Source: Francisella philomiragia subsp. philomiragia ATCC 25015 (GTDB taxonomy: Bacteria > Pseudomonadota > Gammaproteobacteria > Francisellales > Francisellaceae). From it: a stretch of DNA of 64,000 bases. Under the pieces are notes generated by a model. That model did no database searches and had not been told where the DNA came from. It saw only the letters and a program-made list of their open reading frames with translations. Where the stretch lies: the NCBI RefSeq assembly GCF_000156715.1, contig NZ_DS999316.1:635859-699858 (forward strand). The letters run 5' to 3'. The first letter of the stretch is position 1, and the number at the start of each line of letters is the position of its first letter. Of the stretch, positions 1 through 64,000 are shown one piece after another. Made by a program: the position numbers and the translations under genes.

Positions 1-1581
1 ACGTTGATTATCTCTTTGATGAAGTCCGATAGATGGCTCATCTAATATATACATAACTCCCACTAGACCAGCACCAATTTGACTAGCTAGCCTAATGCGT
101 TGTGCTTCACCACCTGAAAGAGTATCAGCTTGTCTTGAAAGGCTTAAATACTCCAAACCGACATTTGCTAAAAATTCGACTCTTAATCTAATCTCTTTAA
201 GTAAATTCTCTGCAATAACTTTTTGCTGCCCTACAAATTCTAATTCATCAAGCCATTTTAATAAATCATCTATAGACAAGGCACATACATCTGCTATATT
301 TTTATCTTCTATAAATATATTTCTAGCATATTCATTAATTCTAGCACCATTACAAGACTTACATTTGAGATTACTCATAAGCTCATATAGGTCTTTTTTG
401 ACCATATCAGAATCAGACTCATAGTATCTACGCTCAAAGTGAGGTATAACTCCCTCAAATGGCTTGACCCTAGTTTGCCTACCACCTCTAATTGAATCAA
501 TAGTCATCTTAATAGCCTCATCACCTGAGCCATATAAGATTACTTCTTGAATCTTTTTAGATAATTTTTCAAAAGGTTCATCTAATGAGAACTTATAATG
601 CTCAGCTAAAGATTCAAATTGTGAGTAATAATACTGATTTGTCTTATTCCACTTAACAATTGCTCCATGTTTAAGTGAAATTGCTGGATCTATTATTACT
701 TTTTTCTCATCAAAAAATTCTTTGACTCCTAGACCATCGCAACTACTACAAGCTCCTAATGGACTATTGAATGAAAAAATTCTTGGTGATAACTCTTTGA
801 GAGCATAATCACACAACGGACAGGCATGCTTAGATGAGAATAAAATATCATCAGCAGTTTCGTTAGTCATATCTACTAATTTGACGATACCATTACCAAG
901 ATCTAAAGCAGTTTCTATAGACTCTGCAATTCGTTGCTCATTATCTTTTTTAGGCTTAAATCTATCAACCACAACTTCTATGTTATGTTTCTTGTAGCGA
1001 TCTAACTCTGGATAATCTTCATCTAAATTAAAAAACTCTCCATTTATACGTACACGAATATACCCCTGTGCTAATATCTTATCTAACAGAGTATGATGAG
1101 TTCCTTTCTTTTGAGAAATAATTGGAGCTAATATCATTAAGCGTGTATTTTCATCAAACTCTAGGATTTTATCAACCATCTGACTGATTGTCTGTGCTTT
1201 AAGTTCTATTTGATGAACTGGACATTTAGCCGTTCCTGCCCTAGCAAAAAACACCCTCAGATAATCATATATCTCAGTAACTGTACCGACGGTAGATCTC
1301 GGATTGTGAGATGTTGTTTTTTGATCAATTGAAATAGCAGGAGATAGACCTTCTATATGCTCAACATCTGGCTTATCCATCATCGATAAAAACTGTCTAG
1401 CATAGGAAGATAGCGACTCAACATAACGTCTTTGTCCTTCTGCATACAAAGTATCAAATGCTAGTGAAGATTTACCAGAACCGCTTAATCCTGTAATGAC
1501 AGTAAGCTTATCTCTAGGTATTTCAACATCGATATTTTTTAGATTATGGGTTTTTGCACCCTTGATGATAATTTTTTTCAT
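1..1581 (-). CDS. uvrA: UvrABC excinuclease subunit A, N-terminal part (cut by window edge)
   Basis: Damage-recognition ATPase of nucleotide excision repair. Translating the minus strand from ATG at 1581 gives an open frame to position 1, about 527 codons, compared with roughly 940 residues for the family, so only the 5' part is here. Visible landmarks are the first Walker A (GLSGSGKSS, about residue 33), a four-cysteine zinc module (CPLC...CSSCDG, about residues 253-280), the ABC signature [12 protein letters not shown] near residue 487 and the following Walker [12 protein letters not shown]. It lies 37 bases downstream of greA on the same strand. The identity is secure; the C-terminal half cannot be judged. 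Confidence 0.96.
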
Positions 1582-1618
1582 AAAGAATTTTTTAGAGGAA
1601 TATCCATTAGGTTAAAGA

Positions 1619-2101
1619 TTATTTATATTCTACATCTACAATTTCGTATGTAACTTTACCTTTAGGAGTATCTAAGATAATCTCATCACCTACTTCTTTT
1701 TTAATCAAAGCACGAGCTAATGGCGCTACAACAGATATCTTATGATTATCTATATCAGCTTCATCTTCGCCCACTATCTGGTATGTAGTTTCTTCTTCTG
1801 TATCAACATTAATAACTGTGACAGTAGCTCCAAAAATGACCATACCATTAGCTTGAAGTTTTGTTACATCAATAACCTGAGCGTTAGATAATTTTGATTC
1901 TATATCTTTAATCCTGCCCTCAATAATACCTTGTCTCTCTCTAGCAGCATGATATTCAGCATTCTCTTTTAGATCCCCATGATCACGAGCTTCTGCTATA
2001 GCTTCAATAATCGCAGGCCTTTCAGTTTTCTTTAATCTACTCAACTCTGCTCTTAATGCTTGTTCTCCTGCTGGAGTCATAGGCACTCTACCATTTGTCA
2101 T
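1619..2101 (-). CDS. greA: Transcription elongation factor GreA
   Basis: GreA rescues backtracked RNA polymerase by stimulating cleavage of the nascent transcript. The product is 160 residues, the usual length. The N-terminal coiled coil (about residues 12-75) includes the conserved [16 protein letters not shown] segment that carries the acidic tip. The C-terminal FKBP-like domain ends with the typical SPLARAL-like stretch, here [15 protein letters not shown]. The ATG is preceded by AGGAG-like sequence (ctcctttt on plus). It sits in a same-strand run with pgi, a pseudopilin gene and uvrA. Confidence 0.96.
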
Positions 2102-2137
2102 TATTTATTTTCTCCTTTTAATAACACACAAATTAAA

Positions 2138-2722
2138 TTATTCACAAGTATACGCGCCACCGCCCTCTCTTGTAGGACTGTCAGTATAAACTACTCTGCC
2201 CACCAAGTTAATAACTAATGCTGCTTGATAGTTATTGTTTCTATCACAATATGTGATATTCCCATTACCGGTAGCCATAAAACCATTTGGCGCTATTCTT
2301 ACGAAACCAGGATTACCTGCTAAATTAACATAGATATTTCCTCCATTCCCCTGAGGAAGATTAGCTATTATTTCATCGGTATTCCCATCATATAACTCAG
2401 TACCATTGGCGCTTTCAAAAGCTACTATTGGACCATCATTCCATGAAGTTGAATTTAAACAAGAAAAACTATTTTTATCTAACTTACCCGTTCCGTCAAA
2501 ACTATCTGAATTAGCAGCACAAACAATTACAGTCTTGGCATCTGAACGAGCTTTGATAACACCATACTCAATAAGTTTTTGTAAATTAGTTAGTCTAGTT
2601 TCGGCAAATGTTTTATAGTAAAAAGAAAAGGAACTAATTGCTGCCATCATCAATATAGTCATAATGACAATAACAACCATTGTCTCAACTAAAGAAAAAC
2701 CTTTTTCCTTACTAATAACCAT
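2138..2722 (-). CDS. FimT/GspH-like type IV pseudopilin
   Basis: This is a 194-residue minor-pilin-like protein. The N-terminus has the prepilin peptidase pattern: a short basic leader, then G-FSLVE, then a long hydrophobic helix (VVIVIMTILMMAAISSF). Cleavage is expected after the Gly before FSLVE, with the Glu at mature position 5. The rest is a Gly/Asn-rich globular domain with paired cysteines (VVCAAN, FSCLN, TYCDRN, YTCE), as in FimT/FimU/GspH minor pilins. The start codon overlaps the pgi stop by one base, so it is probably translationally coupled to pgi. No other pilus gene is nearby. The family is clear; whether it serves pili, secretion or DNA uptake cannot be told. Confidence 0.8.
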   Translation of the reverse strand: MVISKEKGFSLVETMVVIVIMTILMMAAISSFSFYYKTFAETRLTNLQKLIEYGVIKARSDAKTVIVCAANSDSFDGTGKLDKNSFSCLNSTSWNDGPIVAFESANGTELYDGNTDEIIANLPQGNGGNIYVNLAGNPGFVRIAPNGFMATGNGNITYCDRNNNYQAALVINLVGRVVYTDSPTREGGGAYTCE

Positions 2723-4344
2723 TATTTACTTTTTACCTTCGCTATAAGCCACTTAGTTGACTCATCTAAATTTTGATACTCTGCTGAAGAGTCATCGCTC
2801 ATTGCCTTTAAAATATTTTTACCAAGTTTTTTACCAAGCTCAACACCCCATTGATCATAGCTATTGATATCCCACAATACTCCTTGAACAAATATCTTGT
2901 GTTCATACAAGGCTATAAGTACTCCAAGGGTATATGGACTCAACTCATCTAGTAAAATTGTCGTACTTGGTCTATTTCCTGGAATCACTTTGTGAGGTGC
3001 TAACTGTTTTGCTTGAACTTCACTCAAACCAGAATTTAAGAGCTCATTATAAACCATATCATAAGATTGTCCAAACATTAGCGCTTGTGACTGAGCAAAA
3101 CAATTAGCTAGTAAAGCCTGTTGATGATTATCATAATTATGATGACTTGTCGCTACAGCAATGAAATCAACCGGAATAAAAACATTACCTTGATGTAGAA
3201 GTTGATGAAAAGCATGTTGTCCATTTGTGCCAACACCACCCCAAAGCACAACACCAGTTTGATAATCAACACCCTCACCTGCAATATTTACTGATTTACC
3301 ATTACTTTCCATATCAGCCTGTTGAAGATAGTCGACAAAATAACAAAGTCTCTCATCATAAGGGAGTAAAGCCTGTGATTGACTCTGATAAGCACAAGAG
3401 TAGTAGCTTGCTAATAGCCCCATAATAACAGGAATATTTTTATCAAACTCGGTTTCTTTAAAGTGCTTATCTATAGAGTAGGCACCTGCTAAAAGTTTCT
3501 CAAAATTATCATAACCAACTGCAAAAGCTATCGACATCCCTATTGATGACCATAATGAATAGCGACCACCAACCCAATCCCACATTTTATAGCAATGTTC
3601 AAGATTTATACCAAACTCTTCTACTTTATCTAATTTACTAGATATAGCAACAAAATGGTTAGCTACAGCTTTTTCATCTTCATAATGATCAAGTAACCAC
3701 TCTCTAGCTGAAATAGAATTTAGCAGAGTCTCCTCTGTTGAAAATGATTTAGAAGCCACAATAAATAAGGTTGTCTCAGGATCAATAACATGCAAAGCTT
3801 GTAGCAATGAATCAGCATCAACATTTGAAACAAAATGTACTTTTAATCCAGTACAATGATAAGGTTGTAATGCTCTGACAACCATCTTAGGTCCAAGATC
3901 TGAACCACCAATTCCAATATTCACAATATCTGTAATTCTTTTACCCGAAAAACCTTTCCACTCTCCTGATGTTACTTTTTCAACAAGAGCTTTTACACGT
4001 TGTTTTTCTTCATTTACCTCTTTACGAATATCTTGTCCATCTATAACTAATGGAGAATTAGACAAATCGCGTAATGCAGTATGTAAAACCGATCGATTCT
4101 CGGTAGAGTTAATTTTTTCTCCAGCAAACATCTGCTGGATTTTATTTTTAAGATTAGATTTACTAGCTGACTCCAAAAGAGTTTTCAATATATTGTCATT
4201 TACAAGATTTTTTGAATAATCAAAATATATACTCTCAAACTTTAAAGATAATTTCTCAACTCTGTGATTATCTGTAGCAAACTCATGCGATAAGCTTACT
4301 TTCTGTTCTCTTAGCTCTTTATTAGAATCATTACAAAATAGCAT
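2722..4344 (-). CDS. pgi: Glucose-6-phosphate isomerase
   Basis: Interconverts glucose 6-phosphate and fructose 6-phosphate in glycolysis and gluconeogenesis. The product is 540 residues, normal for the family. Family signatures are visible: [13 protein letters not shown] near residue 145, the SKSFSTEET phosphate-binding loop, [11 protein letters not shown], and the second signature [18 protein letters not shown] near the C-terminus. It overlaps the upstream thiamine pyrophosphokinase gene by 14 bases and the downstream pseudopilin gene by one base, indicating a tightly packed transcript. Confidence 0.97.
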
Positions 4345-4984
4345 TTAATCTATCCTTATATTTTGCATGCGATATAAACAATAAAATATCCCCACGTGAA
4401 TAAGATATCTCTACCTTATCTTCTGTAGCATAATTTCTTGCACCTGTACCAGTATCTATACTCAAGCTTGCTCCGCTTAAAGGATACCTAAGACCATTAT
4501 AATATATATTTTCTGCATATCCAAAAGGCATAACTGAAAACATCTTACCCAATACACCACTGACAGTATATTTTTTAGGTATAAAGAAGTATCTAGAATA
4601 TATATCTATAAACTCAATTTCTATCTTTTGCATATAGTTTTTAGCAATAGTAATATTACATAAGAAATGATCCATTTCTCCTTCTGAAGCACCAAACACA
4701 TAGATTTTTGAAACACCTAGAGATATTATATATTCTAGTGATTTTTCAAAATCAGTAGAATATTGATCCTTATCAATGAGAAATAGTTCATCATTTAAAA
4801 CAGCAAACGAGTCAAAGTCGCCTATAACTTTTTTGACTTTTGAGTTTAAATATTTAGATTTATTGATCTTTTCGTAAGCACCATCTGCACAAAATATATC
4901 AAGATCATTAAAACTGCTCTGAATATACTTTTCACAAAAAAATAAATCAATACTACCATTTAAGAACAGTATAGCTTGTGACAT
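4331..4984 (-). CDS. Thiamine pyrophosphokinase family protein
   Basis: Predicted to transfer pyrophosphate from ATP to thiamine, giving thiamine diphosphate. The product is 217 residues, matching bacterial ThiN/TPK. Support comes from the N-terminal FCADGAYEK segment, the GDFDSF motif, [11 protein letters not shown], and [14 protein letters not shown], which correspond to the conserved DGG, GDxDS, TDxEK and GGRxDH motifs. The second and last are degenerate (GASEGEMDH instead of GGR.DH). Its 3' end overlaps pgi by 14 bases. The family is fairly secure; the gene symbol is left empty because naming differs between lineages. Confidence 0.8.
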
Positions 4985-5045
4985 TGTTTTTATATTTAGA
5001 AAATAATAGTAAATTATAACTTACTATGACAATAATCAAGAAATT

Positions 5046-6521
<1,476 letters not shown>

Positions 6522-6609
6522 TTAAAATCTAAAAGAGGTGATATTTAATTACAGAAATATTCTATCATATTAGAAAAAATATACTAGAGATAGATAAGCT
6601 AATAATCTA

Positions 6610-8049
6610 CTATTTAGCTTGAGATAAAAGATAATGTACTAGTAGCGGTACTGGTCTGCCTGTTGCTTTGCAGCTAGCAAAATCTCCCATTGCAGACCCT
6701 GCAATATCAAGATGAGCCCATTCATAATCTTCCGTAAATTTTGATAAGAATAATCCAGCAACTATCGATCCAGCCGATCTATCACGACCACAGTTATCCA
6801 TATCAGCAACTTTACTTTCTAATTTCTTAAGGTATGGCTTATGCAAAGGTAATCTCCACACCAAATCATTAGAAGCATCAGCTGCTTGCTGAAGACTATT
6901 AGCTAACTTATCACTATTTGCAAACAATCCAGAAAAAGCATCACCTAAAGATATAATCATAGCACCTGTTAAAGTTGCCATATTAATAACTGCTTTGGGA
7001 TTATATTTACCGATATAAGTTAATGTATCACAAAGCACCAAACGACCTTCTGCATCTGTGTTGCTTACTTCTACTGTTATACCTTTCATACTCTTAAGTA
7101 CATCACCAGGTCTATAAGATCTAGCATCTACAGCATTTTCTGCTAACCCCATAACTCCAACAACATTTATAGGAAGGTTTAGCATTGCTAGAGCTTTCAT
7201 TGTACCCATAACAGCTGCAGCACCGCCCATATCCATTTTCATAGAGTCCATCCCAGCTGCTGGCTTAATACAAATACCGCCATTATCAAAGACTAAACCT
7301 TTACCAACCAGTACTATAGGCGCTTCATCTTCATCTCCACCATTATACTCCATACAAACAGTATAATTAGACATATCAGATCCACGACCTACAGCTAGAG
7401 CACAACCCATACCAAGCTCTGCCATTGCATCTTGATCTAGATAGTTAAGATTAAATGTTTCATATTTAGATGTTAAATCTCTCGCCTCATTTAACATATA
7501 GTCAGTATTACAGATATTAGCAGGAAGGTTTTGTAAATCTTTAGCATAATTTTGACCACATGCAATCGCTGAACCAATCTTAGCAGCATCTTCAAGATCT
7601 TGATTACCCGAATACACCAACTCAATCGCTTCTAATGAGAAATTTTCTTTTTTAGATTTTAGCTGATCGAAAACATAAGTTTCAGAGATAAATGCTCTAA
7701 CAGTGTCTAATGCAAATTGCTTCACGTTAGCATTATCAAATATATAATCTATGTTTACAGAAACTTCTTTTATATTGAGCTTTTTAAGCTGCTCAGCTGC
7801 TTTAGCAATAATCTTATCATATTCAGATGCTATAAAATCTTGTCTAAGACCAAGACCTAAAAGAATCACAACCTTATCACCATGTAGCAAAGGAAGAACC
7901 TCACCAGACTCAGCTTTAAAAACTTTTTTATCCAATAAAGATTTGGAATTTGGGCACTTTGTTTCAGCAACTAATTTTTTAAGATTTTCTTGAGCAACGA
8001 TTAATACCTCAGCAGACAACGTCGACTGATTATTTACAACAATTTTCAT
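6610..8049 (-). CDS. pepA: Leucyl aminopeptidase (M17 family)
   Basis: A cytosolic metallo-aminopeptidase that removes N-terminal residues from peptides. The 479-residue product has the N-terminal macro-like domain and the C-terminal catalytic domain. The M17 signature NTDAEGRLVL and the metal-binding lysine/aspartate segment (CIKPAAGMDSMKMDMGGAAAV region) are intact. PepA homologues in some bacteria also bind DNA; nothing here shows that. It is divergent from lptF, with a 165-base shared upstream region. Confidence 0.96.
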   Translation of the reverse strand: MKIVVNNQSTLSAEVLIVAQENLKKLVAETKCPNSKSLLDKKVFKAESGEVLPLLHGDKVVILLGLGLRQDFIASEYDKIIAKAAEQLKKLNIKEVSVNIDYIFDNANVKQFALDTVRAFISETYVFDQLKSKKENFSLEAIELVYSGNQDLEDAAKIGSAIACGQNYAKDLQNLPANICNTDYMLNEARDLTSKYETFNLNYLDQDAMAELGMGCALAVGRGSDMSNYTVCMEYNGGDEDEAPIVLVGKGLVFDNGGICIKPAAGMDSMKMDMGGAAAVMGTMKALAMLNLPINVVGVMGLAENAVDARSYRPGDVLKSMKGITVEVSNTDAEGRLVLCDTLTYIGKYNPKAVINMATLTGAMIISLGDAFSGLFANSDKLANSLQQAADASNDLVWRLPLHKPYLKKLESKVADMDNCGRDRSAGSIVAGLFLSKFTEDYEWAHLDIAGSAMGDFASCKATGRPVPLLVHYLLSQAK

Positions 8050-8214
8050 TAGAGATCCTATATTATTTGTAACACAATTTTATAAACATAATATCAAAAA
8101 AGAATATTTATCGCATTAAAATTAAAAGCTAGTTATTCTTATCTACTGACTTTTGCTTATAAAAAATATAGAATTGCAGATAGCATAATTATTATATATA
8201 CATAGTGACATACA

Positions 8215-9297
8215 TTGATTCTTGAAAAATATTACAATAAAGACATAGTTAACACCTTTACATCGATTACATTATTCATAATATCTATTGTATCGGCTAA
8301 CTTACTTATTCGACTTTTTCAACAAGCATACTCGCAAGGTTTAGGTATTGACTCAATTATAAAGTTTGTGATACTAACAATACCTGGGAACGTAAGTCTA
8401 GTAGCTCCTATCGCAATATTTCTAGCTATTGTTATTTGTTTTGGTAAGTACTTTGCAAATAATGAGATGTTTGTAACTCTAGCAGGTGGAGTTACATGGA
8501 TGCAAATAGTCAAAAATACTATGAAGCCCGTGTATGCTCTGACAATCATTACATTTTTAACCGTAATGTATATTAACCCCCTATCCAAACAAACTCAGGA
8601 TATTTATCAAGCTTCACTAACAGCAAAAGCTCTTTTGTCCTCAATAACCGATGACAAAATAATTAAAACTACTGACGGAAAAGTCATATATATAAAAAGT
8701 AAATCAGGAAATACTCTTAAAGATGTATTTTTGTATATGGCTACAGATAATAGTGATGAGTATAAAGTAGTAACTGCACCTGTCGCAGAAGTTATAACAG
8801 ATAAGGGCGCTGCATATGTAGACTTCCATGATGCTCACATATATACAAAAGAGCCCAAAACATCTGAGTATACTTATGACACAGCTAAAAATGCTATCTA
8901 CACTATCTTTGACACTTCTGATCGTGATTACAATCATGATAAAGTTGATAGATTATATATGCACACTCTTATAGAAAACTTTACTGACAAAGATGATGGT
9001 ACAGTCTCTCGTGGAGAGTTCTTTGGGCGTATTAACAACTCTATTTCTGTTATAGTAGCATCACTACTTGCACTTGCGCTTTGTCGTCTAAGACCAAGAC
9101 AGAACAAGTATGCTAAACTACTACCCTCAGTTGTTGTTCTAGCAGTATATTTGTGTAGCAACATGTTTGTAAACACTCTTATGACTGGTGGTAAATTACC
9201 AGTTTGGATCGGACTTTGGCTTCCTCACATCTTTTTTATAATTTATGCTATCAGAACTATAAGAAAAGATAATGGATCTTCTAAGAAGGAAAAATAA
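8215..9297 (+). CDS. lptF: LPS export ABC transporter permease LptF
   Basis: One of two inner-membrane permeases of the LptB2FGC machine that extracts LPS from the inner membrane. The 360-residue protein has the YjgP/YjgQ layout: three N-terminal membrane helices, a large extracytoplasmic domain (about residues 110-265), and three C-terminal helices. The start is TTG at 8215; the reading frame offers no better upstream ATG, so the exact start is somewhat uncertain. lptG follows immediately (stop TAA directly abuts the ATG), which supports co-translation. LptF rather than LptG is assigned from gene order. Confidence 0.9.
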   Translation: MILEKYYNKDIVNTFTSITLFIISIVSANLLIRLFQQAYSQGLGIDSIIKFVILTIPGNVSLVAPIAIFLAIVICFGKYFANNEMFVTLAGGVTWMQIVKNTMKPVYALTIITFLTVMYINPLSKQTQDIYQASLTAKALLSSITDDKIIKTTDGKVIYIKSKSGNTLKDVFLYMATDNSDEYKVVTAPVAEVITDKGAAYVDFHDAHIYTKEPKTSEYTYDTAKNAIYTIFDTSDRDYNHDKVDRLYMHTLIENFTDKDDGTVSRGEFFGRINNSISVIVASLLALALCRLRPRQNKYAKLLPSVVVLAVYLCSNMFVNTLMTGGKLPVWIGLWLPHIFFIIYAIRTIRKDNGSSKKEK

Positions 9298-10356
9298 ATG
9301 TTTTTAAACCGTATTGATCGCTACATATTCAAAACAGTATTTAGTAGCTTTCTGATTGTAAGTTTAATTTTTTGTATCTTGTTTTTTATTTTTACTTATC
9401 TAGCACAAGTAAGTAACAATGATACAGGTGCAAGTAATATAGAACTTATTATAATAACCATATACCAATTACCAGGAATTTTATACACACTACTTCCCGC
9501 TTGTGCTATGGTGGGTGCTCTAATGGGACTTAGCTTACTTGCAAACAACTCCGAGATAATAGTATTGAGATCTTTTGGCCGCTCTACAGCTCAAATCGCA
9601 AAGGGAGTTGTACTAGTTGGTATCATAGGCTCTATAGTTACTATGGTTTTTGGTGGGTATATTGCCCCAGTTTTACAAAAACTTGCTGATTCAAATACTG
9701 TGGCATATAACACTCATGATTTATGGCTAAAAACTCCTGATGGTTTCATGAATATCTCAAACATCGATCCAAATGAAGGAAAAGCATACGGCATAAGAAA
9801 GTTTATAACTAAAGATAACCAAGTACAGGAAGTTAGATATGCTGAAAAAGCTGAATATGTGAACGATGCTACAGCGAATGTATTTAATGTCAGTGTCGTC
9901 ACATTTCCTAATAAAGATGTTAAACATATAGATGTTAAAGAGAATGTTTATAAAGCTATATGGTCTAACCCTATACCAATATCTGTAGCCAAAGTTATCA
10001 CTATCAATGACAATGATTATCTAAATTTCACCCAGTTGACTAGATATATGTTATCGAATAGCCAAGCTAAAGATTCAATATCACTAAAATTCTGGCAAGA
10101 GATTTTTCAACCATTAGCATTAATGGTATTAATATTACTTTCTGTACCATTAAGTATTGGATCAACCAGATCATCAACACTGATACTTAAATTACTACTA
10201 GGTGCATTTTTTGGTTTTGCATTTTTTATCATTAACCAAATATTTGGTCCAATTGCATTAATTCTACACCTACCAACTATACTTGGTGCCGCAGGTCCTA
10301 CAGTTATTGCATTGATATTACTAATTTATCTATTTATAAAATCTAAAGAAACATAA
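9298..10356 (+). CDS. lptG: LPS export ABC transporter permease LptG
   Basis: Partner of LptF in LPS extraction. The 352 residues show three N-terminal helices (FLIVSLIFCILFFIFTYLAQV and following), a periplasmic beta-rich domain, and three C-terminal helices (LALMVLILLSVPLS, GAFFGFAFFIINQIFGP, GPTVIALILLIYLF). The FFIINQIFGP segment matches the family's conserved F.....G region. The ATG abuts the lptF stop. The M16 peptidase genes follow after 9 bases, suggesting one envelope-related transcript. Confidence 0.92.
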   Translation: MFLNRIDRYIFKTVFSSFLIVSLIFCILFFIFTYLAQVSNNDTGASNIELIIITIYQLPGILYTLLPACAMVGALMGLSLLANNSEIIVLRSFGRSTAQIAKGVVLVGIIGSIVTMVFGGYIAPVLQKLADSNTVAYNTHDLWLKTPDGFMNISNIDPNEGKAYGIRKFITKDNQVQEVRYAEKAEYVNDATANVFNVSVVTFPNKDVKHIDVKENVYKAIWSNPIPISVAKVITINDNDYLNFTQLTRYMLSNSQAKDSISLKFWQEIFQPLALMVLILLSVPLSIGSTRSSTLILKLLLGAFFGFAFFIINQIFGPIALILHLPTILGAAGPTVIALILLIYLFIKSKET

Positions 10357-10365
10357 GAAACTTAT

Positions 10366-11619
10366 ATGAGCATCGATAAATACTCCCTTGATAATGATCT
10401 TAATATATATATAAAAAAAGACTCTAGAGCACCTGTTGCTCTCGCTCAGATTTGGTATAAGGTAGGATCAACATACGAACCTACTAAACTAACAGGCATA
10501 TCTCACATGCTTGAACACATGATGTTCAAAGGTACTAATAAATATACTAAAGATGAGCTAAACAGTATAGTTGAAAATAATGGTGGCGTGCAAAATGCAT
10601 TCACAGGATTTGACTATACTGCTTATTATCAGTTTTGGCACAAAAAGAATCTAGAACTGAGCCTATCTATTGAATCATCAAGAATGTCAAACTTACTATT
10701 TGATGAAAATGAATTTATTCCAGAGAGAAAGGTTGTACTTGAAGAAAGAAATCTACGCGTAGATGACAAAGCATTTAGTTATGCTTTTGAACAATTTATG
10801 AAACTTGCATATCAAAATAACTCTCGACATACTCCAATAATTGGCTGGCGTGAAGATATTGAAAATTATACACTTAATGATCTAAAAAAATGGTACCAAC
10901 AAAACTATGCTCCAAACAATGCTAGTATTGTTCTTGTAGGTGATATTGATAAATCATCTGCTATACCTATGATAAAAGATTACTTTGGTGGTATTCCCAA
11001 ATCTAAATTGATGAATATAGAAAAAGAGCCAAGCTTAATAAATATTGGCTATAGACACTCAAAAGTACAAAAATCACCAAATGATACAGATGCTGCGATA
11101 TTAGGATACATAACACCCTCGTTAACAACTGATTATCATGATAATGATCCTTTTGCTTTAATGATACTAAATAATATTATTGGTAGTGCTGATGCATCAA
11201 TATTACAGCAGCGACTAGTTAGAGATGAAAATCTTTGTTGTCATATAGATAGCGAATACTCCCCTTTTATAAAAGGAGAAGATATTTTCACTATCACAGC
11301 AATAGCAAACCATGATCAAAGCCTAGATAAAATTCAGGATAAAATAGAAGACTCTATTGCTAAACTTAAAAACGATGGCGTAACTCAAGAACAATTGAAT
11401 AGAGCAAAAGTAACCATAAAAGCTGATAAAGTATTTGCTATGGATTCACTTGAAACTCAAGCAAATTTGATAGGCTCTCTTGCTAGTATAAATCTAGATG
11501 TTGACTACTATAAGTATCTTGAGAAACTCTATGATGTCTCAATTAACGACGTTAATCGCGTACTTAATAGATATTTTGACAAAAACAATCTTACATCTCT
11601 TCACTTATTAAAGGATTAG
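10366..11619 (+). CDS. M16 family zinc metallopeptidase (catalytic member)
   Basis: Predicted processing-protease-like endopeptidase of 417 residues. The N-terminal half carries the inverted zinc motif HxxEH in SHMLEHMMFKG near residues 46-50, with the downstream glutamate in the ERKVVLEER segment. The C-terminal half is the inactive M16C-like repeat. No clear signal peptide is visible. It is followed after 5 bases by a second M16 gene lacking the zinc motif; in known M16 pairs the two form a heterodimer with one catalytic and one substrate-binding subunit. The substrate is unknown. Confidence 0.9.
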   Translation: MSIDKYSLDNDLNIYIKKDSRAPVALAQIWYKVGSTYEPTKLTGISHMLEHMMFKGTNKYTKDELNSIVENNGGVQNAFTGFDYTAYYQFWHKKNLELSLSIESSRMSNLLFDENEFIPERKVVLEERNLRVDDKAFSYAFEQFMKLAYQNNSRHTPIIGWREDIENYTLNDLKKWYQQNYAPNNASIVLVGDIDKSSAIPMIKDYFGGIPKSKLMNIEKEPSLINIGYRHSKVQKSPNDTDAAILGYITPSLTTDYHDNDPFALMILNNIIGSADASILQQRLVRDENLCCHIDSEYSPFIKGEDIFTITAIANHDQSLDKIQDKIEDSIAKLKNDGVTQEQLNRAKVTIKADKVFAMDSLETQANLIGSLASINLDVDYYKYLEKLYDVSINDVNRVLNRYFDKNNLTSLHLLKD

Positions 11620-11624
11620 AAACT

Positions 11625-12848
11625 ATGATCCATAAATTTGATATAGATAATACAACAGTATATTTCCAAGAATCTCCTAGTCTACCAATGGTTGATATTC
11701 AGCTTAACTTTAGAGCTGGATCAGCATTTGATAGCGATCTAAATGGCTTAGCTGATTTAGCAGTAGGAATGTTCGCTACAAAAACTCAAAAATCTAGTGA
11801 ACAAGAGCTTATAAATAAAATAACTGATAGTGGAATATCTATACACTCAGAAACTACTAAAGAATTTTTTAATATAAAAATTCGTCTATTAAATGACCTC
11901 AACATTATTAATAATACTATTAATATACTACAAGAAATTTTCACCTTCCCCGACTTTGATGCTGATATATTAGAAAGAGAAAAGATTCAGACTCTTACTC
12001 ATATTGACTATTTATATCAACAACCTAACTACTTGGCTTCACTTGAATTTTCAAAGCATATTTTTGCAAATAATCCTTATAGCAAGCCAACAATTGGCTA
12101 CAAAGGAACTATTAAAAAAATATCAAAAAAAGATATTGAAGATTTCTTTAATCAAAATATTTGTGCAAACAATGCCAATATATGTATAGTTGGTGCTATT
12201 GATAAAATACAGGCTGAAGATATTTCTCAGAGCCTAGTTAGTTTTTTACCAAAAGGTAAAAAAAATACGCAGAAATTTGCTCAACAAAAAAACAACTCTC
12301 AAATAATTAAAAATAAGTTCTCAAGTAAACAAACTGCTATACTAACAGGTCATCAATTGTTACTTGATATTAATGATCCATTATATTTCCCACTAAAACT
12401 AGGAAATGAAATACTTGGCGGTGGTGGCTTAAACTCTCTGCTTTTCAATAAAGTTCGTGAAGAGCTTGGATTAGTTTATAATATCTCAAGCACAGCTAAT
12501 ATTAATCCTGATTATGGTAGCTTTGTAATATCTGCTCAAACAAGCAATCCAAATCTTGCCTTAGAAACTATAAATAGTGTCTATAGTAATTTCATTAACT
12601 CTACTATAGATGAACAAACTCTAACAAACTCTAAAAAGCATATTGAAGGCACACATTTATTAAGCTGTGTAAAAAATAGCTCTAAGCTAAATATGCTATC
12701 TTCAATCGCAAATAAAAATCTGCCTTTAGATTTTTTTGATACTTATGTTGAGCATATCAATAATGTTACTGCTACACAAATTTACGATGCTTACCAAGCT
12801 ATACAAGAAAATAACATAATCACAGTAATGGTTGGAGATATCGAATAA
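11625..12848 (+). CDS. M16 family peptidase-like protein, non-catalytic partner
   Basis: A 407-residue M16 homologue. Where the active partner has HxxEH, this protein reads GLADLAVGMFATK, so zinc binding is not expected. The C-terminal half retains the conserved GGGGLNSLLFNKVREELGLVYNISS-like region of the non-catalytic subunit (shown here only as a region name, residues about 262-288). It is encoded directly after the catalytic M16 gene and ends where rsmD begins, so it most likely forms a heterodimer with its neighbour. Confidence 0.86.
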   Translation: MIHKFDIDNTTVYFQESPSLPMVDIQLNFRAGSAFDSDLNGLADLAVGMFATKTQKSSEQELINKITDSGISIHSETTKEFFNIKIRLLNDLNIINNTINILQEIFTFPDFDADILEREKIQTLTHIDYLYQQPNYLASLEFSKHIFANNPYSKPTIGYKGTIKKISKKDIEDFFNQNICANNANICIVGAIDKIQAEDISQSLVSFLPKGKKNTQKFAQQKNNSQIIKNKFSSKQTAILTGHQLLLDINDPLYFPLKLGNEILGGGGLNSLLFNKVREELGLVYNISSTANINPDYGSFVISAQTSNPNLALETINSVYSNFINSTIDEQTLTNSKKHIEGTHLLSCVKNSSKLNMLSSIANKNLPLDFFDTYVEHINNVTATQIYDAYQAIQENNIITVMVGDIE

Positions 12849-13427
12849 GTGAAGACAAATACTATTCGTATAATATCTGGAAAATACAAAAATCGAAGAC
12901 TAAAATTTCCCAATGTGAATGGCTTACGTCCAACTTCTGATCAGCTTAAAGAAACTATCTTTAATTGGTTAGCTCCATATATACATGATAGCATTTGCAT
13001 TGATGCTTTTGCTGGTAGTGGCAGCCTAGGTATAGAAAGCATATCAAGAGGTGCTTCAAAAGCCATATTCTATGAACTTAATTTTAAAGCTTTGCAGCAA
13101 ATCAAAGAAAATATTAATACATTAGATATACTGAATTATGAAATATATAAAACTGATAGCATAAAAGCCCTTGCAAATTTTGATCCTTGCAATTCTAGGC
13201 TAATTATATTTTTAGACCCTCCATTTAATAAAAATATTATTCCAAAAGCTCTAGAGTCGATATTAAAAAATCAAAATATCCCTAATGAAACATTAGTATA
13301 TGTAGAAACTGAAAAAACTGCTGAATATAACCTTGATGGTTTCGATATATTAAAAGAAAAAACAACTTCAAATATTTCTGCAAAACTAATAATAAAAAAT
13401 GATTTAAATTCTAAAAATAATCTCTAA
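12849..13427 (+). CDS. rsmD: 16S rRNA (guanine(966)-N(2))-methyltransferase
   Basis: Methylates G966 of 16S rRNA using S-adenosylmethionine. The 192-residue protein opens with IRIISGKYKNRRLKFP, which is typical for RsmD, followed by the LRPTSDQLKETIFNWL segment, the SAM-binding DAFAGSGSLGIE motif (about residues 54-65) and the catalytic LDPPFN motif near residue 119. The start is GTG directly after the stop codon of the upstream M16 gene, which indicates coupling. Confidence 0.93.
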   Translation: MKTNTIRIISGKYKNRRLKFPNVNGLRPTSDQLKETIFNWLAPYIHDSICIDAFAGSGSLGIESISRGASKAIFYELNFKALQQIKENINTLDILNYEIYKTDSIKALANFDPCNSRLIIFLDPPFNKNIIPKALESILKNQNIPNETLVYVETEKTAEYNLDGFDILKEKTTSNISAKLIIKNDLNSKNNL

Positions 13428-13459
13428 AATATAGCCAACTCTAGCTTTTGGAAATAATT

Positions 13460-14110
13460 ATGTACCACGTTGGAATATCAGGCCCTTTTATTTTTACTAT
13501 CATGTTCCTAATAGGCATAATTGCTGAAAGCATGACTGGAGTAATCTCATCATCTCGAAGAAACATGGATGCTTTTGGAGTAGTTGCAATCGCATTAACA
13601 ACGGCTTTAGGTGGTGGTGTAGTTAGAGATTTGCTACTCGGTAATCTACCAGTAACCATTATGCTCCATCCTCACTATATTGTGATATGTTTATGTTTCT
13701 CTATTATTGCTATTTTTACACAAAAGTATATCAATAAGTTTTATAAAATATTTTTGATCTTAGACTCAATTGGTCTTATTGCATTTGCATATATAGGTAG
13801 TAGTATAGCGTACCAAATTTGTACAGAAGTATTTCATATGAAGTTCTTTAGTGTTTTTATAGTTGGAATTGTTATTGCTATAATTAATGGTGTAGCTGGT
13901 GGTATTATGAGAGATATGATCTGTAATGATATCCCTGTTGCCTTCAAGGCAGAATTATACGCATCTGTAGCAGCGGTTGTTGGAGGTATGAACATTATCT
14001 TTATATATTTGGATGTGAATTTATATATTAGTGCTGCAATAATTATCGGATTTGGATTAACTATAAGAGTTATGTCGATAGTATATAAATGGAAATTACC
14101 CATTATCTAA
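13460..14110 (+). CDS. TRIC-type (UPF0126/YicG-like) cation channel family protein
   Basis: A 216-residue integral membrane protein with about seven hydrophobic segments. It is built of two repeats, each containing the family motif: ALGGGVVRDLLLG in the first and VAGGIMRDMI in the second. Prokaryotic TRIC homologues are trimeric potassium-permeable channels; the ion specificity here is inferred from the family. An in-frame TTG lies at 13448, but ATG at 13460 is preferred because GGA lies about 7 bases upstream. It follows rsmD after a short gap. Confidence 0.83.
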   Translation: MYHVGISGPFIFTIMFLIGIIAESMTGVISSSRRNMDAFGVVAIALTTALGGGVVRDLLLGNLPVTIMLHPHYIVICLCFSIIAIFTQKYINKFYKIFLILDSIGLIAFAYIGSSIAYQICTEVFHMKFFSVFIVGIVIAIINGVAGGIMRDMICNDIPVAFKAELYASVAAVVGGMNIIFIYLDVNLYISAAIIIGFGLTIRVMSIVYKWKLPII

Positions 14111-14168
14111 TAATAGATCTCTAATCTATACTATAGCCTACTACTTTTAGATGATTTCAGCTATATAA

Positions 14169-14777
14169 CTAAATACCACTATGGAATCTAAACTCTGAAT
14201 CTGAAGATAATATAAGATCCTTTTCTATTTCACCTATTCTTTTGATATCTTTGCCAATATCTGTAGAAGAATATTTTTCTGCAAAATGTAGATATATCGT
14301 AAAATGTCTTTTTTCTGACTCTAATAATCCATTATAAAACTTCTGTAACTCAGAATCTAAATATGGAGCAACTTTTGCAAATCTTTCACAAGAACGAGCT
14401 TCTATATATGCTCCAATGATCAAAGCATCGATAAAGCGCCCTTCTTTATCTGTCCTAGCGGCTTTAATTAACTGACTAGCATATCTAGATGCTGATATAG
14501 CTTTGTATTGTATATCCCGCTTTTTCATAATACGCATCACTTGTTCAAAGTGTACTAACTCTTCTCTAGCGATCTTAGACATTCTTGTTACTAGTTCATA
14601 TTTGTCTGGATGTCTATATATGTATGTCATAGCTGAAGATGCTGCTTTCATCTCACAGTGAGCATGATCTATCAGCATTAATTCTATATTAGCTAATGCT
14701 TTCTGTATCCATTGTTCAGGTGTTTCACATAACAAAAAATTCTCAATAGTTGCAAAGTCTGCATACTGCTGCTTCAT
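14169..14777 (-). CDS. miaE: tRNA-(ms2io6A)-hydroxylase family protein
   Basis: A non-haem di-iron monooxygenase expected to hydroxylate the isopentenyl group of ms2i6A37 in tRNA. The 202 residues form a ferritin-like four-helix bundle. Putative iron ligands are the glutamates and histidines in CEMKAASSAMTY, AREELVHFEQV, YIEARSCERF and ESEKRHFTIYL. The pattern and length match MiaE. It stands alone between the TRIC gene (convergent) and udp (divergent). Confidence 0.88.
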   Translation of the reverse strand: MKQQYADFATIENFLLCETPEQWIQKALANIELMLIDHAHCEMKAASSAMTYIYRHPDKYELVTRMSKIAREELVHFEQVMRIMKKRDIQYKAISASRYASQLIKAARTDKEGRFIDALIIGAYIEARSCERFAKVAPYLDSELQKFYNGLLESEKRHFTIYLHFAEKYSSTDIGKDIKRIGEIEKDLILSSDSEFRFHSGI

Positions 14778-14889
14778 AATAGCTTATAAATTTATTTTTT
14801 GAAGTATTATAAAAAAATTGCTTAATATATTCTATTTAAAATTATTAAGAGTAGAATGTTTATATGAGTAAATCTGAATATTTAAATTT

Positions 14890-15693
14890 ATGAGTAATAT
14901 AAATATAGCTAATAAACGCGTAGCAAAAGATGAAGTGCTTTATCATATAGGGTTAAGTGAAGAGATGATAGATAGTGCAGAAATCGCAATTCTTCCTGGA
15001 GATCCTAAAAGGTCTGAACCTTTAGCAAAAATGTTAGATAAAAATGCTAAGTTTCTTGCTACTAATAGAGAATATACATCGTATTTGGCCAAAATAGCTG
15101 ACAGAAATGCTATTGTGATATCAACTGGTATGGGTGGTCCTTCAACTGCAATATGTATTGAAGAGCTAGCTATGATAGGAATCAAAAAACTAATACGTGT
15201 GGGAACATGCGGAGCTATTCAAGAGAATATTGATTTTGGTGATTTGATATTAACCACTGCATCTGTTCGTTTAGATGGCACATCATATCATTATGCTCCA
15301 ATAGAGTATCCTGCGGTTGCTGACTTTAAGCTAAATAGTTCTTTATACAACTCGGCAAGATCATTAAATATAGATATTCATTGTGGGATAACGGGATCTT
15401 CAGATACTTTTTACCCGGGTCAAGAAAGAAGAGATAGCTATAGCGGTTATGTAAGAAAACATTTTAGAGAATCTCTAGATGAGTGGAGAAAATTAAATGT
15501 TCTTAATCTAGAAATGGAGTCTTCTGCTTTGCTTACAGTATGCGCTACTTTTGGCTTGCAAGCCAGCTGTATATGTACAGTTCTAGCAAAGAGAACAACC
15601 TCAGAATCAGTCAATAAAAGCAGATATGATGAAGGTATGCAGAATATAATGTCAATTATAAAACACTCGATTGAAAATAATTTCGAAAACTAA
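14890..15693 (+). CDS. udp: Uridine phosphorylase
   Basis: Phosphorolyses uridine to uracil and ribose 1-phosphate in pyrimidine salvage. The 267-residue protein shows the nucleoside phosphorylase family 1 motifs: phosphate-binding GDPKRSEPLAKML near residue 38, ISTGMGGPSTAICIEEL, RVGTCGAIQENI, and the ribose-contacting LEMESSALLTV near residue 215. cdd follows after 16 bases, so the two salvage enzymes appear to form an operon. Purine nucleoside phosphorylase is a less likely alternative. Confidence 0.9.
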   Translation: MSNINIANKRVAKDEVLYHIGLSEEMIDSAEIAILPGDPKRSEPLAKMLDKNAKFLATNREYTSYLAKIADRNAIVISTGMGGPSTAICIEELAMIGIKKLIRVGTCGAIQENIDFGDLILTTASVRLDGTSYHYAPIEYPAVADFKLNSSLYNSARSLNIDIHCGITGSSDTFYPGQERRDSYSGYVRKHFRESLDEWRKLNVLNLEMESSALLTVCATFGLQASCICTVLAKRTTSESVNKSRYDEGMQNIMSIIKHSIENNFEN

Positions 15694-15709
15694 GGAAAAA
15701 TAAATACTA

Positions 15710-16111
15710 ATGAGCAATGATATTAACAACAAACTAATTGATGCAGCTATACAAGCAGCTGGGAATGCTTATACTCCATATTCTAAGTTTAATGTTGGTG
15801 CTGCACTATTAATGAAAGATGGCTCTATTTTAAAAGGTGCTAATGTAGAAAATGCTTCTTATGGACTATGCAACTGTGCTGAAAGAACAGTATTATTCTA
15901 CGCTTACGCCCAAGGTTATCGTAAAGAAGATATCAAAAAACTTGCGGTAGTTGCAGACACTCCAGAAGGAGTTTCGCCATGTGGTGCTTGCCGACAAGTT
16001 ATGTCAGAACTTTTGGATCTTGAATGTCCAATCATATTATCAAATATCAGAAAAACAGATATAAAAGAAACAAATATTAAAGAACTTCTTCCATATATGT
16101 TTTCTTTCTAA
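15710..16111 (+). CDS. cdd: Cytidine deaminase
   Basis: Deaminates cytidine and deoxycytidine to uridine and deoxyuridine. This is the short homotetrameric form (133 residues). The active-site motifs are intact: CNCAERTVLF with the catalytic glutamate and first zinc cysteine, and PCGACRQV with the other two zinc cysteines. A Shine-Dalgarno AAGGAAA lies upstream of the ATG, just after the udp stop, consistent with an udp-cdd operon. Confidence 0.95.
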   Translation: MSNDINNKLIDAAIQAAGNAYTPYSKFNVGAALLMKDGSILKGANVENASYGLCNCAERTVLFYAYAQGYRKEDIKKLAVVADTPEGVSPCGACRQVMSELLDLECPIILSNIRKTDIKETNIKELLPYMFSF

Positions 16112-16192
16112 AAAAATTATTATCAACAAGCAAAATTAACAGCATAAACATAAGTTTATGTATAACGATCATGCTTTTATAAAAATAAATAA

Positions 16193-16268
16193 TGGTGGGT
16201 AGTACAGGATTCGAACCTGTGACCAATTGGTTAAAAGCCAACTGCTCTACCGACTGAGCTAACTACCC
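16193..16268 (-). tRNA. tRNA-Lys (UUU), copy 2
   Basis: On the minus strand the sequence folds as a standard 76-base tRNA: acceptor GGGTAGT pairing with ACTACCC, a D arm with AGCTCAGTCGGTAGAGC, the anticodon loop CTTTTAA (anticodon TTT), the T arm GGTTCGAATCC, discriminator A, and an encoded CCA. It is identical in sequence to the copy at 16320-16395 and lies 51 bases downstream of it, so both are probably processed from one transcript. Confidence 0.97.
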
Positions 16269-16319
16269 ATAATTACAAAATAAAATCTCTTTAATTTTGT
16301 ATTGAAATGATTAATCTAA

Positions 16320-16395
16320 TGGTGGGTAGTACAGGATTCGAACCTGTGACCAATTGGTTAAAAGCCAACTGCTCTACCGACTGAGCTAACTACCC
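16320..16395 (-). tRNA. tRNA-Lys (UUU), copy 1
   Basis: Second of two identical 76-base lysine tRNAs, with the same acceptor, TTT anticodon, T arm and encoded CCA. It is the promoter-proximal copy: a consensus promoter lies 15 bases upstream. The 51-base spacer to the next copy contains a short AT-rich inverted repeat (ACAAAAT/ATTTTGT) that could assist processing. Confidence 0.97.
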
Positions 16396-16409
16396 AAAAG
16401 ATGCTGTTT

Positions 16410-16437
16410 ATTATACTGACTAGATTTTTTGTGTCAA
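16410..16437 (-). promoter_or_regulatory. Consensus promoter for the tRNA-Lys pair
   Basis: On the minus strand TTGACA (16432-16437) and TATAAT (16410-16415) are separated by 16 bases, both perfect sigma-70 hexamers. It ends 15 bases before the first tRNA-Lys. The -35 box lies inside the last codons of the upstream oxidoreductase gene. Confidence 0.85.
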
Positions 16438-19400
16438 CACTTTATGCTGTTTTTTTCTATTTAATTCCAAAATTTCTATAGGGTGTTTGATTGTATGGCC
16501 TTCCATACGCTTTACTTGACATCTACATGAAAATCCTGTTGCGATTACAGACCTAATTCCACTTTCTTTAATTTTGTCTTTCCAGCTTAAATTATAAATA
16601 TGCTTTGATGTATCGATATGCTTAGTCTCATGACCAAAGCTACCAGACATACCACAACAACCAACTTTAGCAATTTTAGTTTCTACCCCAAAATGCTTAA
16701 ATATTTTTTGCCATTGCTCTATCGAAACAGCAGATAATGATTTTTCTGTACAGTGATTAAATAAATTAAACTCTTTATCTAGCATTTTGCTCATGGTCGG
16801 TAAAGTATCAAGTTTTGTTATTAACCACTCTTGTATTAGTTTAACTTTGAATCTTACCTTATCACCACAGATCTTTTTGTATTCATCTCTATAAACAAGA
16901 GTCATTGCTGGATCGACACCAATCATTTCGACTTTTGTTTCTGCTATTTGGTTGTATAGCTTAGTAGCTTTGATAGCTTGCTTTTTAAAGTACTTAAGGA
17001 AACCTTTGACATGTGATGGCTTACCATTTACTTTAAATGGAGCAAAATAAACCCTAAAGCCTAAAGCTGTCAAAAAGTCATATAATGTCAAAACTATATG
17101 AGTATCATATAAAGATGTAAATATATCTTGAACTATACAAACAGTTTTTTTCTTTTGCTCTGTAGACAGATTTCTCATCTCTTCGAGATTAAACTCTGGA
17201 GCACCTCTTTTTTTAAGTTCTGATCTTAGATTTAATGAACTAATAATTGGAGTATCCGCAAAACCAACCAAGTTAGTCAACCCAGCCCTAACAAATTGAA
17301 TATTAAAAATATCATTATATATTTTTGGCATATACAAATTGATACTCAGCAATGATTCACTAAATTTAACAAAATAATCCAAGCCAGGACGTTTATATTT
17401 AGAGTGATAGTGATATAAAAATTGTGATTTCATCGTAGGAATATCAACTTTTATTGGACATCCAGATACACAAGCCTTACACCCTAAACACTTATCTAGT
17501 GAGTCATATACTTGATGTGAGAAATCATCTGGATATTCTTCTAACTTATCAAAACCAGTGTTATAAACTTTATCTTTTGTTGAATACCCTGCTGCTGAAA
17601 GCTGATTAAGCCACTCACGTAATACTGCTGACCTACCTTTTGGTGAGTATAACCAGTTTCTACTAGCTTTGGCTGATGGACATATTACAGTATCTAAATT
17701 ATAGTTTAGACATTGTGAATTACCATTACAGTTATATGCTCCAGAGAATTGTTCGCGCATTTCTTTTGGCACTTGCTCATCTGAATAGCCTCTAAATGGC
17801 CCATCTACTTTTACAAGCTTATCTTTACTACCTGTTGGAACAGTAATCTTACCAGGATTAAGTTGATTATGTGGATCAAATACTTTTTTGATATGTCCTA
17901 ATGAATCATACAGCTCTTGACCAAAGTACTCTTTGATGTACTCACTTCTATAACCATGACCATGCTCACCACATAAGACTCCACCATACTTCTTAACAAG
18001 ATCACTAACTTTTTGGATAATTTGTTTGACCTTTTGAGAATCTTCAGCTGAAGACATATCTAGCGCTGGTCTTACATGCAGACAGCCTACATCAACATGA
18101 CCAAACATTCCGTATTTAACACCATAAGAATCTAACAATACAGTTAACTCTTTGATATAGTCTGCTAATTTTTCAGGAGCCACTGTCGTATCTTCAATAA
18201 AAGGTATTGGTTTACGATCTCCTTTCATAGCACCAAGTAGACCTACACCTTTTTTTCTCAACTCCCAAAGACTATCCATATCTGTTTGACTTTCTGTGAA
18301 ATGAAACACTGCTTGCTTTTCTAACAGTTTTCTTTCTAGACGAGAAGTCATATTATCTAACTCATGTTGACTATCAGCAATAAATTCAACTAAATTTACA
18401 GCCGCTACATTTGTAGAGTTACTACCCTTTTCAAGCATATACTTTATTTTATGATAAACCTCATCACCCTTTGCAATCTCAATAATATTATTGTCTATAG
18501 TCTCTATAGCAGATGGGTTAGATGATAATAAATCTCTAGCAGCTCTCAATGCGTCATCAAAACTACTATATGAAATTGCAAACAGTGCTTTAAATTTAGG
18601 TTTTTTAGTTAGTTTAAGTTTCAGCTCAGTAACAAAAGCTAATGTTCCTTCGGAACCGGATATTAAATAACTTAGATTGACCGTATTATCTTTTTTATTA
18701 TAAGTTTTAGCTAGATTATATCCCGTCAGATAGCGGCTTAATTTAGGAAACTTCTCCTCGATTAGCTCATACTTATCTATAATTTGCTCAACAACAGTTG
18801 AGTATATATTTTTCTCAATATCATTTAACTTATTTTCATTAAGATCACTTAACTTAATTTTTTTAGTAGATAATTTCTGCCCATTTACTAGAGTACACTC
18901 TAATTCTAAGACATGAGCACTTGTACGCCCATATATTCTAGAACCTTTACCACATGCATCAGTATTTACCATACCACCCAAAGTTGCTCTATTACTTGGT
19001 GATAAGTTCGGTGCAAAGAAATATTCTGAGTCGGCTAATGTATCATTTAACTGATCAAGTACAACACCTGGCTCTACTTTGACATATTCATTATCAAAAT
19101 CTACCTCTAGAATATTATTCATGTATCGACTAGTATCAACAATAACACCAGCACACAATGAATGTCCAGATGTACCTGTGCCACCGCCACGAGGTGAGAA
19201 TTTAAGCTCTTGATATTCTTTTTTGCTTGCTAATGCAAAGATTCTATTTACATCATTTTTATTACATGGAAAAACAACAAGCTCAGGAACAACAAAATAT
19301 ACACTATTATCCATTGATGATGATATTCTCGAAGCATAGTCAGAATGTATATCACCTTCAAATCCTTTTCCTCTTAGCTCCTCAGCAAAAGCATTAATCA

Positions 19401-19452
19401 AAGCATTTAGAGCATTTGTCTTATTTAAGACTGGCAGTTTACTTGTTTTCAT
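16420..19452 (-). CDS. ydiJ: YdiJ-type FAD-linked and Fe-S oxidoreductase (2-hydroxyacid dehydrogenase)
   Basis: A 1010-residue fusion of an FAD-binding type 4 (PCMH) oxidase domain and a C-terminal iron-sulphur, CCG-domain half. Visible are the PP-loop-like FSPRGGGTGTSGHSLC near residue 87, the FAD-oxidase C domain with MFGHVDVGCLHVRP and GGVLCGEHGHGYRSEY, the ferredoxin cysteines DKCLGCKACVSGCPIKVDIP near residue 655, and the late GCCGMSGSFG motif. E. coli YdiJ, of the same size and layout, is reported as a D-2-hydroxyglutarate dehydrogenase, which is the best guess for substrate. It is divergent from gpmI. Confidence 0.85.
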   Translation of the reverse strand: MKTSKLPVLNKTNALNALINAFAEELRGKGFEGDIHSDYASRISSSMDNSVYFVVPELVVFPCNKNDVNRIFALASKKEYQELKFSPRGGGTGTSGHSLCAGVIVDTSRYMNNILEVDFDNEYVKVEPGVVLDQLNDTLADSEYFFAPNLSPSNRATLGGMVNTDACGKGSRIYGRTSAHVLELECTLVNGQKLSTKKIKLSDLNENKLNDIEKNIYSTVVEQIIDKYELIEEKFPKLSRYLTGYNLAKTYNKKDNTVNLSYLISGSEGTLAFVTELKLKLTKKPKFKALFAISYSSFDDALRAARDLLSSNPSAIETIDNNIIEIAKGDEVYHKIKYMLEKGSNSTNVAAVNLVEFIADSQHELDNMTSRLERKLLEKQAVFHFTESQTDMDSLWELRKKGVGLLGAMKGDRKPIPFIEDTTVAPEKLADYIKELTVLLDSYGVKYGMFGHVDVGCLHVRPALDMSSAEDSQKVKQIIQKVSDLVKKYGGVLCGEHGHGYRSEYIKEYFGQELYDSLGHIKKVFDPHNQLNPGKITVPTGSKDKLVKVDGPFRGYSDEQVPKEMREQFSGAYNCNGNSQCLNYNLDTVICPSAKASRNWLYSPKGRSAVLREWLNQLSAAGYSTKDKVYNTGFDKLEEYPDDFSHQVYDSLDKCLGCKACVSGCPIKVDIPTMKSQFLYHYHSKYKRPGLDYFVKFSESLLSINLYMPKIYNDIFNIQFVRAGLTNLVGFADTPIISSLNLRSELKKRGAPEFNLEEMRNLSTEQKKKTVCIVQDIFTSLYDTHIVLTLYDFLTALGFRVYFAPFKVNGKPSHVKGFLKYFKKQAIKATKLYNQIAETKVEMIGVDPAMTLVYRDEYKKICGDKVRFKVKLIQEWLITKLDTLPTMSKMLDKEFNLFNHCTEKSLSAVSIEQWQKIFKHFGVETKIAKVGCCGMSGSFGHETKHIDTSKHIYNLSWKDKIKESGIRSVIATGFSCRCQVKRMEGHTIKHPIEILELNRKKQHKVLTQKI

Positions 19453-19584
19453 ATATAAAAAATGACCCTAGTTAATAAAAAACAGACAAGATTCTCTTAA
19501 ATTATATAAGAAAATTAACTTCACATAAATAATATTAGAAAAATACATAGAAGATAAAAACATTTCATTTTTTTGTATCAAAGC

Positions 19585-19612
19585 AGACAAAGTACAAATA
19601 TAAAGTTATAAT
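19585..19612 (+). promoter_or_regulatory. Candidate promoter for gpmI-serS
   Basis: AGACAA (19585-19590) and a perfect TATAAT (19607-19612) are separated by 16 bases, 52 bases before the gpmI ATG. The -35 box is a moderate match only, so this is a plausible but unproven sigma-70 site. Confidence 0.5.
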
Positions 19613-19664
19613 GACACTCGTATTTAAAAATAATTTCAAAAGTTAAAAGTTTTTGAGGATAAAT

Positions 19665-21203
19665 ATGAAAAAAACTACTCTTTTAGTAATCTTAGATGGT
19701 TGGGGCTATAGCGAAAGTGATTACTTTAATGCTATCAAAAATGCAAACACTCCTACTTGGGATAGCATCTGGCAAGACTTTCCTAGAACATTAATTAGCG
19801 CATCTAGCTTAGAAGTTGGTTTACCTAGAGGTCAAATGGGAAACTCTGAGGTCGGACATGTAAATATTGGTTGTGGTAGAGTGGTCTATCAAGAGCTTAC
19901 AAAAATTGATAAAGCAATCGAAGAAAAAACTTTTGGTAATAATAAAGCTATCTGTGATGCTATTGATAATGTTATTCAAAAAGACTCAAATCTTCACTTA
20001 ATGGGTCTACTCTCTCCTGGAGGAGTTCACTCTCACGAAGAACATATTTTTGAAATGATAAAAATTGCTAAACAAAAAGGTGTCAAAAGAGTATATCTAC
20101 ATGCTTTCTTAGATGGTAGAGATACTCCTCCACGCTCAGCTGAAAGCTCAATCAAAAAAACAGATGATCTGCTACAAAAACTTAATCTTGGCTATATTGC
20201 TAGTGTTAGTGGTAGATACTATGCAATGGATAGAGATAATCGTTGGGATAGAGTTGAAAAAGCATACGATGCTATAGTCAATGCTGATGCTGAATTTGTT
20301 TGTAATTCGGCATTAGAAGCTCTAGAAGAGTCTTATGCTCGTGATCAGTCTGATGAATTTGTCATTCCAACCTGTATCCAAAAAGATGGAAAACTGATAA
20401 AAATTGAAGATAATGATAGTGTTATTTTTATGAATTTTAGAGCTGATAGAGCTAGAGAAATATCTCATGCTTTCACGGATGAGAACTTTGATCATTTCCC
20501 GAAAGATAGACATTTAAACATAAACTTCACGACTCTCACAGAGTATGATTCAAAACTTAAATGTAATGTAGCATTCCCACCAGAACAACCAGTTAACACT
20601 CTTGGTGAAGTGCTAATGAAAAATCATAAGACTCAACTAAGAATAGCTGAAACTGAAAAGTATCCTCACGTAACTTTCTTTTTTAATGGTGGTAAGGAGG
20701 ATCAATTTGAAGGTGAAGATAGAATATTAATTCCTTCTCCAAAAGTTGCCACTTATGATCTACAGCCAGAGATGTCAGCTCCGGAAGTTACTGACAGACT
20801 AGTTGATGCTATCAATAATGGTAAATATGATTGTATAGTTTGCAACTATGCAAACTCAGACATGGTTGGTCATACTGGCAACTATGAAGCAGCAATGCAA
20901 GCGATTGAATATCTTGATAAATGTTTAGCAAGATTGAAAGATGCAATACTTGAACATGATGGTAATATGTTTATTACCGCAGATCATGGTAATGCAGATA
21001 TGATGGTCAACCCTAAAACACAAAAGCCTCATACTGCTCATACTACCAATCTGGTACCATTTGTATATGTTGGGCATAAAAAAGCTCAAGTAGCTTTAGA
21101 GCATGGCAAGTTATCTGATATTGCTCCAACTATACTTAATGTAATGAATATTGCTCAGCCTCAAGAAATGACAGGCAAAACTATATTTAAATTTGAAAAA
21201 TAA
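19665..21203 (+). CDS. gpmI: 2,3-bisphosphoglycerate-independent phosphoglycerate mutase
   Basis: Interconverts 3- and 2-phosphoglycerate with two manganese ions. The product is 512 residues, usual for the family. The N-terminal metal motif LDGWGYSE, the catalytic serine in [11 protein letters not shown] near residue 62, the [11 protein letters not shown] segment and the late metal motif [11 protein letters not shown] are present. A frame extension to TTG at 19653 exists, but ATG at 19665 is preferred because GAGGAT lies just before it. serS follows after 14 bases. Confidence 0.97.
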
Positions 21204-21217
21204 GGATTTCAGACAAA

Positions 21218-22498
21218 ATGCTTGATGCTAAATATATTAAAGATAATTTAGAAGAAGTAGCTGAGAAACTCGCAACTAGAGGTTATCAGTTTGATATAGC
21301 AGAATTCAAAGCTCAAGAAGCAAAAAGAAAAGACCTTCAAGAGAGAACTCAAGAGCTTCAATCTCAACGTAATACTATCTCCAAAGAAATAGGTAAAAGA
21401 AAGTCTAAAGGTGAAGATGCTAGTGACATTTTTGCCAAAGTTAATGATATCAACGATGAACTAAAAGTAATCGAAAAAAAGCTGAAAGATCTTCAAGACT
21501 GTATAAATAATACTCTTCTTTCTATGCCAAATCTCCCTGCTGATGATGTACCAGTTGGTAAGGATGAAAGCGAAAATGTCGAGATAAAAAAATGGGGAAC
21601 TCCTCGTGAATTTCACCCTGAAGCTCAAGCTAAAGATCATGCAGATATTGGCGAAATACTTAATATGATTGACTTCAAAGCTGCAGCAAAAATTACAGGT
21701 AGTCGATTTGTAGTTCTAAAAAGTAAAATTGCTAAGCTTCATCGTGCATTGACACAATTTATGTTAGATATGCATACAGAAAAGCATGGCTATGAAGAAT
21801 TATATGTGCCATATATGGTAAATAATGATAGTTTGTATGGAACAGGTCAGTTACCTAAATTCTCTGAAGATTTGTTTAAATTAGAAGGTGACTTTGAATA
21901 TAGCCTAATACCAACGGCAGAAGTACCTATCACAAATCTAGTAAGAGATGAAATCTTAGATACAGAATCTCTACCTAGATACTACACGGCACACACACCA
22001 TGTTTTAGAAGTGAGGCTGGTTCTTATGGGCGAGATACTAAAGGATTGATTCGTCAACATCAGTTTGAGAAAGTTGAATTAGTGCATATCACTATAGCTG
22101 ATAAAGGTGAAGAATCTTTGGAGCTCTTAACATCTCATGCAGAAAAAGTACTACAAAAACTAAACCTACCATACAGAGTAGTCAAACTATGTACGGGAGA
22201 TATGGGGTTTAGTGCGAAAAAGACTTATGATCTAGAAGTTTGGATACCTTCACAAAATACTTATAGAGAAATATCATCATGTAGCTGGTGTGGAGATTTC
22301 CAAGCTCGTCGCATGAAGGCTAGACACAAAAATCCAAGTATGAAAAAACCTGAATTGGTACATACTTTAAATGGTTCTGGTTTAGCAGTTGGTAGAACAT
22401 TACTAGCTATTATTGAGAATTACCAACAAGAAGATGGATCTATCATGATTCCTGAAGCACTTATTAACTATATGGGTGGAATTTCTGTTATTAAATAA
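21218..22498 (+). CDS. serS: Seryl-tRNA synthetase
   Basis: Charges tRNA-Ser with serine. The 426-residue protein has the N-terminal antiparallel coiled coil (about residues 28-100, rich in K, E and Q) that grips the long variable arm, then a class II catalytic core: TGQLPKF, motif 2 around [22 protein letters not shown] (residues about 258-279), and motif 3 in [11 protein letters not shown]. It is downstream of gpmI in the same transcript and its end overlaps the next open frame by 23 bases. Confidence 0.98.
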
Positions 22499-23123
22499 TG
22501 AAATAATAAGTATACTTGTGACACTTATAATTGCAATAATGCCTCTGATTATTGCAATTATTTTGAGATCGACTTATTTTAAAGAAAAATTTGATAAACA
22601 TAGCTTTAATAAATATAAATATGATGAGCTTGAAGCTACATTTGAATATTGTCTAAATAAAAATAATCCAAGTTCAGTCAAAAAAATAAAAGCTTATAAA
22701 TATAAACTTTTATTTGATATTGCCGATATTCGAAAAATCTTTGTACGTATTTATCTTATTAATTTTCTTACTGCTAATGAGATTAATTCATTATTTTTAT
22801 TAGATCTTATAAAATTTGGTAAGGAAAAGTGGATTATATTGCCTATTATAAGAAAGCCTGATGTAATTAAGTTAATAAAAATAACTATGATTTTAGGCGC
22901 ATTAACTATTTTTATAATATTTATGGCTTATTTATATTATATATTTATTAATTCTCTTAATATTAACTATTATATTTTTATAGCGCTTTTAGCCGTTTAT
23001 TTTTTAACTATATTAGCTTTAATATCATCATTAATATTTTTATATTTTGAGATTATAAAGTATGTTTTAATATCTTTATATATTGTTTATAAAGTGTTTA
23101 TAAAGTTAAAAGAAAATCATTAG
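22476..23123 (+). CDS. Hypothetical membrane protein
   Basis: A 215-residue protein I do not recognise. It has an N-terminal hydrophobic helix ([18 protein letters not shown]), a charged Lys/Tyr-rich middle, and two strongly hydrophobic segments near residues 130-155 and 163-195. The start is uncertain: GTG at 22476 overlaps the serS end by 23 bases, and the ATG at the serS stop (22498) is in another frame and closes after two codons. Base composition is clearly more AT-rich than serS. It lies just upstream of a DUF2254 gene on the same strand and may work with it. Confidence 0.65.
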
Positions 23124-23141
23124 TTTTGAAAAGAAGATTTT

Positions 23142-23195
23142 ATGAGAAAAATGATTATAAAGAACTTCAAAAATATTTTTAATAGGTGTTCTTAA
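23142..23195 (+). CDS. Possible 17-residue peptide overlapping the next start
   Basis: ATG at 23142 opens an 18-codon frame (17 residues, basic and hydrophobic, ending NRCS) whose TAA stop shares its last A with the ATG of the next gene. A purine run (GAAAAGAAG) precedes it. A stop-start overlap is a classic coupling arrangement, but an open frame this short can arise by chance. Confidence 0.25.
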   Translation: MRKMIIKNFKNIFNRCS

Positions 23196-24469
23196 TGTCA
23201 AAGATTTTTAAAATTATAAAGCGTCAGATTTATGTATTGAAAAGTAAACTTTGGTTTAAACCGGCAGCTTATTGTGTTGTAGCAACTTTAGCAATATATT
23301 TTTGTTATCTATTTCAGAAAATAGGTATAAATTTCTATTCTACAACTATTAATAAAGATACTGTTACTACCCTACTCTCTATAATTACAAATAGTATGAT
23401 TGCAGCAATGGTTTTTGCTGTAGGTGCTATAGTTACAGCTTATACATCAGCTAGTCAATCCGGAACACCTAGAGTACTATCTATACTTCTAAGAGACAGC
23501 ACTTCTCATAAAGCTACATCAACCTTTATCGGTGCTTTTATATATGGAGTTATTGCTACTATTGGTCTTAAATCTGGAATTTTTAATCAAACAGGAATCT
23601 TTTTAATATTTATTATTACCATACTCGTATTTATATGGATTATTCTTACGTTTATTGTATGGATTGACAATATTGCAAAACTTGGACAAATAAAAACTAT
23701 CTTGCAAAAAACGGAGAAACAAGCTTTTTCTACAGTTAAACAATATACAAAAAATCCGTACATGTATTGTAATAAGCTGGATAAAGAAAGAATACCAGAA
23801 GAGGCACTACCAATTTACTCTGATTATTATGGATTTCTTAATGAAATTCATCTAGAACTTCTAAACAACTATTGTGAAAAACTAAATGCAAAACTATACA
23901 TTGTAAAATACAAAGGAGAACACTTAGCTAGCTCTGAGATTATAGCTTATATCAAATCTCCCAAATATTTATCTAAAGAGATGCTTAGCAAAATTACTGA
24001 TAATTTTATTATCTCTAATGAAAAAAACTTTATTGAAGATCCAATATTTGGAGTAGAAACTCTCAGTGAAATCGCAGCTAAAGCTTTAAGTCCTGGAACA
24101 AATGATCCTGGAACTGCTATTAGTGTTATTGATTCGCTTAATCGTTGTTTGAAGTATCTAATTGATCATACAGACTCTACTACCAAAGTTATTTATAAAA
24201 ATATTTATGTGGAAGGTATTGAGATAGATCGTTTTATAAAAAGTGGATTTGAATATATAAGAATCTACGGAAGCAATAACCTTCAGGTAGCAAAACGCAT
24301 CCAAAAAAGTCTTCTTCATATTTCTAGACAACTTGAAAATAATAATAGTATTAATTTTGCAAAAGAATATCTATCAAACTGTCTAGCTCAAGCCAATCAT
24401 GAATTAAAATATGACTTTGAAAAAAAAGATCTGAAAATATTTACTGATAAATTAGAAAAACAAAAATAA
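23195..24469 (+). CDS. DUF2254 family membrane protein
   Basis: A 424-residue predicted membrane protein. Four N-terminal hydrophobic segments (about residues 25-160) are followed by a large soluble domain. The family landmarks are TSASQSGTPRVLSILLRD in the membrane region and ALSPGTNDPGTAISVIDSL near residue 295. The function of DUF2254 is not established. A GTG 9 bases upstream is in frame, but ATG at 23195 has AGG placed about 8 bases before it. Confidence 0.8.
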   Translation: MSKIFKIIKRQIYVLKSKLWFKPAAYCVVATLAIYFCYLFQKIGINFYSTTINKDTVTTLLSIITNSMIAAMVFAVGAIVTAYTSASQSGTPRVLSILLRDSTSHKATSTFIGAFIYGVIATIGLKSGIFNQTGIFLIFIITILVFIWIILTFIVWIDNIAKLGQIKTILQKTEKQAFSTVKQYTKNPYMYCNKLDKERIPEEALPIYSDYYGFLNEIHLELLNNYCEKLNAKLYIVKYKGEHLASSEIIAYIKSPKYLSKEMLSKITDNFIISNEKNFIEDPIFGVETLSEIAAKALSPGTNDPGTAISVIDSLNRCLKYLIDHTDSTTKVIYKNIYVEGIEIDRFIKSGFEYIRIYGSNNLQVAKRIQKSLLHISRQLENNNSINFAKEYLSNCLAQANHELKYDFEKKDLKIFTDKLEKQK

Positions 24470-24570
24470 ATTTCTCAAAAACTTAATAAACATTCAATCA
24501 AACAATTCTAAACTAAGCTTATCAGTGATACTATTTAAATATATTAAATACATTTATTAAATCAATTGGT

Positions 24571-25467
24571 ATGCATTTATTAGGTATAGAAGCTGGTGGT
24601 ACTAAGTTTTTCACAACGGTTGGTGATTTTGATGGAAATGTAATAGAACGTTATCGTACGGATACTACCACGCCAGAAGAAACAATGTCTGAAGTTCTTG
24701 GGATAATAAGGAATTATCAGAAAAATTATGAGATCAAAGCTCTAGGTTTGGCATGTTTTGGACCTATTGATATTAATATTAAATCTAAAACTTATGGATA
24801 TATTACAAATACTCCAAAAATAGCGTGGCAAAACTTTGATATAGTTAAAGCAGTAAAATCTGTCTATAAAGGATCTATTGGGTTTAATACAGATGTAAAT
24901 GCTGCGGCTATTTGTGAACAACTTTGGGGTTGTGCTCAAGACTTAGAAAACCTTCTTTATTTAACGGTTGGTACTGGTGTTGGTGGCGGAATAATCTGTA
25001 GTAATAAGCTAGTACAAGGTGCAATGCACTCCGAAATTGGTCACTTACTAATACCACAAAATCCACAAGATAATTTCTTAGGATGCTGCCCATTTCATGG
25101 CAACTGTATTGAGGGTCTTGCATCAGGTACTGCTATAAATAAAAGATGGAATGTAAGCCATGCTGGTTTACTAGCTGATGATCATATTGCTTGGCAGTTT
25201 GAAGCTGAATATATCGCAAAAGCATTAGTCAATTATATATGTGCATTTTCTCCAGAGAAGATTATTCTAGGAGGTGGAGTAATGCATAAGACAATCTTAT
25301 TTGATATGATTCGGAAAAATGTAGCAGATTATATAAATAACTATTTAGAATACCCTGCATTAAAAGATATGAATAGCTTTATTGTACCTGCCTCTTTTGG
25401 TGATAATACAGGCGTAAAAGGCTCACTCGCCCTTGCACTAGAAACCTTCAATACACAAACTAAGTAA
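24571..25467 (+). CDS. ROK family sugar kinase (fructokinase-like)
   Basis: A 298-residue ATP-dependent sugar kinase. It begins with the phosphate-1 motif EAGGTKFFTTVGD, has the catalytic region around NTDVNAAA, the second ATP motif LTVGTGVGGGII, and the zinc-binding segment CCPFHGNCIEGLASG, which is characteristic of the fructokinase (ScrK/GmuE) subgroup of ROK proteins. Length and motifs fit fructokinase, though mannose or another hexose is possible. It stands alone with about 100-base gaps on both sides. Confidence 0.85.
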   Translation: MHLLGIEAGGTKFFTTVGDFDGNVIERYRTDTTTPEETMSEVLGIIRNYQKNYEIKALGLACFGPIDINIKSKTYGYITNTPKIAWQNFDIVKAVKSVYKGSIGFNTDVNAAAICEQLWGCAQDLENLLYLTVGTGVGGGIICSNKLVQGAMHSEIGHLLIPQNPQDNFLGCCPFHGNCIEGLASGTAINKRWNVSHAGLLADDHIAWQFEAEYIAKALVNYICAFSPEKIILGGGVMHKTILFDMIRKNVADYINNYLEYPALKDMNSFIVPASFGDNTGVKGSLALALETFNTQTK

Positions 25468-25552
25468 TCTCGTCAAAATTATCCTTATATTATTTGTTCT
25501 TTACTGTTAAAATCTTGTTAAATTTAATTGATAAATAAACCATTAGCTAATC

Positions 25553-26812
25553 TTGATAAAAAAAATACTTGCTAACCATATACTATCCAAATCTTTGCAA
25601 ACTATGGTTGTTCAAGCTTTAGGACAAGCATGCGCATTTATTACAGCTATCCTTTTAGCTCGCCATCTAAATATAAAAGATTATGGTTTTTATATTTTTG
25701 GTGTTACCGTTGCTACTATCATAGCCGTAGTTGCAACTATGGGAGCTGGTGGTATATTAGCCAGAACTTGGGGTAAATCTGACTTAGAAAGTAGCTTTGA
25801 GCGCCATAAAGAAACGTTTCGAGTACACAACTGGTACTTCAAACGAGGCTTTGCTATAGTAATTATAATAATTACTGTAATAATTTTTTATAACCACTCT
25901 GAACATAATGATAATTCAATAGAAAATTTTGCATTGTTGTTTGCTATACCATTTTTTATGGCAAATATATTCCAGTCATTTTTTGTTGCAAGAAGAGTTG
26001 TTGTTTTTGCTAATCTAATACAACTTGGTTTAAGACTTATTATGCTATTTTTAACCATAGCTTTTATAGTCTTATATATTAATGATACTGCAATGCTTAT
26101 TGGGACCATGATGATCTTTATGACCATCTATGTTACATCCATATGGCTTATCCAGACATCAAAATATAGTTTCGAAAGTGCTAAACCAATTGGTAGCAAC
26201 TTATCTTTTGCTTTAATGCAGTGGGGATTGCTACTTTTATCACAGGTAGATATTATTATTTTAAAAGGATTATCAGGTCCTAGCAATGTAGCACTATTTG
26301 GTGTCGCACTGCAGCTTAGCGCTCTAATAAGTTTCGTATTAAATGCAGTAAACTCTAATGTTTTGTCACAGGTAGCTGATGACTATAAAAATAACTCTAG
26401 AGAAGTATTTCAACAGAAAATAACATCATACACAAGAATAATATTTGTTCTATCTATTGTGGCCATATTGGGTCTCATCATCTGCGGTTATCCAATAACT
26501 TTAATGTATGGAGAGCAATATACAACATCATACTTTATTTTCTGTATTCTAATGGTGGGACAAATTGTTAATGTACTTTCTGGTTGTGTAGCTACAATTC
26601 TTAATATGGCTGGATTTGAGAAAAACACTTGTATTGCATTCTATATCGCTTTAGCTTTAAATATCATATTAGGAAGTATTTTTACTTTGCATTGGGGAGT
26701 ATACGGACTAGCAGTTGCTTCAAGCATTTCAATGATATACTGGAATATTCACTTATTATATAAAGTAGTCACTAAAATAAAGATCAATCCTACTATATTT
26801 ATCTTCAGATAG
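25553..26812 (+). CDS. Polysaccharide flippase family membrane protein (Wzx/MurJ-like fold)
   Basis: A 419-residue protein with about 12 predicted membrane helices. The N-terminus (FITAILLARHLNIKDYG followed by an aliphatic helix) is typical of O-antigen/lipid-linked saccharide flippases of the MOP superfamily. The start is TTG at 25553; an in-frame stop lies three codons upstream of it, so no earlier start is possible. No glycosyltransferase cluster adjoins it, so the substrate cannot be inferred. Confidence 0.75.
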   Translation: MIKKILANHILSKSLQTMVVQALGQACAFITAILLARHLNIKDYGFYIFGVTVATIIAVVATMGAGGILARTWGKSDLESSFERHKETFRVHNWYFKRGFAIVIIIITVIIFYNHSEHNDNSIENFALLFAIPFFMANIFQSFFVARRVVVFANLIQLGLRLIMLFLTIAFIVLYINDTAMLIGTMMIFMTIYVTSIWLIQTSKYSFESAKPIGSNLSFALMQWGLLLLSQVDIIILKGLSGPSNVALFGVALQLSALISFVLNAVNSNVLSQVADDYKNNSREVFQQKITSYTRIIFVLSIVAILGLIICGYPITLMYGEQYTTSYFIFCILMVGQIVNVLSGCVATILNMAGFEKNTCIAFYIALALNIILGSIFTLHWGVYGLAVASSISMIYWNIHLLYKVVTKIKINPTIFIFR

Positions 26813-26814
26813 TC

Positions 26815-27018
26815 TTACGACTCTATTGGACTACTATTAGTCTTAGCTGCGCTATTAAGTGATTTAGAAACGTTATCAACGGCATTATTTACTTTTTCTT
26901 TGACTTCTTTTACTGGTTCACTTTTTATATTTGCAACAAGTAACAAGCCACCTACAAGAGCCAAGAAAACTATTAATGGTATATTTATTTTTCCAAGAAT
27001 TTTTTTAAAAATTTTCAT
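26815..27018 (-). CDS. Small membrane-anchored protein with amphipathic tail
   Basis: A 67-residue protein: a basic start (MKIFKKILGK), one membrane helix (LIVFLALVGGLLLVANI) and a Lys/Asn/Val-rich amphipathic tail (EVKEKVNNAVDNVSKSLNSA). The tail resembles the helical region of the neighbouring 27038-27442 product. It is the last of three tiny minus-strand genes and ends 2 bases from the convergent flippase gene. I do not recognise the family. Confidence 0.55.
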   Translation of the reverse strand: MKIFKKILGKINIPLIVFLALVGGLLLVANIKSEPVKEVKEKVNNAVDNVSKSLNSAAKTNSSPIES

Positions 27019-27037
27019 ACAATATCTACTTAACTAT

Positions 27038-27442
27038 TTAAAAAACCATAGTAGCTCCGCTACTTGCTTGATCTGTACCATCATCAAATCCTTTTTTAAA
27101 GTTTTGAACTTTTGTCTGAGCACTATTAGCCATATTACTCAAAGCATCTGAGGCATCATTTGCCTTTGCTTTTATAACTTCTTGGCTCTTATGTGCTTGA
27201 TCTACTATTTGATTAGCTGTTTCAGAAAATTTATTCTTAACATCATTATATGTTTGATTCATAGATTGTGAAGCATTATTAGTCTTCTCGATAATATCTT
27301 GTTTTGCTTGAGTAACAGATTGTCCAAATTCTTTACCTGTTTGATAAGAATCCCCTTGTGAATAATCAAAATCATCAGCATATACTGATAAAGAAGATAA
27401 TCCCAAAGCTGTCGCTATAATTGCTATTTTAATTTTTTTCAT
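27038..27442 (-). CDS. Small exported amphipathic-helix protein
   Basis: A 134-residue protein with a clear Sec signal peptide (MKKIKIAIIATALGLSSLSVYA, cleavage about residue 22). The mature part is almost entirely a predicted helix, with repeating Lys/Ala/Gln/Asn positions (for example DVKNKFSETANQIVDQAHKS and IKAKANDASDALSNMANSA), reminiscent of YtxH- or LEA-like periplasmic helices. AGGAG sequence precedes the ATG. It may be a periplasmic stress or envelope protein; this is inference from composition only. Confidence 0.65.
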   Translation of the reverse strand: MKKIKIAIIATALGLSSLSVYADDFDYSQGDSYQTGKEFGQSVTQAKQDIIEKTNNASQSMNQTYNDVKNKFSETANQIVDQAHKSQEVIKAKANDASDALSNMANSAQTKVQNFKKGFDDGTDQASSGATMVF

Positions 27443-27487
27443 AAGAGAATCTCCTAGTCATTATCTATATCCAATTTATAAAATTAG

Positions 27488-27763
27488 CTAACTAGTCAAA
27501 CCATTAGCTGCATCATCAATATTGCTAATTTCCTCTTTCTTAGATTGAGTTTTACTAGAGTTATCAATAGTTGCTTGATTATTTTCAGACTCAACATCTG
27601 CCAAAGTCTTAACTGCTTGTGGTGGTTGCTGCTGATTTGTACTACTATCACTAGTTATATTTTGAGCTGGAGTATCCATAGAAGTAGCTTCAGGAACAGC
27701 TCCACAAAACATTGGTAATATCATCAAACTTAATACCGATAAACTTAGATATCTTTTTTTCAT
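27488..27763 (-). CDS. Small exported protein, unknown function
   Basis: A 91-residue product with an N-terminal signal (MKKRYLSLSVLSLMILPMFCGA). The cysteine at the end of the hydrophobic stretch is preceded by PMF, a poor lipobox, so lipidation is doubtful. The mature portion is low-complexity, rich in Ser, Thr, Gln, Asn and Asp, and probably disordered. It is the first gene of the three-gene minus-strand cluster, divergent from cydD. Confidence 0.55.
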   Translation of the reverse strand: MKKRYLSLSVLSLMILPMFCGAVPEATSMDTPAQNITSDSSTNQQQPPQAVKTLADVESENNQATIDNSSKTQSKKEEISNIDDAANGLTS

Positions 27764-27917
27764 CGTATTAACCTTACTTTAAAGTGAATAAACTATTATA
27801 GAAATTACCACAAAACTCTTTTTTTTACTATATTTCAGCACTAGTTTGATATCATAAACAAGTTTATAATTCTATTGTGTTATAATTTAAAACAAAATAA
27901 AAACTACTAAATTTCTA

Positions 27918-29699
27918 ATGCTTTCAGATGCATCCAAAGAAGATAAAAAACTAGCAAGGAGTTGGCTTAAAGATATCGCATCTCCTGCTAAAAAATGGAT
28001 TAAATTAACTGTACTAATAGCTTTCTTAAGTGGTCTACTACTAATAGGTCAACTGTATCTACTAGCTCATATTTCTTATGAAGCATATCTACAAAATTCA
28101 ACACTAGGTCAACTAAGCACCTATTTTATTTTGATTATTGTGATTGTGTTAATCAGAGCTGGATTAAGCTGGATCAGAGAAATAGTAAGCTACAAAGCCG
28201 CAACATTAGTGAAAAAACAAATTCGTGAAGATATTTTAGCTCATGTTAATAGTCTTGGCCCTATTGAGCTTAATAAAACTTCTAATGCCAACATAATAAC
28301 TAGTGCGATGGAGCAAGTCGAAGGATTAACAGGTTTTTTGACTAAGTTTTTACCTCAAATAACATTATCTGGGCTAATGCCCTTGGCTATTTTAGTATTT
28401 ATATTTCCGCAAAGTATAGTATGTGGAATTCTACTACTAATATGCGCCCCTCTTATACCATTATTTATGATATTAGTGGGTTTAGGAGCAGAATCTGAAA
28501 GCCAAAAACATTTTAAAACTCTTGCAAGAATGAGTATGACTTTCTTAGATACTCTAAAAGGACTTACAACTCTAAAACTTTTTAATAAAAGCAAATCTCA
28601 TAGCGAAACTATTTACAAAGCATCTGATAATTATAGAATCCGTACAATGAAAGTTCTTAAAATCGCCTTCTTATCTTCGGCTGTACTAGAGCTTTTTGCT
28701 GCTGCTTCGATCGCTCTAGTTGCGATATATCTTGGTATGGGTTTTATCAATGCTGGTGCAGGTAATGATATTTGGTGGTCGCTAGAAAATATAACTTTAC
28801 AGGGTGGGTTATTTATTCTACTTTTAGCCCCTGAGTTTTTTATGCCTCTTAGAGAGCTTAGCACTCATTATCATGCCAAAGCTGAAGCAGTTGGTGCTGC
28901 TCTAGAAATTTCTAAAATATTTGAGATGCAACCATCTCATCAAGAAAGAAATGAAATATTTAATGATAAAGTAAACTCTATAAACATCAAAGATTTGATA
29001 GTTAAGTATGATGATAAAATAGCTCTTGATAATGTTTCTTTAGAGATTAATCACAAACAAAAAATAGCTATAGTTGGAGCTAGTGGCGCAGGTAAAACCA
29101 CACTGATAAATACGCTACTTGGTTTTATAAAATATCAAGGTAATATCTTAGTTAATAACACTATTGAGCTAAAAAATCTTGAAGAAAAATCTTGGCTAAA
29201 AAATATCTCTTGGCTAGGACAAAACTCATCATTATTCAAAGGTTCTATCAAGGATAATCTACTACTCGCAAATGCTAGCGCTACAGATGAGCAAATAAAT
29301 CAAGCTTTAAAAAATACCGATTTAAATGAATTTATAAGCTCTCTTGCAAATGGTTTAGATACGGAAGTTGGCGAGCAGAATATAGGAGTATCTGGAGGAC
29401 AGGCGCAAAGATTAGCTTTAGCTCGTGCATATCTAAAATCTCATGATATCCTAATTCTCGATGAGCCTACAGCAAGTCTAGATAAAAATAGTGAAGAGAA
29501 AATCATTAACTCATTAAAATCAAACTGGAATGATAAAACTGTAATTATGCTAACTCACAAATTAAGCTTCCTAGAGTGTGTTGACAAAATTGTAGTCTTA
29601 GCAAATGGAAAAATAGTTGAAACAGGAACATTTGAAAAACTAGTTAGCGATCAAAATAGTGAGTTCTATAATTTCTATAGAAATGAGGTAACAGCATGA
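27918..29699 (+). CDS. cydD: Thiol reductant ABC exporter subunit CydD
   Basis: One half of the heterodimeric CydDC ABC transporter that exports glutathione and cysteine and is needed for cytochrome bd assembly. The 593 residues comprise a six-helix membrane domain and an ATPase domain with Walker A GASGAGKTT (about residue 392), signature VSGGQAQRLALARA and Walker B ILILDEPTAS. The segment LAPEFFMPLRELSTHYHAKAEAVGAA closely resembles CydD. Two TATAAT hexamers lie upstream (27865-27870 and 27881-27886), but no good -35 was found. Its end overlaps cydC by 4 bases. Confidence 0.92.
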   Translation: MLSDASKEDKKLARSWLKDIASPAKKWIKLTVLIAFLSGLLLIGQLYLLAHISYEAYLQNSTLGQLSTYFILIIVIVLIRAGLSWIREIVSYKAATLVKKQIREDILAHVNSLGPIELNKTSNANIITSAMEQVEGLTGFLTKFLPQITLSGLMPLAILVFIFPQSIVCGILLLICAPLIPLFMILVGLGAESESQKHFKTLARMSMTFLDTLKGLTTLKLFNKSKSHSETIYKASDNYRIRTMKVLKIAFLSSAVLELFAAASIALVAIYLGMGFINAGAGNDIWWSLENITLQGGLFILLLAPEFFMPLRELSTHYHAKAEAVGAALEISKIFEMQPSHQERNEIFNDKVNSINIKDLIVKYDDKIALDNVSLEINHKQKIAIVGASGAGKTTLINTLLGFIKYQGNILVNNTIELKNLEEKSWLKNISWLGQNSSLFKGSIKDNLLLANASATDEQINQALKNTDLNEFISSLANGLDTEVGEQNIGVSGGQAQRLALARAYLKSHDILILDEPTASLDKNSEEKIINSLKSNWNDKTVIMLTHKLSFLECVDKIVVLANGKIVETGTFEKLVSDQNSEFYNFYRNEVTA

Positions 29700-31345
29700 G
29701 AAATTTAATACCGTTTATAAAGCTGTTTAAAAGTCAAACTCAATGGATGCTCTTGGGTACTCTACTTGCATGGTCAGCAATACTTATGGGCATAGGACTA
29801 ATGTCACTATCTGGCTGGTTTATCTCATATACTGGTTATTTGGCTACTACTACCTATGCTATTGCAACTTCATTTAACTATTTTTACCCTTCTGCTGGTG
29901 TACGCTCTTTCTCACTTGGTAGAATACTAAGTAGATATGGTGAAAGAATACTAACACATGAGGCAACTTTTAGAATAATTACAGATATTCGTGTATGGTT
30001 CTATCAAAAGCTTGAACCACTTGCGCCTTCTCATTTGTACAAATATAAAAGTGGCGACTTACTTACACGTCTAGTCAATGATATTGGTGCATTAGATAAT
30101 CTATATATTCGTATAATCTCCCCAACTGTTGTATTTGTCTTAGCAAGTATAACTATAGCTATATTATTTAGTTTCTTTAGTTTGAGCCTTGCGCTACTGA
30201 CATTTATATCATTATTACTAATAGGATTTGTAATACCGTTAGTTAGTAGCCTTTTAGCTATGAGAAAAACTCAAGATCTTAATCACACTAGTGCTGAATT
30301 AAAGACAAATATCACAGAACATGTTAACTCTCTAGCAGAGCTTAAAATCTTTGACTTAGAAGGTAAGCATCTAGAAAATATTAAAAAGCAAAATACTGAA
30401 CTACTAAATCAAGAAGAAAAAATCAGTTTTATAAGCGGTTTTGGTAGTGCTTTAATGACTTTGGCGTTAGGCTTAACTGTAGTTATGGTAACAGTTTTTG
30501 CAGTCAAACTAACTCAAAATGGCTATATAAGTGGTGCATTTATTGCTTTGATATTTTTGGCGATAATGGCAATGTTTGAATCAATTATGCCATTACCACT
30601 AGCATATCAGTATTTAGGTAAGACAATTTCTGCTTCAAAAAGGATATTAAATATTACAGATGCTAAAGCAGATGTTGAGTATCCAACAAACTCTGACATT
30701 AGTTTAGATAACTATAGTATCAGCTTCAATAATGTTGATTTTGGATATAATGCAGAGCAATCAGTACTTAAAGATTTTTGTTTAGAAATCAAACAAAATG
30801 AAAAAATAGCACTATTCGCACCAACAGGAAAAGGCAAATCTACCATTATCAACCTACTTGCTAGATTCTGGGATGTTAATAGTGGTGAAATCGCTATCGG
30901 TGATAGAAATATCAAAGAATTTAACGAAGATCAACTTAGAAACCTAATGACTGTGATTAATCAATCTCCGCATATCTTTAATACCACGATTAGAGAAAAT
31001 CTAAAGATTGCTAAAGATAATGCTACTGAAGAAGAGCTCCTAGAAGCTTTAGAAAAAGTTGAATTAAAAAAACATGTTGAGTCACTACCAAAAGGACTGG
31101 ATACTTGGACTGGTGAGCTTGGTAGGCAATTATCAGGTGGTCAGCAAAAACGTCTAGCTTTAGCGCGTGCATTCTTACAAGATAAGCCTATACTTATACT
31201 AGATGAGCCAACCGAAGGACTTGATAAAGAAACTGAAAGATTAGTTTTTGAAAATCTAGTTAAGCTTATGCAAAATAAGACTGTAATATTTATTACTCAT
31301 AATGCTAAGCTTTTGAATAAATTTGATAGGGTTGTTAGACTGTAA
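29696..31345 (+). CDS. cydC: Thiol reductant ABC exporter subunit CydC
   Basis: Second half of the CydDC exporter (549 residues). The membrane domain includes LSGWFISYTGYLA and the FNYFYPSAGVRSFSLGRILSRYGERILTHEATF-type region (residues about 61-93), which is characteristic of CydC. The ATPase domain has Walker A APTGKGKST, signature LSGGQQKRLALARA and Walker B ILILDEPTEG. The ATG overlaps the cydD stop, so the subunits are co-translated. It meets the convergent symporter gene one base later. Confidence 0.92.
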   Translation: MRNLIPFIKLFKSQTQWMLLGTLLAWSAILMGIGLMSLSGWFISYTGYLATTTYAIATSFNYFYPSAGVRSFSLGRILSRYGERILTHEATFRIITDIRVWFYQKLEPLAPSHLYKYKSGDLLTRLVNDIGALDNLYIRIISPTVVFVLASITIAILFSFFSLSLALLTFISLLLIGFVIPLVSSLLAMRKTQDLNHTSAELKTNITEHVNSLAELKIFDLEGKHLENIKKQNTELLNQEEKISFISGFGSALMTLALGLTVVMVTVFAVKLTQNGYISGAFIALIFLAIMAMFESIMPLPLAYQYLGKTISASKRILNITDAKADVEYPTNSDISLDNYSISFNNVDFGYNAEQSVLKDFCLEIKQNEKIALFAPTGKGKSTIINLLARFWDVNSGEIAIGDRNIKEFNEDQLRNLMTVINQSPHIFNTTIRENLKIAKDNATEEELLEALEKVELKKHVESLPKGLDTWTGELGRQLSGGQQKRLALARAFLQDKPILILDEPTEGLDKETERLVFENLVKLMQNKTVIFITHNAKLLNKFDRVVRL

Positions 31346-31346
31346 G

Positions 31347-32597
31347 TTACCCTCTCAACTCACTATTTAATTTACCAATATCTAATTTCTTCTGCCATTT
31401 GGATATAATAATAGTTCCTATAGTATTACCAATCATATTTGTAATAGCACGCCCTTCTGACATAAATCTATCTATACCTAAGATAATCACAATACCTGCA
31501 ACTGGTACTACGCCCAAGGCGCTCAAAGTACTCGCTAATATAATAAATCCACTGCCTGTAACACCAGCAGCTCCTTTTGAACTAATAACCATAATTAGTA
31601 GCATAAAAACTTGCTGGCTCAAAGTAAGCTCTATACCTAATGCTTGTGCTATAAATATCGCAGCTAGTGATAAATATATAGCTGTACCATCTAAATTAAA
31701 AGAATATCCAGTTGGTATCACCAGACCTACAACCGATTTATCACAACCTAAATTCTCAAGTTTCTCCATCAAATTTGGTAGAACTGTTTCTGATGATGAA
31801 GTACCTAATACGATAAGTATTTCTGTCTTGATATATCCAAGTAGTTTAAATATATTTATGCCACAATATAGCTTTAGTATTAACCCTAAAAATACTAAGA
31901 TAAATATCAAACATGTAATATAAAAGCATAGCAACAACCCTAATAAACCAAGTAGTGTACCTGCTCCATACATACCTATTGTATAACCAATCGCAGCACA
32001 AGCAGCTATCGGTGAATAATGCATTATTACATGAATTATCTTAAAAAATACTTTGGATAAGCTCTGGATACCATCTAATATTGGCTTGCCTGATTCTCCA
32101 TACATTACTAAGCCAACAGCAAATAATATTGATACAAAAAGTACCTGCAGAATATCGCCATCTGTAAAAGCTCCTACAAATGTATGAGGAATAATATTCA
32201 TAAAAAAGTCTTGCATATTTGCCACATGCTCAACATTTCCCATATACGCTTTTGCGGCACTAGCATCTAGAGTATTTGGATCAATATTAAGACCTAATCC
32301 AGGTTTTAGTAGATTTGCCGTAACCATCCCAATTATTAGAGCAACTATTGTCATTGAGAAAAAATACAATAATGCCACTCCACCTATCTTACCCACTGCT
32401 TTTAAGTCTTTCATTGCAGCAATACCTGAAACGAGTGTCAGAAATATAATTGGTGCTATCATCAGCTTGATTAATTTAACAAAAACATCTGCAAAAGGCT
32501 TCAAAGCTACAGCAAAATGAGGAGTAATAATTCCAAGTAAAACTCCTATAACTATACCAAGTAAAACCTGTGCATATAAGTGACGAAATATTTTCAT
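31347..32597 (-). CDS. Dicarboxylate/amino acid:cation symporter (DAACS family)
   Basis: A 416-residue Glt/DctA-type transporter using sodium or proton gradients to import C4-dicarboxylates or acidic amino acids. The family's signature regions are intact: the serine-rich hairpin VLGTSSSETVLP, VIPTGYSFNLDGTAIYLSLA near residue 290, the second hairpin SSKGAAGVTGSGFIIL, and the cation-binding DRFMSEGRAITNMIGN near the C-terminus. The RAITN variant leaves open whether the substrate is aspartate/glutamate or a dicarboxylate, so no symbol is given. Confidence 0.9.
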   Translation of the reverse strand: MKIFRHLYAQVLLGIVIGVLLGIITPHFAVALKPFADVFVKLIKLMIAPIIFLTLVSGIAAMKDLKAVGKIGGVALLYFFSMTIVALIIGMVTANLLKPGLGLNIDPNTLDASAAKAYMGNVEHVANMQDFFMNIIPHTFVGAFTDGDILQVLFVSILFAVGLVMYGESGKPILDGIQSLSKVFFKIIHVIMHYSPIAACAAIGYTIGMYGAGTLLGLLGLLLCFYITCLIFILVFLGLILKLYCGINIFKLLGYIKTEILIVLGTSSSETVLPNLMEKLENLGCDKSVVGLVIPTGYSFNLDGTAIYLSLAAIFIAQALGIELTLSQQVFMLLIMVISSKGAAGVTGSGFIILASTLSALGVVPVAGIVIILGIDRFMSEGRAITNMIGNTIGTIIISKWQKKLDIGKLNSELRG

Positions 32598-32737
32598 ATT
32601 GATTTCAAAATTAAGAAGTCATAATTTCAATATATCTTATATAGATATCCTAAGTAAATTGTTTTTACTAAAGTTTGCAAGTTATCATTTAAGAAATCAT
32701 AATACTTCTAAGAGATAAAAATATAGGATTAGATATC

Positions 32738-33262
32738 ATGACCAATGAACAAAAAGGCGTTTTACAGGGACTATTAATTGGAATAGTTCTATCTATTTTG
32801 ATAGTTGCTATAGGATCAATATGTGATGTTTTTAATTTGGGAAAAATAGATAATAAAATTACTATAGCTTTTAATAGTTTAATAATTCCTGGGGTATTTC
32901 TTGTAATTGCCGTAGCAAGATTAGCAAAATATCGCTTCTTTAGTGATACTGATATAAATGGTAGTGGGTTAACACAAGGATCACAGCAAGCTAAGATCCT
33001 ACAATCTTTAATACAAAATACTTTAGAACAATTATGTATAGCTTTTGTAGCATACTCCGCTTGGTCTGTAATCATGCCAGCTCAAAGTATGTCAACTATC
33101 ATTTTCGCAGCTTTCACTTTTGCTTTAGGAAGAATATTATTCTTTGTTAATTATAGAAAAGGAGCCAGTGCCAGAGCTTTAGGATTTACTTTAACATTCT
33201 ACCCTTCTGTAGTGATGATAATTACTGTCTTAGGCTTTAAACTTTATAATCTCTTCTACTAA
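32738..33262 (+). CDS. MAPEG family membrane protein
   Basis: A 174-residue protein with four hydrophobic segments. The central ILQSLIQNTLEQLCIAFVAYSAW and the following loop with NYRKGASARALGFTLTFYP match the MAPEG fold (glutathione-dependent membrane enzymes and relatives). The enzymatic activity is not known. A 128-residue minus-strand frame covers part of it but lacks family features. The gene is convergent with ridA and divergent from the DAACS symporter. Confidence 0.75.
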   Translation: MTNEQKGVLQGLLIGIVLSILIVAIGSICDVFNLGKIDNKITIAFNSLIIPGVFLVIAVARLAKYRFFSDTDINGSGLTQGSQQAKILQSLIQNTLEQLCIAFVAYSAWSVIMPAQSMSTIIFAAFTFALGRILFFVNYRKGASARALGFTLTFYPSVVMIITVLGFKLYNLFY

Positions 33263-33284
33263 GAGATAGTACATTAGAAAATTA

Positions 33285-33665
33285 TTACTCTGCTAAAGCG
33301 ACCGCTTCTATTTCAACCTTCACATCTCTTGGTAATCTAGCTACCTCTACACATGAACGAGCTGGGAAATTACCATTAAAGAAAGAGCCATAAACTTCAT
33401 CAATAAGCTTAAACTCTGTCATATCTTTGATAAAGATAGTTGCCTTGATTACTTTATCTAGACCTGAGCCTGCTGCTTCTAATACTGCTTTTAGATTCTG
33501 CATGACTTGAGTAGTTTGTTCTTTAACACACTCTCCAGACATAGTGCCATCTGCTTTTAGTGGTATTTGACCAGAAGTATATACAAAGTTTCCTACTTTT
33601 ATAGCTTGCTCATACGAACCTATAGCTTGCGGTGCATTAGTAGTATTTATTTTAATCTTTTTCAT
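33285..33665 (-). CDS. ridA: RidA family reactive intermediate/imine deaminase
   Basis: Hydrolyses reactive enamine/imine intermediates such as 2-aminoacrylate to the keto acid. It is 126 residues, the expected length, with the conserved N-terminal NAPQAIGSYEQAI, the VYTSGQIPL segment, and the catalytic arginine in FPARSCVEVARLP near residue 106. The start codon shares one base with the stop of the upstream SulP gene, suggesting coupled translation. Confidence 0.92.
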   Translation of the reverse strand: MKKIKINTTNAPQAIGSYEQAIKVGNFVYTSGQIPLKADGTMSGECVKEQTTQVMQNLKAVLEAAGSGLDKVIKATIFIKDMTEFKLIDEVYGSFFNGNFPARSCVEVARLPRDVKVEIEAVALAE

Positions 33666-35209
33666 TAGACATCCCTCGCGAGTTTATAAGTTGGATCTAT
33701 TTCTTCAAAAACACAGTATGGACCTGCACTTTTGAGTATTTTACGACAATCTTCACTTAGATGTTTAAGCGTAACTTTTTTACCTAAATCTAAGTATTTT
33801 TTAGTAATATCATCTATTGCCTCAGCTCCGGAAATATCCATAACTCTAGAGTTAGCAAAATCTAATATAATATTATCTGGATCATAATTTACATCAAATA
33901 AGCTCTTAAACGAAGATGTTGAACCAAAAAATAGTGGTCCAAAAAACTCATATACTTTTGTATTGTCATCTTCTCTATGAGTACGGCTATGTACTTGTGA
34001 ACTTTTCCAAGCAAAAACTAAAGCTGAAATAATCACACCAGAAATAACGGCAATCGCTAAATCCGAAAATACAGTAATAACAGTAACTGCCACTAAAACC
34101 ACCTTATCTGAATTTGGCATATAACGGATACGATTAACACTCTCCCACTCAAAAGTATTGATACACACCATAAACATAATACCAGCTAACACCGCGACAG
34201 GAATATAAGATATATACCCAGATAGAGCAACTACAAAAGATATCAATAGCAATGCTGCTGTTAATGATGATAAACGCCCACGCCCGCCATTTGTGAAGTT
34301 AATTATTGACTGACCTATCATGGTACAACCAGCCATCCCACCAAAGAAACCACAAACAATATTACCAGTACCTTGAGCGATACATTCTTGATTACCATTA
34401 CCATGCTTATTATCCATTTCATCAAGCACTGATAATGTCAGCAGTGATTCAATCAAACCAACAAGTGCAACAATCACAGCATAAGGTAATACTATAAGAA
34501 ATGACTGCATAGTCAAATGAATATTAGGCAATGCAAAACTTGGAAATGCTCCAGAGATATCTGCCAAATCTCCAACATTTTTTGTCTGTAATTTGAAGAA
34601 TACTACTACAGCTGTTATAACAATAATTGCTACCAGACCTGAAGGCACTTTGTCAGTAAATTTAGGTAAGAAGTAAACAATCAACATAGTTATGCCAACT
34701 AATACATACATTGTAATTCCTTCACCTCGGAATAATGGTATTTGTGCTAAAGCGATAACTATCGCTAAACCATTAACAAAACCATACATCGCCGGTTGTG
34801 GTACTAGGCGAATTAACTTACCTAAACGAAGTATCCCAATTGTAACTTGTATAACACCAGCCATAATCGCACATAACAATATGTACTGCAGGATATAACT
34901 ACTTAGTTCACCAGACTGGGTAAGTGAGTTTAGCATCTCAGGTGAAAGTGATGCCTTAACTTGAATACCTAAGCTTACTAATACAACTGCTACCGCTCCA
35001 GTTGCTCCAGAGATCATCCCGGGTTTACCACCTATAAGAGCTGTTATCAGACCCAATATAAAAGCAGTATATAAACCAACTGTAGGAGATACTCCCGCGA
35101 TAAATGAAAAGCCTATAGCTTCAGGGATTAGAGCAACTGCAACTACAAAACCAGATAATACATCTGATTTGATGTTCCTGCCAATAAAATTCTCTTTATA
35201 ATTTAACAA
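33665..35209 (-). CDS. SulP family anion transporter with STAS domain
   Basis: A 514-residue SLC26/SulP permease. The first two thirds are hydrophobic (10-14 helices) and include the family region AGVSPTVGLYTAFILG with GGKPGMISGATGAVAVVL. The C-terminal cytoplasmic STAS domain spans about residues 410-510 (NIILDFANSRVMDISGAEAID). The substrate may be sulphate, bicarbonate or a dicarboxylate. The start is TTG at 35209, supported by AGGAAA about 6 bases upstream. ridA follows with a one-base overlap. Confidence 0.88.
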   Translation of the reverse strand: MLNYKENFIGRNIKSDVLSGFVVAVALIPEAIGFSFIAGVSPTVGLYTAFILGLITALIGGKPGMISGATGAVAVVLVSLGIQVKASLSPEMLNSLTQSGELSSYILQYILLCAIMAGVIQVTIGILRLGKLIRLVPQPAMYGFVNGLAIVIALAQIPLFRGEGITMYVLVGITMLIVYFLPKFTDKVPSGLVAIIVITAVVVFFKLQTKNVGDLADISGAFPSFALPNIHLTMQSFLIVLPYAVIVALVGLIESLLTLSVLDEMDNKHGNGNQECIAQGTGNIVCGFFGGMAGCTMIGQSIINFTNGGRGRLSSLTAALLLISFVVALSGYISYIPVAVLAGIMFMVCINTFEWESVNRIRYMPNSDKVVLVAVTVITVFSDLAIAVISGVIISALVFAWKSSQVHSRTHREDDNTKVYEFFGPLFFGSTSSFKSLFDVNYDPDNIILDFANSRVMDISGAEAIDDITKKYLDLGKKVTLKHLSEDCRKILKSAGPYCVFEEIDPTYKLARDV

Positions 35210-35305
35210 ACTTATTTCCTAATTTTTTAGATTCTAATTTTTAAGCCTTAAAGATACCATAAAAGAAATTTGTATTTAAGTAGAATTAAAGTTCGTCTAA
35301 ATAAT

Positions 35306-36424
35306 CTAAATAGTATTTTTGTATTTTTTAATACATATTATCGAAACCACAATCATAAAAATCAATAGTGGATAAATGCTATTTAGAATATCAAAGAATC
35401 CTCCTCCTTTGAGAAGAATTTCTCGGACAATATTTAGATAATGAGTTAATGGTAAAATATTACCTATGACTTGTGCCCACTCTGGCATACCATCGAATGG
35501 AAACATAAATCCTGACAGCAATATCGATGGTAAGAAAAAGAAGAATGTCATTTGCATTGCTTGTAATTGTGTATCAGCAATAGTTGAAAATGTAATACCC
35601 ACCAAGAGATTTGCAATAATGAAAGGAAAAGTTGCGATAAGTAATAGTAAAATACTACCAACTATAGTTATTCCAAATATTACTTTGGCAAATATTATAA
35701 TAAGCAATAACTGAATATAACCAACCACAATATATGGAGTAATCTTACCGAAAATAATCTCAAGAGATGTAACAGGTGTCGCAAGTAGAGATTCCATAGT
35801 TCCATACTCTTTCTCACGTGTGATTGTCAAAGATGTAACCATAACCATAGTCATAGTCAAAATCACTCCTGCCAATGCTGGTACGATATTATTTTGTGTT
35901 TTACTCTCTGGATTATATTTATTATGGATTACAAAATTAAAAGGCTGTGGCTGAGGTATCTGCTTATTAGAAAAGTATTGACTGTATATCTCTTTGACCT
36001 TATCAACAGCGTGTAAAGCACCTGAGTTTGAAGTTGCATTTGCTCCATCTGCTATTATTAGAATATTCGGAGATTCACCACGATAAACTTGCTTAGTAAA
36101 GTTAGGCGGTATATCTATGATAAACTGTACCTTACCTTTACGCATTAGTGTTGTCGCATCATCTCTTGAGATGTCTTGATATTTGATATCAAAATAACCA
36201 GTATTATTAATTTTCTCGATTAGATAGTTTGTTTGTAGTGTCTTATCAGCATTAACTATTGCTGTACTTAGATGCTTTGGATTCATATTTATAGCAAAGC
36301 CAAATAGTATTAGCTGAATAAGTGGTATACCAATCACTAGTCCAATTGTGACTTTATCTCTAAGCATATGAATAACTTCTTTGAGAAAAATCGCATAGTA
36401 TCTATTAATATCAAAATACTTCAT
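35306..36424 (-). CDS. ABC-2 type exporter permease (YhhJ-like)
   Basis: A 372-residue ABC-2 permease. It has one N-terminal helix, a long extracytoplasmic domain (about residues 45-170), and five C-terminal helices with the conserved TITREKEYGTMESLLATPVTSLEIIFGK segment (residues about 204-231). It is the last gene of a three-gene transcript (HlyD-like, ATPase, permease) with 4-base overlaps, matching the YhiI/RbbA/YhhJ-type drug or lipid exporter layout. The substrate is unknown. Confidence 0.88.
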   Translation of the reverse strand: MKYFDINRYYAIFLKEVIHMLRDKVTIGLVIGIPLIQLILFGFAINMNPKHLSTAIVNADKTLQTNYLIEKINNTGYFDIKYQDISRDDATTLMRKGKVQFIIDIPPNFTKQVYRGESPNILIIADGANATSNSGALHAVDKVKEIYSQYFSNKQIPQPQPFNFVIHNKYNPESKTQNNIVPALAGVILTMTMVMVTSLTITREKEYGTMESLLATPVTSLEIIFGKITPYIVVGYIQLLLIIIFAKVIFGITIVGSILLLLIATFPFIIANLLVGITFSTIADTQLQAMQMTFFFFLPSILLSGFMFPFDGMPEWAQVIGNILPLTHYLNIVREILLKGGGFFDILNSIYPLLIFMIVVSIICIKKYKNTI

Positions 36425-37353
36425 GCAAAGTTATCCTTTTGGCTACTCATCAAATATATAAAAGCATCCTCAAGTGATGTTTCTATTGATTGCCATTCAA
36501 ATTGATTATACTCTGTTTGAATGTGTGTAATATCAACATTATTTTTAACACTAAGATGTACACTACTACCAAACATTGATACTTGCTCAATTTCAGTATT
36601 ATCTTGAAGCTCTAACACAAGGCTATAAACATTTTTGCCTGAAATATTGTATGTTTTGATACCACAGCTATTAATAATATCTTTTTGAGTACCACTAGAT
36701 AACAGCTTTCCATAAGCGATATATGACAACTTATTGCACCTTTCTGCTTCATCCATATAGTGAGTTGATACCAATGTTGTGATGCCTTTACTTGATAGTG
36801 TTGATATATAGTCCCAAAATTCTCTGCGTGCTTTTGGATCTACTCCAGCTGTAGGTTCATCTAATAGTAATAATTTAGGATCATGAATTGTTGCCACACC
36901 CAAAGCTAATCGTTGTTTCCAACCACCTGATAATTCATAAGCTTTTTGATTTGCTCTAGCTTTACCTATTTGCAGATTATCTATTGTTTTCTCAACAGCT
37001 TCTTTAATATTTTTTAAACTATGAAGTCGCGCAAAAATCTTGAGATTCTCTCTAACTGTAAGATCGGGATAGAGTGTAAATTTCTGAGTCATGTAACCAA
37101 CTTGCTGTTTGATAATACTCGCGTGAGTACCTATATCATAACCAAGACAAGTACCCTCACCTTTTGTAATTGGAAGTAGACCACATACCATTCTTATAGA
37201 GGTTGTCTTACCTGAACCATTAGGTCCCAAAAAACCATAAATATCCCCTTGCTTAACTTGCAGAGAGATATTATCAACTACCGTTTTATCACCATAGACT
37301 TTGGTAAGGTTTTTGACATCTATTATTAGTTGATCCTCTTTGTCACTTATCAT
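36421..37353 (-). CDS. ABC exporter ATP-binding protein
   Basis: A 310-residue ATPase with a single nucleotide-binding domain: Walker A LGPNGSGKTTS near residue 44, Q-loop YMTQKFTLYPDLTV, signature LSGGWKQRLALG, Walker B LLLLDEPTAGVDP and switch histidine VSTHYMDEAERC. The signature has Trp where Gln is usual (SGGWKQR), a variant common in ABC-2 drug exporters. It overlaps its permease and membrane-fusion partners by 4 bases each. Confidence 0.93.
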   Translation of the reverse strand: MISDKEDQLIIDVKNLTKVYGDKTVVDNISLQVKQGDIYGFLGPNGSGKTTSIRMVCGLLPITKGEGTCLGYDIGTHASIIKQQVGYMTQKFTLYPDLTVRENLKIFARLHSLKNIKEAVEKTIDNLQIGKARANQKAYELSGGWKQRLALGVATIHDPKLLLLDEPTAGVDPKARREFWDYISTLSSKGITTLVSTHYMDEAERCNKLSYIAYGKLLSSGTQKDIINSCGIKTYNISGKNVYSLVLELQDNTEIEQVSMFGSSVHLSVKNNVDITHIQTEYNQFEWQSIETSLEDAFIYLMSSQKDNFA

Positions 37354-38321
37354 CTTAGCTCTACCTTTACAGGCTCTCCGATATGAATCTCAGAGCTATT
37401 TGCGGAGTAATCAACCTTAGCATGCACTTCAAAAGAAATCTCTGAATCAGAATTTATGCCATACAATAATGGCGGTGTATATTCAGCCTTTTGTGAGATA
37501 TAACTAACTTTAGCTTCTAAACTCTTATTATTAGGTGTAATAAATTTAATAGTTTGGCCAATATGTAGGTTAGCTAAATTATCCTTTGATAAATAAAATA
37601 CAATATATACATCTTCAGGATTAATAATAGTCATTACTGGACTATACGCCCGCACTTGTTCACCTTTGTGATAAAAAATCTGATAAACATAACCATTTTC
37701 TAATGATTTAACATCTGCTGAACTGATTTTTTGTTGTAAATATTTAGAGTTACTATTGATAAATTTTGACATAAAGTCAACCGCATTTCGCAAATCCTCT
37801 CGAGCAGGTAAATTATTAATAATTTGCATTACCTCTAATGCTTCAACTTGATTATTTGCTTGGATATATTTACTTTGCGCCTGTTCAAATTCTTTTTGAG
37901 AAGTACTATCATCTTTTAATAACATTTGTTGGCGCTGATACTCTTTAGATGCAACGGCTAAATTTGCTTTAGCATTAGATATATCGATGGCTGTCTTTTC
38001 TATATATGGTTGTCTTTTACCTTTAGACATATTTTCTGAGACTGCCTGAGATGCACTGTACAGAAATTTATTTGAATCTAATAAAGTCTGATTTTTTGAT
38101 GAATCAATTAGAAATAATGATTGCCCCTCTCTAATATACTCTCCTTGACTTACATCTAATCTAAGAAGCCTACCACTTTCCTGTGAAGATATATATCTAA
38201 CATCTGTACTAACGTAACCAGGAATTACTTTAATACTCGATCTACTAATATAATAAATAAATCCTAAGACAAAAATAACAAATATAATCGATACAATTAT
38301 AATTTTTTTTCTAATCGACAT
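37350..38321 (-). CDS. HlyD-family membrane fusion protein
   Basis: A 323-residue periplasmic adaptor. It has one N-terminal membrane anchor (IIIVSIIFVIFVLGFIYYI), a split lipoyl domain (SSQESGRLLRLDVSQGEYIREGQSLF and later SLENGYVYQIFYHKGEQV), and a helical hairpin between them, as in YhiI/EmrA-type adaptors. The frame starts with GTG ATG; the ATG at 38321 is taken as start. It is the first gene of the exporter operon and is divergent from glpQ. Confidence 0.9.
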   Translation of the reverse strand: MSIRKKIIIVSIIFVIFVLGFIYYISRSSIKVIPGYVSTDVRYISSQESGRLLRLDVSQGEYIREGQSLFLIDSSKNQTLLDSNKFLYSASQAVSENMSKGKRQPYIEKTAIDISNAKANLAVASKEYQRQQMLLKDDSTSQKEFEQAQSKYIQANNQVEALEVMQIINNLPAREDLRNAVDFMSKFINSNSKYLQQKISSADVKSLENGYVYQIFYHKGEQVRAYSPVMTIINPEDVYIVFYLSKDNLANLHIGQTIKFITPNNKSLEAKVSYISQKAEYTPPLLYGINSDSEISFEVHAKVDYSANSSEIHIGEPVKVELR

Positions 38322-38464
38322 CACTAATCAAAGATAAAAATCACTACGGTGATTATAAAGTAAACAACTATCATAAAAAACCATTTTTCTGATATAAAAA
38401 TATTGCTATTTGATAATAAAAAAGTAATTATACTTCTGCTTTCAACCAAATCATGTAAGTCAAA

Positions 38465-39493
38465 ATGTTCAAAAAAATTACCGCAACTGCTTTTACTTTA
38501 TGTAGTGTTAGTATCGCTACTGCTGATGTTATAAACATTTATGCTCATAGAGGTCTTAGACCTATTGCTCCAGAAAACACTTTGCCAGCATATACAGAGG
38601 CTATGCGTGTTGGTGTCGATGTTATTGATATGGATATAAATATGACTAAAGACAAAGTTTTAGTTGTAACACACGATTTAACACTAAACCCAGATCTTAC
38701 AAAAGATGAAAATGGTAATTGGGTAACAGAAAAAACTCCAATAAAAGATCTCTCTTTAGATCAAGTCAAAAAATACACAGTTGGATATATAAAGCCTAAT
38801 TCTGCAACAGCAAAAATGTATCCAAATCATATTGGTATGGATAATGTTCATATGCCAACACTTGAAGAAGTTATCAACTATGTCAAATCTAATGTTGGTA
38901 GTAGAGTTCGTTTACAAATTGAGATAAAAACCAACCCTTATGATCCAAATGCAAGCTGGTCAGCACAAGAAATGGCTGAAGCTTTAAACAAAGTTTTGGT
39001 TAAAACAGATATGACTGATAATGTTGAGGTACAATCTTTTGAATGGCAAGCTCTAGTAGATTTACAGAAATTAAATCCAAAAGTCAAAACAGCATATTTG
39101 ACAGATCATACAACAGAGCCAATGAATGCTGAACAAGCAAAACAACTTACGGATTACCAAAAATGGACAGCTCCACTTGATCCTAAAGACTATAATTACA
39201 ATTATCCATTAATGGTTAAAAAATTAGGTGGTACATTCTGGGAACCTTATGAAAAAGATCTAACTAAAAAAGATGTTGAAGAAGCTCATAAACTAGGTGT
39301 CAAAGTTGTGACTTGGGGCTGGACAGAAGATGAAGGTAGTGATTTCAACTATGAAGTTATCAATAACTTAATCGATTGGAAAGTTGATGGTATCATTACT
39401 GATAGACCAGACATACTAAGAGGTGTAGAAGCAGCTAAAGGTTTAGATTTACCACCTGCTTATCCTAACATCCCTTTTCCAAAAAAATTCTAA
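38465..39493 (+). CDS. glpQ: Periplasmic glycerophosphodiester phosphodiesterase
   Basis: Hydrolyses deacylated phospholipids to glycerol 3-phosphate and an alcohol. The 342-residue protein has a Sec signal (MFKKITATAFTLCSVSIATA) and the catalytic segment YAHRGLRPIAPENTLPAY near residue 26, with further metal ligands in DVIDMDINMT and a catalytic histidine in VTHDL. The adjacent glpT encodes the glycerol-3-phosphate importer, so the pair forms a scavenging route from phosphodiester to cytoplasmic glycerol 3-phosphate. Confidence 0.93.
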   Translation: MFKKITATAFTLCSVSIATADVINIYAHRGLRPIAPENTLPAYTEAMRVGVDVIDMDINMTKDKVLVVTHDLTLNPDLTKDENGNWVTEKTPIKDLSLDQVKKYTVGYIKPNSATAKMYPNHIGMDNVHMPTLEEVINYVKSNVGSRVRLQIEIKTNPYDPNASWSAQEMAEALNKVLVKTDMTDNVEVQSFEWQALVDLQKLNPKVKTAYLTDHTTEPMNAEQAKQLTDYQKWTAPLDPKDYNYNYPLMVKKLGGTFWEPYEKDLTKKDVEEAHKLGVKVVTWGWTEDEGSDFNYEVINNLIDWKVDGIITDRPDILRGVEAAKGLDLPPAYPNIPFPKKF

Positions 39494-39597
39494 ACATCAT
39501 CTAAAACATCCTAATTAAACAGTTAATTTATATTGCTGAATACCAAAAATTAAACTAAACTAGCGAATTACTATTGTTTAATATTTACCAATTAATA

Positions 39598-40905
39598 ATG
39601 AATTTTCTTAAACCTGCGAAAGCTCTGCCTTTATTAGCTAAAGAGCAAATTCAAAAAGCATACCCTCATTGGCGCCTAAGAATGTTTTTGGTAGCCTATA
39701 TAGGTTATTTCACATACTATTTTGGTCGTAGTAGTTTCGATGTATCAAAACAATATATTACAACCTTAACTCCAGATGAGCTTGGACTAATTGGAGCGGG
39801 TTTAGGTATAGCTTATGGTATAAGTAAATTTTTGATGGGAAATATCTCAGATAGAAGTAATGCAAAGATATTTTTGGCTATTGGATTATTTATTACGGGG
39901 CTTATAAACCTAATATTACCTAGCTTATTATCTCTAGGCGTACTTGTATTATTCATTGCAATGCTTGTTAACGGATGGGTACAAGGTATGGGATGGCCAG
40001 CATGTGCGCGTATCATGACACACTGGTTTTGTGCTAATGAGCGTGGTACAAAAATGGGGATCTGGAATACTGCTCATAATGTTGGTGCTGGATTTTTAGC
40101 TATTGCAGTTGTACCTATTGGGCTACTAATATTTCATGATAACTGGCACGGCCTTTTTTATGTTGCTGGTGCAATGTGTATATTTGTATCTATTTTAGTT
40201 TTGATATTTGGTGCTGATACTCCTCAATCAGTTGGCTTACCAGCTATAGAAGTATACAAAGGCTATACAACTTCAGAAGCTCATCATGAACAAGAGTTTT
40301 CAGCTAAAGAAATCTTCTTTAAATATGTCCTAAACAATAAATGGGTTTGGCTAATTGCATTTGCAAATGCTTTTGTTTATTGTGCTAGATATGGTCTTTT
40401 AAGCTGGTCAACATATTATCTTGTTCATGTTAAGCACATGTCAACAACTACAGGACTTTTGGGATTTGCATTGTTTGAATTACCTGCGATTCCAGGAACT
40501 ATAATAATTGGTTGGATAACAGATAAATATTTTGGTAGTCGTAGAGCTCCTATGGGTGTGATATGTATGCTTTTATTCATCGGTGCTTTGTTTGTATACT
40601 GGTATAGTGACACTGCTTGGGTATTACTACTTTCATTATCTGCTATGGGTGTACTTATCTACGGACCTGTTGCTTTGATAGGAATATTAGCTTTGGACTT
40701 AGTGCCTAAAAAAGCTGGTGGTACTGCAGCTGGATTCACAGGATTGTTTGGCTATTTCTTAGGTACAGTTGGAGCTCAAGCGGTGATTGGTATTATCGCA
40801 ACTATGCTAGGTTGGGATGCTGTATTTATATTCTTATTAGGCTCTTGTGTGATTGCTACTGCATTATTAGCTATCTGCTGGAACCTAAGTGCAAAAAAAC
40901 ACTAA
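39598..40905 (+). CDS. glpT: Glycerol-3-phosphate transporter
   Basis: A 435-residue MFS organophosphate:phosphate antiporter with 12 helices. GlpT features include the N-terminal YFTYYFGRSSFDVSKQYI, NGWVQGMGWPACARIMTHWF and GIWNTAHNVGAG. Arginines in the first and seventh helices, which bind phosphate in E. coli GlpT, appear present (GRSSFD; YCARYGLLSW). An upstream in-frame TTG at 39574 exists, but ATG at 39598 fits the family length. It follows glpQ after about 100 bases. Confidence 0.93.
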   Translation: MNFLKPAKALPLLAKEQIQKAYPHWRLRMFLVAYIGYFTYYFGRSSFDVSKQYITTLTPDELGLIGAGLGIAYGISKFLMGNISDRSNAKIFLAIGLFITGLINLILPSLLSLGVLVLFIAMLVNGWVQGMGWPACARIMTHWFCANERGTKMGIWNTAHNVGAGFLAIAVVPIGLLIFHDNWHGLFYVAGAMCIFVSILVLIFGADTPQSVGLPAIEVYKGYTTSEAHHEQEFSAKEIFFKYVLNNKWVWLIAFANAFVYCARYGLLSWSTYYLVHVKHMSTTTGLLGFALFELPAIPGTIIIGWITDKYFGSRRAPMGVICMLLFIGALFVYWYSDTAWVLLLSLSAMGVLIYGPVALIGILALDLVPKKAGGTAAGFTGLFGYFLGTVGAQAVIGIIATMLGWDAVFIFLLGSCVIATALLAICWNLSAKKH

Positions 40906-40915
40906 AAATACATTT

Positions 40916-41659
40916 ATGAAAAATATTTTAATCACAGGTGCTAATGGTGGAATTGGATCTGCCATAGCATTAGCTGCAGCAAAAGCTGGTTATAATGTTG
41001 GTTTACAGTATAATAAAAATCATGAGAATATTGATAAACTAAAAACTCAGCTATCTAGCTATAATATCAATATTTCTACTCATTGCGCTGATATAGCAAA
41101 TGAAGAAGATATCAAAAAAATGTTTGATGAATTTATATCTGACCATGGTTCTATATATGCCCTTATAAATAATGCTAGTACAATTTTTCATACCTCTCGG
41201 TTAGAAGATATGAGTGCCGATCGTCTGCAAAAAGTATTCCAAGTAAATGCTATCGGGAATATTCTATGTGCAAAGTATGCTATAAAAAATATGTCACAAA
41301 AATATGGCTATAGTGGTGGTAAGATTATTAATATATCATCTGGCGCATCTCGCTCAGGCTCTCCTAATGAGTATATAGATTACGCTTGTACTAAAGGTGC
41401 GATTGATACTCTTACAAAAGGTTTATCAAGAGAACTAGCTGATGAAGGAATCCTTGTAAACTGTATAAGACCTGGCTCTACATATACAGATATCCATAAA
41501 CTCTCGGGCGATGCCGATAGAGTTAACAAGATCAAACATAAAATCCCGCTTAAAAGAGGTGGTTATCCTGAAGAGATTGCTAGTGGGGTTATATGGCTAT
41601 TATCAGATGGCGCAAACTACTGCACCGGTACTATTATTGATATCACTGGTGGATTGTAA
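40916..41659 (+). CDS. SDR family NAD(P)-dependent oxidoreductase
   Basis: A 247-residue short-chain dehydrogenase. It has the Rossmann glycine motif TGANGGIGSA, the NNAS segment of the core, the catalytic serine in NISSGASRSG, and the YACTK active site (YxxxK) near residue 156. It resembles FabG-like 3-oxoacyl reductases and sugar dehydrogenases, so the substrate is open. The start at 40916 is preferred to the in-frame GTG at 40889, which lies inside glpT. It follows glpT with a 10-base gap. Confidence 0.85.
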   Translation: MKNILITGANGGIGSAIALAAAKAGYNVGLQYNKNHENIDKLKTQLSSYNINISTHCADIANEEDIKKMFDEFISDHGSIYALINNASTIFHTSRLEDMSADRLQKVFQVNAIGNILCAKYAIKNMSQKYGYSGGKIINISSGASRSGSPNEYIDYACTKGAIDTLTKGLSRELADEGILVNCIRPGSTYTDIHKLSGDADRVNKIKHKIPLKRGGYPEEIASGVIWLLSDGANYCTGTIIDITGGL

Positions 41660-41729
41660 AAGTGAAACTTATATTAATAAAGTTCCTTTTTTAAATGCTT
41701 CAGATATTTTTAATTTCATAACATTTAGA

Positions 41730-42680
41730 CTAGATAAACTTTGCCTCTAAACCATTATTTATGAGCCTAATAATTTGAGCTTCAGATAACTTCAAAGCTT
41801 GAGCTATCTGCCTATAGTTTTCATTAAGATAACCTCCAAAATATGCAGGATCATCCGAATTGATAGTTACTTTAACACCCTTTTCTAAAAGTTTAGCCGC
41901 TGGATGATCAGATAAGTTACTTGTAACTTTTAAGCATTTATTTGATAATGGACACATTGTTAAAGCTATATTATCTTTTATGATTCTCTGTATTAGTGTC
42001 TCATCATTTAAAATAGCATTACCATGATCTATTCTATCAACCCCTAATATATCTATTGCTTCCCAAATATACTCAACAGGACCTTCTTCACCAGCATGAG
42101 CAACCAAATATAAACCTTCTTTCTTCGCCTGCTCAAAAACTCTTTTAAATTTAGATGGTGGATTTCCTAATTCACTACTATCTAAACCTATGCCTATAAA
42201 GCTCTCACGAAAATCCATTATTTTTTCAAAAGAACATAAAGCATGATTTTCAGATAAATGTCGTAAAAAGCACACTATTATACTTGTTTTTATAGAAAAA
42301 TCTTTCTCTGCTCGCTTAATAGCTTGTGTAACACCACTAAATACTATAGATAAAGATATTCCTCTTTCTAAATGTGCTTGTGGATCTATAAAAATTTCAG
42401 AATGTGTCACATTATCCTGATTTGCCTTGACTAAATAAGCATAGGTTAGATCATAAAAATCTTGCTCAGTCAATATTACAGACATTCCTTGATAATATAA
42501 ATCTAAAAAATCTTGAAGATTATTGAAATTATATGCTCTTTTTATTTCATCTATTGAGCCATATTTAAGATTTACTTTATTTCTTTGCGCTAATTGAAAC
42601 ATCATCTCAGGCTCTAATGTTCCCTCTATATGGAGATGAAGTTCTGCTTTAGGTATTGCTAAAAGATTTTCATAAATCAT
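41730..42680 (-). CDS. Adenine/adenosine deaminase family protein (adenine-type motif)
   Basis: A 316-residue metal-dependent deaminase. It has the N-terminal zinc motif ELHLHIEGTL, HAGEEGP, the DHGNAI segment and the second metal aspartate in INSDDPAYFGG. The sequence CPLSNKCLKV replaces the CPWSS type of classical adenosine deaminases; the CPLSN form is seen in adenine deaminases (fungal Aah1 and the Pseudomonas enzyme), so adenine is the likelier substrate. It begins only 27 bases after the NRPS stop on the same strand and may be part of that transcript. Confidence 0.85.
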   Translation of the reverse strand: MIYENLLAIPKAELHLHIEGTLEPEMMFQLAQRNKVNLKYGSIDEIKRAYNFNNLQDFLDLYYQGMSVILTEQDFYDLTYAYLVKANQDNVTHSEIFIDPQAHLERGISLSIVFSGVTQAIKRAEKDFSIKTSIIVCFLRHLSENHALCSFEKIMDFRESFIGIGLDSSELGNPPSKFKRVFEQAKKEGLYLVAHAGEEGPVEYIWEAIDILGVDRIDHGNAILNDETLIQRIIKDNIALTMCPLSNKCLKVTSNLSDHPAAKLLEKGVKVTINSDDPAYFGGYLNENYRQIAQALKLSEAQIIRLINNGLEAKFI

Positions 42681-42707
42681 ATTTAATTATACTACCAAAT
42701 AAAAGTA

Positions 42708-45700
42708 CTATCCCATTAAAGTTAGTAGATTAGCTATAGAGTTAGAACTTTCAGTTTCTATTTTAAGTAGATTATACAATATCTTGCAGAGTTCCTCTTT
42801 ATCAATACTTAATAAATCTTCCTTAGGAACCTTATAAATACAACAATCATTAACAATTGCTTCTACGGTCAGGAAGTATTCAGAGTTACAAATACTATCG
42901 ATCCCTATATGATCATTGTCTGCTACTATACCAATATTACTTTGCCAGCCACCTGGGGAAGTAATATTAAGCGAAGCAAAACCTCTTTGTAGTAAATACA
43001 AACTATCTGCTTTTTCACCAGTTTCTATAATATGCTTACCTGTATCAAAACTATATAACTTCGCTTTTTTAGCTAATTTCATAACAGTCTCTTCAGAACA
43101 TTTATTAAAGATTTCAAATTTTTTAAAATCTTTCATCCTTGAACTATAAGCATCCTTAACCATATTAGCAATATTTAATGGATTGATTTCTGTCCATTTA
43201 AATCCTAATCTGTCTAATACTTCACTAGTATAATTCTGTTGGATAGTAAACGTTGTATGATCTCCATCTCCTAACCAACCATAGTGCAACATAAAGTCTT
43301 GTATATAAGCCGAGAAAGTTGCAAGATTATATTTATTACGAATACTATTAACAAAATCAACAAAAGAAATCCTTTCTATAGATAATCCGAGTTGATTATC
43401 TATAAGAATATCATCTAGATTAGTTATATTATTACTATATGTGTGATAAATACCATTGTATAAATTCTTCTTATCAAAGATAGTACATATAGCTCTAGCA
43501 GTATCATTAATGCATGACATCTCAGCTGAATATCCATCAAAAACTTCTCCAATATTCAAAATTGATGTCACTGTTTGAAAGAAACCATTATCTTTCAAAT
43601 TTTGCTGATGTTTTAGAGTCTCTGAATTGTATACTAAGTTACCTACACGATATATATTTGCATTGATTCCCTCACTTCTTGCTTTAACAGTTTCATACTC
43701 ACCCTCTAATTTTGTTTTAATATAAACACTATCTATACCTTCTAATTTAGGAATATCTGCCTCGTTAAAAACAATATTTTTCTCTTGATATGATCCAAGT
43801 TCACATACAGAGCGAGTCGATATATAGTGGAATGATATTTTTTTATTTTGCCTTGATATATCTAATAAATTCTTCACAGGTAAAACATTATCATTATAAA
43901 ACTTTTCATATTCACCATAATGACTTACATTAGCTGCAGTATGTATAATAGACTGAATATTCGTTAATGTATCAGAATAAGCATTATCACTTAGCCCTAA
44001 ATTGTCTTTAGATAAATCCCCAGCATATATTTTTATACTGCCATCTTCGAACTTTTTATTCAGTTTGTCGCCAAAGTAGTAATAAAGTTTTTCTTTGGTG
44101 CGCTTAAGGGCATCATCATCATCTTTTCCTCTTACAATGGCTATTATTCTTTTATTTATTTTTATTAACTCATTTAGTATATGGCCTCCTAGAAAACCAG
44201 TAGCTCCTGTTACAAGAACAGTATTAACATCATCAAGCTTAGATATATCAACAGAATCTAACTTATCATATAAGTACTCAATCCTTTTATTTGCATTTAT
44301 TTCTAAAGCTACTAACTCTCTACTTTGCTCACCAGGGTTACTTTCATTTGCTAAGATAATCTGATCAAATTTCAGATTAATATCAAACTCATTAATATTA
44401 ACATTCTCAGTAATATTTCGAATAGTCTTATAATCAAATATATCTGATATTGATAATTTAAGACCTTCAGATTGTAAGGCTGAAATAACAGCTATTGCCT
44501 TAATTGAATTTCCTCCGATAGAAAAGAAAGAATCATCAATTCCTATTTGATTAATTCCTATAATATCAGACCATATTGTAGCTATTTTTTTCTCAATCTC
44601 ATTTCTTGGAGCAATATATTCAGATTGTAAAGCTGACAAATCTGGTTCAGGTAAATTTTTTCTATCAATCTTACCATTTGGCGTTAATGGAAACTTATCA
44701 AGCTTAACGTAAAGATCTGGAATCATATAATTAGGCAATTGTTTAGCTAATTCCTCTTGAATTAAGATATTATCGAAGTCACTCTCAGCAGTATAATATC
44801 CACATAGATACTTATTGTTATTTTTATCATCTAAAGCTAAAACTACTGCATCTTGTATCTCTTTAATATTTGCTAATCTTGTTTCAATTTCTCCTAACTC
44901 CATACGATAACCACGAATTTTAACTTGGAAATCAATACGCCCGAGGAACTCAATATTGCCATCACTCTTCCACCTAGCTAAATCTCCAGTACGGTATATC
45001 CTCTCATCTAAAACATCGTGAAACATGAAGACTTTTTCAGTCAACTCAGGTTGATTCAGATATCCTTTTGCTAATCCATCACCTGCTATACATAACTCTC
45101 CAGGTACTCCTATAGGACAAATATTAAAGTTTTTGTCCAATATATATACTCTATAATTTTTTATAGGTTTACCTATTGGAATATTTAGATAGCCTTTATC
45201 TAAATTTATTGTAGTTGCATAAACTGTTGCTTCAGTTGGACCATATGCATTTACAAGCTGATATGAAGATGGCTGATAATGTTTCAGTTTATCTCCAGCT
45301 GTTATCAAATACTGCAAACATGGAACATCTTTATTTGCAAACTGCTCATAGATTGCTGGAGGCATAAATATATGCGAAATATTATTTTTGTTTATATATT
45401 CAGCTAAAGCATCTGGCGATAGCCTTAATGATTTATCAGAAAAATGTAAGTTAGCTCCAGATACTATAGTTGGAAATATTTCAGATATGGAAACATCAAA
45501 TGCGACTCCAGCATATTTTAAAATTTGACTATCACTTCTAACGTTATACTCATCAATGTACCAATAACAAAAATTACTTAAAGCTTTATGTTGTACTTCT
45601 ACACCTTTCGGTTCTCCAGTAGAACCTGAAGTATAAATAACATAAGCAGGCTGCTCAGTGGAAACTCTAACGCTAGGCTTTTCTGAACAACTAGTATCAA

Positions 45701-48700
45701 TACGATCATCTAAACAGACAATATTTCCTTTATAATTCTGCTGAAGCTCAGAAGATATATATTCTTTATTAGATAGTAAAATTTTAGCAGAACTACTTTC
45801 TAAGATTTTTATTTTTCTATCAAGGGGAAACTCTGGAGATATTGGTACATAAGCCTTTCCACTTTTTAATACTCCTAAAATAGCAATAATCATATTACTG
45901 TGATTATTATCACTCAATATAGCAACAAAATCTTCTTTGGTATTACTCAATAGATAATTTGCTATCGCATTAGCCTGCTCATTTAACTCTTGATATGTTA
46001 AAACTTTTCCCTTATAAGTTAGAGCTATGTTAGTAGGATATTTCTCCACAATTTTATCAAACATATCAATAACTGTTTTATCTTTAGGATAGTTAATATG
46101 TGTATCATTAAACTCATTTAATATAGTCTTTTTTTCCTGAAGCCCAATTAACTCTAGATCTTTTAACTGTTTGCTCTTTTCACTATTAACTATCAGCTTA
46201 AGTAAATTTAAATAATAATTTAAAAAGTTTTCTATAGTAGTAGATTCAAAGAGCTCTTTTTTATACTGTATAGTAGCCTCAAGAGAATCATTATTTGTGC
46301 TTTGTAGTGTAAGAGTAAGATCAAACATAGACTCTTTGACTCTTGGTAAGTCAACATCCACCCTAAAACTATTACCATTATATTTTAAGTTTTTTTCTAG
46401 ATAATTAAAAAAGAAGTTTATAAGAGGTAATCCTCCAGAGCTACTTTTAATATCAGCATCTTGAACTAACTGTTCAAAATTGTAATTCTGATTTTTTAAT
46501 AAATTAAGTGATAGACTCTTTATATTATTAAAATATTCAGAGATAGTTCCAACATCATCAATCTTAACTCTGAAAGGTAAGGTGTGTACAAACATGCCGA
46601 TATGTTCAGATATGCAAGAATTTGTTCTTCCTGTAGTTGCTGTACCAACTGTTATGTCATTTTGCCTTGAATATCTTGATAGAAGTAAACTATATACTCC
46701 CATCATCAACATATATGGTGTAATATCAAGTTCCTGACAGTAAGAAAATATTGTTTTTTTTAAGTTATCATCTATTGATTTACTCAGGTAATTTGCCTTA
46801 CTACTCATATTAGATGACTTTAAGTAGTCAAAAGGAAACTCAATCTCACTCGCACCATCAATTTGTTTAATCCAATAATCTCTAGTGTTCTTATATGACT
46901 CTGATTTAATATAGAAATTCTTATACCAGTATGCATAATCTTTATATTGCACACTAAGCTCTCCAAGATCTATACCATCATATAGATCAAATAACTCTCG
47001 AACAAAAGGTTCTACTGAAGTGCCATCAAATATAATATGATGAAAATCAAATAGTAATACATGATAATCTCTACTTATTTCTAATAAACAAACTCTAAAT
47101 AATGGTGTTTCTGAAAGTTTAAAAGGCTTAATAAAATCTCTAATTGTTATATCAAGTTCTTCAGCAGAGATTTTCTTATATTGCTTAGATACATTAGATT
47201 TAGTATTTATATTCTGTACTACAGCATCATCAGTATATTCAAAGCTAGTTCTCAGAGATTCATGTCTCTGTATTAATTTATCTAAAGCTAAACCAATTTG
47301 CTCTTTATCAATATCTCCAAAAATTTTCAAACATAAAGGTATGTTATAAGTAGTTCCTTGATTTCCTAGAAAATCGGTTACGTATATACCTTTCTGAGAA
47401 CTTGTAACTGGATACTTATCAAGTTTAGGAGCATGTATAATCTCATGATCAGGACTTTTTTCCTGCAAACATTTTGCAAAATCCTGAATTATTGGATTCG
47501 CTAAAATATCTGCTACACTTATTTGATAACCTTTTTTTGAAATTGCTGATACTAAGGATATAGCTAGTATAGAGCTTCCACCAAGTTTAAAAAAATTATC
47601 CAACACACTTATTCTATCGATTTCAAGAATACTTTCAACTTCATTAACTATAATTTGCTCTGCTTCATCTCTTGGTGCAATATACTCAGATTGCAATGCT
47701 GACACATCTGGACTAGGTAAGCTCTTTCTATCAACTTTGCCATTAGGTGTTAATGGAAATTTTTCCATTTTAATATAAATCTCTGGAATCATATAATCAG
47801 GTAAATACTGACTTAGCTGTTCTATGATAAACTCATTATCTAAGTTTTTATCTGATATATAGTATCCACATAAGTATTTATTATTTTTATTATCATCCAA
47901 AGCAACTACAGCTACATCATCAATATTTTCAATACTCGCTAGTCTAGCTTCAATTTCACCTAGCTCAATTCTAAATCCACGAATCTTAACTTGAAAATCA
48001 ATCCTTCCTTGAATTTCAATATTACCATCTTCTCTCCAAATAGCTAAATCACCAGTCTTATATAAAATATCTTTAGTAATTCTTTGATCTCCATCATATT
48101 TAAATGGATTATCTATAAACTTTTCTTTGGTTTGATCTTGCTTATTGAAATAGCCTAAAGCTAAGCTTTCTCCAGCAATACATAATTCTCCTGGAACACC
48201 CACAGGACATAACTTTAGCTCATTATCAACAATATAAATTTGGACATTTGAAAGTGGTTTACCAACTGGTATGTTTTGATAATTTTTATCAACTTGAAAA
48301 TCTGTCACATAAACTGTTGATTCTGTAGGGCCATAGCCATTTATAAAGTTATAAGATCTTTCCGTCCATTCTTTAAGTTTTTCACCACCGACTTCTATAA
48401 AATCAAGTTGTTCATTATTATAAGCCCTTAGATACTGCTCTCCTAGCTGAGTTGTTAGGAAGCACCCTTTAATCTTATTTTTATAGAAATATTTATCTAA
48501 TTCTTCAAGAGACATCCTGACATGCTCTGGTAATATGTGAACAGTCCCACCAACTATTAAAACTGGATATGTTCCCATTATACAAGCATCAAAACTAAAG
48601 CTAGCATATTCAGCAATTTGATCACCAGATTTAAGTTCTCGCTTATCTTTATACCAATAAGAGAAGTTCATAATATTTTGATGAGATAACATAACTCCTT

Positions 48701-49262
48701 TTGGATTCCCTGTCGAACCAGAAGTATATATTAATAGTGCAATATCTTTAGTATCTACATAAATATCTCTATGATAAGTTGATTCTAAACTATCTATCTG
48801 ATCAATATCATTAAATTCACCATCAAATTTTATTTTATCAATTAATATCTTTTCTGAAATCAATGTAACGGCTTGTGCATCATCAAGCATATATTGCACA
48901 CGCTCAAGAGGATACTTCTCATCTATACAAATATATGTATACCCAGCCTTCCATGCTGCAAGCATACTTGCTAGTATTTCTACTCTACGAGTCATATAAA
49001 TAGCAATAATATCTAGTGAGTTTTGCTTTTTTTGGGGTAATGAATTTGCGATTTTATTAATTATTTGATCAAATTGTTTATATGTTAAGCTTTTCCCATC
49101 TGCAACTATAGCTATATTATCTGGATACTCATTTACTGTTTTTTCAAATAAATCAATAGTGGTTTTATTTCTAGGATAAGCTGTATACGTATTATTAAAT
49201 TTATTTAATATTAGATTTTTATCTTCTTTAGATAATAAAGAATAGTTCTCATTATTTTTCAT
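42708..49262 (-). CDS. Dimodular non-ribosomal peptide synthetase A-T-C-A-T-R with C-terminal cNMP-binding-like domain
   Basis: A 2184-residue synthetase. Approximate domains: A1 15-515 (IYTSGSTGNPKG), T1 525-595 (LGGSSILAI), C 610-1040 (HHIIFDG, canonical HHxxxDG), A2 1070-1530 (IYTSGSTGEPKG), T2 1545-1610 (IGGNSIKAI), thioester reductase 1680-2040 (GATGFLGG; YIKTK as YxxxK), and a cyclic-nucleotide-binding-like fold 2055-2184. There is no initial C domain, so A1-T1 loads the starter residue. The product is predicted to be a dipeptide aldehyde released by NADPH, which could cyclise to a pyrazinone as with AusA. Both A domains have the Asp expected for an alpha-amino acid; specificities are unresolved. 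ATG at 49262 (GGAG 7 bases before) is preferred to TTG at 49277. It overlaps the upstream phosphatase gene by 11 bases. Confidence 0.93.
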   Translation of the reverse strand: MKNNENYSLLSKEDKNLILNKFNNTYTAYPRNKTTIDLFEKTVNEYPDNIAIVADGKSLTYKQFDQIINKIANSLPQKKQNSLDIIAIYMTRRVEILASMLAAWKAGYTYICIDEKYPLERVQYMLDDAQAVTLISEKILIDKIKFDGEFNDIDQIDSLESTYHRDIYVDTKDIALLIYTSGSTGNPKGVMLSHQNIMNFSYWYKDKRELKSGDQIAEYASFSFDACIMGTYPVLIVGGTVHILPEHVRMSLEELDKYFYKNKIKGCFLTTQLGEQYLRAYNNEQLDFIEVGGEKLKEWTERSYNFINGYGPTESTVYVTDFQVDKNYQNIPVGKPLSNVQIYIVDNELKLCPVGVPGELCIAGESLALGYFNKQDQTKEKFIDNPFKYDGDQRITKDILYKTGDLAIWREDGNIEIQGRIDFQVKIRGFRIELGEIEARLASIENIDDVAVVALDDNKNNKYLCGYYISDKNLDNEFIIEQLSQYLPDYMIPEIYIKMEKFPLTPNGKVDRKSLPSPDVSALQSEYIAPRDEAEQIIVNEVESILEIDRISVLDNFFKLGGSSILAISLVSAISKKGYQISVADILANPIIQDFAKCLQEKSPDHEIIHAPKLDKYPVTSSQKGIYVTDFLGNQGTTYNIPLCLKIFGDIDKEQIGLALDKLIQRHESLRTSFEYTDDAVVQNINTKSNVSKQYKKISAEELDITIRDFIKPFKLSETPLFRVCLLEISRDYHVLLFDFHHIIFDGTSVEPFVRELFDLYDGIDLGELSVQYKDYAYWYKNFYIKSESYKNTRDYWIKQIDGASEIEFPFDYLKSSNMSSKANYLSKSIDDNLKKTIFSYCQELDITPYMLMMGVYSLLLSRYSRQNDITVGTATTGRTNSCISEHIGMFVHTLPFRVKIDDVGTISEYFNNIKSLSLNLLKNQNYNFEQLVQDADIKSSSGGLPLINFFFNYLEKNLKYNGNSFRVDVDLPRVKESMFDLTLTLQSTNNDSLEATIQYKKELFESTTIENFLNYYLNLLKLIVNSEKSKQLKDLELIGLQEKKTILNEFNDTHINYPKDKTVIDMFDKIVEKYPTNIALTYKGKVLTYQELNEQANAIANYLLSNTKEDFVAILSDNNHSNMIIAILGVLKSGKAYVPISPEFPLDRKIKILESSSAKILLSNKEYISSELQQNYKGNIVCLDDRIDTSCSEKPSVRVSTEQPAYVIYTSGSTGEPKGVEVQHKALSNFCYWYIDEYNVRSDSQILKYAGVAFDVSISEIFPTIVSGANLHFSDKSLRLSPDALAEYINKNNISHIFMPPAIYEQFANKDVPCLQYLITAGDKLKHYQPSSYQLVNAYGPTEATVYATTINLDKGYLNIPIGKPIKNYRVYILDKNFNICPIGVPGELCIAGDGLAKGYLNQPELTEKVFMFHDVLDERIYRTGDLARWKSDGNIEFLGRIDFQVKIRGYRMELGEIETRLANIKEIQDAVVLALDDKNNNKYLCGYYTAESDFDNILIQEELAKQLPNYMIPDLYVKLDKFPLTPNGKIDRKNLPEPDLSALQSEYIAPRNEIEKKIATIWSDIIGINQIGIDDSFFSIGGNSIKAIAVISALQSEGLKLSISDIFDYKTIRNITENVNINEFDINLKFDQIILANESNPGEQSRELVALEINANKRIEYLYDKLDSVDISKLDDVNTVLVTGATGFLGGHILNELIKINKRIIAIVRGKDDDDALKRTKEKLYYYFGDKLNKKFEDGSIKIYAGDLSKDNLGLSDNAYSDTLTNIQSIIHTAANVSHYGEYEKFYNDNVLPVKNLLDISRQNKKISFHYISTRSVCELGSYQEKNIVFNEADIPKLEGIDSVYIKTKLEGEYETVKARSEGINANIYRVGNLVYNSETLKHQQNLKDNGFFQTVTSILNIGEVFDGYSAEMSCINDTARAICTIFDKKNLYNGIYHTYSNNITNLDDILIDNQLGLSIERISFVDFVNSIRNKYNLATFSAYIQDFMLHYGWLGDGDHTTFTIQQNYTSEVLDRLGFKWTEINPLNIANMVKDAYSSRMKDFKKFEIFNKCSEETVMKLAKKAKLYSFDTGKHIIETGEKADSLYLLQRGFASLNITSPGGWQSNIGIVADNDHIGIDSICNSEYFLTVEAIVNDCCIYKVPKEDLLSIDKEELCKILYNLLKIETESSNSIANLLTLMG

Positions 49263-51159
49263 TACATTTAACTCCAAAAAATTTAATTAATATAGCTGTT
49301 TTATCATCTTGAGCTAAAGATTCATCTTCGAATAAGTTTATATCTTCAAGTAATTTTTCTAATTGGTTTGAAGCTGAAAGCTCTGAGCTTGTTATCAAAA
49401 TATTTTTTATTTTATCAATACCATAAAAACCTTGTGATGATTTAGTTTCTGATAGTCCATCAGTATATAAAAGCAAATTCTTGCAATTTACCATATCAAC
49501 AATATCTTCACTATATATAGCATTTGGATCTATACCTAAAACTATATAACCATCATTCAAAGATGCAAATTGATTATCTTTTAACACAATAATAGGTTTA
49601 TCATGCCCTGCATTTGATATATATATTTTGTTATTTTCAAAATCAATTTTCATACATATACAACTAATAAACATATTATTCTTATTATGCTTACACATAT
49701 AACTATTTAATTTTGTAATTATATCTGCACAAGAAATTTCCGACGAAATAAGAAACCTAAATCTAGCTAGTAAAAACAAACTGAAGATACTCGCTGCTGA
49801 ATTTTTTCCCATCGAATCACCAACTAATATCCATAGATTATTTTTTTTATCTCTTCTTATATCATAGATATCTCCACTCAAATCTTCTGCTGAACTATAA
49901 TGTGTTGCTATATCTAAATTTTTAATTTGTGACATATCAATAGTATCAGACATAAACATTTCTTGAATTTGTTTAGCTAAATATAGTTCTGATTTTTTAA
50001 TATTGAATTTTTTTTGAATTTCTATATATCTAAGGATGTCTGTTCTCATCTTTTCTACAGATTCAAATAGTTTTTGAATTTCTATACTCTGTATATTTGA
50101 TGATTCAATTTTTTTATTAAGATTTTTATTATCTACAATATTCTCTAGATGATTAGATAAATCAACTAATGGCAAAATTAATTTATCTATTTTCTTACGC
50201 AAAATTTTTGATAAAAGAATATTTAAAGCTATTAGTAATAAAATAAGAATAATAAAAACAGATAAAACAATAAGTATTAATTTAGTTAAATCGATCTCTG
50301 TTATGATATCAATACTCCCAAAAACAAGACTTTCTTTACGATATATTCGTAACCCATCAATATACCACTCACCATTGACTGGTTGTATTAAAAAATTATC
50401 GTACAAAAGCTTAGGAGTTAAATCACTATCAAACTTAGCGTATGCTGGTCTATCATAGTTATCTTCAACACGCACAAAGACACTTGTATCACTAAAATCT
50501 ATTTCTGACTTTATTAAATTAACTATATCTTTTATATCAATATCTAATGCAGCTACTGCATATATTTCATGATTACTATTAGTTACAGGAAATGAATAAG
50601 TTGCTGTAAATTCGCCAACTTCTTGACTAAATAAATTACTTGTAGGAAGATCAATAAATGCTTTTTTCTCAATCAATGGTTTTTTAAACCATTCTCTATC
50701 ATAATAATTAGTTCCATATTTATCATATATATCTGAAAGCTCTTTTAATTTCACTGTATTATTATATTTATAAAGATAAACTCCTCTAGCTCCATATTTA
50801 GGAGTAATCGCGTAAGCAATACCAAAAATATCCGCATGAGTTAGCAACACATCTTTTGTAAAAGAGATAAGCTGGTCACTAATATAAGGCTTGGATATAG
50901 TAATGTCCGAATCAAGTAAATATAAAGTTTTAATCTCAGCTGAAGATGATGCTATTTCGCGTTCAATTCTATCTGATACTTGATCTATCGATGCATACAT
51001 TCTATTAACTTTAACAGTTTCTTTATATGTAAAAAAAGAAAACAATGATGCTACCAATACTAAAAATATTATAAATATAAGTATATTAATAAACCAATAA
51101 GCTGGCCTATGAAAATACCATGATAAGTTTCTATGAGTATGTTTATTATTAATTTTCAT
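49252..51159 (-). CDS. Membrane sensor with PP2C/SpoIIE (RsbU-like) serine phosphatase domain
   Basis: A 635-residue signalling protein. It has a membrane helix near residues 30-50, a periplasmic dCACHE-like sensor (YDREWFKKP and EFTATYSFPV are typical), a second helix near 290-318, a linker helix, and a SpoIIE/PP2C phosphatase domain about 400-635. Phosphatase motifs seen: SAEDLSGDIYDI, LVGDSMGKNSAAS, NAGHDKPI, LLLYTDGLSE and DDKTAILI. It would dephosphorylate the STAS protein two genes upstream on receipt of an extracellular signal. It shares a 4-base overlap with the ATPase gene and an 11-base overlap with the NRPS gene. Confidence 0.9.
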   Translation of the reverse strand: MKINNKHTHRNLSWYFHRPAYWFINILIFIIFLVLVASLFSFFTYKETVKVNRMYASIDQVSDRIEREIASSSAEIKTLYLLDSDITISKPYISDQLISFTKDVLLTHADIFGIAYAITPKYGARGVYLYKYNNTVKLKELSDIYDKYGTNYYDREWFKKPLIEKKAFIDLPTSNLFSQEVGEFTATYSFPVTNSNHEIYAVAALDIDIKDIVNLIKSEIDFSDTSVFVRVEDNYDRPAYAKFDSDLTPKLLYDNFLIQPVNGEWYIDGLRIYRKESLVFGSIDIITEIDLTKLILIVLSVFIILILLLIALNILLSKILRKKIDKLILPLVDLSNHLENIVDNKNLNKKIESSNIQSIEIQKLFESVEKMRTDILRYIEIQKKFNIKKSELYLAKQIQEMFMSDTIDMSQIKNLDIATHYSSAEDLSGDIYDIRRDKKNNLWILVGDSMGKNSAASIFSLFLLARFRFLISSEISCADIITKLNSYMCKHNKNNMFISCICMKIDFENNKIYISNAGHDKPIIVLKDNQFASLNDGYIVLGIDPNAIYSEDIVDMVNCKNLLLYTDGLSETKSSQGFYGIDKIKNILITSSELSASNQLEKLLEDINLFEDESLAQDDKTAILIKFFGVKCNEK

Positions 51160-51554
51160 AATAATATTTCTAAATAATTTATATTATATTCATCTGTTCT
51201 CATATAGTCCCATCTATCACAAAAATTTTCTATTAGACCAATCCCATGACCTCCAATACTATGCTTTGTATGCTCTTTAGAGTATTTTTTATAGTCAAAA
51301 TAAGATGTATTATCTTTTAAGGAAAATTTTATACAAGAACCATAATTTTCAATGAATATCTCAAACTCTAGAGAAGTATAATTTAGAGTACTTCCATGAT
51401 ACCAACAATTAAGCATTAATTCTTCATAAATTAATTTAATTTTAAACAACTCGACATCACCAACTTTTCCTTCTCGTAAAATTACATCAATGTCATAAAT
51501 GAAATTATTTATGTCTTCTAGATTGAAACATTCTCTTGAGATATTTAACTTCAT
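51156..51554 (-). CDS. RsbW-like ATP-binding anti-sigma/serine kinase protein
   Basis: A 132-residue GHKL ATPase. The N box reads IYEELMLNCWYHG and the G box reads GGHGIGLIENF, as in RsbW/SpoIIAB-type kinases that phosphorylate STAS proteins and bind a client. There is no transmembrane segment. Position between the STAS gene (overlap 4 bases) and the phosphatase gene (overlap 4 bases) gives a complete partner-switching set. No sigma factor is encoded in the window, so its client is unknown. Confidence 0.87.
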   Translation of the reverse strand: MKLNISRECFNLEDINNFIYDIDVILREGKVGDVELFKIKLIYEELMLNCWYHGSTLNYTSLEFEIFIENYGSCIKFSLKDNTSYFDYKKYSKEHTKHSIGGHGIGLIENFCDRWDYMRTDEYNINYLEILL

Positions 51555-51892
51555 TTTAATTGATCTTTTACTTCTTCAAAATTTTCGTAAACAGGAATAA
51601 GTTTTATAAAACCAGATACTCTTAAAACTTCTCTAACTAAACTAGATGGTTTTAATATCAACATTTTTTTATTATCGAAAGATAGATCTTTAAAAACTAT
51701 TATTAAAGATCTCAAGCCAGCACTACTTAAATAAGATAATTTTGAAAAATCAAATATAAGATTATTTTTTTTATCTATTGATAATTCTTTTATAGTTTCA
51801 TTAAATTTATTACATGATGCTGAATTTAATTCACCATCCAAATAAATAATCAAAGCATTATTTTCTTCATTAGAAAATGTTATTTCCAACAC
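51551..51892 (-). CDS. STAS domain anti-anti-sigma factor-like protein (RsbV-like)
   Basis: A 113-residue STAS protein. The pattern LIFDFSKLSYLSSAGLRSLI carries the conserved serine of the SSAGLR loop that RsbW-type kinases phosphorylate. The start is uncertain: GTG at 51892 has AAAGGG about 9 bases upstream and is preferred; TTG at 51901 and TTG at 51889 are alternatives. First gene of the partner-switching/NRPS run, 142 bases downstream of the phosphopantetheinyl transferase gene. Confidence 0.87.
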   Translation of the reverse strand: MLEITFSNEENNALIIYLDGELNSASCNKFNETIKELSIDKKNNLIFDFSKLSYLSSAGLRSLIIVFKDLSFDNKKMLILKPSSLVREVLRVSGFIKLIPVYENFEEVKDQLK

Positions 51893-52043
51893 TATATACA
51901 ACCCTTTATTAAATAAATTAATTAAACCAATTTACCTGATAAAAAAATATAATTAAATATATTTTTATAGAATTTTAATATTTTTTTTAAAAGAGCTTTG
52001 AAATTTTATAGTAAAATACATAATATTTTTTTAGACATAACTT

Positions 52044-52703
52044 TTATATAAAACTATTATTTGTCTTACAAACAGACACCTTATATTCTGGCATTAATTT
52101 ATTTAAAATTATATTAGTACTTAAATTATCAACTTTATAATCCGAAAATATACTAATATCTAATATATTTATTTTTTTAACATCATAATACAAACCAGTT
52201 CCTAAACATTTAATTATTGACTCTTTAATATTAAATACATCAAAAAAAAAGTGTAACTGTTCTTTATGACTTTTAAGAGAATTATAATAACTGATTTCTT
52301 CATCATGCATTATAATACTTTTTAAATCTAAATGATTAATATTGCTATCAATATACTCAATATCAACACCAATATTACTCACTTCACTAATTCCTACTAA
52401 TATATGATTATTAGAATATGAAATACTAAAACCTATATTATAATCATCTTTAAGCATTGGCTTTTTGTATGCTCCATATTCTAATTCAAAGTTATTAATG
52501 TTATAACGATCATTAAGATAGTGATATAAGAAACTTCTAGCTAGTAACCTTTTAAACCTATCATTTTCAAATTTATAAGTTTGTATCTCAATTTTTTGCT
52601 TTTTGGGAATAATATTAAAATCATATTCTAAAGAATTTTTGTTTGTGTCTAATAAAAACAACTCAATATCATCAGAAATATGACTAATCTTTTCAAACTT
52701 CAT
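52044..52703 (-). CDS. Sfp-type 4'-phosphopantetheinyl transferase
   Basis: A 219-residue enzyme that loads phosphopantetheine from CoA onto carrier domains. It shows the N-terminal KRLLARSFLYHYL segment, the GVDIEYID metal-binding motif near residue 110, and the FNIKESIIKCLGTGL motif (WxxKESxxK equivalent, with Phe-Asn-Ile in place of Trp). The likely clients are the two T domains of the adjacent NRPS. The intergenic 51893-52043 and the 262-base gap upstream to katG are very AT-rich and show no further gene. Confidence 0.86.
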   Translation of the reverse strand: MKFEKISHISDDIELFLLDTNKNSLEYDFNIIPKKQKIEIQTYKFENDRFKRLLARSFLYHYLNDRYNINNFELEYGAYKKPMLKDDYNIGFSISYSNNHILVGISEVSNIGVDIEYIDSNINHLDLKSIIMHDEEISYYNSLKSHKEQLHFFFDVFNIKESIIKCLGTGLYYDVKKINILDISIFSDYKVDNLSTNIILNKLMPEYKVSVCKTNNSFI

Positions 52704-52892
52704 AAACTATTACATTTTACGATAAATATACAATAATATATTAAACTTATAGAAATGCGAAGAATCTCAAATATAAACTGATATTCATACAATCTATAAG
52801 AATTTGTTATAGAGCTTATAACTATATACTATTTGACTAGACTTTTTCATTTACATACAATCACTTGTAGACCTTAATTTTATTTTAAAGAT

Positions 52893-52930
52893 AAGATTCG
52901 GTTCAGTTTAGAAAATATAAGAAGAATCTT
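52893..52930. promoter_or_regulatory. Inverted repeat upstream of katG
   Basis: AAGATTC (52893-52899) and GAATCTT (52924-52930) form a perfect 7-base inverted repeat separated by 24 bases, just before a possible -10 (TATTAT, 52932-52937) and the katG Shine-Dalgarno. It could be an operator or a weak hairpin. It does not match the OxyR site pattern I know, so function is open. Confidence 0.25.
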
Positions 52931-52965
52931 GTATTATAAGTTAACTTTATAGCGAGGAAATCACC

Positions 52966-55185
52966 ATGCTAAAGAAAATTGTAACAGCATTAGGAATGTC
53001 TGGAATGCTACTAGCAGCCAATAGTGCTATAGCTGATGACAAAAATACCGAAATGGCTACACCTCAAAGTGTAGATTTATCGCCATTACGTAATCTAAAT
53101 AAGCTTGATAGTCCAATGGGGAAAAACTATGACTATCACCAGTCTTTCAAGAAGTTAAATACTGAAGAACTTAAAAAAGATATACAAGATCTTTTGACCC
53201 AATCTCAAGATTGGTGGCCTGCAGATTTTGGTAATTATGGTCCTTTCTTTATTAGATTATCTTGGCATGATGCTGGTACTTACAGATTAGCAGATGGTCG
53301 TGGTGGTGCTAATCGTGGTCAGCAAAGATTCTCTCCGCTAAATAGTTGGCCAGATAATGTTAACCTTGATAAAGCAAGACAGCTTTTATGGCCAATCAAG
53401 CAGAAATATGGTGATGCTGTATCATGGTCTGATTTGATTGTTTTAGCTGGTACTGTTTCATTAGAATCAATGGGTATGAAGCCGATTGGTTTTGCCTTTG
53501 GTAGAGAAGACGATTGGCAAGGCGATGATACAAACTGGGGTATATCTCCTGAACAACTAATGTCTAGTAATGTCAAAGATGGCAAGCTTGCTCCAGCTTA
53601 TGCAGCAACTCAAATGGGTCTGATATATGTAAACCCTGAAGGTCCAGATGGCAAACCTGATATAAAAGGTGCTGCTAGTGAAATTCGCCAAGCTTTTAGA
53701 GCTATGGGTATGACTGATAAAGAAACAGTAGCTCTTATTGCTGGTGGTCACACATTTGGTAAAACTCATGGTGCAGTTCCAGAGAAAGATATCAAAAAAG
53801 ATATTGGTCCTGCTCCGGATAAAGCACCTATCGAGCAACAGGGCTTAGGATGGCATAATAGCTACGGTACTGGCATGGGTGATGATACTATGGGTAGTGG
53901 TCTTGAAGGATCTTGGACTTCTACACCAACTTTTTGGAACCATGACTTCTTACATAACCTATATAACTTGAATTGGGAAAAAACTCTTAGCCCTTCTGGA
54001 GCTCATCAATGGACTCCTACAAATGCTAAGCCAGAAAATATGGTTCCTGATGCTCATAAGCCAGGTGTAAAACATAAACCTATAATGTTTACAACAGACT
54101 TAGCATTAAAAGAAGACGATGGATTTAATAAATATACTCAAGAATTCTACAATAACCCTCAAGAATTTAAAGAAGAATTTGCTAAAGCATGGTTTAAATT
54201 AACGCATAGAGATATGGGTCCAAAATCTAGATATATAGGCCCTTGGATTCCTGAACAAAACTTTATATGGCAAGATCCTGTACCTGTTGCTGACTACAAG
54301 CAAGTATCAGCTCAAGATATCGCTCAACTTAAGCAAGATATCATAAAATCTGGATTAACGAATCAACAACTTATAAGAACTGCTTGGGATTCAGCTTCTA
54401 CTTATCGTAAAACCGACTATAGAGGTGGATCAAATGGCGCAAGAATTGCTTTAGCTCCTGAGAAAGATTGGCAAATGAATGAACCTACTAAACTTGAAAT
54501 TGTTCTTGCTAAGCTTAAAGAGATTCAAACCAACTTTAATAATAGCAAAACTGATGGCACCAAAGTATCATTAGCTGACTTAATAGTACTAGGTGGTAAT
54601 GTTGGTGTTGAGCAAGCAGCTAAAGAAGCTGGTTATACTATAGAAATACCATTTGTACCAGGTAGAACAGATGCTACGCAAGCTCAAACTGATATAGAGT
54701 CTTTCAACTATCTAAAAACAAAAGCTGATGGTTTTGTAAACTATAGTGACGGTAGTCTAGCATCTAACAAGCTACCTCAAGCACTAGTTGAAAAAGCAAG
54801 CATGCTTAATCTAAATATCCCTGAAATGACTGTCTTGGTTGGTGGTATGCGTGCACTAAATGTAAACTACGATAACTCTCAAGAAGGTGTATTTACCAAA
54901 ACTCCTGGTCAATTAAATAACAACTTCTTTGTAAACTTACTTGATATGTCTACAAAATGGGAAAAATCTGACACAAACAATGGTGAGTATATCGGTATAG
55001 ATAGAAAAACTGGTGCACAAAAGTGGACTGCTTCTTCTGTAGATCTAATCTTTGGTTCAAATTCTGAACTTAAAGCTGTGGCTCAAGTTTATGCTGAAAA
55101 TGGTAATGAGCAAAAGTTTGTAAACGACTTTGCAAAAGCTTGGCATAAAGTTATGATGCTTGGCAGATTTGATGTTCAAGAATAA
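52966..55185 (+). CDS. katG: Catalase-peroxidase KatG, exported
   Basis: A bifunctional haem catalase-peroxidase that destroys hydrogen peroxide. It has 739 residues with the two-domain duplication. The distal site [11 protein letters not shown], the Tyr in [12 protein letters not shown] and the Met in AFRAMGMTD can form the Met-Tyr-Trp adduct; the proximal haem His lies in [12 protein letters not shown]. An unusual feature is the N-terminal Sec signal ([25 protein letters not shown]), implying periplasmic or secreted enzyme, as described for Francisella KatG. AGGAAA precedes the ATG. It stands alone. Confidence 0.97.
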
Positions 55186-55265
55186 ACTTTAATTCTTATA
55201 ATTTTCTCAATCATATTTCTTTTGGTTTAAAATAGATAAATATAGTTCCTAGTAATTAATTTAAT

Positions 55266-56956
55266 ATGCCTGTTATCTTACAAATATTTGATTTTTTGAA
55301 GAATTTAACTGAAATGCTTTTACATAGCCTTGATCCCTCGTTATTTCAGAATATCACACTAGGAATACTAGCTATATTCATTCCTTTTGTAATCGTATTT
55401 TTAACAGATCTCTTGAGCTCCAAAGAAAAAAAGAAAACTGAGTTTGAAAAAATGGTTTTAAGTGATGAAGTATTTGGAACTAAAAAAGTTTTTTGGTTAG
55501 CAATTTTTGGAATATTTTTCTTTTCCTTTTTTTCAGGAACTAATATATCTATCACCGCAAAATTAATATGTTTATTAATTGTGATTATTATTATTTGGGA
55601 ATTTTATAAACCATTCAAAAAACTTCTAAGATTTTCAGAGGGAGATAAACTTCAATTTAAGAAATCATTTTTGAAAAGGCTAAATTTTTCTACGTTACCC
55701 TACTTTAGTAAACCTAATAATATTAAAATAGCCAATAAGATGGTCAAATCATGGCAATCTATCTGGTATGAAGAAAATATTAATAATGAGAGAGAATTTA
55801 TTAAGATATTTATTTCTCATATTGAGAACTCAATAGAATCAAAAAGGTTTGAATTAGTTATACAACTATCACTAACATATATAACTAATATTAAAAAAAG
55901 AAATTTATCAGAAATTGGAATCTTTATTCTACCTAAGATTATAGAATGGAATGAATCACTTTTGGAAAGTAGTGAAATATTTTTTGATAAGTTTAAAAGT
56001 AATAAAATAAATAAAAAAAGGGAAATAAGAAGAATTCTCTCTTTATCAGAATCTATGAATTTTAATAGAAATACTTTCCACAACTGGCACTTTTTTAGAA
56101 GATTTTTTTAGAAGCTATTATTAAAAACTCTATTAAAAGCAATTATATTGAAATTTTATATGACTTCAAAGAATATATTGATGAAAATGACTTAGATCAA
56201 TATGTTACAGAAGTTAGCAAGCATCAAAAGTTATTCCTAGAAAGTTTTTTTAAAGTATTCTTTGATGAAATATATAAAATCAAATACAGAAGTTTGGATT
56301 CTAACTTTCCAAATGATTGGCAAGTAACCACTCAAAATAAAGATAAACGAATGCCTAGATATGTTTTAAACACCTTTACTAATCTTGCAAGATTTGAAAT
56401 ATTCAAAAAAACTGATGATGAGTTTAACATAGGGATTACTGAAATAATTAGTAATATTTTTCCAACTGTTTGCCCTATGCTTTTCAAAGCTTTCATTCTG
56501 CTTTATTTTTCTGGAGAAAATATTAAATATGCAATAGATAATGGAGATAACTTTTTTATTATGAACTCATCTGGAGTTACTTGGTATAGTTCTGAAAACG
56601 AAACTAAAAAAGATAGAGAAGAAAAAATACAAAAACTTTCTAGTGAGCAAGAAGCTACCCAAAAGAAAGAAACAATTGAAATTATCTTAAATTACTTTGG
56701 TAATGACTGGAGAGTAATTAGATGCTTCAAAGAAGATCTATCTGAAGAAGAAACTAAAAACTGGGAAAATTTATCAGAAAAAGAAAAGAGAAATATAATT
56801 AAAAGAGTTAAGATAAACAAGCTTATAAATTTAAAAAATAATATTAATGATAATGAGATAAAAGAATATTGCAAAGAATCTAAGCTAAAAGAATATAAAA
56901 GAAAAGACCTTTTAGAATTAGTTGAGCTTTTGTTGATTAATAAGCTAAATAAGTGA
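55266..56956 (+). pseudogene. Membrane-protein gene split by a frame change at a T7 run
   Basis: Frame 1 runs from ATG 55266 to TAG 56109-56111 (281 codons). A second frame, open from 56099, continues to 56956. The two overlap at GATTTTTTTAG (T7 at 56103-56109); one extra T would join them into a protein of about 563 residues. The N-terminal part has hydrophobic segments near residues 30-50 and 75-110, the rest is Lys/Glu/Asn-rich and helical; the tail (LKEYKRKDLLELVELLL) is charged. I do not recognise the family. Whether the break is a true mutation, a phase-variable tract, slippage, or a sequencing error cannot be told. Confidence 0.6.
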
Positions 56957-57020
56957 ACTTGTAAATATTTTTATTTAATCTAATATGTAACTATATGAGC
57001 ACTAATTTACTAGATTTTAT

Positions 57021-58343
57021 ATGCCTATAAATCTTTATTGTGAAAATGACTACCTTAGACAAAACAATGAAATTGCTAAAAAAGAAAATTTTTCTGCTTT
57101 TAGAAGAGATTATGCTCGTGTTGTCCACTCTTCATCATTTAGAAGACTTCAAGCAAAAACACAAATTTTCCCTAGTTTTGAAAATGACTTTTTTAGAAAT
57201 AGGCTTACTCACTCTCTAGAGGTAGCACAAATAGCCAAGTCTATAGCTGTTAAACTTAACGCAGAACATGGACTAAATTTAGATTATGATCTAATTGAAA
57301 CAGCAGCACTCTGTCATGATATTGGTCACCCTCCTTTTGGTCATAACGGTGAAGTTGCTTTAAATAAAAAAATGCGTAATTTTGGCGGCTTTGAAAGTAA
57401 TGCTCAAACGCTACGACTGATATCGCACACTGCTAAAAAAGACATCGATCAAAAGCAAACTTTCGGTTTAAACCTAACCTATAGAACTCTTGCCGCAACT
57501 ATAAAATATGATCAGCTTATTCCTCCAATCAGTGATTTAGGAAAACTTACAAAAGGCTATTATCATGAAGAATCAAGACTAGTTGAAGATATTAAACAAA
57601 AACTCCTTGAGCCATATAATATAAAAATTATAGAAAACTTTAAGACTATAGAATGTTATATTATGGATGTAGCAGATGATATTGCTTACTCAACTTATGA
57701 TGTCGAAGATGCTCTTAAAGGCGGATTTATAGATCCTCTATCTATGGCAAGTATTGATAATAAGCTTCTTGATAAAATCTACAATGCAATGCCTAGTGAT
57801 TTAGGAATTACTAAGAATGAAATCCAAAATATCCTCAAAGATATATTTTCAGATTATATTGATTTTAATGATGACTGTACAAAAATATATAAAAGATCTA
57901 AAGATATTGCTAACAATAGCTTATTACGTACAAAACTAACCTCAAAATTAGTTAATAGTTGTATTCAAAATATTGAGCTAGACTTAAACCTAGAAGTTCC
58001 TATTATTTCAAAGGTATATCTAAATAATGAAATTAGAAAACAAGTCGAAGTACTTAAAAAATATATTTTGTTTAAAATAATAAAATCACCTAAACTTAAT
58101 GTCCTAAGATATCGTGGTCGAGAAATAATTTCAGAGATTTTTGATATTTTGATTAGTTCAACCCCTGATGAAAGCCTACTACCTGATGATATCGGAGCTA
58201 TATTTTATAATACGCAAAACACTCATGGGAAAGCTAGAATTATAAGCGACTATATATCTTCTATGACCGATAGGTATATAATTGAGCTCTATAATCAATT
58301 CAAATCAGACCCTTCAGCAATGATTTTTAAGCCTTTCTCATAA
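57021..58343 (+). CDS. dgt: Deoxyguanosinetriphosphate triphosphohydrolase-like protein (dGTPase)
   Basis: HD-domain enzyme hydrolysing dNTPs to deoxynucleoside and triphosphate. The 440 residues show the N-terminal FRRDYARVVHSSSFRRLQAKTQ, the first metal histidine in RLTHSLEVAQIA, the HD pair in CHDIGHPPFGHNGE near residue 94, and the late aspartate in VADDIAYSTYDVED. The length and motifs match the shorter bacterial dNTPase type. Its 3' end overlaps the convergent MFS gene by 17 bases. Confidence 0.92.
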   Translation: MPINLYCENDYLRQNNEIAKKENFSAFRRDYARVVHSSSFRRLQAKTQIFPSFENDFFRNRLTHSLEVAQIAKSIAVKLNAEHGLNLDYDLIETAALCHDIGHPPFGHNGEVALNKKMRNFGGFESNAQTLRLISHTAKKDIDQKQTFGLNLTYRTLAATIKYDQLIPPISDLGKLTKGYYHEESRLVEDIKQKLLEPYNIKIIENFKTIECYIMDVADDIAYSTYDVEDALKGGFIDPLSMASIDNKLLDKIYNAMPSDLGITKNEIQNILKDIFSDYIDFNDDCTKIYKRSKDIANNSLLRTKLTSKLVNSCIQNIELDLNLEVPIISKVYLNNEIRKQVEVLKKYILFKIIKSPKLNVLRYRGREIISEIFDILISSTPDESLLPDDIGAIFYNTQNTHGKARIISDYISSMTDRYIIELYNQFKSDPSAMIFKPFS

Positions 58344-59547
58344 ACCAACTAGCTGCTGTAATCCCAAAAAATGATACAGCTCCAGCAAATACAATTAAAT
58401 ATACTGGTACCAAAAGATTATTAGTTGTAACTATAAGTGATATTGTCAAGGCTGGTATACCTGCAGAAAATATCAAATATCCTAGATTATAAGCAATACC
58501 ATAACCACGACATCTATACTCTAATCTAAAGAAATTTGTAATAATCACATTATATGTTGAAGCAAAAAATCCCATCATAATAGATAAAATAATAAAGCAT
58601 GCAAAAACATCAGTTCCAGCAATCATATTCTTATAGAAAATTGGTGTTACTGAAATACTTATCAAAATCAATAAGGCCATCATCTTAGACTTAGATACAT
58701 AATCACTAATAAAACCACCTACCAAACAACTAACCGCCATAATTATAGAACCAGTTAGAAGTAAATTAGAAATATCATAATTTGACTCTACATACATTTG
58801 TTTATACGCGGGTAAAAACATATATAGCTGAGTAGTTAACATAGCAATACAGGCAACTAAAGCTATACCAATAATTACTTTTACAATAAATAAAGAATTC
58901 TCAGAGCGAGGTTTGTCTAGCGCTTCAACAACTCTAGGAATATCAACAATATTTTTTCTGAGGAAAAATAATATAAATGTAAAACAAGCACCTATGAAAA
59001 ATCCAATCCGCCAACCATAATTTTCTATAAAGCTTTGACTAGTAAAGTGATTTAGGACAAATAGCACTAATGATGTCATCATAATCCCAATACTTAAACA
59101 ACAAAACACTATACTTGTCATAAAACCTTGTCTTTGAGGATAATTCTCAACAATATATACTACTGATACTGGTATCTCAGCACCTACTGCCAATGATTGT
59201 ACACAGCGCAATCCAACAAACAAAATAGTAGCTAAAACACCAATACTTTCTATGGTAGGTAAAAAAGCTAATGCAAGAGTTGCGAAGAATAGTAAGAACA
59301 TATTAAGCCTTAAGACAAATGCTCTACCTTTCTTATCAGCGATATATCCAAACCCCCAAGCACCAATAGGACGCACAAGATAGCCAACGATATATACTAA
59401 AAAAACCAATAACGTATTGCTTATAGAACTACTTTTATCAAAAAACTTACTACCAATAGCTACAGCAAATACAGAATATATTGCAAAATCATAGAATTCA
59501 AAAGCAGCACCTAATGATGAAAATAGTAATCTATTATAGTTTTTCAT
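58327..59547 (-). CDS. MFS transporter, metabolite:H+ symporter (MHS) type
   Basis: A 406-residue permease with 12 predicted helices. The start (SSLGAAFEFYDFAIYSVFAVAIG) and the loop VGYLVRPIGAWGFGYIADKKGR are hallmarks of the MHS family that includes ProP and dicarboxylate transporters. The length is short for ProP and the C-terminal coiled coil is missing. The substrate is unknown. It is convergent with dgt and the last of the minus-strand run from the MATE gene. Confidence 0.85.
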   Translation of the reverse strand: MKNYNRLLFSSLGAAFEFYDFAIYSVFAVAIGSKFFDKSSSISNTLLVFLVYIVGYLVRPIGAWGFGYIADKKGRAFVLRLNMFLLFFATLALAFLPTIESIGVLATILFVGLRCVQSLAVGAEIPVSVVYIVENYPQRQGFMTSIVFCCLSIGIMMTSLVLFVLNHFTSQSFIENYGWRIGFFIGACFTFILFFLRKNIVDIPRVVEALDKPRSENSLFIVKVIIGIALVACIAMLTTQLYMFLPAYKQMYVESNYDISNLLLTGSIIMAVSCLVGGFISDYVSKSKMMALLILISISVTPIFYKNMIAGTDVFACFIILSIMMGFFASTYNVIITNFFRLEYRCRGYGIAYNLGYLIFSAGIPALTISLIVTTNNLLVPVYLIVFAGAVSFFGITAASWFMRKA

Positions 59548-59614
59548 TAATTTTCTAATATCTAAGTTTGAAGATTTTAGTATATATTAGTGAAATAATA
59601 ACGATAATCAAATA

Positions 59615-59959
59615 TTAATTAGCATAAGCAGTAGATAGCTCCATCAACTCTAAAGTTACACTATAATTGTCTAAATTAATTTCAGAATTTAACACTTCGC
59701 GGATTTTAGCTTTCAATTGTTGTGAGATCTCTTCTAGGTGCTCAGGCTTTCTTCCTTTTAGAACTTTTATCTGTACATGGATTACATCTAGGCTATCATC
59801 TCCAGCTACACTACTAAAATTGTATCTATAAACTCTACTTTTAAAGGTTTCTAATTTAGTTGGTAACTTTTCTACCAAAAATTGCTGTGCTAAATTTATT
59901 ACCTTCTTTGCTAATTCTGTATCAAATTGTTGAGGTACTTCTAAGATTATATGCGGCAT
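59615..59959 (-). CDS. 5-carboxymethyl-2-hydroxymuconate isomerase (tautomerase) family protein
   Basis: A 114-residue protein. It begins MPHIILE, so removal of the initiator exposes the N-terminal proline that is the catalytic base of the tautomerase superfamily, and the size and strand pattern fit the CHMI branch. The pathway role is unlikely to be homoprotocatechuate degradation, because no other genes of that pathway are seen here. It immediately follows the MATE gene, whose stop codon lies right next to its ATG. Confidence 0.75.
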   Translation of the reverse strand: MPHIILEVPQQFDTELAKKVINLAQQFLVEKLPTKLETFKSRVYRYNFSSVAGDDSLDVIHVQIKVLKGRKPEHLEEISQQLKAKIREVLNSEINLDNYSVTLELMELSTAYAN

Positions 59960-61258
59960 TTAAACTCCTTTTTTAATATACTGACCTAGTGGAGGCATCA
60001 AAAATACTGTTCTAGCTATATAGAATAATATTAGCGCAATCCATAAGCCATAATTTTCATAAGATTGTAATAAAAAAACAGAAGCAATATACACTCCTGC
60101 CGATAAAATCATCGCATTTCTCATTGCTACAGTCTTTAGGAGACCTACAAACACACCATCTATCCAAAAGCTAAAACTTGCAAATAGCGGCATAAGAAAC
60201 GAAAAAATAATATATTTATTTATCTGGATCTTAACATCTACAATATCAGTAAAGATTGATATTATATAACCACTAAAAGAAAAATAAACCAAAGATAAAA
60301 CCAGAGTTAGTATCATACTTTGCACAAATGTTTTGTAAATAGTTTCTCTCAATAGGCTAGTATTTTTATCAACGTACGCTTGAGCAACTAACGACTCAGT
60401 TGTATTAGCAAGAGCATCCAAAAACATTGCAAAAAACATACCTATTTCTACAAGTATAGTATTTGCGGCTAGAATAGTTTTTCCGTAATTCGAAGAAAAT
60501 ATATAAAATGAATTAAATGCTAATAATAAACATAAAGAACGTACAAAAATATTTATATTAAGTTGAAGAAAAGGCATATAACTACCTAAATTCAAGAGCC
60601 TATAATCCATTAACTTTTTGATACTAAAACTACCTGATTTATAGAAATATCTAAATGTCTTTATACTCAGATAAATACTACAACTAGCAGAGGCTATAAC
60701 TAAGGAAATTGCTACACCAACAACATTATAATTGAGAATAACAACAAATATTGTGCTCAGCACTATTGCTACACTCATATAGATGATAGAACTATAAAGT
60801 ACTACTCTAGGATTTCCAATACCAATAAAGAAACCAATAAAAATATAATTTAGTAATGAAAAAAACAAAATATAAATAGCGATATTATAAAAATTTGCTA
60901 ATAAAATTTTTATATCTGATGAAATATTTACTACCTTCAATACAGTAATCAGAATTACACTTTTAAAACTAAAAGCAATTATTGATACTAATAGTGCAAT
61001 TAGCACGGCCTTTATAACTATTTCTAACATCTTTTCGAGATTATTTAGTGACTGGGCTATCAATCCTGTCAAACTCATTCTAAAAAATGAAAACATAAAG
61101 CAAATAACATTTATTATTGAAACTCCTAATCCTATAGCTGCAAGATAGTTGCTATCACTGAGATGACCAATTAATGCCGTATTAACAATACCAACCATTG
61201 GTAAAACCAAATTAGATAATATAAGAGGTAAAGATAATAAAAATATTTTTTTGTGCAT
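59960..61258 (-). CDS. MATE family efflux transporter (DinF-like)
   Basis: A 432-residue integral membrane protein with 12 helices. It has MATE features: N-terminal LPLILSNLVLPMVGIVNTALIGHLSD with the transporter's first-helix pattern, and the mid-protein DALANTTESLVAQAYVD, where the Ala-rich helix leads into the seventh-helix acidic residue. DinF-type relatives export cationic toxic compounds; the substrate here is not known. It forms a tight pair with the CHMI-like gene. Confidence 0.85.
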   Translation of the reverse strand: MHKKIFLLSLPLILSNLVLPMVGIVNTALIGHLSDSNYLAAIGLGVSIINVICFMFSFFRMSLTGLIAQSLNNLEKMLEIVIKAVLIALLVSIIAFSFKSVILITVLKVVNISSDIKILLANFYNIAIYILFFSLLNYIFIGFFIGIGNPRVVLYSSIIYMSVAIVLSTIFVVILNYNVVGVAISLVIASASCSIYLSIKTFRYFYKSGSFSIKKLMDYRLLNLGSYMPFLQLNINIFVRSLCLLLAFNSFYIFSSNYGKTILAANTILVEIGMFFAMFLDALANTTESLVAQAYVDKNTSLLRETIYKTFVQSMILTLVLSLVYFSFSGYIISIFTDIVDVKIQINKYIIFSFLMPLFASFSFWIDGVFVGLLKTVAMRNAMILSAGVYIASVFLLQSYENYGLWIALILFYIARTVFLMPPLGQYIKKGV

Positions 61259-61497
61259 CTAAAGAATCAAAAATCTATGTATAAATAAAATTATAACATT
61301 TTAAAATTATCGTAATCCTATCAATCATATCTACCTAGCTATTATTTTTTACTGTGAGCTATTAGGTTTTGATAATTAACTCATTTATAACCATATGTTA
61401 TATTGAGTGGCAAATTAACAACAAATAAGGATTTTTAAAGAAAAATTAATTTTTATTTATGCAAATCATAATAAACATCAGGAAAAATATTTTTTTC

Positions 61498-61526
61498 TTG
61501 ATTAGCTTTATTTCATAAGCATAAAA
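61498..61526 (+). promoter_or_regulatory. Candidate chitinase promoter in the 61259-61583 gap
   Basis: TTGATT (61498-61503) and ATAAAA (61521-61526) are spaced 17 bases, and a small hairpin (GTAAG 61534-61538 with CTTAC 61546-61550) lies in the leader. The rest of this 325-base gap is AT-rich and shows no gene. The -10 is a weak match. Confidence 0.35.
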
Positions 61527-61583
61527 TTAATTTGTAAGCAATACACTTACGGTTATTAATATTTGTATAAGGAGAATTCCATT

Positions 61584-63938
61584 ATGAAAAATAAACTTAA
61601 ACTTACACCTACTATGGTTTGTGCTTTGATAGGTATAGGATCATTTTCAATAGCTAATGCTACTGATGCATGGTCTACTGCAAACCTAAAGTCATACGTT
61701 GCAGGCTCTCAAGTAACTGATGGTGGCAAAACATATAAATGCAAAGTCTGGCCAGCTTCTGGATGGTGCCAAATCGCTGCATATAAACCAAGTGGCACAT
61801 ATGGCTCTGATGCTTGGGATGTTATTGGTGATGATCCATCTCCAACTCCTACACCAGAGCCAACTCCGGAGCCTACGCCTACACCAGATCCAGTAAATCC
61901 TGGTGACTCAGTACAACAGTGGGATGCAAATACTGTATACAATCCAAGCGATAAGTCTAAACCTTCTCAAGCTATATATAATGGCAACTTATATACTGCT
62001 AAATGGTGGACCCGTGGTGAAAATCCTAGTCAATCTGGACAATGGGGAGTTTGGAAAAATGAAGGCCCTGTTACTGAACAAGGTAAAGCAACTGTATCAA
62101 TAGTATTACCAGCAAAACCTGACTTTATAGCTAATGATAAATTAGCGGATGTTCAAATCTTAAAAGATGGTCAAAAAATAGCAGAATCAACCAATGCTAA
62201 ATGGGGCTCTACTACAAATCTAGAAGTTGTAGTTGGCGATAGTGCAGACTTAACTGTAAGTGTTCCAGCTATTGATGGAGCTACAGGCTCTGCTACTCCA
62301 GCTTCATTCACTTTAGCCAAAGATGCTTCCAAAACAGTTAATATAGAATACACAGCTCCTAAGCCTGCTGAAGAAGGATCTATTAAAATAAACGCTACAG
62401 CAGAAGCAATGGGTAACCCTACAGCAACTTACACTCTCAAAGATACTAATGGAAATATTGTTAGTAGTGGTAATCTTGCAATTAATAGTTCTACTACCTT
62501 AGATCATATTCCTTCATCTGAAAATGGTACTGCTTATACTCTAACTATAGGTAGTTTTACAACTAATGGATATAATTATACTCCTGTCAAAACTTATTCT
62601 TTAGTTGTTACTAACTTTAATACTACAGCTGTTGATGTTACATTCGCTAAGAAACAAGTTCCTACTGAAAGTATTTCAATAGCAGTAGAAGGTCTACCAA
62701 AAGACAAAACAACTACTCTTACACTGACCAGTGAAAATGGTGATACTAAAGAAGTTGATATTAAGAGTAACTCTTCAATTTCTGTAGAAGTACCAAAAGA
62801 TGGAAGTATCTGGAATATTGCAGTAGCTGCAATCGCTGGATTTAAACTTTCTGTGACTCCAACATCTTTTACAGCTAATCAAGATACTCAGCAAATCTCA
62901 CTGAAAATTACTGAAAATAGCTCTTCAGCTGATAACTGGCCTGATAGAGTTGTTGTTGGTTATGTTAGAGGGTATGACGCTCCGTGGTATAGCCAGCCTG
63001 AAACAACAAATGAAATGATTCAAGCTGCTATGACTCATGGCTATAATGTAATTGTTTACGCTTTTGCTGGTCAAGAACCTAATGGTACAGTAACTCTACC
63101 AAAATGGACTGATTCAATGAAATCCAGAGTACCAAGCCAAATTAATATAATTCATAATAGCAATGGTATTGCACTGTTATCAATAGGTGGTGCAGTTAAC
63201 TATTTTGATCCAGATATGAGTGGAGATAAAGCTATTCCTACAGGTAAAGCTATGGGTAAATATCTAGCAGAGAATGGCTATGATGGTCTTGACATAGATG
63301 TAGAGCATCCAAATGCTTCTACATCAGTTGCTGCAAACTTTATCAAATATATAGATGCGGCTAGAGCAGAGTTCAAGTCAATCACTGGTAAAGATATGTA
63401 CTTAGCTGCAGCACCTCAAGTTAATGGATGGTATGGAACAGGTCAATGGGCAAGTGGTAGTGCTAAATTTGCTGAAGCAATGTATACTCAAGACTTCATG
63501 AGAGACGCACACTTCAATGCTGTATTTATCCAAACATACAACCAATATGGTGGTGCTAACTTTGGTGGTTTATTAGGTTTTGATGTTGGTTTCTTAACTA
63601 AGACTTTTGAATTATTAAGCCCTCAAACTAGAGATAAAATGCCAGGAATACCTGCAGGTTCTTTCTACGTACCGGAAGATACTAAGATAGTTCTTGGTGT
63701 ACCTGATTTCAAAGATCCTTCTGTTTCTGCAGCAGAATATAAACAAGGTTCATGTCTGGCAACAGCTAAATGCTCTGGTGCTGGTCTATATGATCCTGTA
63801 GATATATCAAAAGATATAACAAATGGTGGTCTTGGTAACTATAGTCAATATGGTGGTCTAATGACATGGATTCTAAACTCGGATGACTATCAAGGTTGGA
63901 CTTGGGTAGATGGTGTCAAAGGAGTAGCCTATAACTAA
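61584..63938 (+). CDS. chiA: Secreted modular chitinase (GH18 family) with chitin-binding domains
   Basis: A 784-residue extracellular chitinase. Order: Sec signal 1-26 (SFSIANA), a CBM5/12-like chitin-binding module about 27-82 (WSTANLKSYVAG, WDVIG), a Pro/Thr/Glu linker, a second CBM5/12-like module about 108-158, three Ig-like beta repeats about 165-450, and a GH18 catalytic barrel about 452-784. The catalytic motif is DGLDIDVEHP, with the acid Glu present but Val where Trp is usual in DxDxE context. ATG at 61584 has AAGGAG about 9 bases upstream and is preferred to TTG at 61563. Confidence 0.92.
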   Translation: MKNKLKLTPTMVCALIGIGSFSIANATDAWSTANLKSYVAGSQVTDGGKTYKCKVWPASGWCQIAAYKPSGTYGSDAWDVIGDDPSPTPTPEPTPEPTPTPDPVNPGDSVQQWDANTVYNPSDKSKPSQAIYNGNLYTAKWWTRGENPSQSGQWGVWKNEGPVTEQGKATVSIVLPAKPDFIANDKLADVQILKDGQKIAESTNAKWGSTTNLEVVVGDSADLTVSVPAIDGATGSATPASFTLAKDASKTVNIEYTAPKPAEEGSIKINATAEAMGNPTATYTLKDTNGNIVSSGNLAINSSTTLDHIPSSENGTAYTLTIGSFTTNGYNYTPVKTYSLVVTNFNTTAVDVTFAKKQVPTESISIAVEGLPKDKTTTLTLTSENGDTKEVDIKSNSSISVEVPKDGSIWNIAVAAIAGFKLSVTPTSFTANQDTQQISLKITENSSSADNWPDRVVVGYVRGYDAPWYSQPETTNEMIQAAMTHGYNVIVYAFAGQEPNGTVTLPKWTDSMKSRVPSQINIIHNSNGIALLSIGGAVNYFDPDMSGDKAIPTGKAMGKYLAENGYDGLDIDVEHPNASTSVAANFIKYIDAARAEFKSITGKDMYLAAAPQVNGWYGTGQWASGSAKFAEAMYTQDFMRDAHFNAVFIQTYNQYGGANFGGLLGFDVGFLTKTFELLSPQTRDKMPGIPAGSFYVPEDTKIVLGVPDFKDPSVSAAEYKQGSCLATAKCSGAGLYDPVDISKDITNGGLGNYSQYGGLMTWILNSDDYQGWTWVDGVKGVAYN
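61830..61892 (+). repeat. Pro-Thr-Glu linker repeat in chitinase
   Basis: A short, imperfect tandem of CCTACACCAGAG/CCAACTCCGGAG-type units encodes PTPTPEPTPEPTPTPDP between the two chitin-binding modules. It is a flexible spacer and a possible site of repeat-number variation. Confidence 0.7.
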
Positions 63939-64000
63939 TCCTATTATATCTTAAACATTTCAGAGCAAATCTTATCTTATTCATATAAATCAAATATCTA

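What the first reader, a model, noticed from the sequence alone, without database searches (positions are those of the whole stretch)
42708..52703. Candidate pyrazinone-type NRPS locus under a partner-switching signalling module
Seen: a PPTase gene, STAS, RsbW-like ATPase, RsbU-like membrane phosphatase and an A-T-C-A-T-R synthetase in one strand, with overlaps of 4, 4 and 11 bases between the last four. Known: A-T-C-A-T-R enzymes with a nearby PPTase (AusA/AusB in Staphylococcus aureus) make dipeptide aldehydes that become pyrazinones. Inferred: an extracellular cue read by the dCACHE-like sensor releases the ATPase, and this controls synthesis or activity of a peptide-aldehyde or pyrazinone signal. 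Coupling such a switch to an NRPS, rather than to a sigma factor gene, is unusual.
Basis: partly seen in the sequence, partly recalled or inferred. Interest (0 to 1): 0.88.

Follow-up and report, generated by a model that had tools for sequence, protein, structure and literature searches.

The report
Peptide synthetase with built-in signal switch
A bacterial genome, probably a Francisella, holds a two-module peptide-making enzyme that ends in an added CRP-like domain and lies in one gene row with the three genes of a signalling switch; the switch likely turns this enzyme on and off directly rather than through a sigma factor, which would be a new way to control such an enzyme.

Summary
In detail: PPTase, STAS, RsbW-like ATPase, membrane SpoIIE/PP2C phosphatase and an A-T-C-A-T-R synthetase lie on the minus strand at 42708-52703 with overlaps of 4, 4 and 11 bases. 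A distant relative of this synthetase, at another place in a same-genus genome (G016), is followed by the same STAS-ATPase-phosphatase trio in another order; a third set probably shares one contig. Among 17 same-genus genomes SpoIIE occurs only in the two with the tailed synthetase. Only two sigma-70-type factors were found. Best reading: an enzyme-gating partner switch, as in Pseudomonas SiaABCD, whose likely target is the tail of a peptide-aldehyde synthetase. Binding, product and cue are untested. Against it: in another family four of four tailed synthetases showed no such trio in the flanks held, so the tail can work without it. AusA/AusB equivalog cut-offs are not met; a pyrazinone product is a guess.

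The parts
52044..52703 (-). 4'-phosphopantetheinyl transferase gene (219 aa)
   Evidence: ACPS 45 bits over cut-off 25; AusB equivalog not met, 53 of 225. Not present among the listed ORFs of the G016 locus.
51551..51901 (-). STAS protein (116 aa, TTG start), antagonist / phospho-switch protein, motif YLSSAGLR
   Evidence: STAS 58.7 over 22.6; TIGR00377 ant_ant_sig 58.1 over 53.45; related to the G016 STAS, 33 of 98 identical, 14.5 sd over shuffles.
51156..51554 (-). RsbW-like HATPase_c_2 protein (132 aa), presumed kinase of the STAS protein
   Evidence: HATPase_c_2 34.7 over 27.4; relative P0142 51.3. The pairwise match to the G016 ATPase does not exceed shuffles.
49252..51159 (-). Membrane sensor phosphatase (635 aa): N-terminal helix, extracytoplasmic-looking alpha/beta region, second long helix, C-terminal SpoIIE/PP2C
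50476..50781 (-). dCache-like part of the sensor region (residues 127-228)
   Evidence: dCache_1 24.7 bits, below cut-off 45; relative P0122 has MCP-like_PDC_1 24.3, below 27. Inconclusive.
42708..49262 (-). NRPS A-T-C-A-T-R plus CRP-fold tail (2184 aa from ATG 49262; 2189 aa from TTG 49277)
   Evidence: Pfam; carrier cores GGSS 566 and GGNS 1588, C motif HHIIFDG 746, R motifs TGATGFLG 1690 and YIKTK 1852.
43617..44213 (-). Thioester reductase domain, Pfam stretch (residues 1689-1887)
   Evidence: NAD_binding_4 142 over 20.1.
42804..43052 (-). CRP-fold (cNMP_binding) tail domain of the NRPS, Pfam stretch (residues 2076-2158)

Best explanation
This is a two-module reductase-ended peptide synthetase with an added C-terminal CRP-fold domain, encoded in one gene row with a sensor phosphatase, an RsbW-like ATPase and a STAS protein, and the trio likely gates the synthetase directly by docking one of its small proteins on that tail. 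Proposed steps: a membrane phosphatase would sense an outside cue and dephosphorylate the STAS protein; the ATPase would rephosphorylate it; the free partner would bind the tail and change the activity or oligomeric state of the synthetase, much as SiaC does to SiaD. The PPTase would load the carriers and the reductase would release a dipeptide aldehyde, which might cyclise to a pyrazinone. Shown: the genes, domains, overlaps, tail, recurrence of the linkage, and the missing extra sigma factor and class I/III cyclases. Inferred: every binding, phosphorylation, product and cue.
Against: No binding or kinase evidence. Four of four tailed NRPSs in family f69 (G229, G099, G429, G433) showed no STAS-ATPase-SpoIIE trio in the flanks held, so the tail has some use without the trio. 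G016's NRPS frame is interrupted, its cNMP score is below cut-off (19.6/27.5), its ATPase is just below (26.7/27.4) and its STAS just above (22.9/22.6). The full-tail match of G016 is not independent, since A1 holds its near relative P0016; the direct window-G016 tail comparison is 30 of 131 identical, 10 sd over shuffles. The window-G016 ATPase comparison equals the best shuffle. Gene neighbourhood also fits transcriptional control.
Confidence: 0.45

Rival explanations
1. The tail is a ligand sensor of the synthetase (a cyclic nucleotide, another nucleotide, or the product), and the trio does something else or controls only the amount of enzyme.
For: Tailed NRPSs occur without a trio in the flanks seen in f69; three of those four (G229, G099, G429) keep the cassette Glu; the fold is that of ligand-binding CRP/PKG domains.
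Against: No class I or III cyclase and no other PF00027 protein found in this genome; cassette Glu and Arg absent here; trio and tail coincide in 2 of 2 same-genus genomes. Other cyclase classes and c-di-GMP were not searched.
Confidence: 0.27
2. The ATPase is an anti-sigma factor for the housekeeping sigma factor, so the trio acts on transcription, including that of the NRPS.
For: In Chlamydia RsbW binds the primary sigma factor sigma-66 (abstract of PMC4552016). Two sigma factors are present as possible targets.
Against: The trio is limited to genomes with the tailed NRPS in the genus and is next to it in both; no dedicated sigma factor was found.
Confidence: 0.15
3. The block is a mobile accessory cluster in which signalling and synthetase genes travel together without direct contact; the tail only stabilises or dimerises the enzyme.
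For: Low G+C (27.6% against 32.2 and 31.7% in the flanks); inserted between add and katG, which are neighbours without it in G014, G006, G002 and G016; transposase-like ORFs beside the G016 locus.
Against: Conservation of tail sequence with divergent A domains; the trio kept with a tailed NRPS across deep divergence and reordering.
Confidence: 0.13

Closest known systems
SiaABCD of Pseudomonas aeruginosa (PMC8457831, PMC7647112: abstracts and outlines seen)
   Different: Target is a diguanylate cyclase bound on its stalk; here an NRPS with a CRP-fold tail. Pfam gives STAS and HATPase_c_2 here; that SiaC and SiaB belong to other Pfam families is recalled.
RsbU/RsbV/RsbW partner switches (review PMC8256260: abstract and section 6 read)
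   Same: Same three domain types; non-sigma or unknown outputs are known (SypA, BtrV, RbaV, HmpV).
   Different: No B/F-type sigma factor found; partner genes flank an NRPS.
TciK/TciR of Vogesella indigofera (PMC12826045: abstract and four other passages seen)
   Same: An RsbW-like domain regulates production of a pigment (indigoidine, an NRPS product by recall).
   Different: The RsbW domain is fused to a receiver, the authors find no RsbV homologue, and the target is unknown; no tail on the synthetase is mentioned in the passages seen.
AusA/AusB aureusimine synthetase and PPTase (PMC12153313 abstract)
   Same: A-T-C-A-T-R architecture with a nearby PPTase; NCBIfam AusA model is the top hit.
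   Different: Far below both equivalog cut-offs (1326.5/2500 and 53/225); extra CRP-fold tail and signalling trio.
CRP/PKG cyclic-nucleotide-binding domains
   Same: Sequence family and predicted fold.
   Different: Fused to an NRPS, no helix-turn-helix, cassette Glu/Arg absent here.

Membership tests
AusA-type pyrazinone synthetase | A-T-C-A-T-R domain order | tested here: met
   Pfam stretches and motifs.
AusA-type pyrazinone synthetase | NCBIfam NF047350 equivalog cut-off | tested here: not met
   1326.5 bits against 2500.
AusA-type pyrazinone synthetase | Makes phevalin/tyrvalin-type pyrazinones | not testable with these tools
   No product data. Specificity positions read by eye with recalled numbering (A1 DAMFEGGVY, A2 DVSFIAAVY) give no firm substrate.
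AusB PPTase | NCBIfam NF047349 equivalog cut-off | tested here: not met
   53 bits against 225.
Rsb-type partner switch | SpoIIE/PP2C phosphatase + HATPase_c_2 kinase + STAS protein encoded together | tested here: met
   All three over Pfam cut-offs, overlapping genes.
Rsb-type partner switch | Cognate B/F-type sigma factor | tested here: not met
   Only two Sigma70_r2 proteins in the genome, frames of 578 and 308 aa, neither in the window.
Rsb-type partner switch | Phosphorylation of STAS by the ATPase and reversal by the phosphatase | not testable with these tools
   Motif YLSSAGLR holds the serine that is usually phosphorylated (recalled); invariant PP2C Asp/Gly/Glu columns kept in the alignment of 13 phosphatases.
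SiaABCD-type enzyme-gating switch | SiaA-like membrane PP2C | tested here: met
SiaABCD-type enzyme-gating switch | Switch protein binds and activates the enzyme | not testable with these tools
   No complex prediction or binding assay available.
Cyclic-nucleotide-binding (PF00027) domain | Pfam cut-off | tested here: met
   35.0 over 27.5 in the window, 33.0 in P0002, 34.7 in P0003; below in P0016 (16.8) and G016 (19.6).
Cyclic-nucleotide-binding (PF00027) domain | Phosphate-binding-cassette Glu and Arg | tested here: not met
   Aligned residues Ile and Tyr in the window against Glu and Arg of a PKG domain; alignment uncertain by a residue or two there.
dCache sensor | PF02743 cut-off | tested here: inconclusive
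   24.7 bits against 45; structure search was filled by the phosphatase domain.

The most novel reading that the evidence does not exclude
A self-contained chemical circuit: a peptide-aldehyde/pyrazinone signal synthase carries a CRP domain that has lost its nucleotide and been turned into the docking port of a partner switch, while the switch's membrane phosphatase reads the synthase's own exported product, so that an NRPS assembly line is gated post-translationally by its own signal.
Probability: 0.12. Interest if true: 0.92.

Novelty: new variant of a known kind. Interest (0 to 1): 0.72.

Why it matters
NRPS control is usually described at the level of transcription or carrier loading (general knowledge). 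A synthetase with a regulatory CRP-fold tail wired to a phospho-switch would be a case of signal-gated catalysis in an assembly line, gives the orphan 'no sigma factor' partner switches a concrete type of target, and makes the question 'what does the switch bind' testable with four small proteins. The tail also occurs in other lineages, and related reductase-ended NRPSs carry or adjoin PAS/kinase modules, which hints that this class of enzyme is often tied to signalling.

Tried and rejected
AusA/AusB membership: tested by NCBIfam, cut-offs not met. Canonical sigma-factor partner switch: no B/F-type sigma factor found. Ordinary CRP-cAMP control: no other PF00027 protein and no PF00211 or PF01295 cyclase found in the genome; other cyclase classes not searched. 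Plasmid relatives: 85 records match the G016 R-plus-tail query, none covers 80% of it, and the 20 listed stop at residue 349 or before of 476. Search for phosphatase relatives in genome contigs gave one unrelated locus (L006). An attempt to find an Enterobacterales centre for a wider search failed: a piece of G279 has no match in E. coli genomes. Neighbourhoods of the Dongshaea, Vibrio profundum, Azotosporobacter and unnamed tailed NRPSs (P0004-P0013) could not be fetched. Promoter scan of 51500-53000 gave 16 sites against 15.6 expected and no terminator, so it says nothing on transcript limits. The structure search of the whole phosphatase model says nothing on the sensor part. Protein search scored only the 7981 candidates that share most words, and only 7997, so absence of a relative there is weak.

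Full report
What is there. Five genes on the minus strand, in transcription order: a PPTase (52703-52044), a STAS protein (51901-51551, TTG start), an RsbW-like ATPase (51554-51156), a 635-residue membrane protein ending in a SpoIIE/PP2C phosphatase (51159-49252) and a 2184-residue NRPS (49262-42708). The last four overlap by 4, 4 and 11 bases; the PPTase stands 142 bp ahead. Pfam confirms A-T-C-A-T-R and each signalling domain above its cut-off, except the dCache sensor (24.7 against 45).

Recurrence. In 30 genomes of the family, two have the whole tail: G000 (the window) and G016; eight other matches were partial, five to the reductase end and three to short stand-alone frames. In G016 the tailed NRPS (its frame interrupted) is followed by STAS, ATPase and phosphatase, so the order is NRPS-STAS-ATPase-phosphatase rather than STAS-ATPase-phosphatase-NRPS. 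Scores in G016 are modest: STAS 22.9/22.6, ATPase 26.7/27.4, cNMP 19.6/27.5, SpoIIE 81.2/25. Pairwise against shuffles, STAS (33 of 98), phosphatase (167 of 557) and tail (30 of 131) are clearly related; the ATPases (23 of 85) are not separable from shuffles. A third set is probable: NRPS P0002, phosphatase P0122 (54% identical) and ATPase P0142 (56%), the latter two and P0002 named from unclassified Francisella, each with the longest contig of 119086 bases; its STAS gene was not seen. SpoIIE occurs in 3 of 30 family genomes: G000, G016 and G028; within the 17 of the genus it is exactly the two with the tail, 1 in 136 for a random pair, not corrected for kinship.

History. The block fills the 10,285 bases between add and katG. 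In G014, G006, G002 and G016 add lies next to katG without it; in G005 and G010 another gene of the left flank lies there; katG was found in 14 of 17 genomes and only about 1.5 kb on each side was held. The block has 27.6% G+C against 32.2 and 31.7% beside it. Together with the different place in G016 this suggests gain by transfer (inference). Against P0002 the tail (76%), R (77%) and second carrier (80%) are much better kept than the two A domains (47% each): what is made may vary, the tail does not.

Product. Carrier, condensation and reductase motifs are intact, so a reductively released dipeptide is likely; whether an aldehyde, alcohol or pyrazinone results is unknown. AusA and AusB equivalog cut-offs are missed.

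Literature. Seven searches aimed at this coupling were read as listings; none of the listed papers describes a partner switch on an NRPS or a cNMP-fused NRPS by title or abstract. Listings were partial: 20 of 42, 20 of 74, 16 of 16, 15 of 23, 12 of 15, 2 of 2 and 12 of 54. One hit that names both terms proved to list PF00027 as a transcription-factor family (PMC10663231, one passage). The library lacks most subscription journals. Nearest finding: an RsbW-like response regulator, TciR, that affects indigoidine production (PMC12826045, passages). Chlamydia RsbW binds a primary sigma factor (PMC4552016 abstract), which keeps the sigma-factor rival alive.

Verdict.

Noticed in passing
L020 (1814-3019), L023 (272-1450), L024 (266-1489), L025 (2127-3341), L067 (9283-10515): Beside reductase-ended NRPSs without the tail, in four family genomes (G024, G021, G027, G026) and on a Cysteiniphilum plasmid, lies a PAS-domain protein (Pfam in 5 of 5 scanned; a histidine-kinase ATPase domain only in L023). 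G028 (L026) looks alike by eye.
   Followed up: partly
P0014, P0019, P0035, P0036, P0049, P0052, P0053, P0054: Eight of 120 listed relatives have PF02518 histidine-kinase ATPase domains in the same protein; P0014 reads C-A-T-R-PAS-kinase with a weak receiver match. Two of the eight-protein set's kin are named Neisseriaceae MAGs in the listing (P0035, P0063).
   Followed up: partly
L045:5639-6730 (G229): An amino-acid-type ABC ATPase with a C-terminal HATPase_c_2-like stretch (22.7/27.4) next to a tailed NRPS.
   Followed up: no
L019:6547-13150 (G016): The NRPS gene of G016 is split over two frames; transposase-like ORFs lie downstream (16128-17018, 17814-18812). P0016 is a relative in one frame.
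   Followed up: no
G000 contigs C1, C11, C13, C16: Four further condensation-domain places in the window's genome, three of them starting within 300 bases of contig position 1 (C1, C11, C16).
   Followed up: no
   Followed up: no
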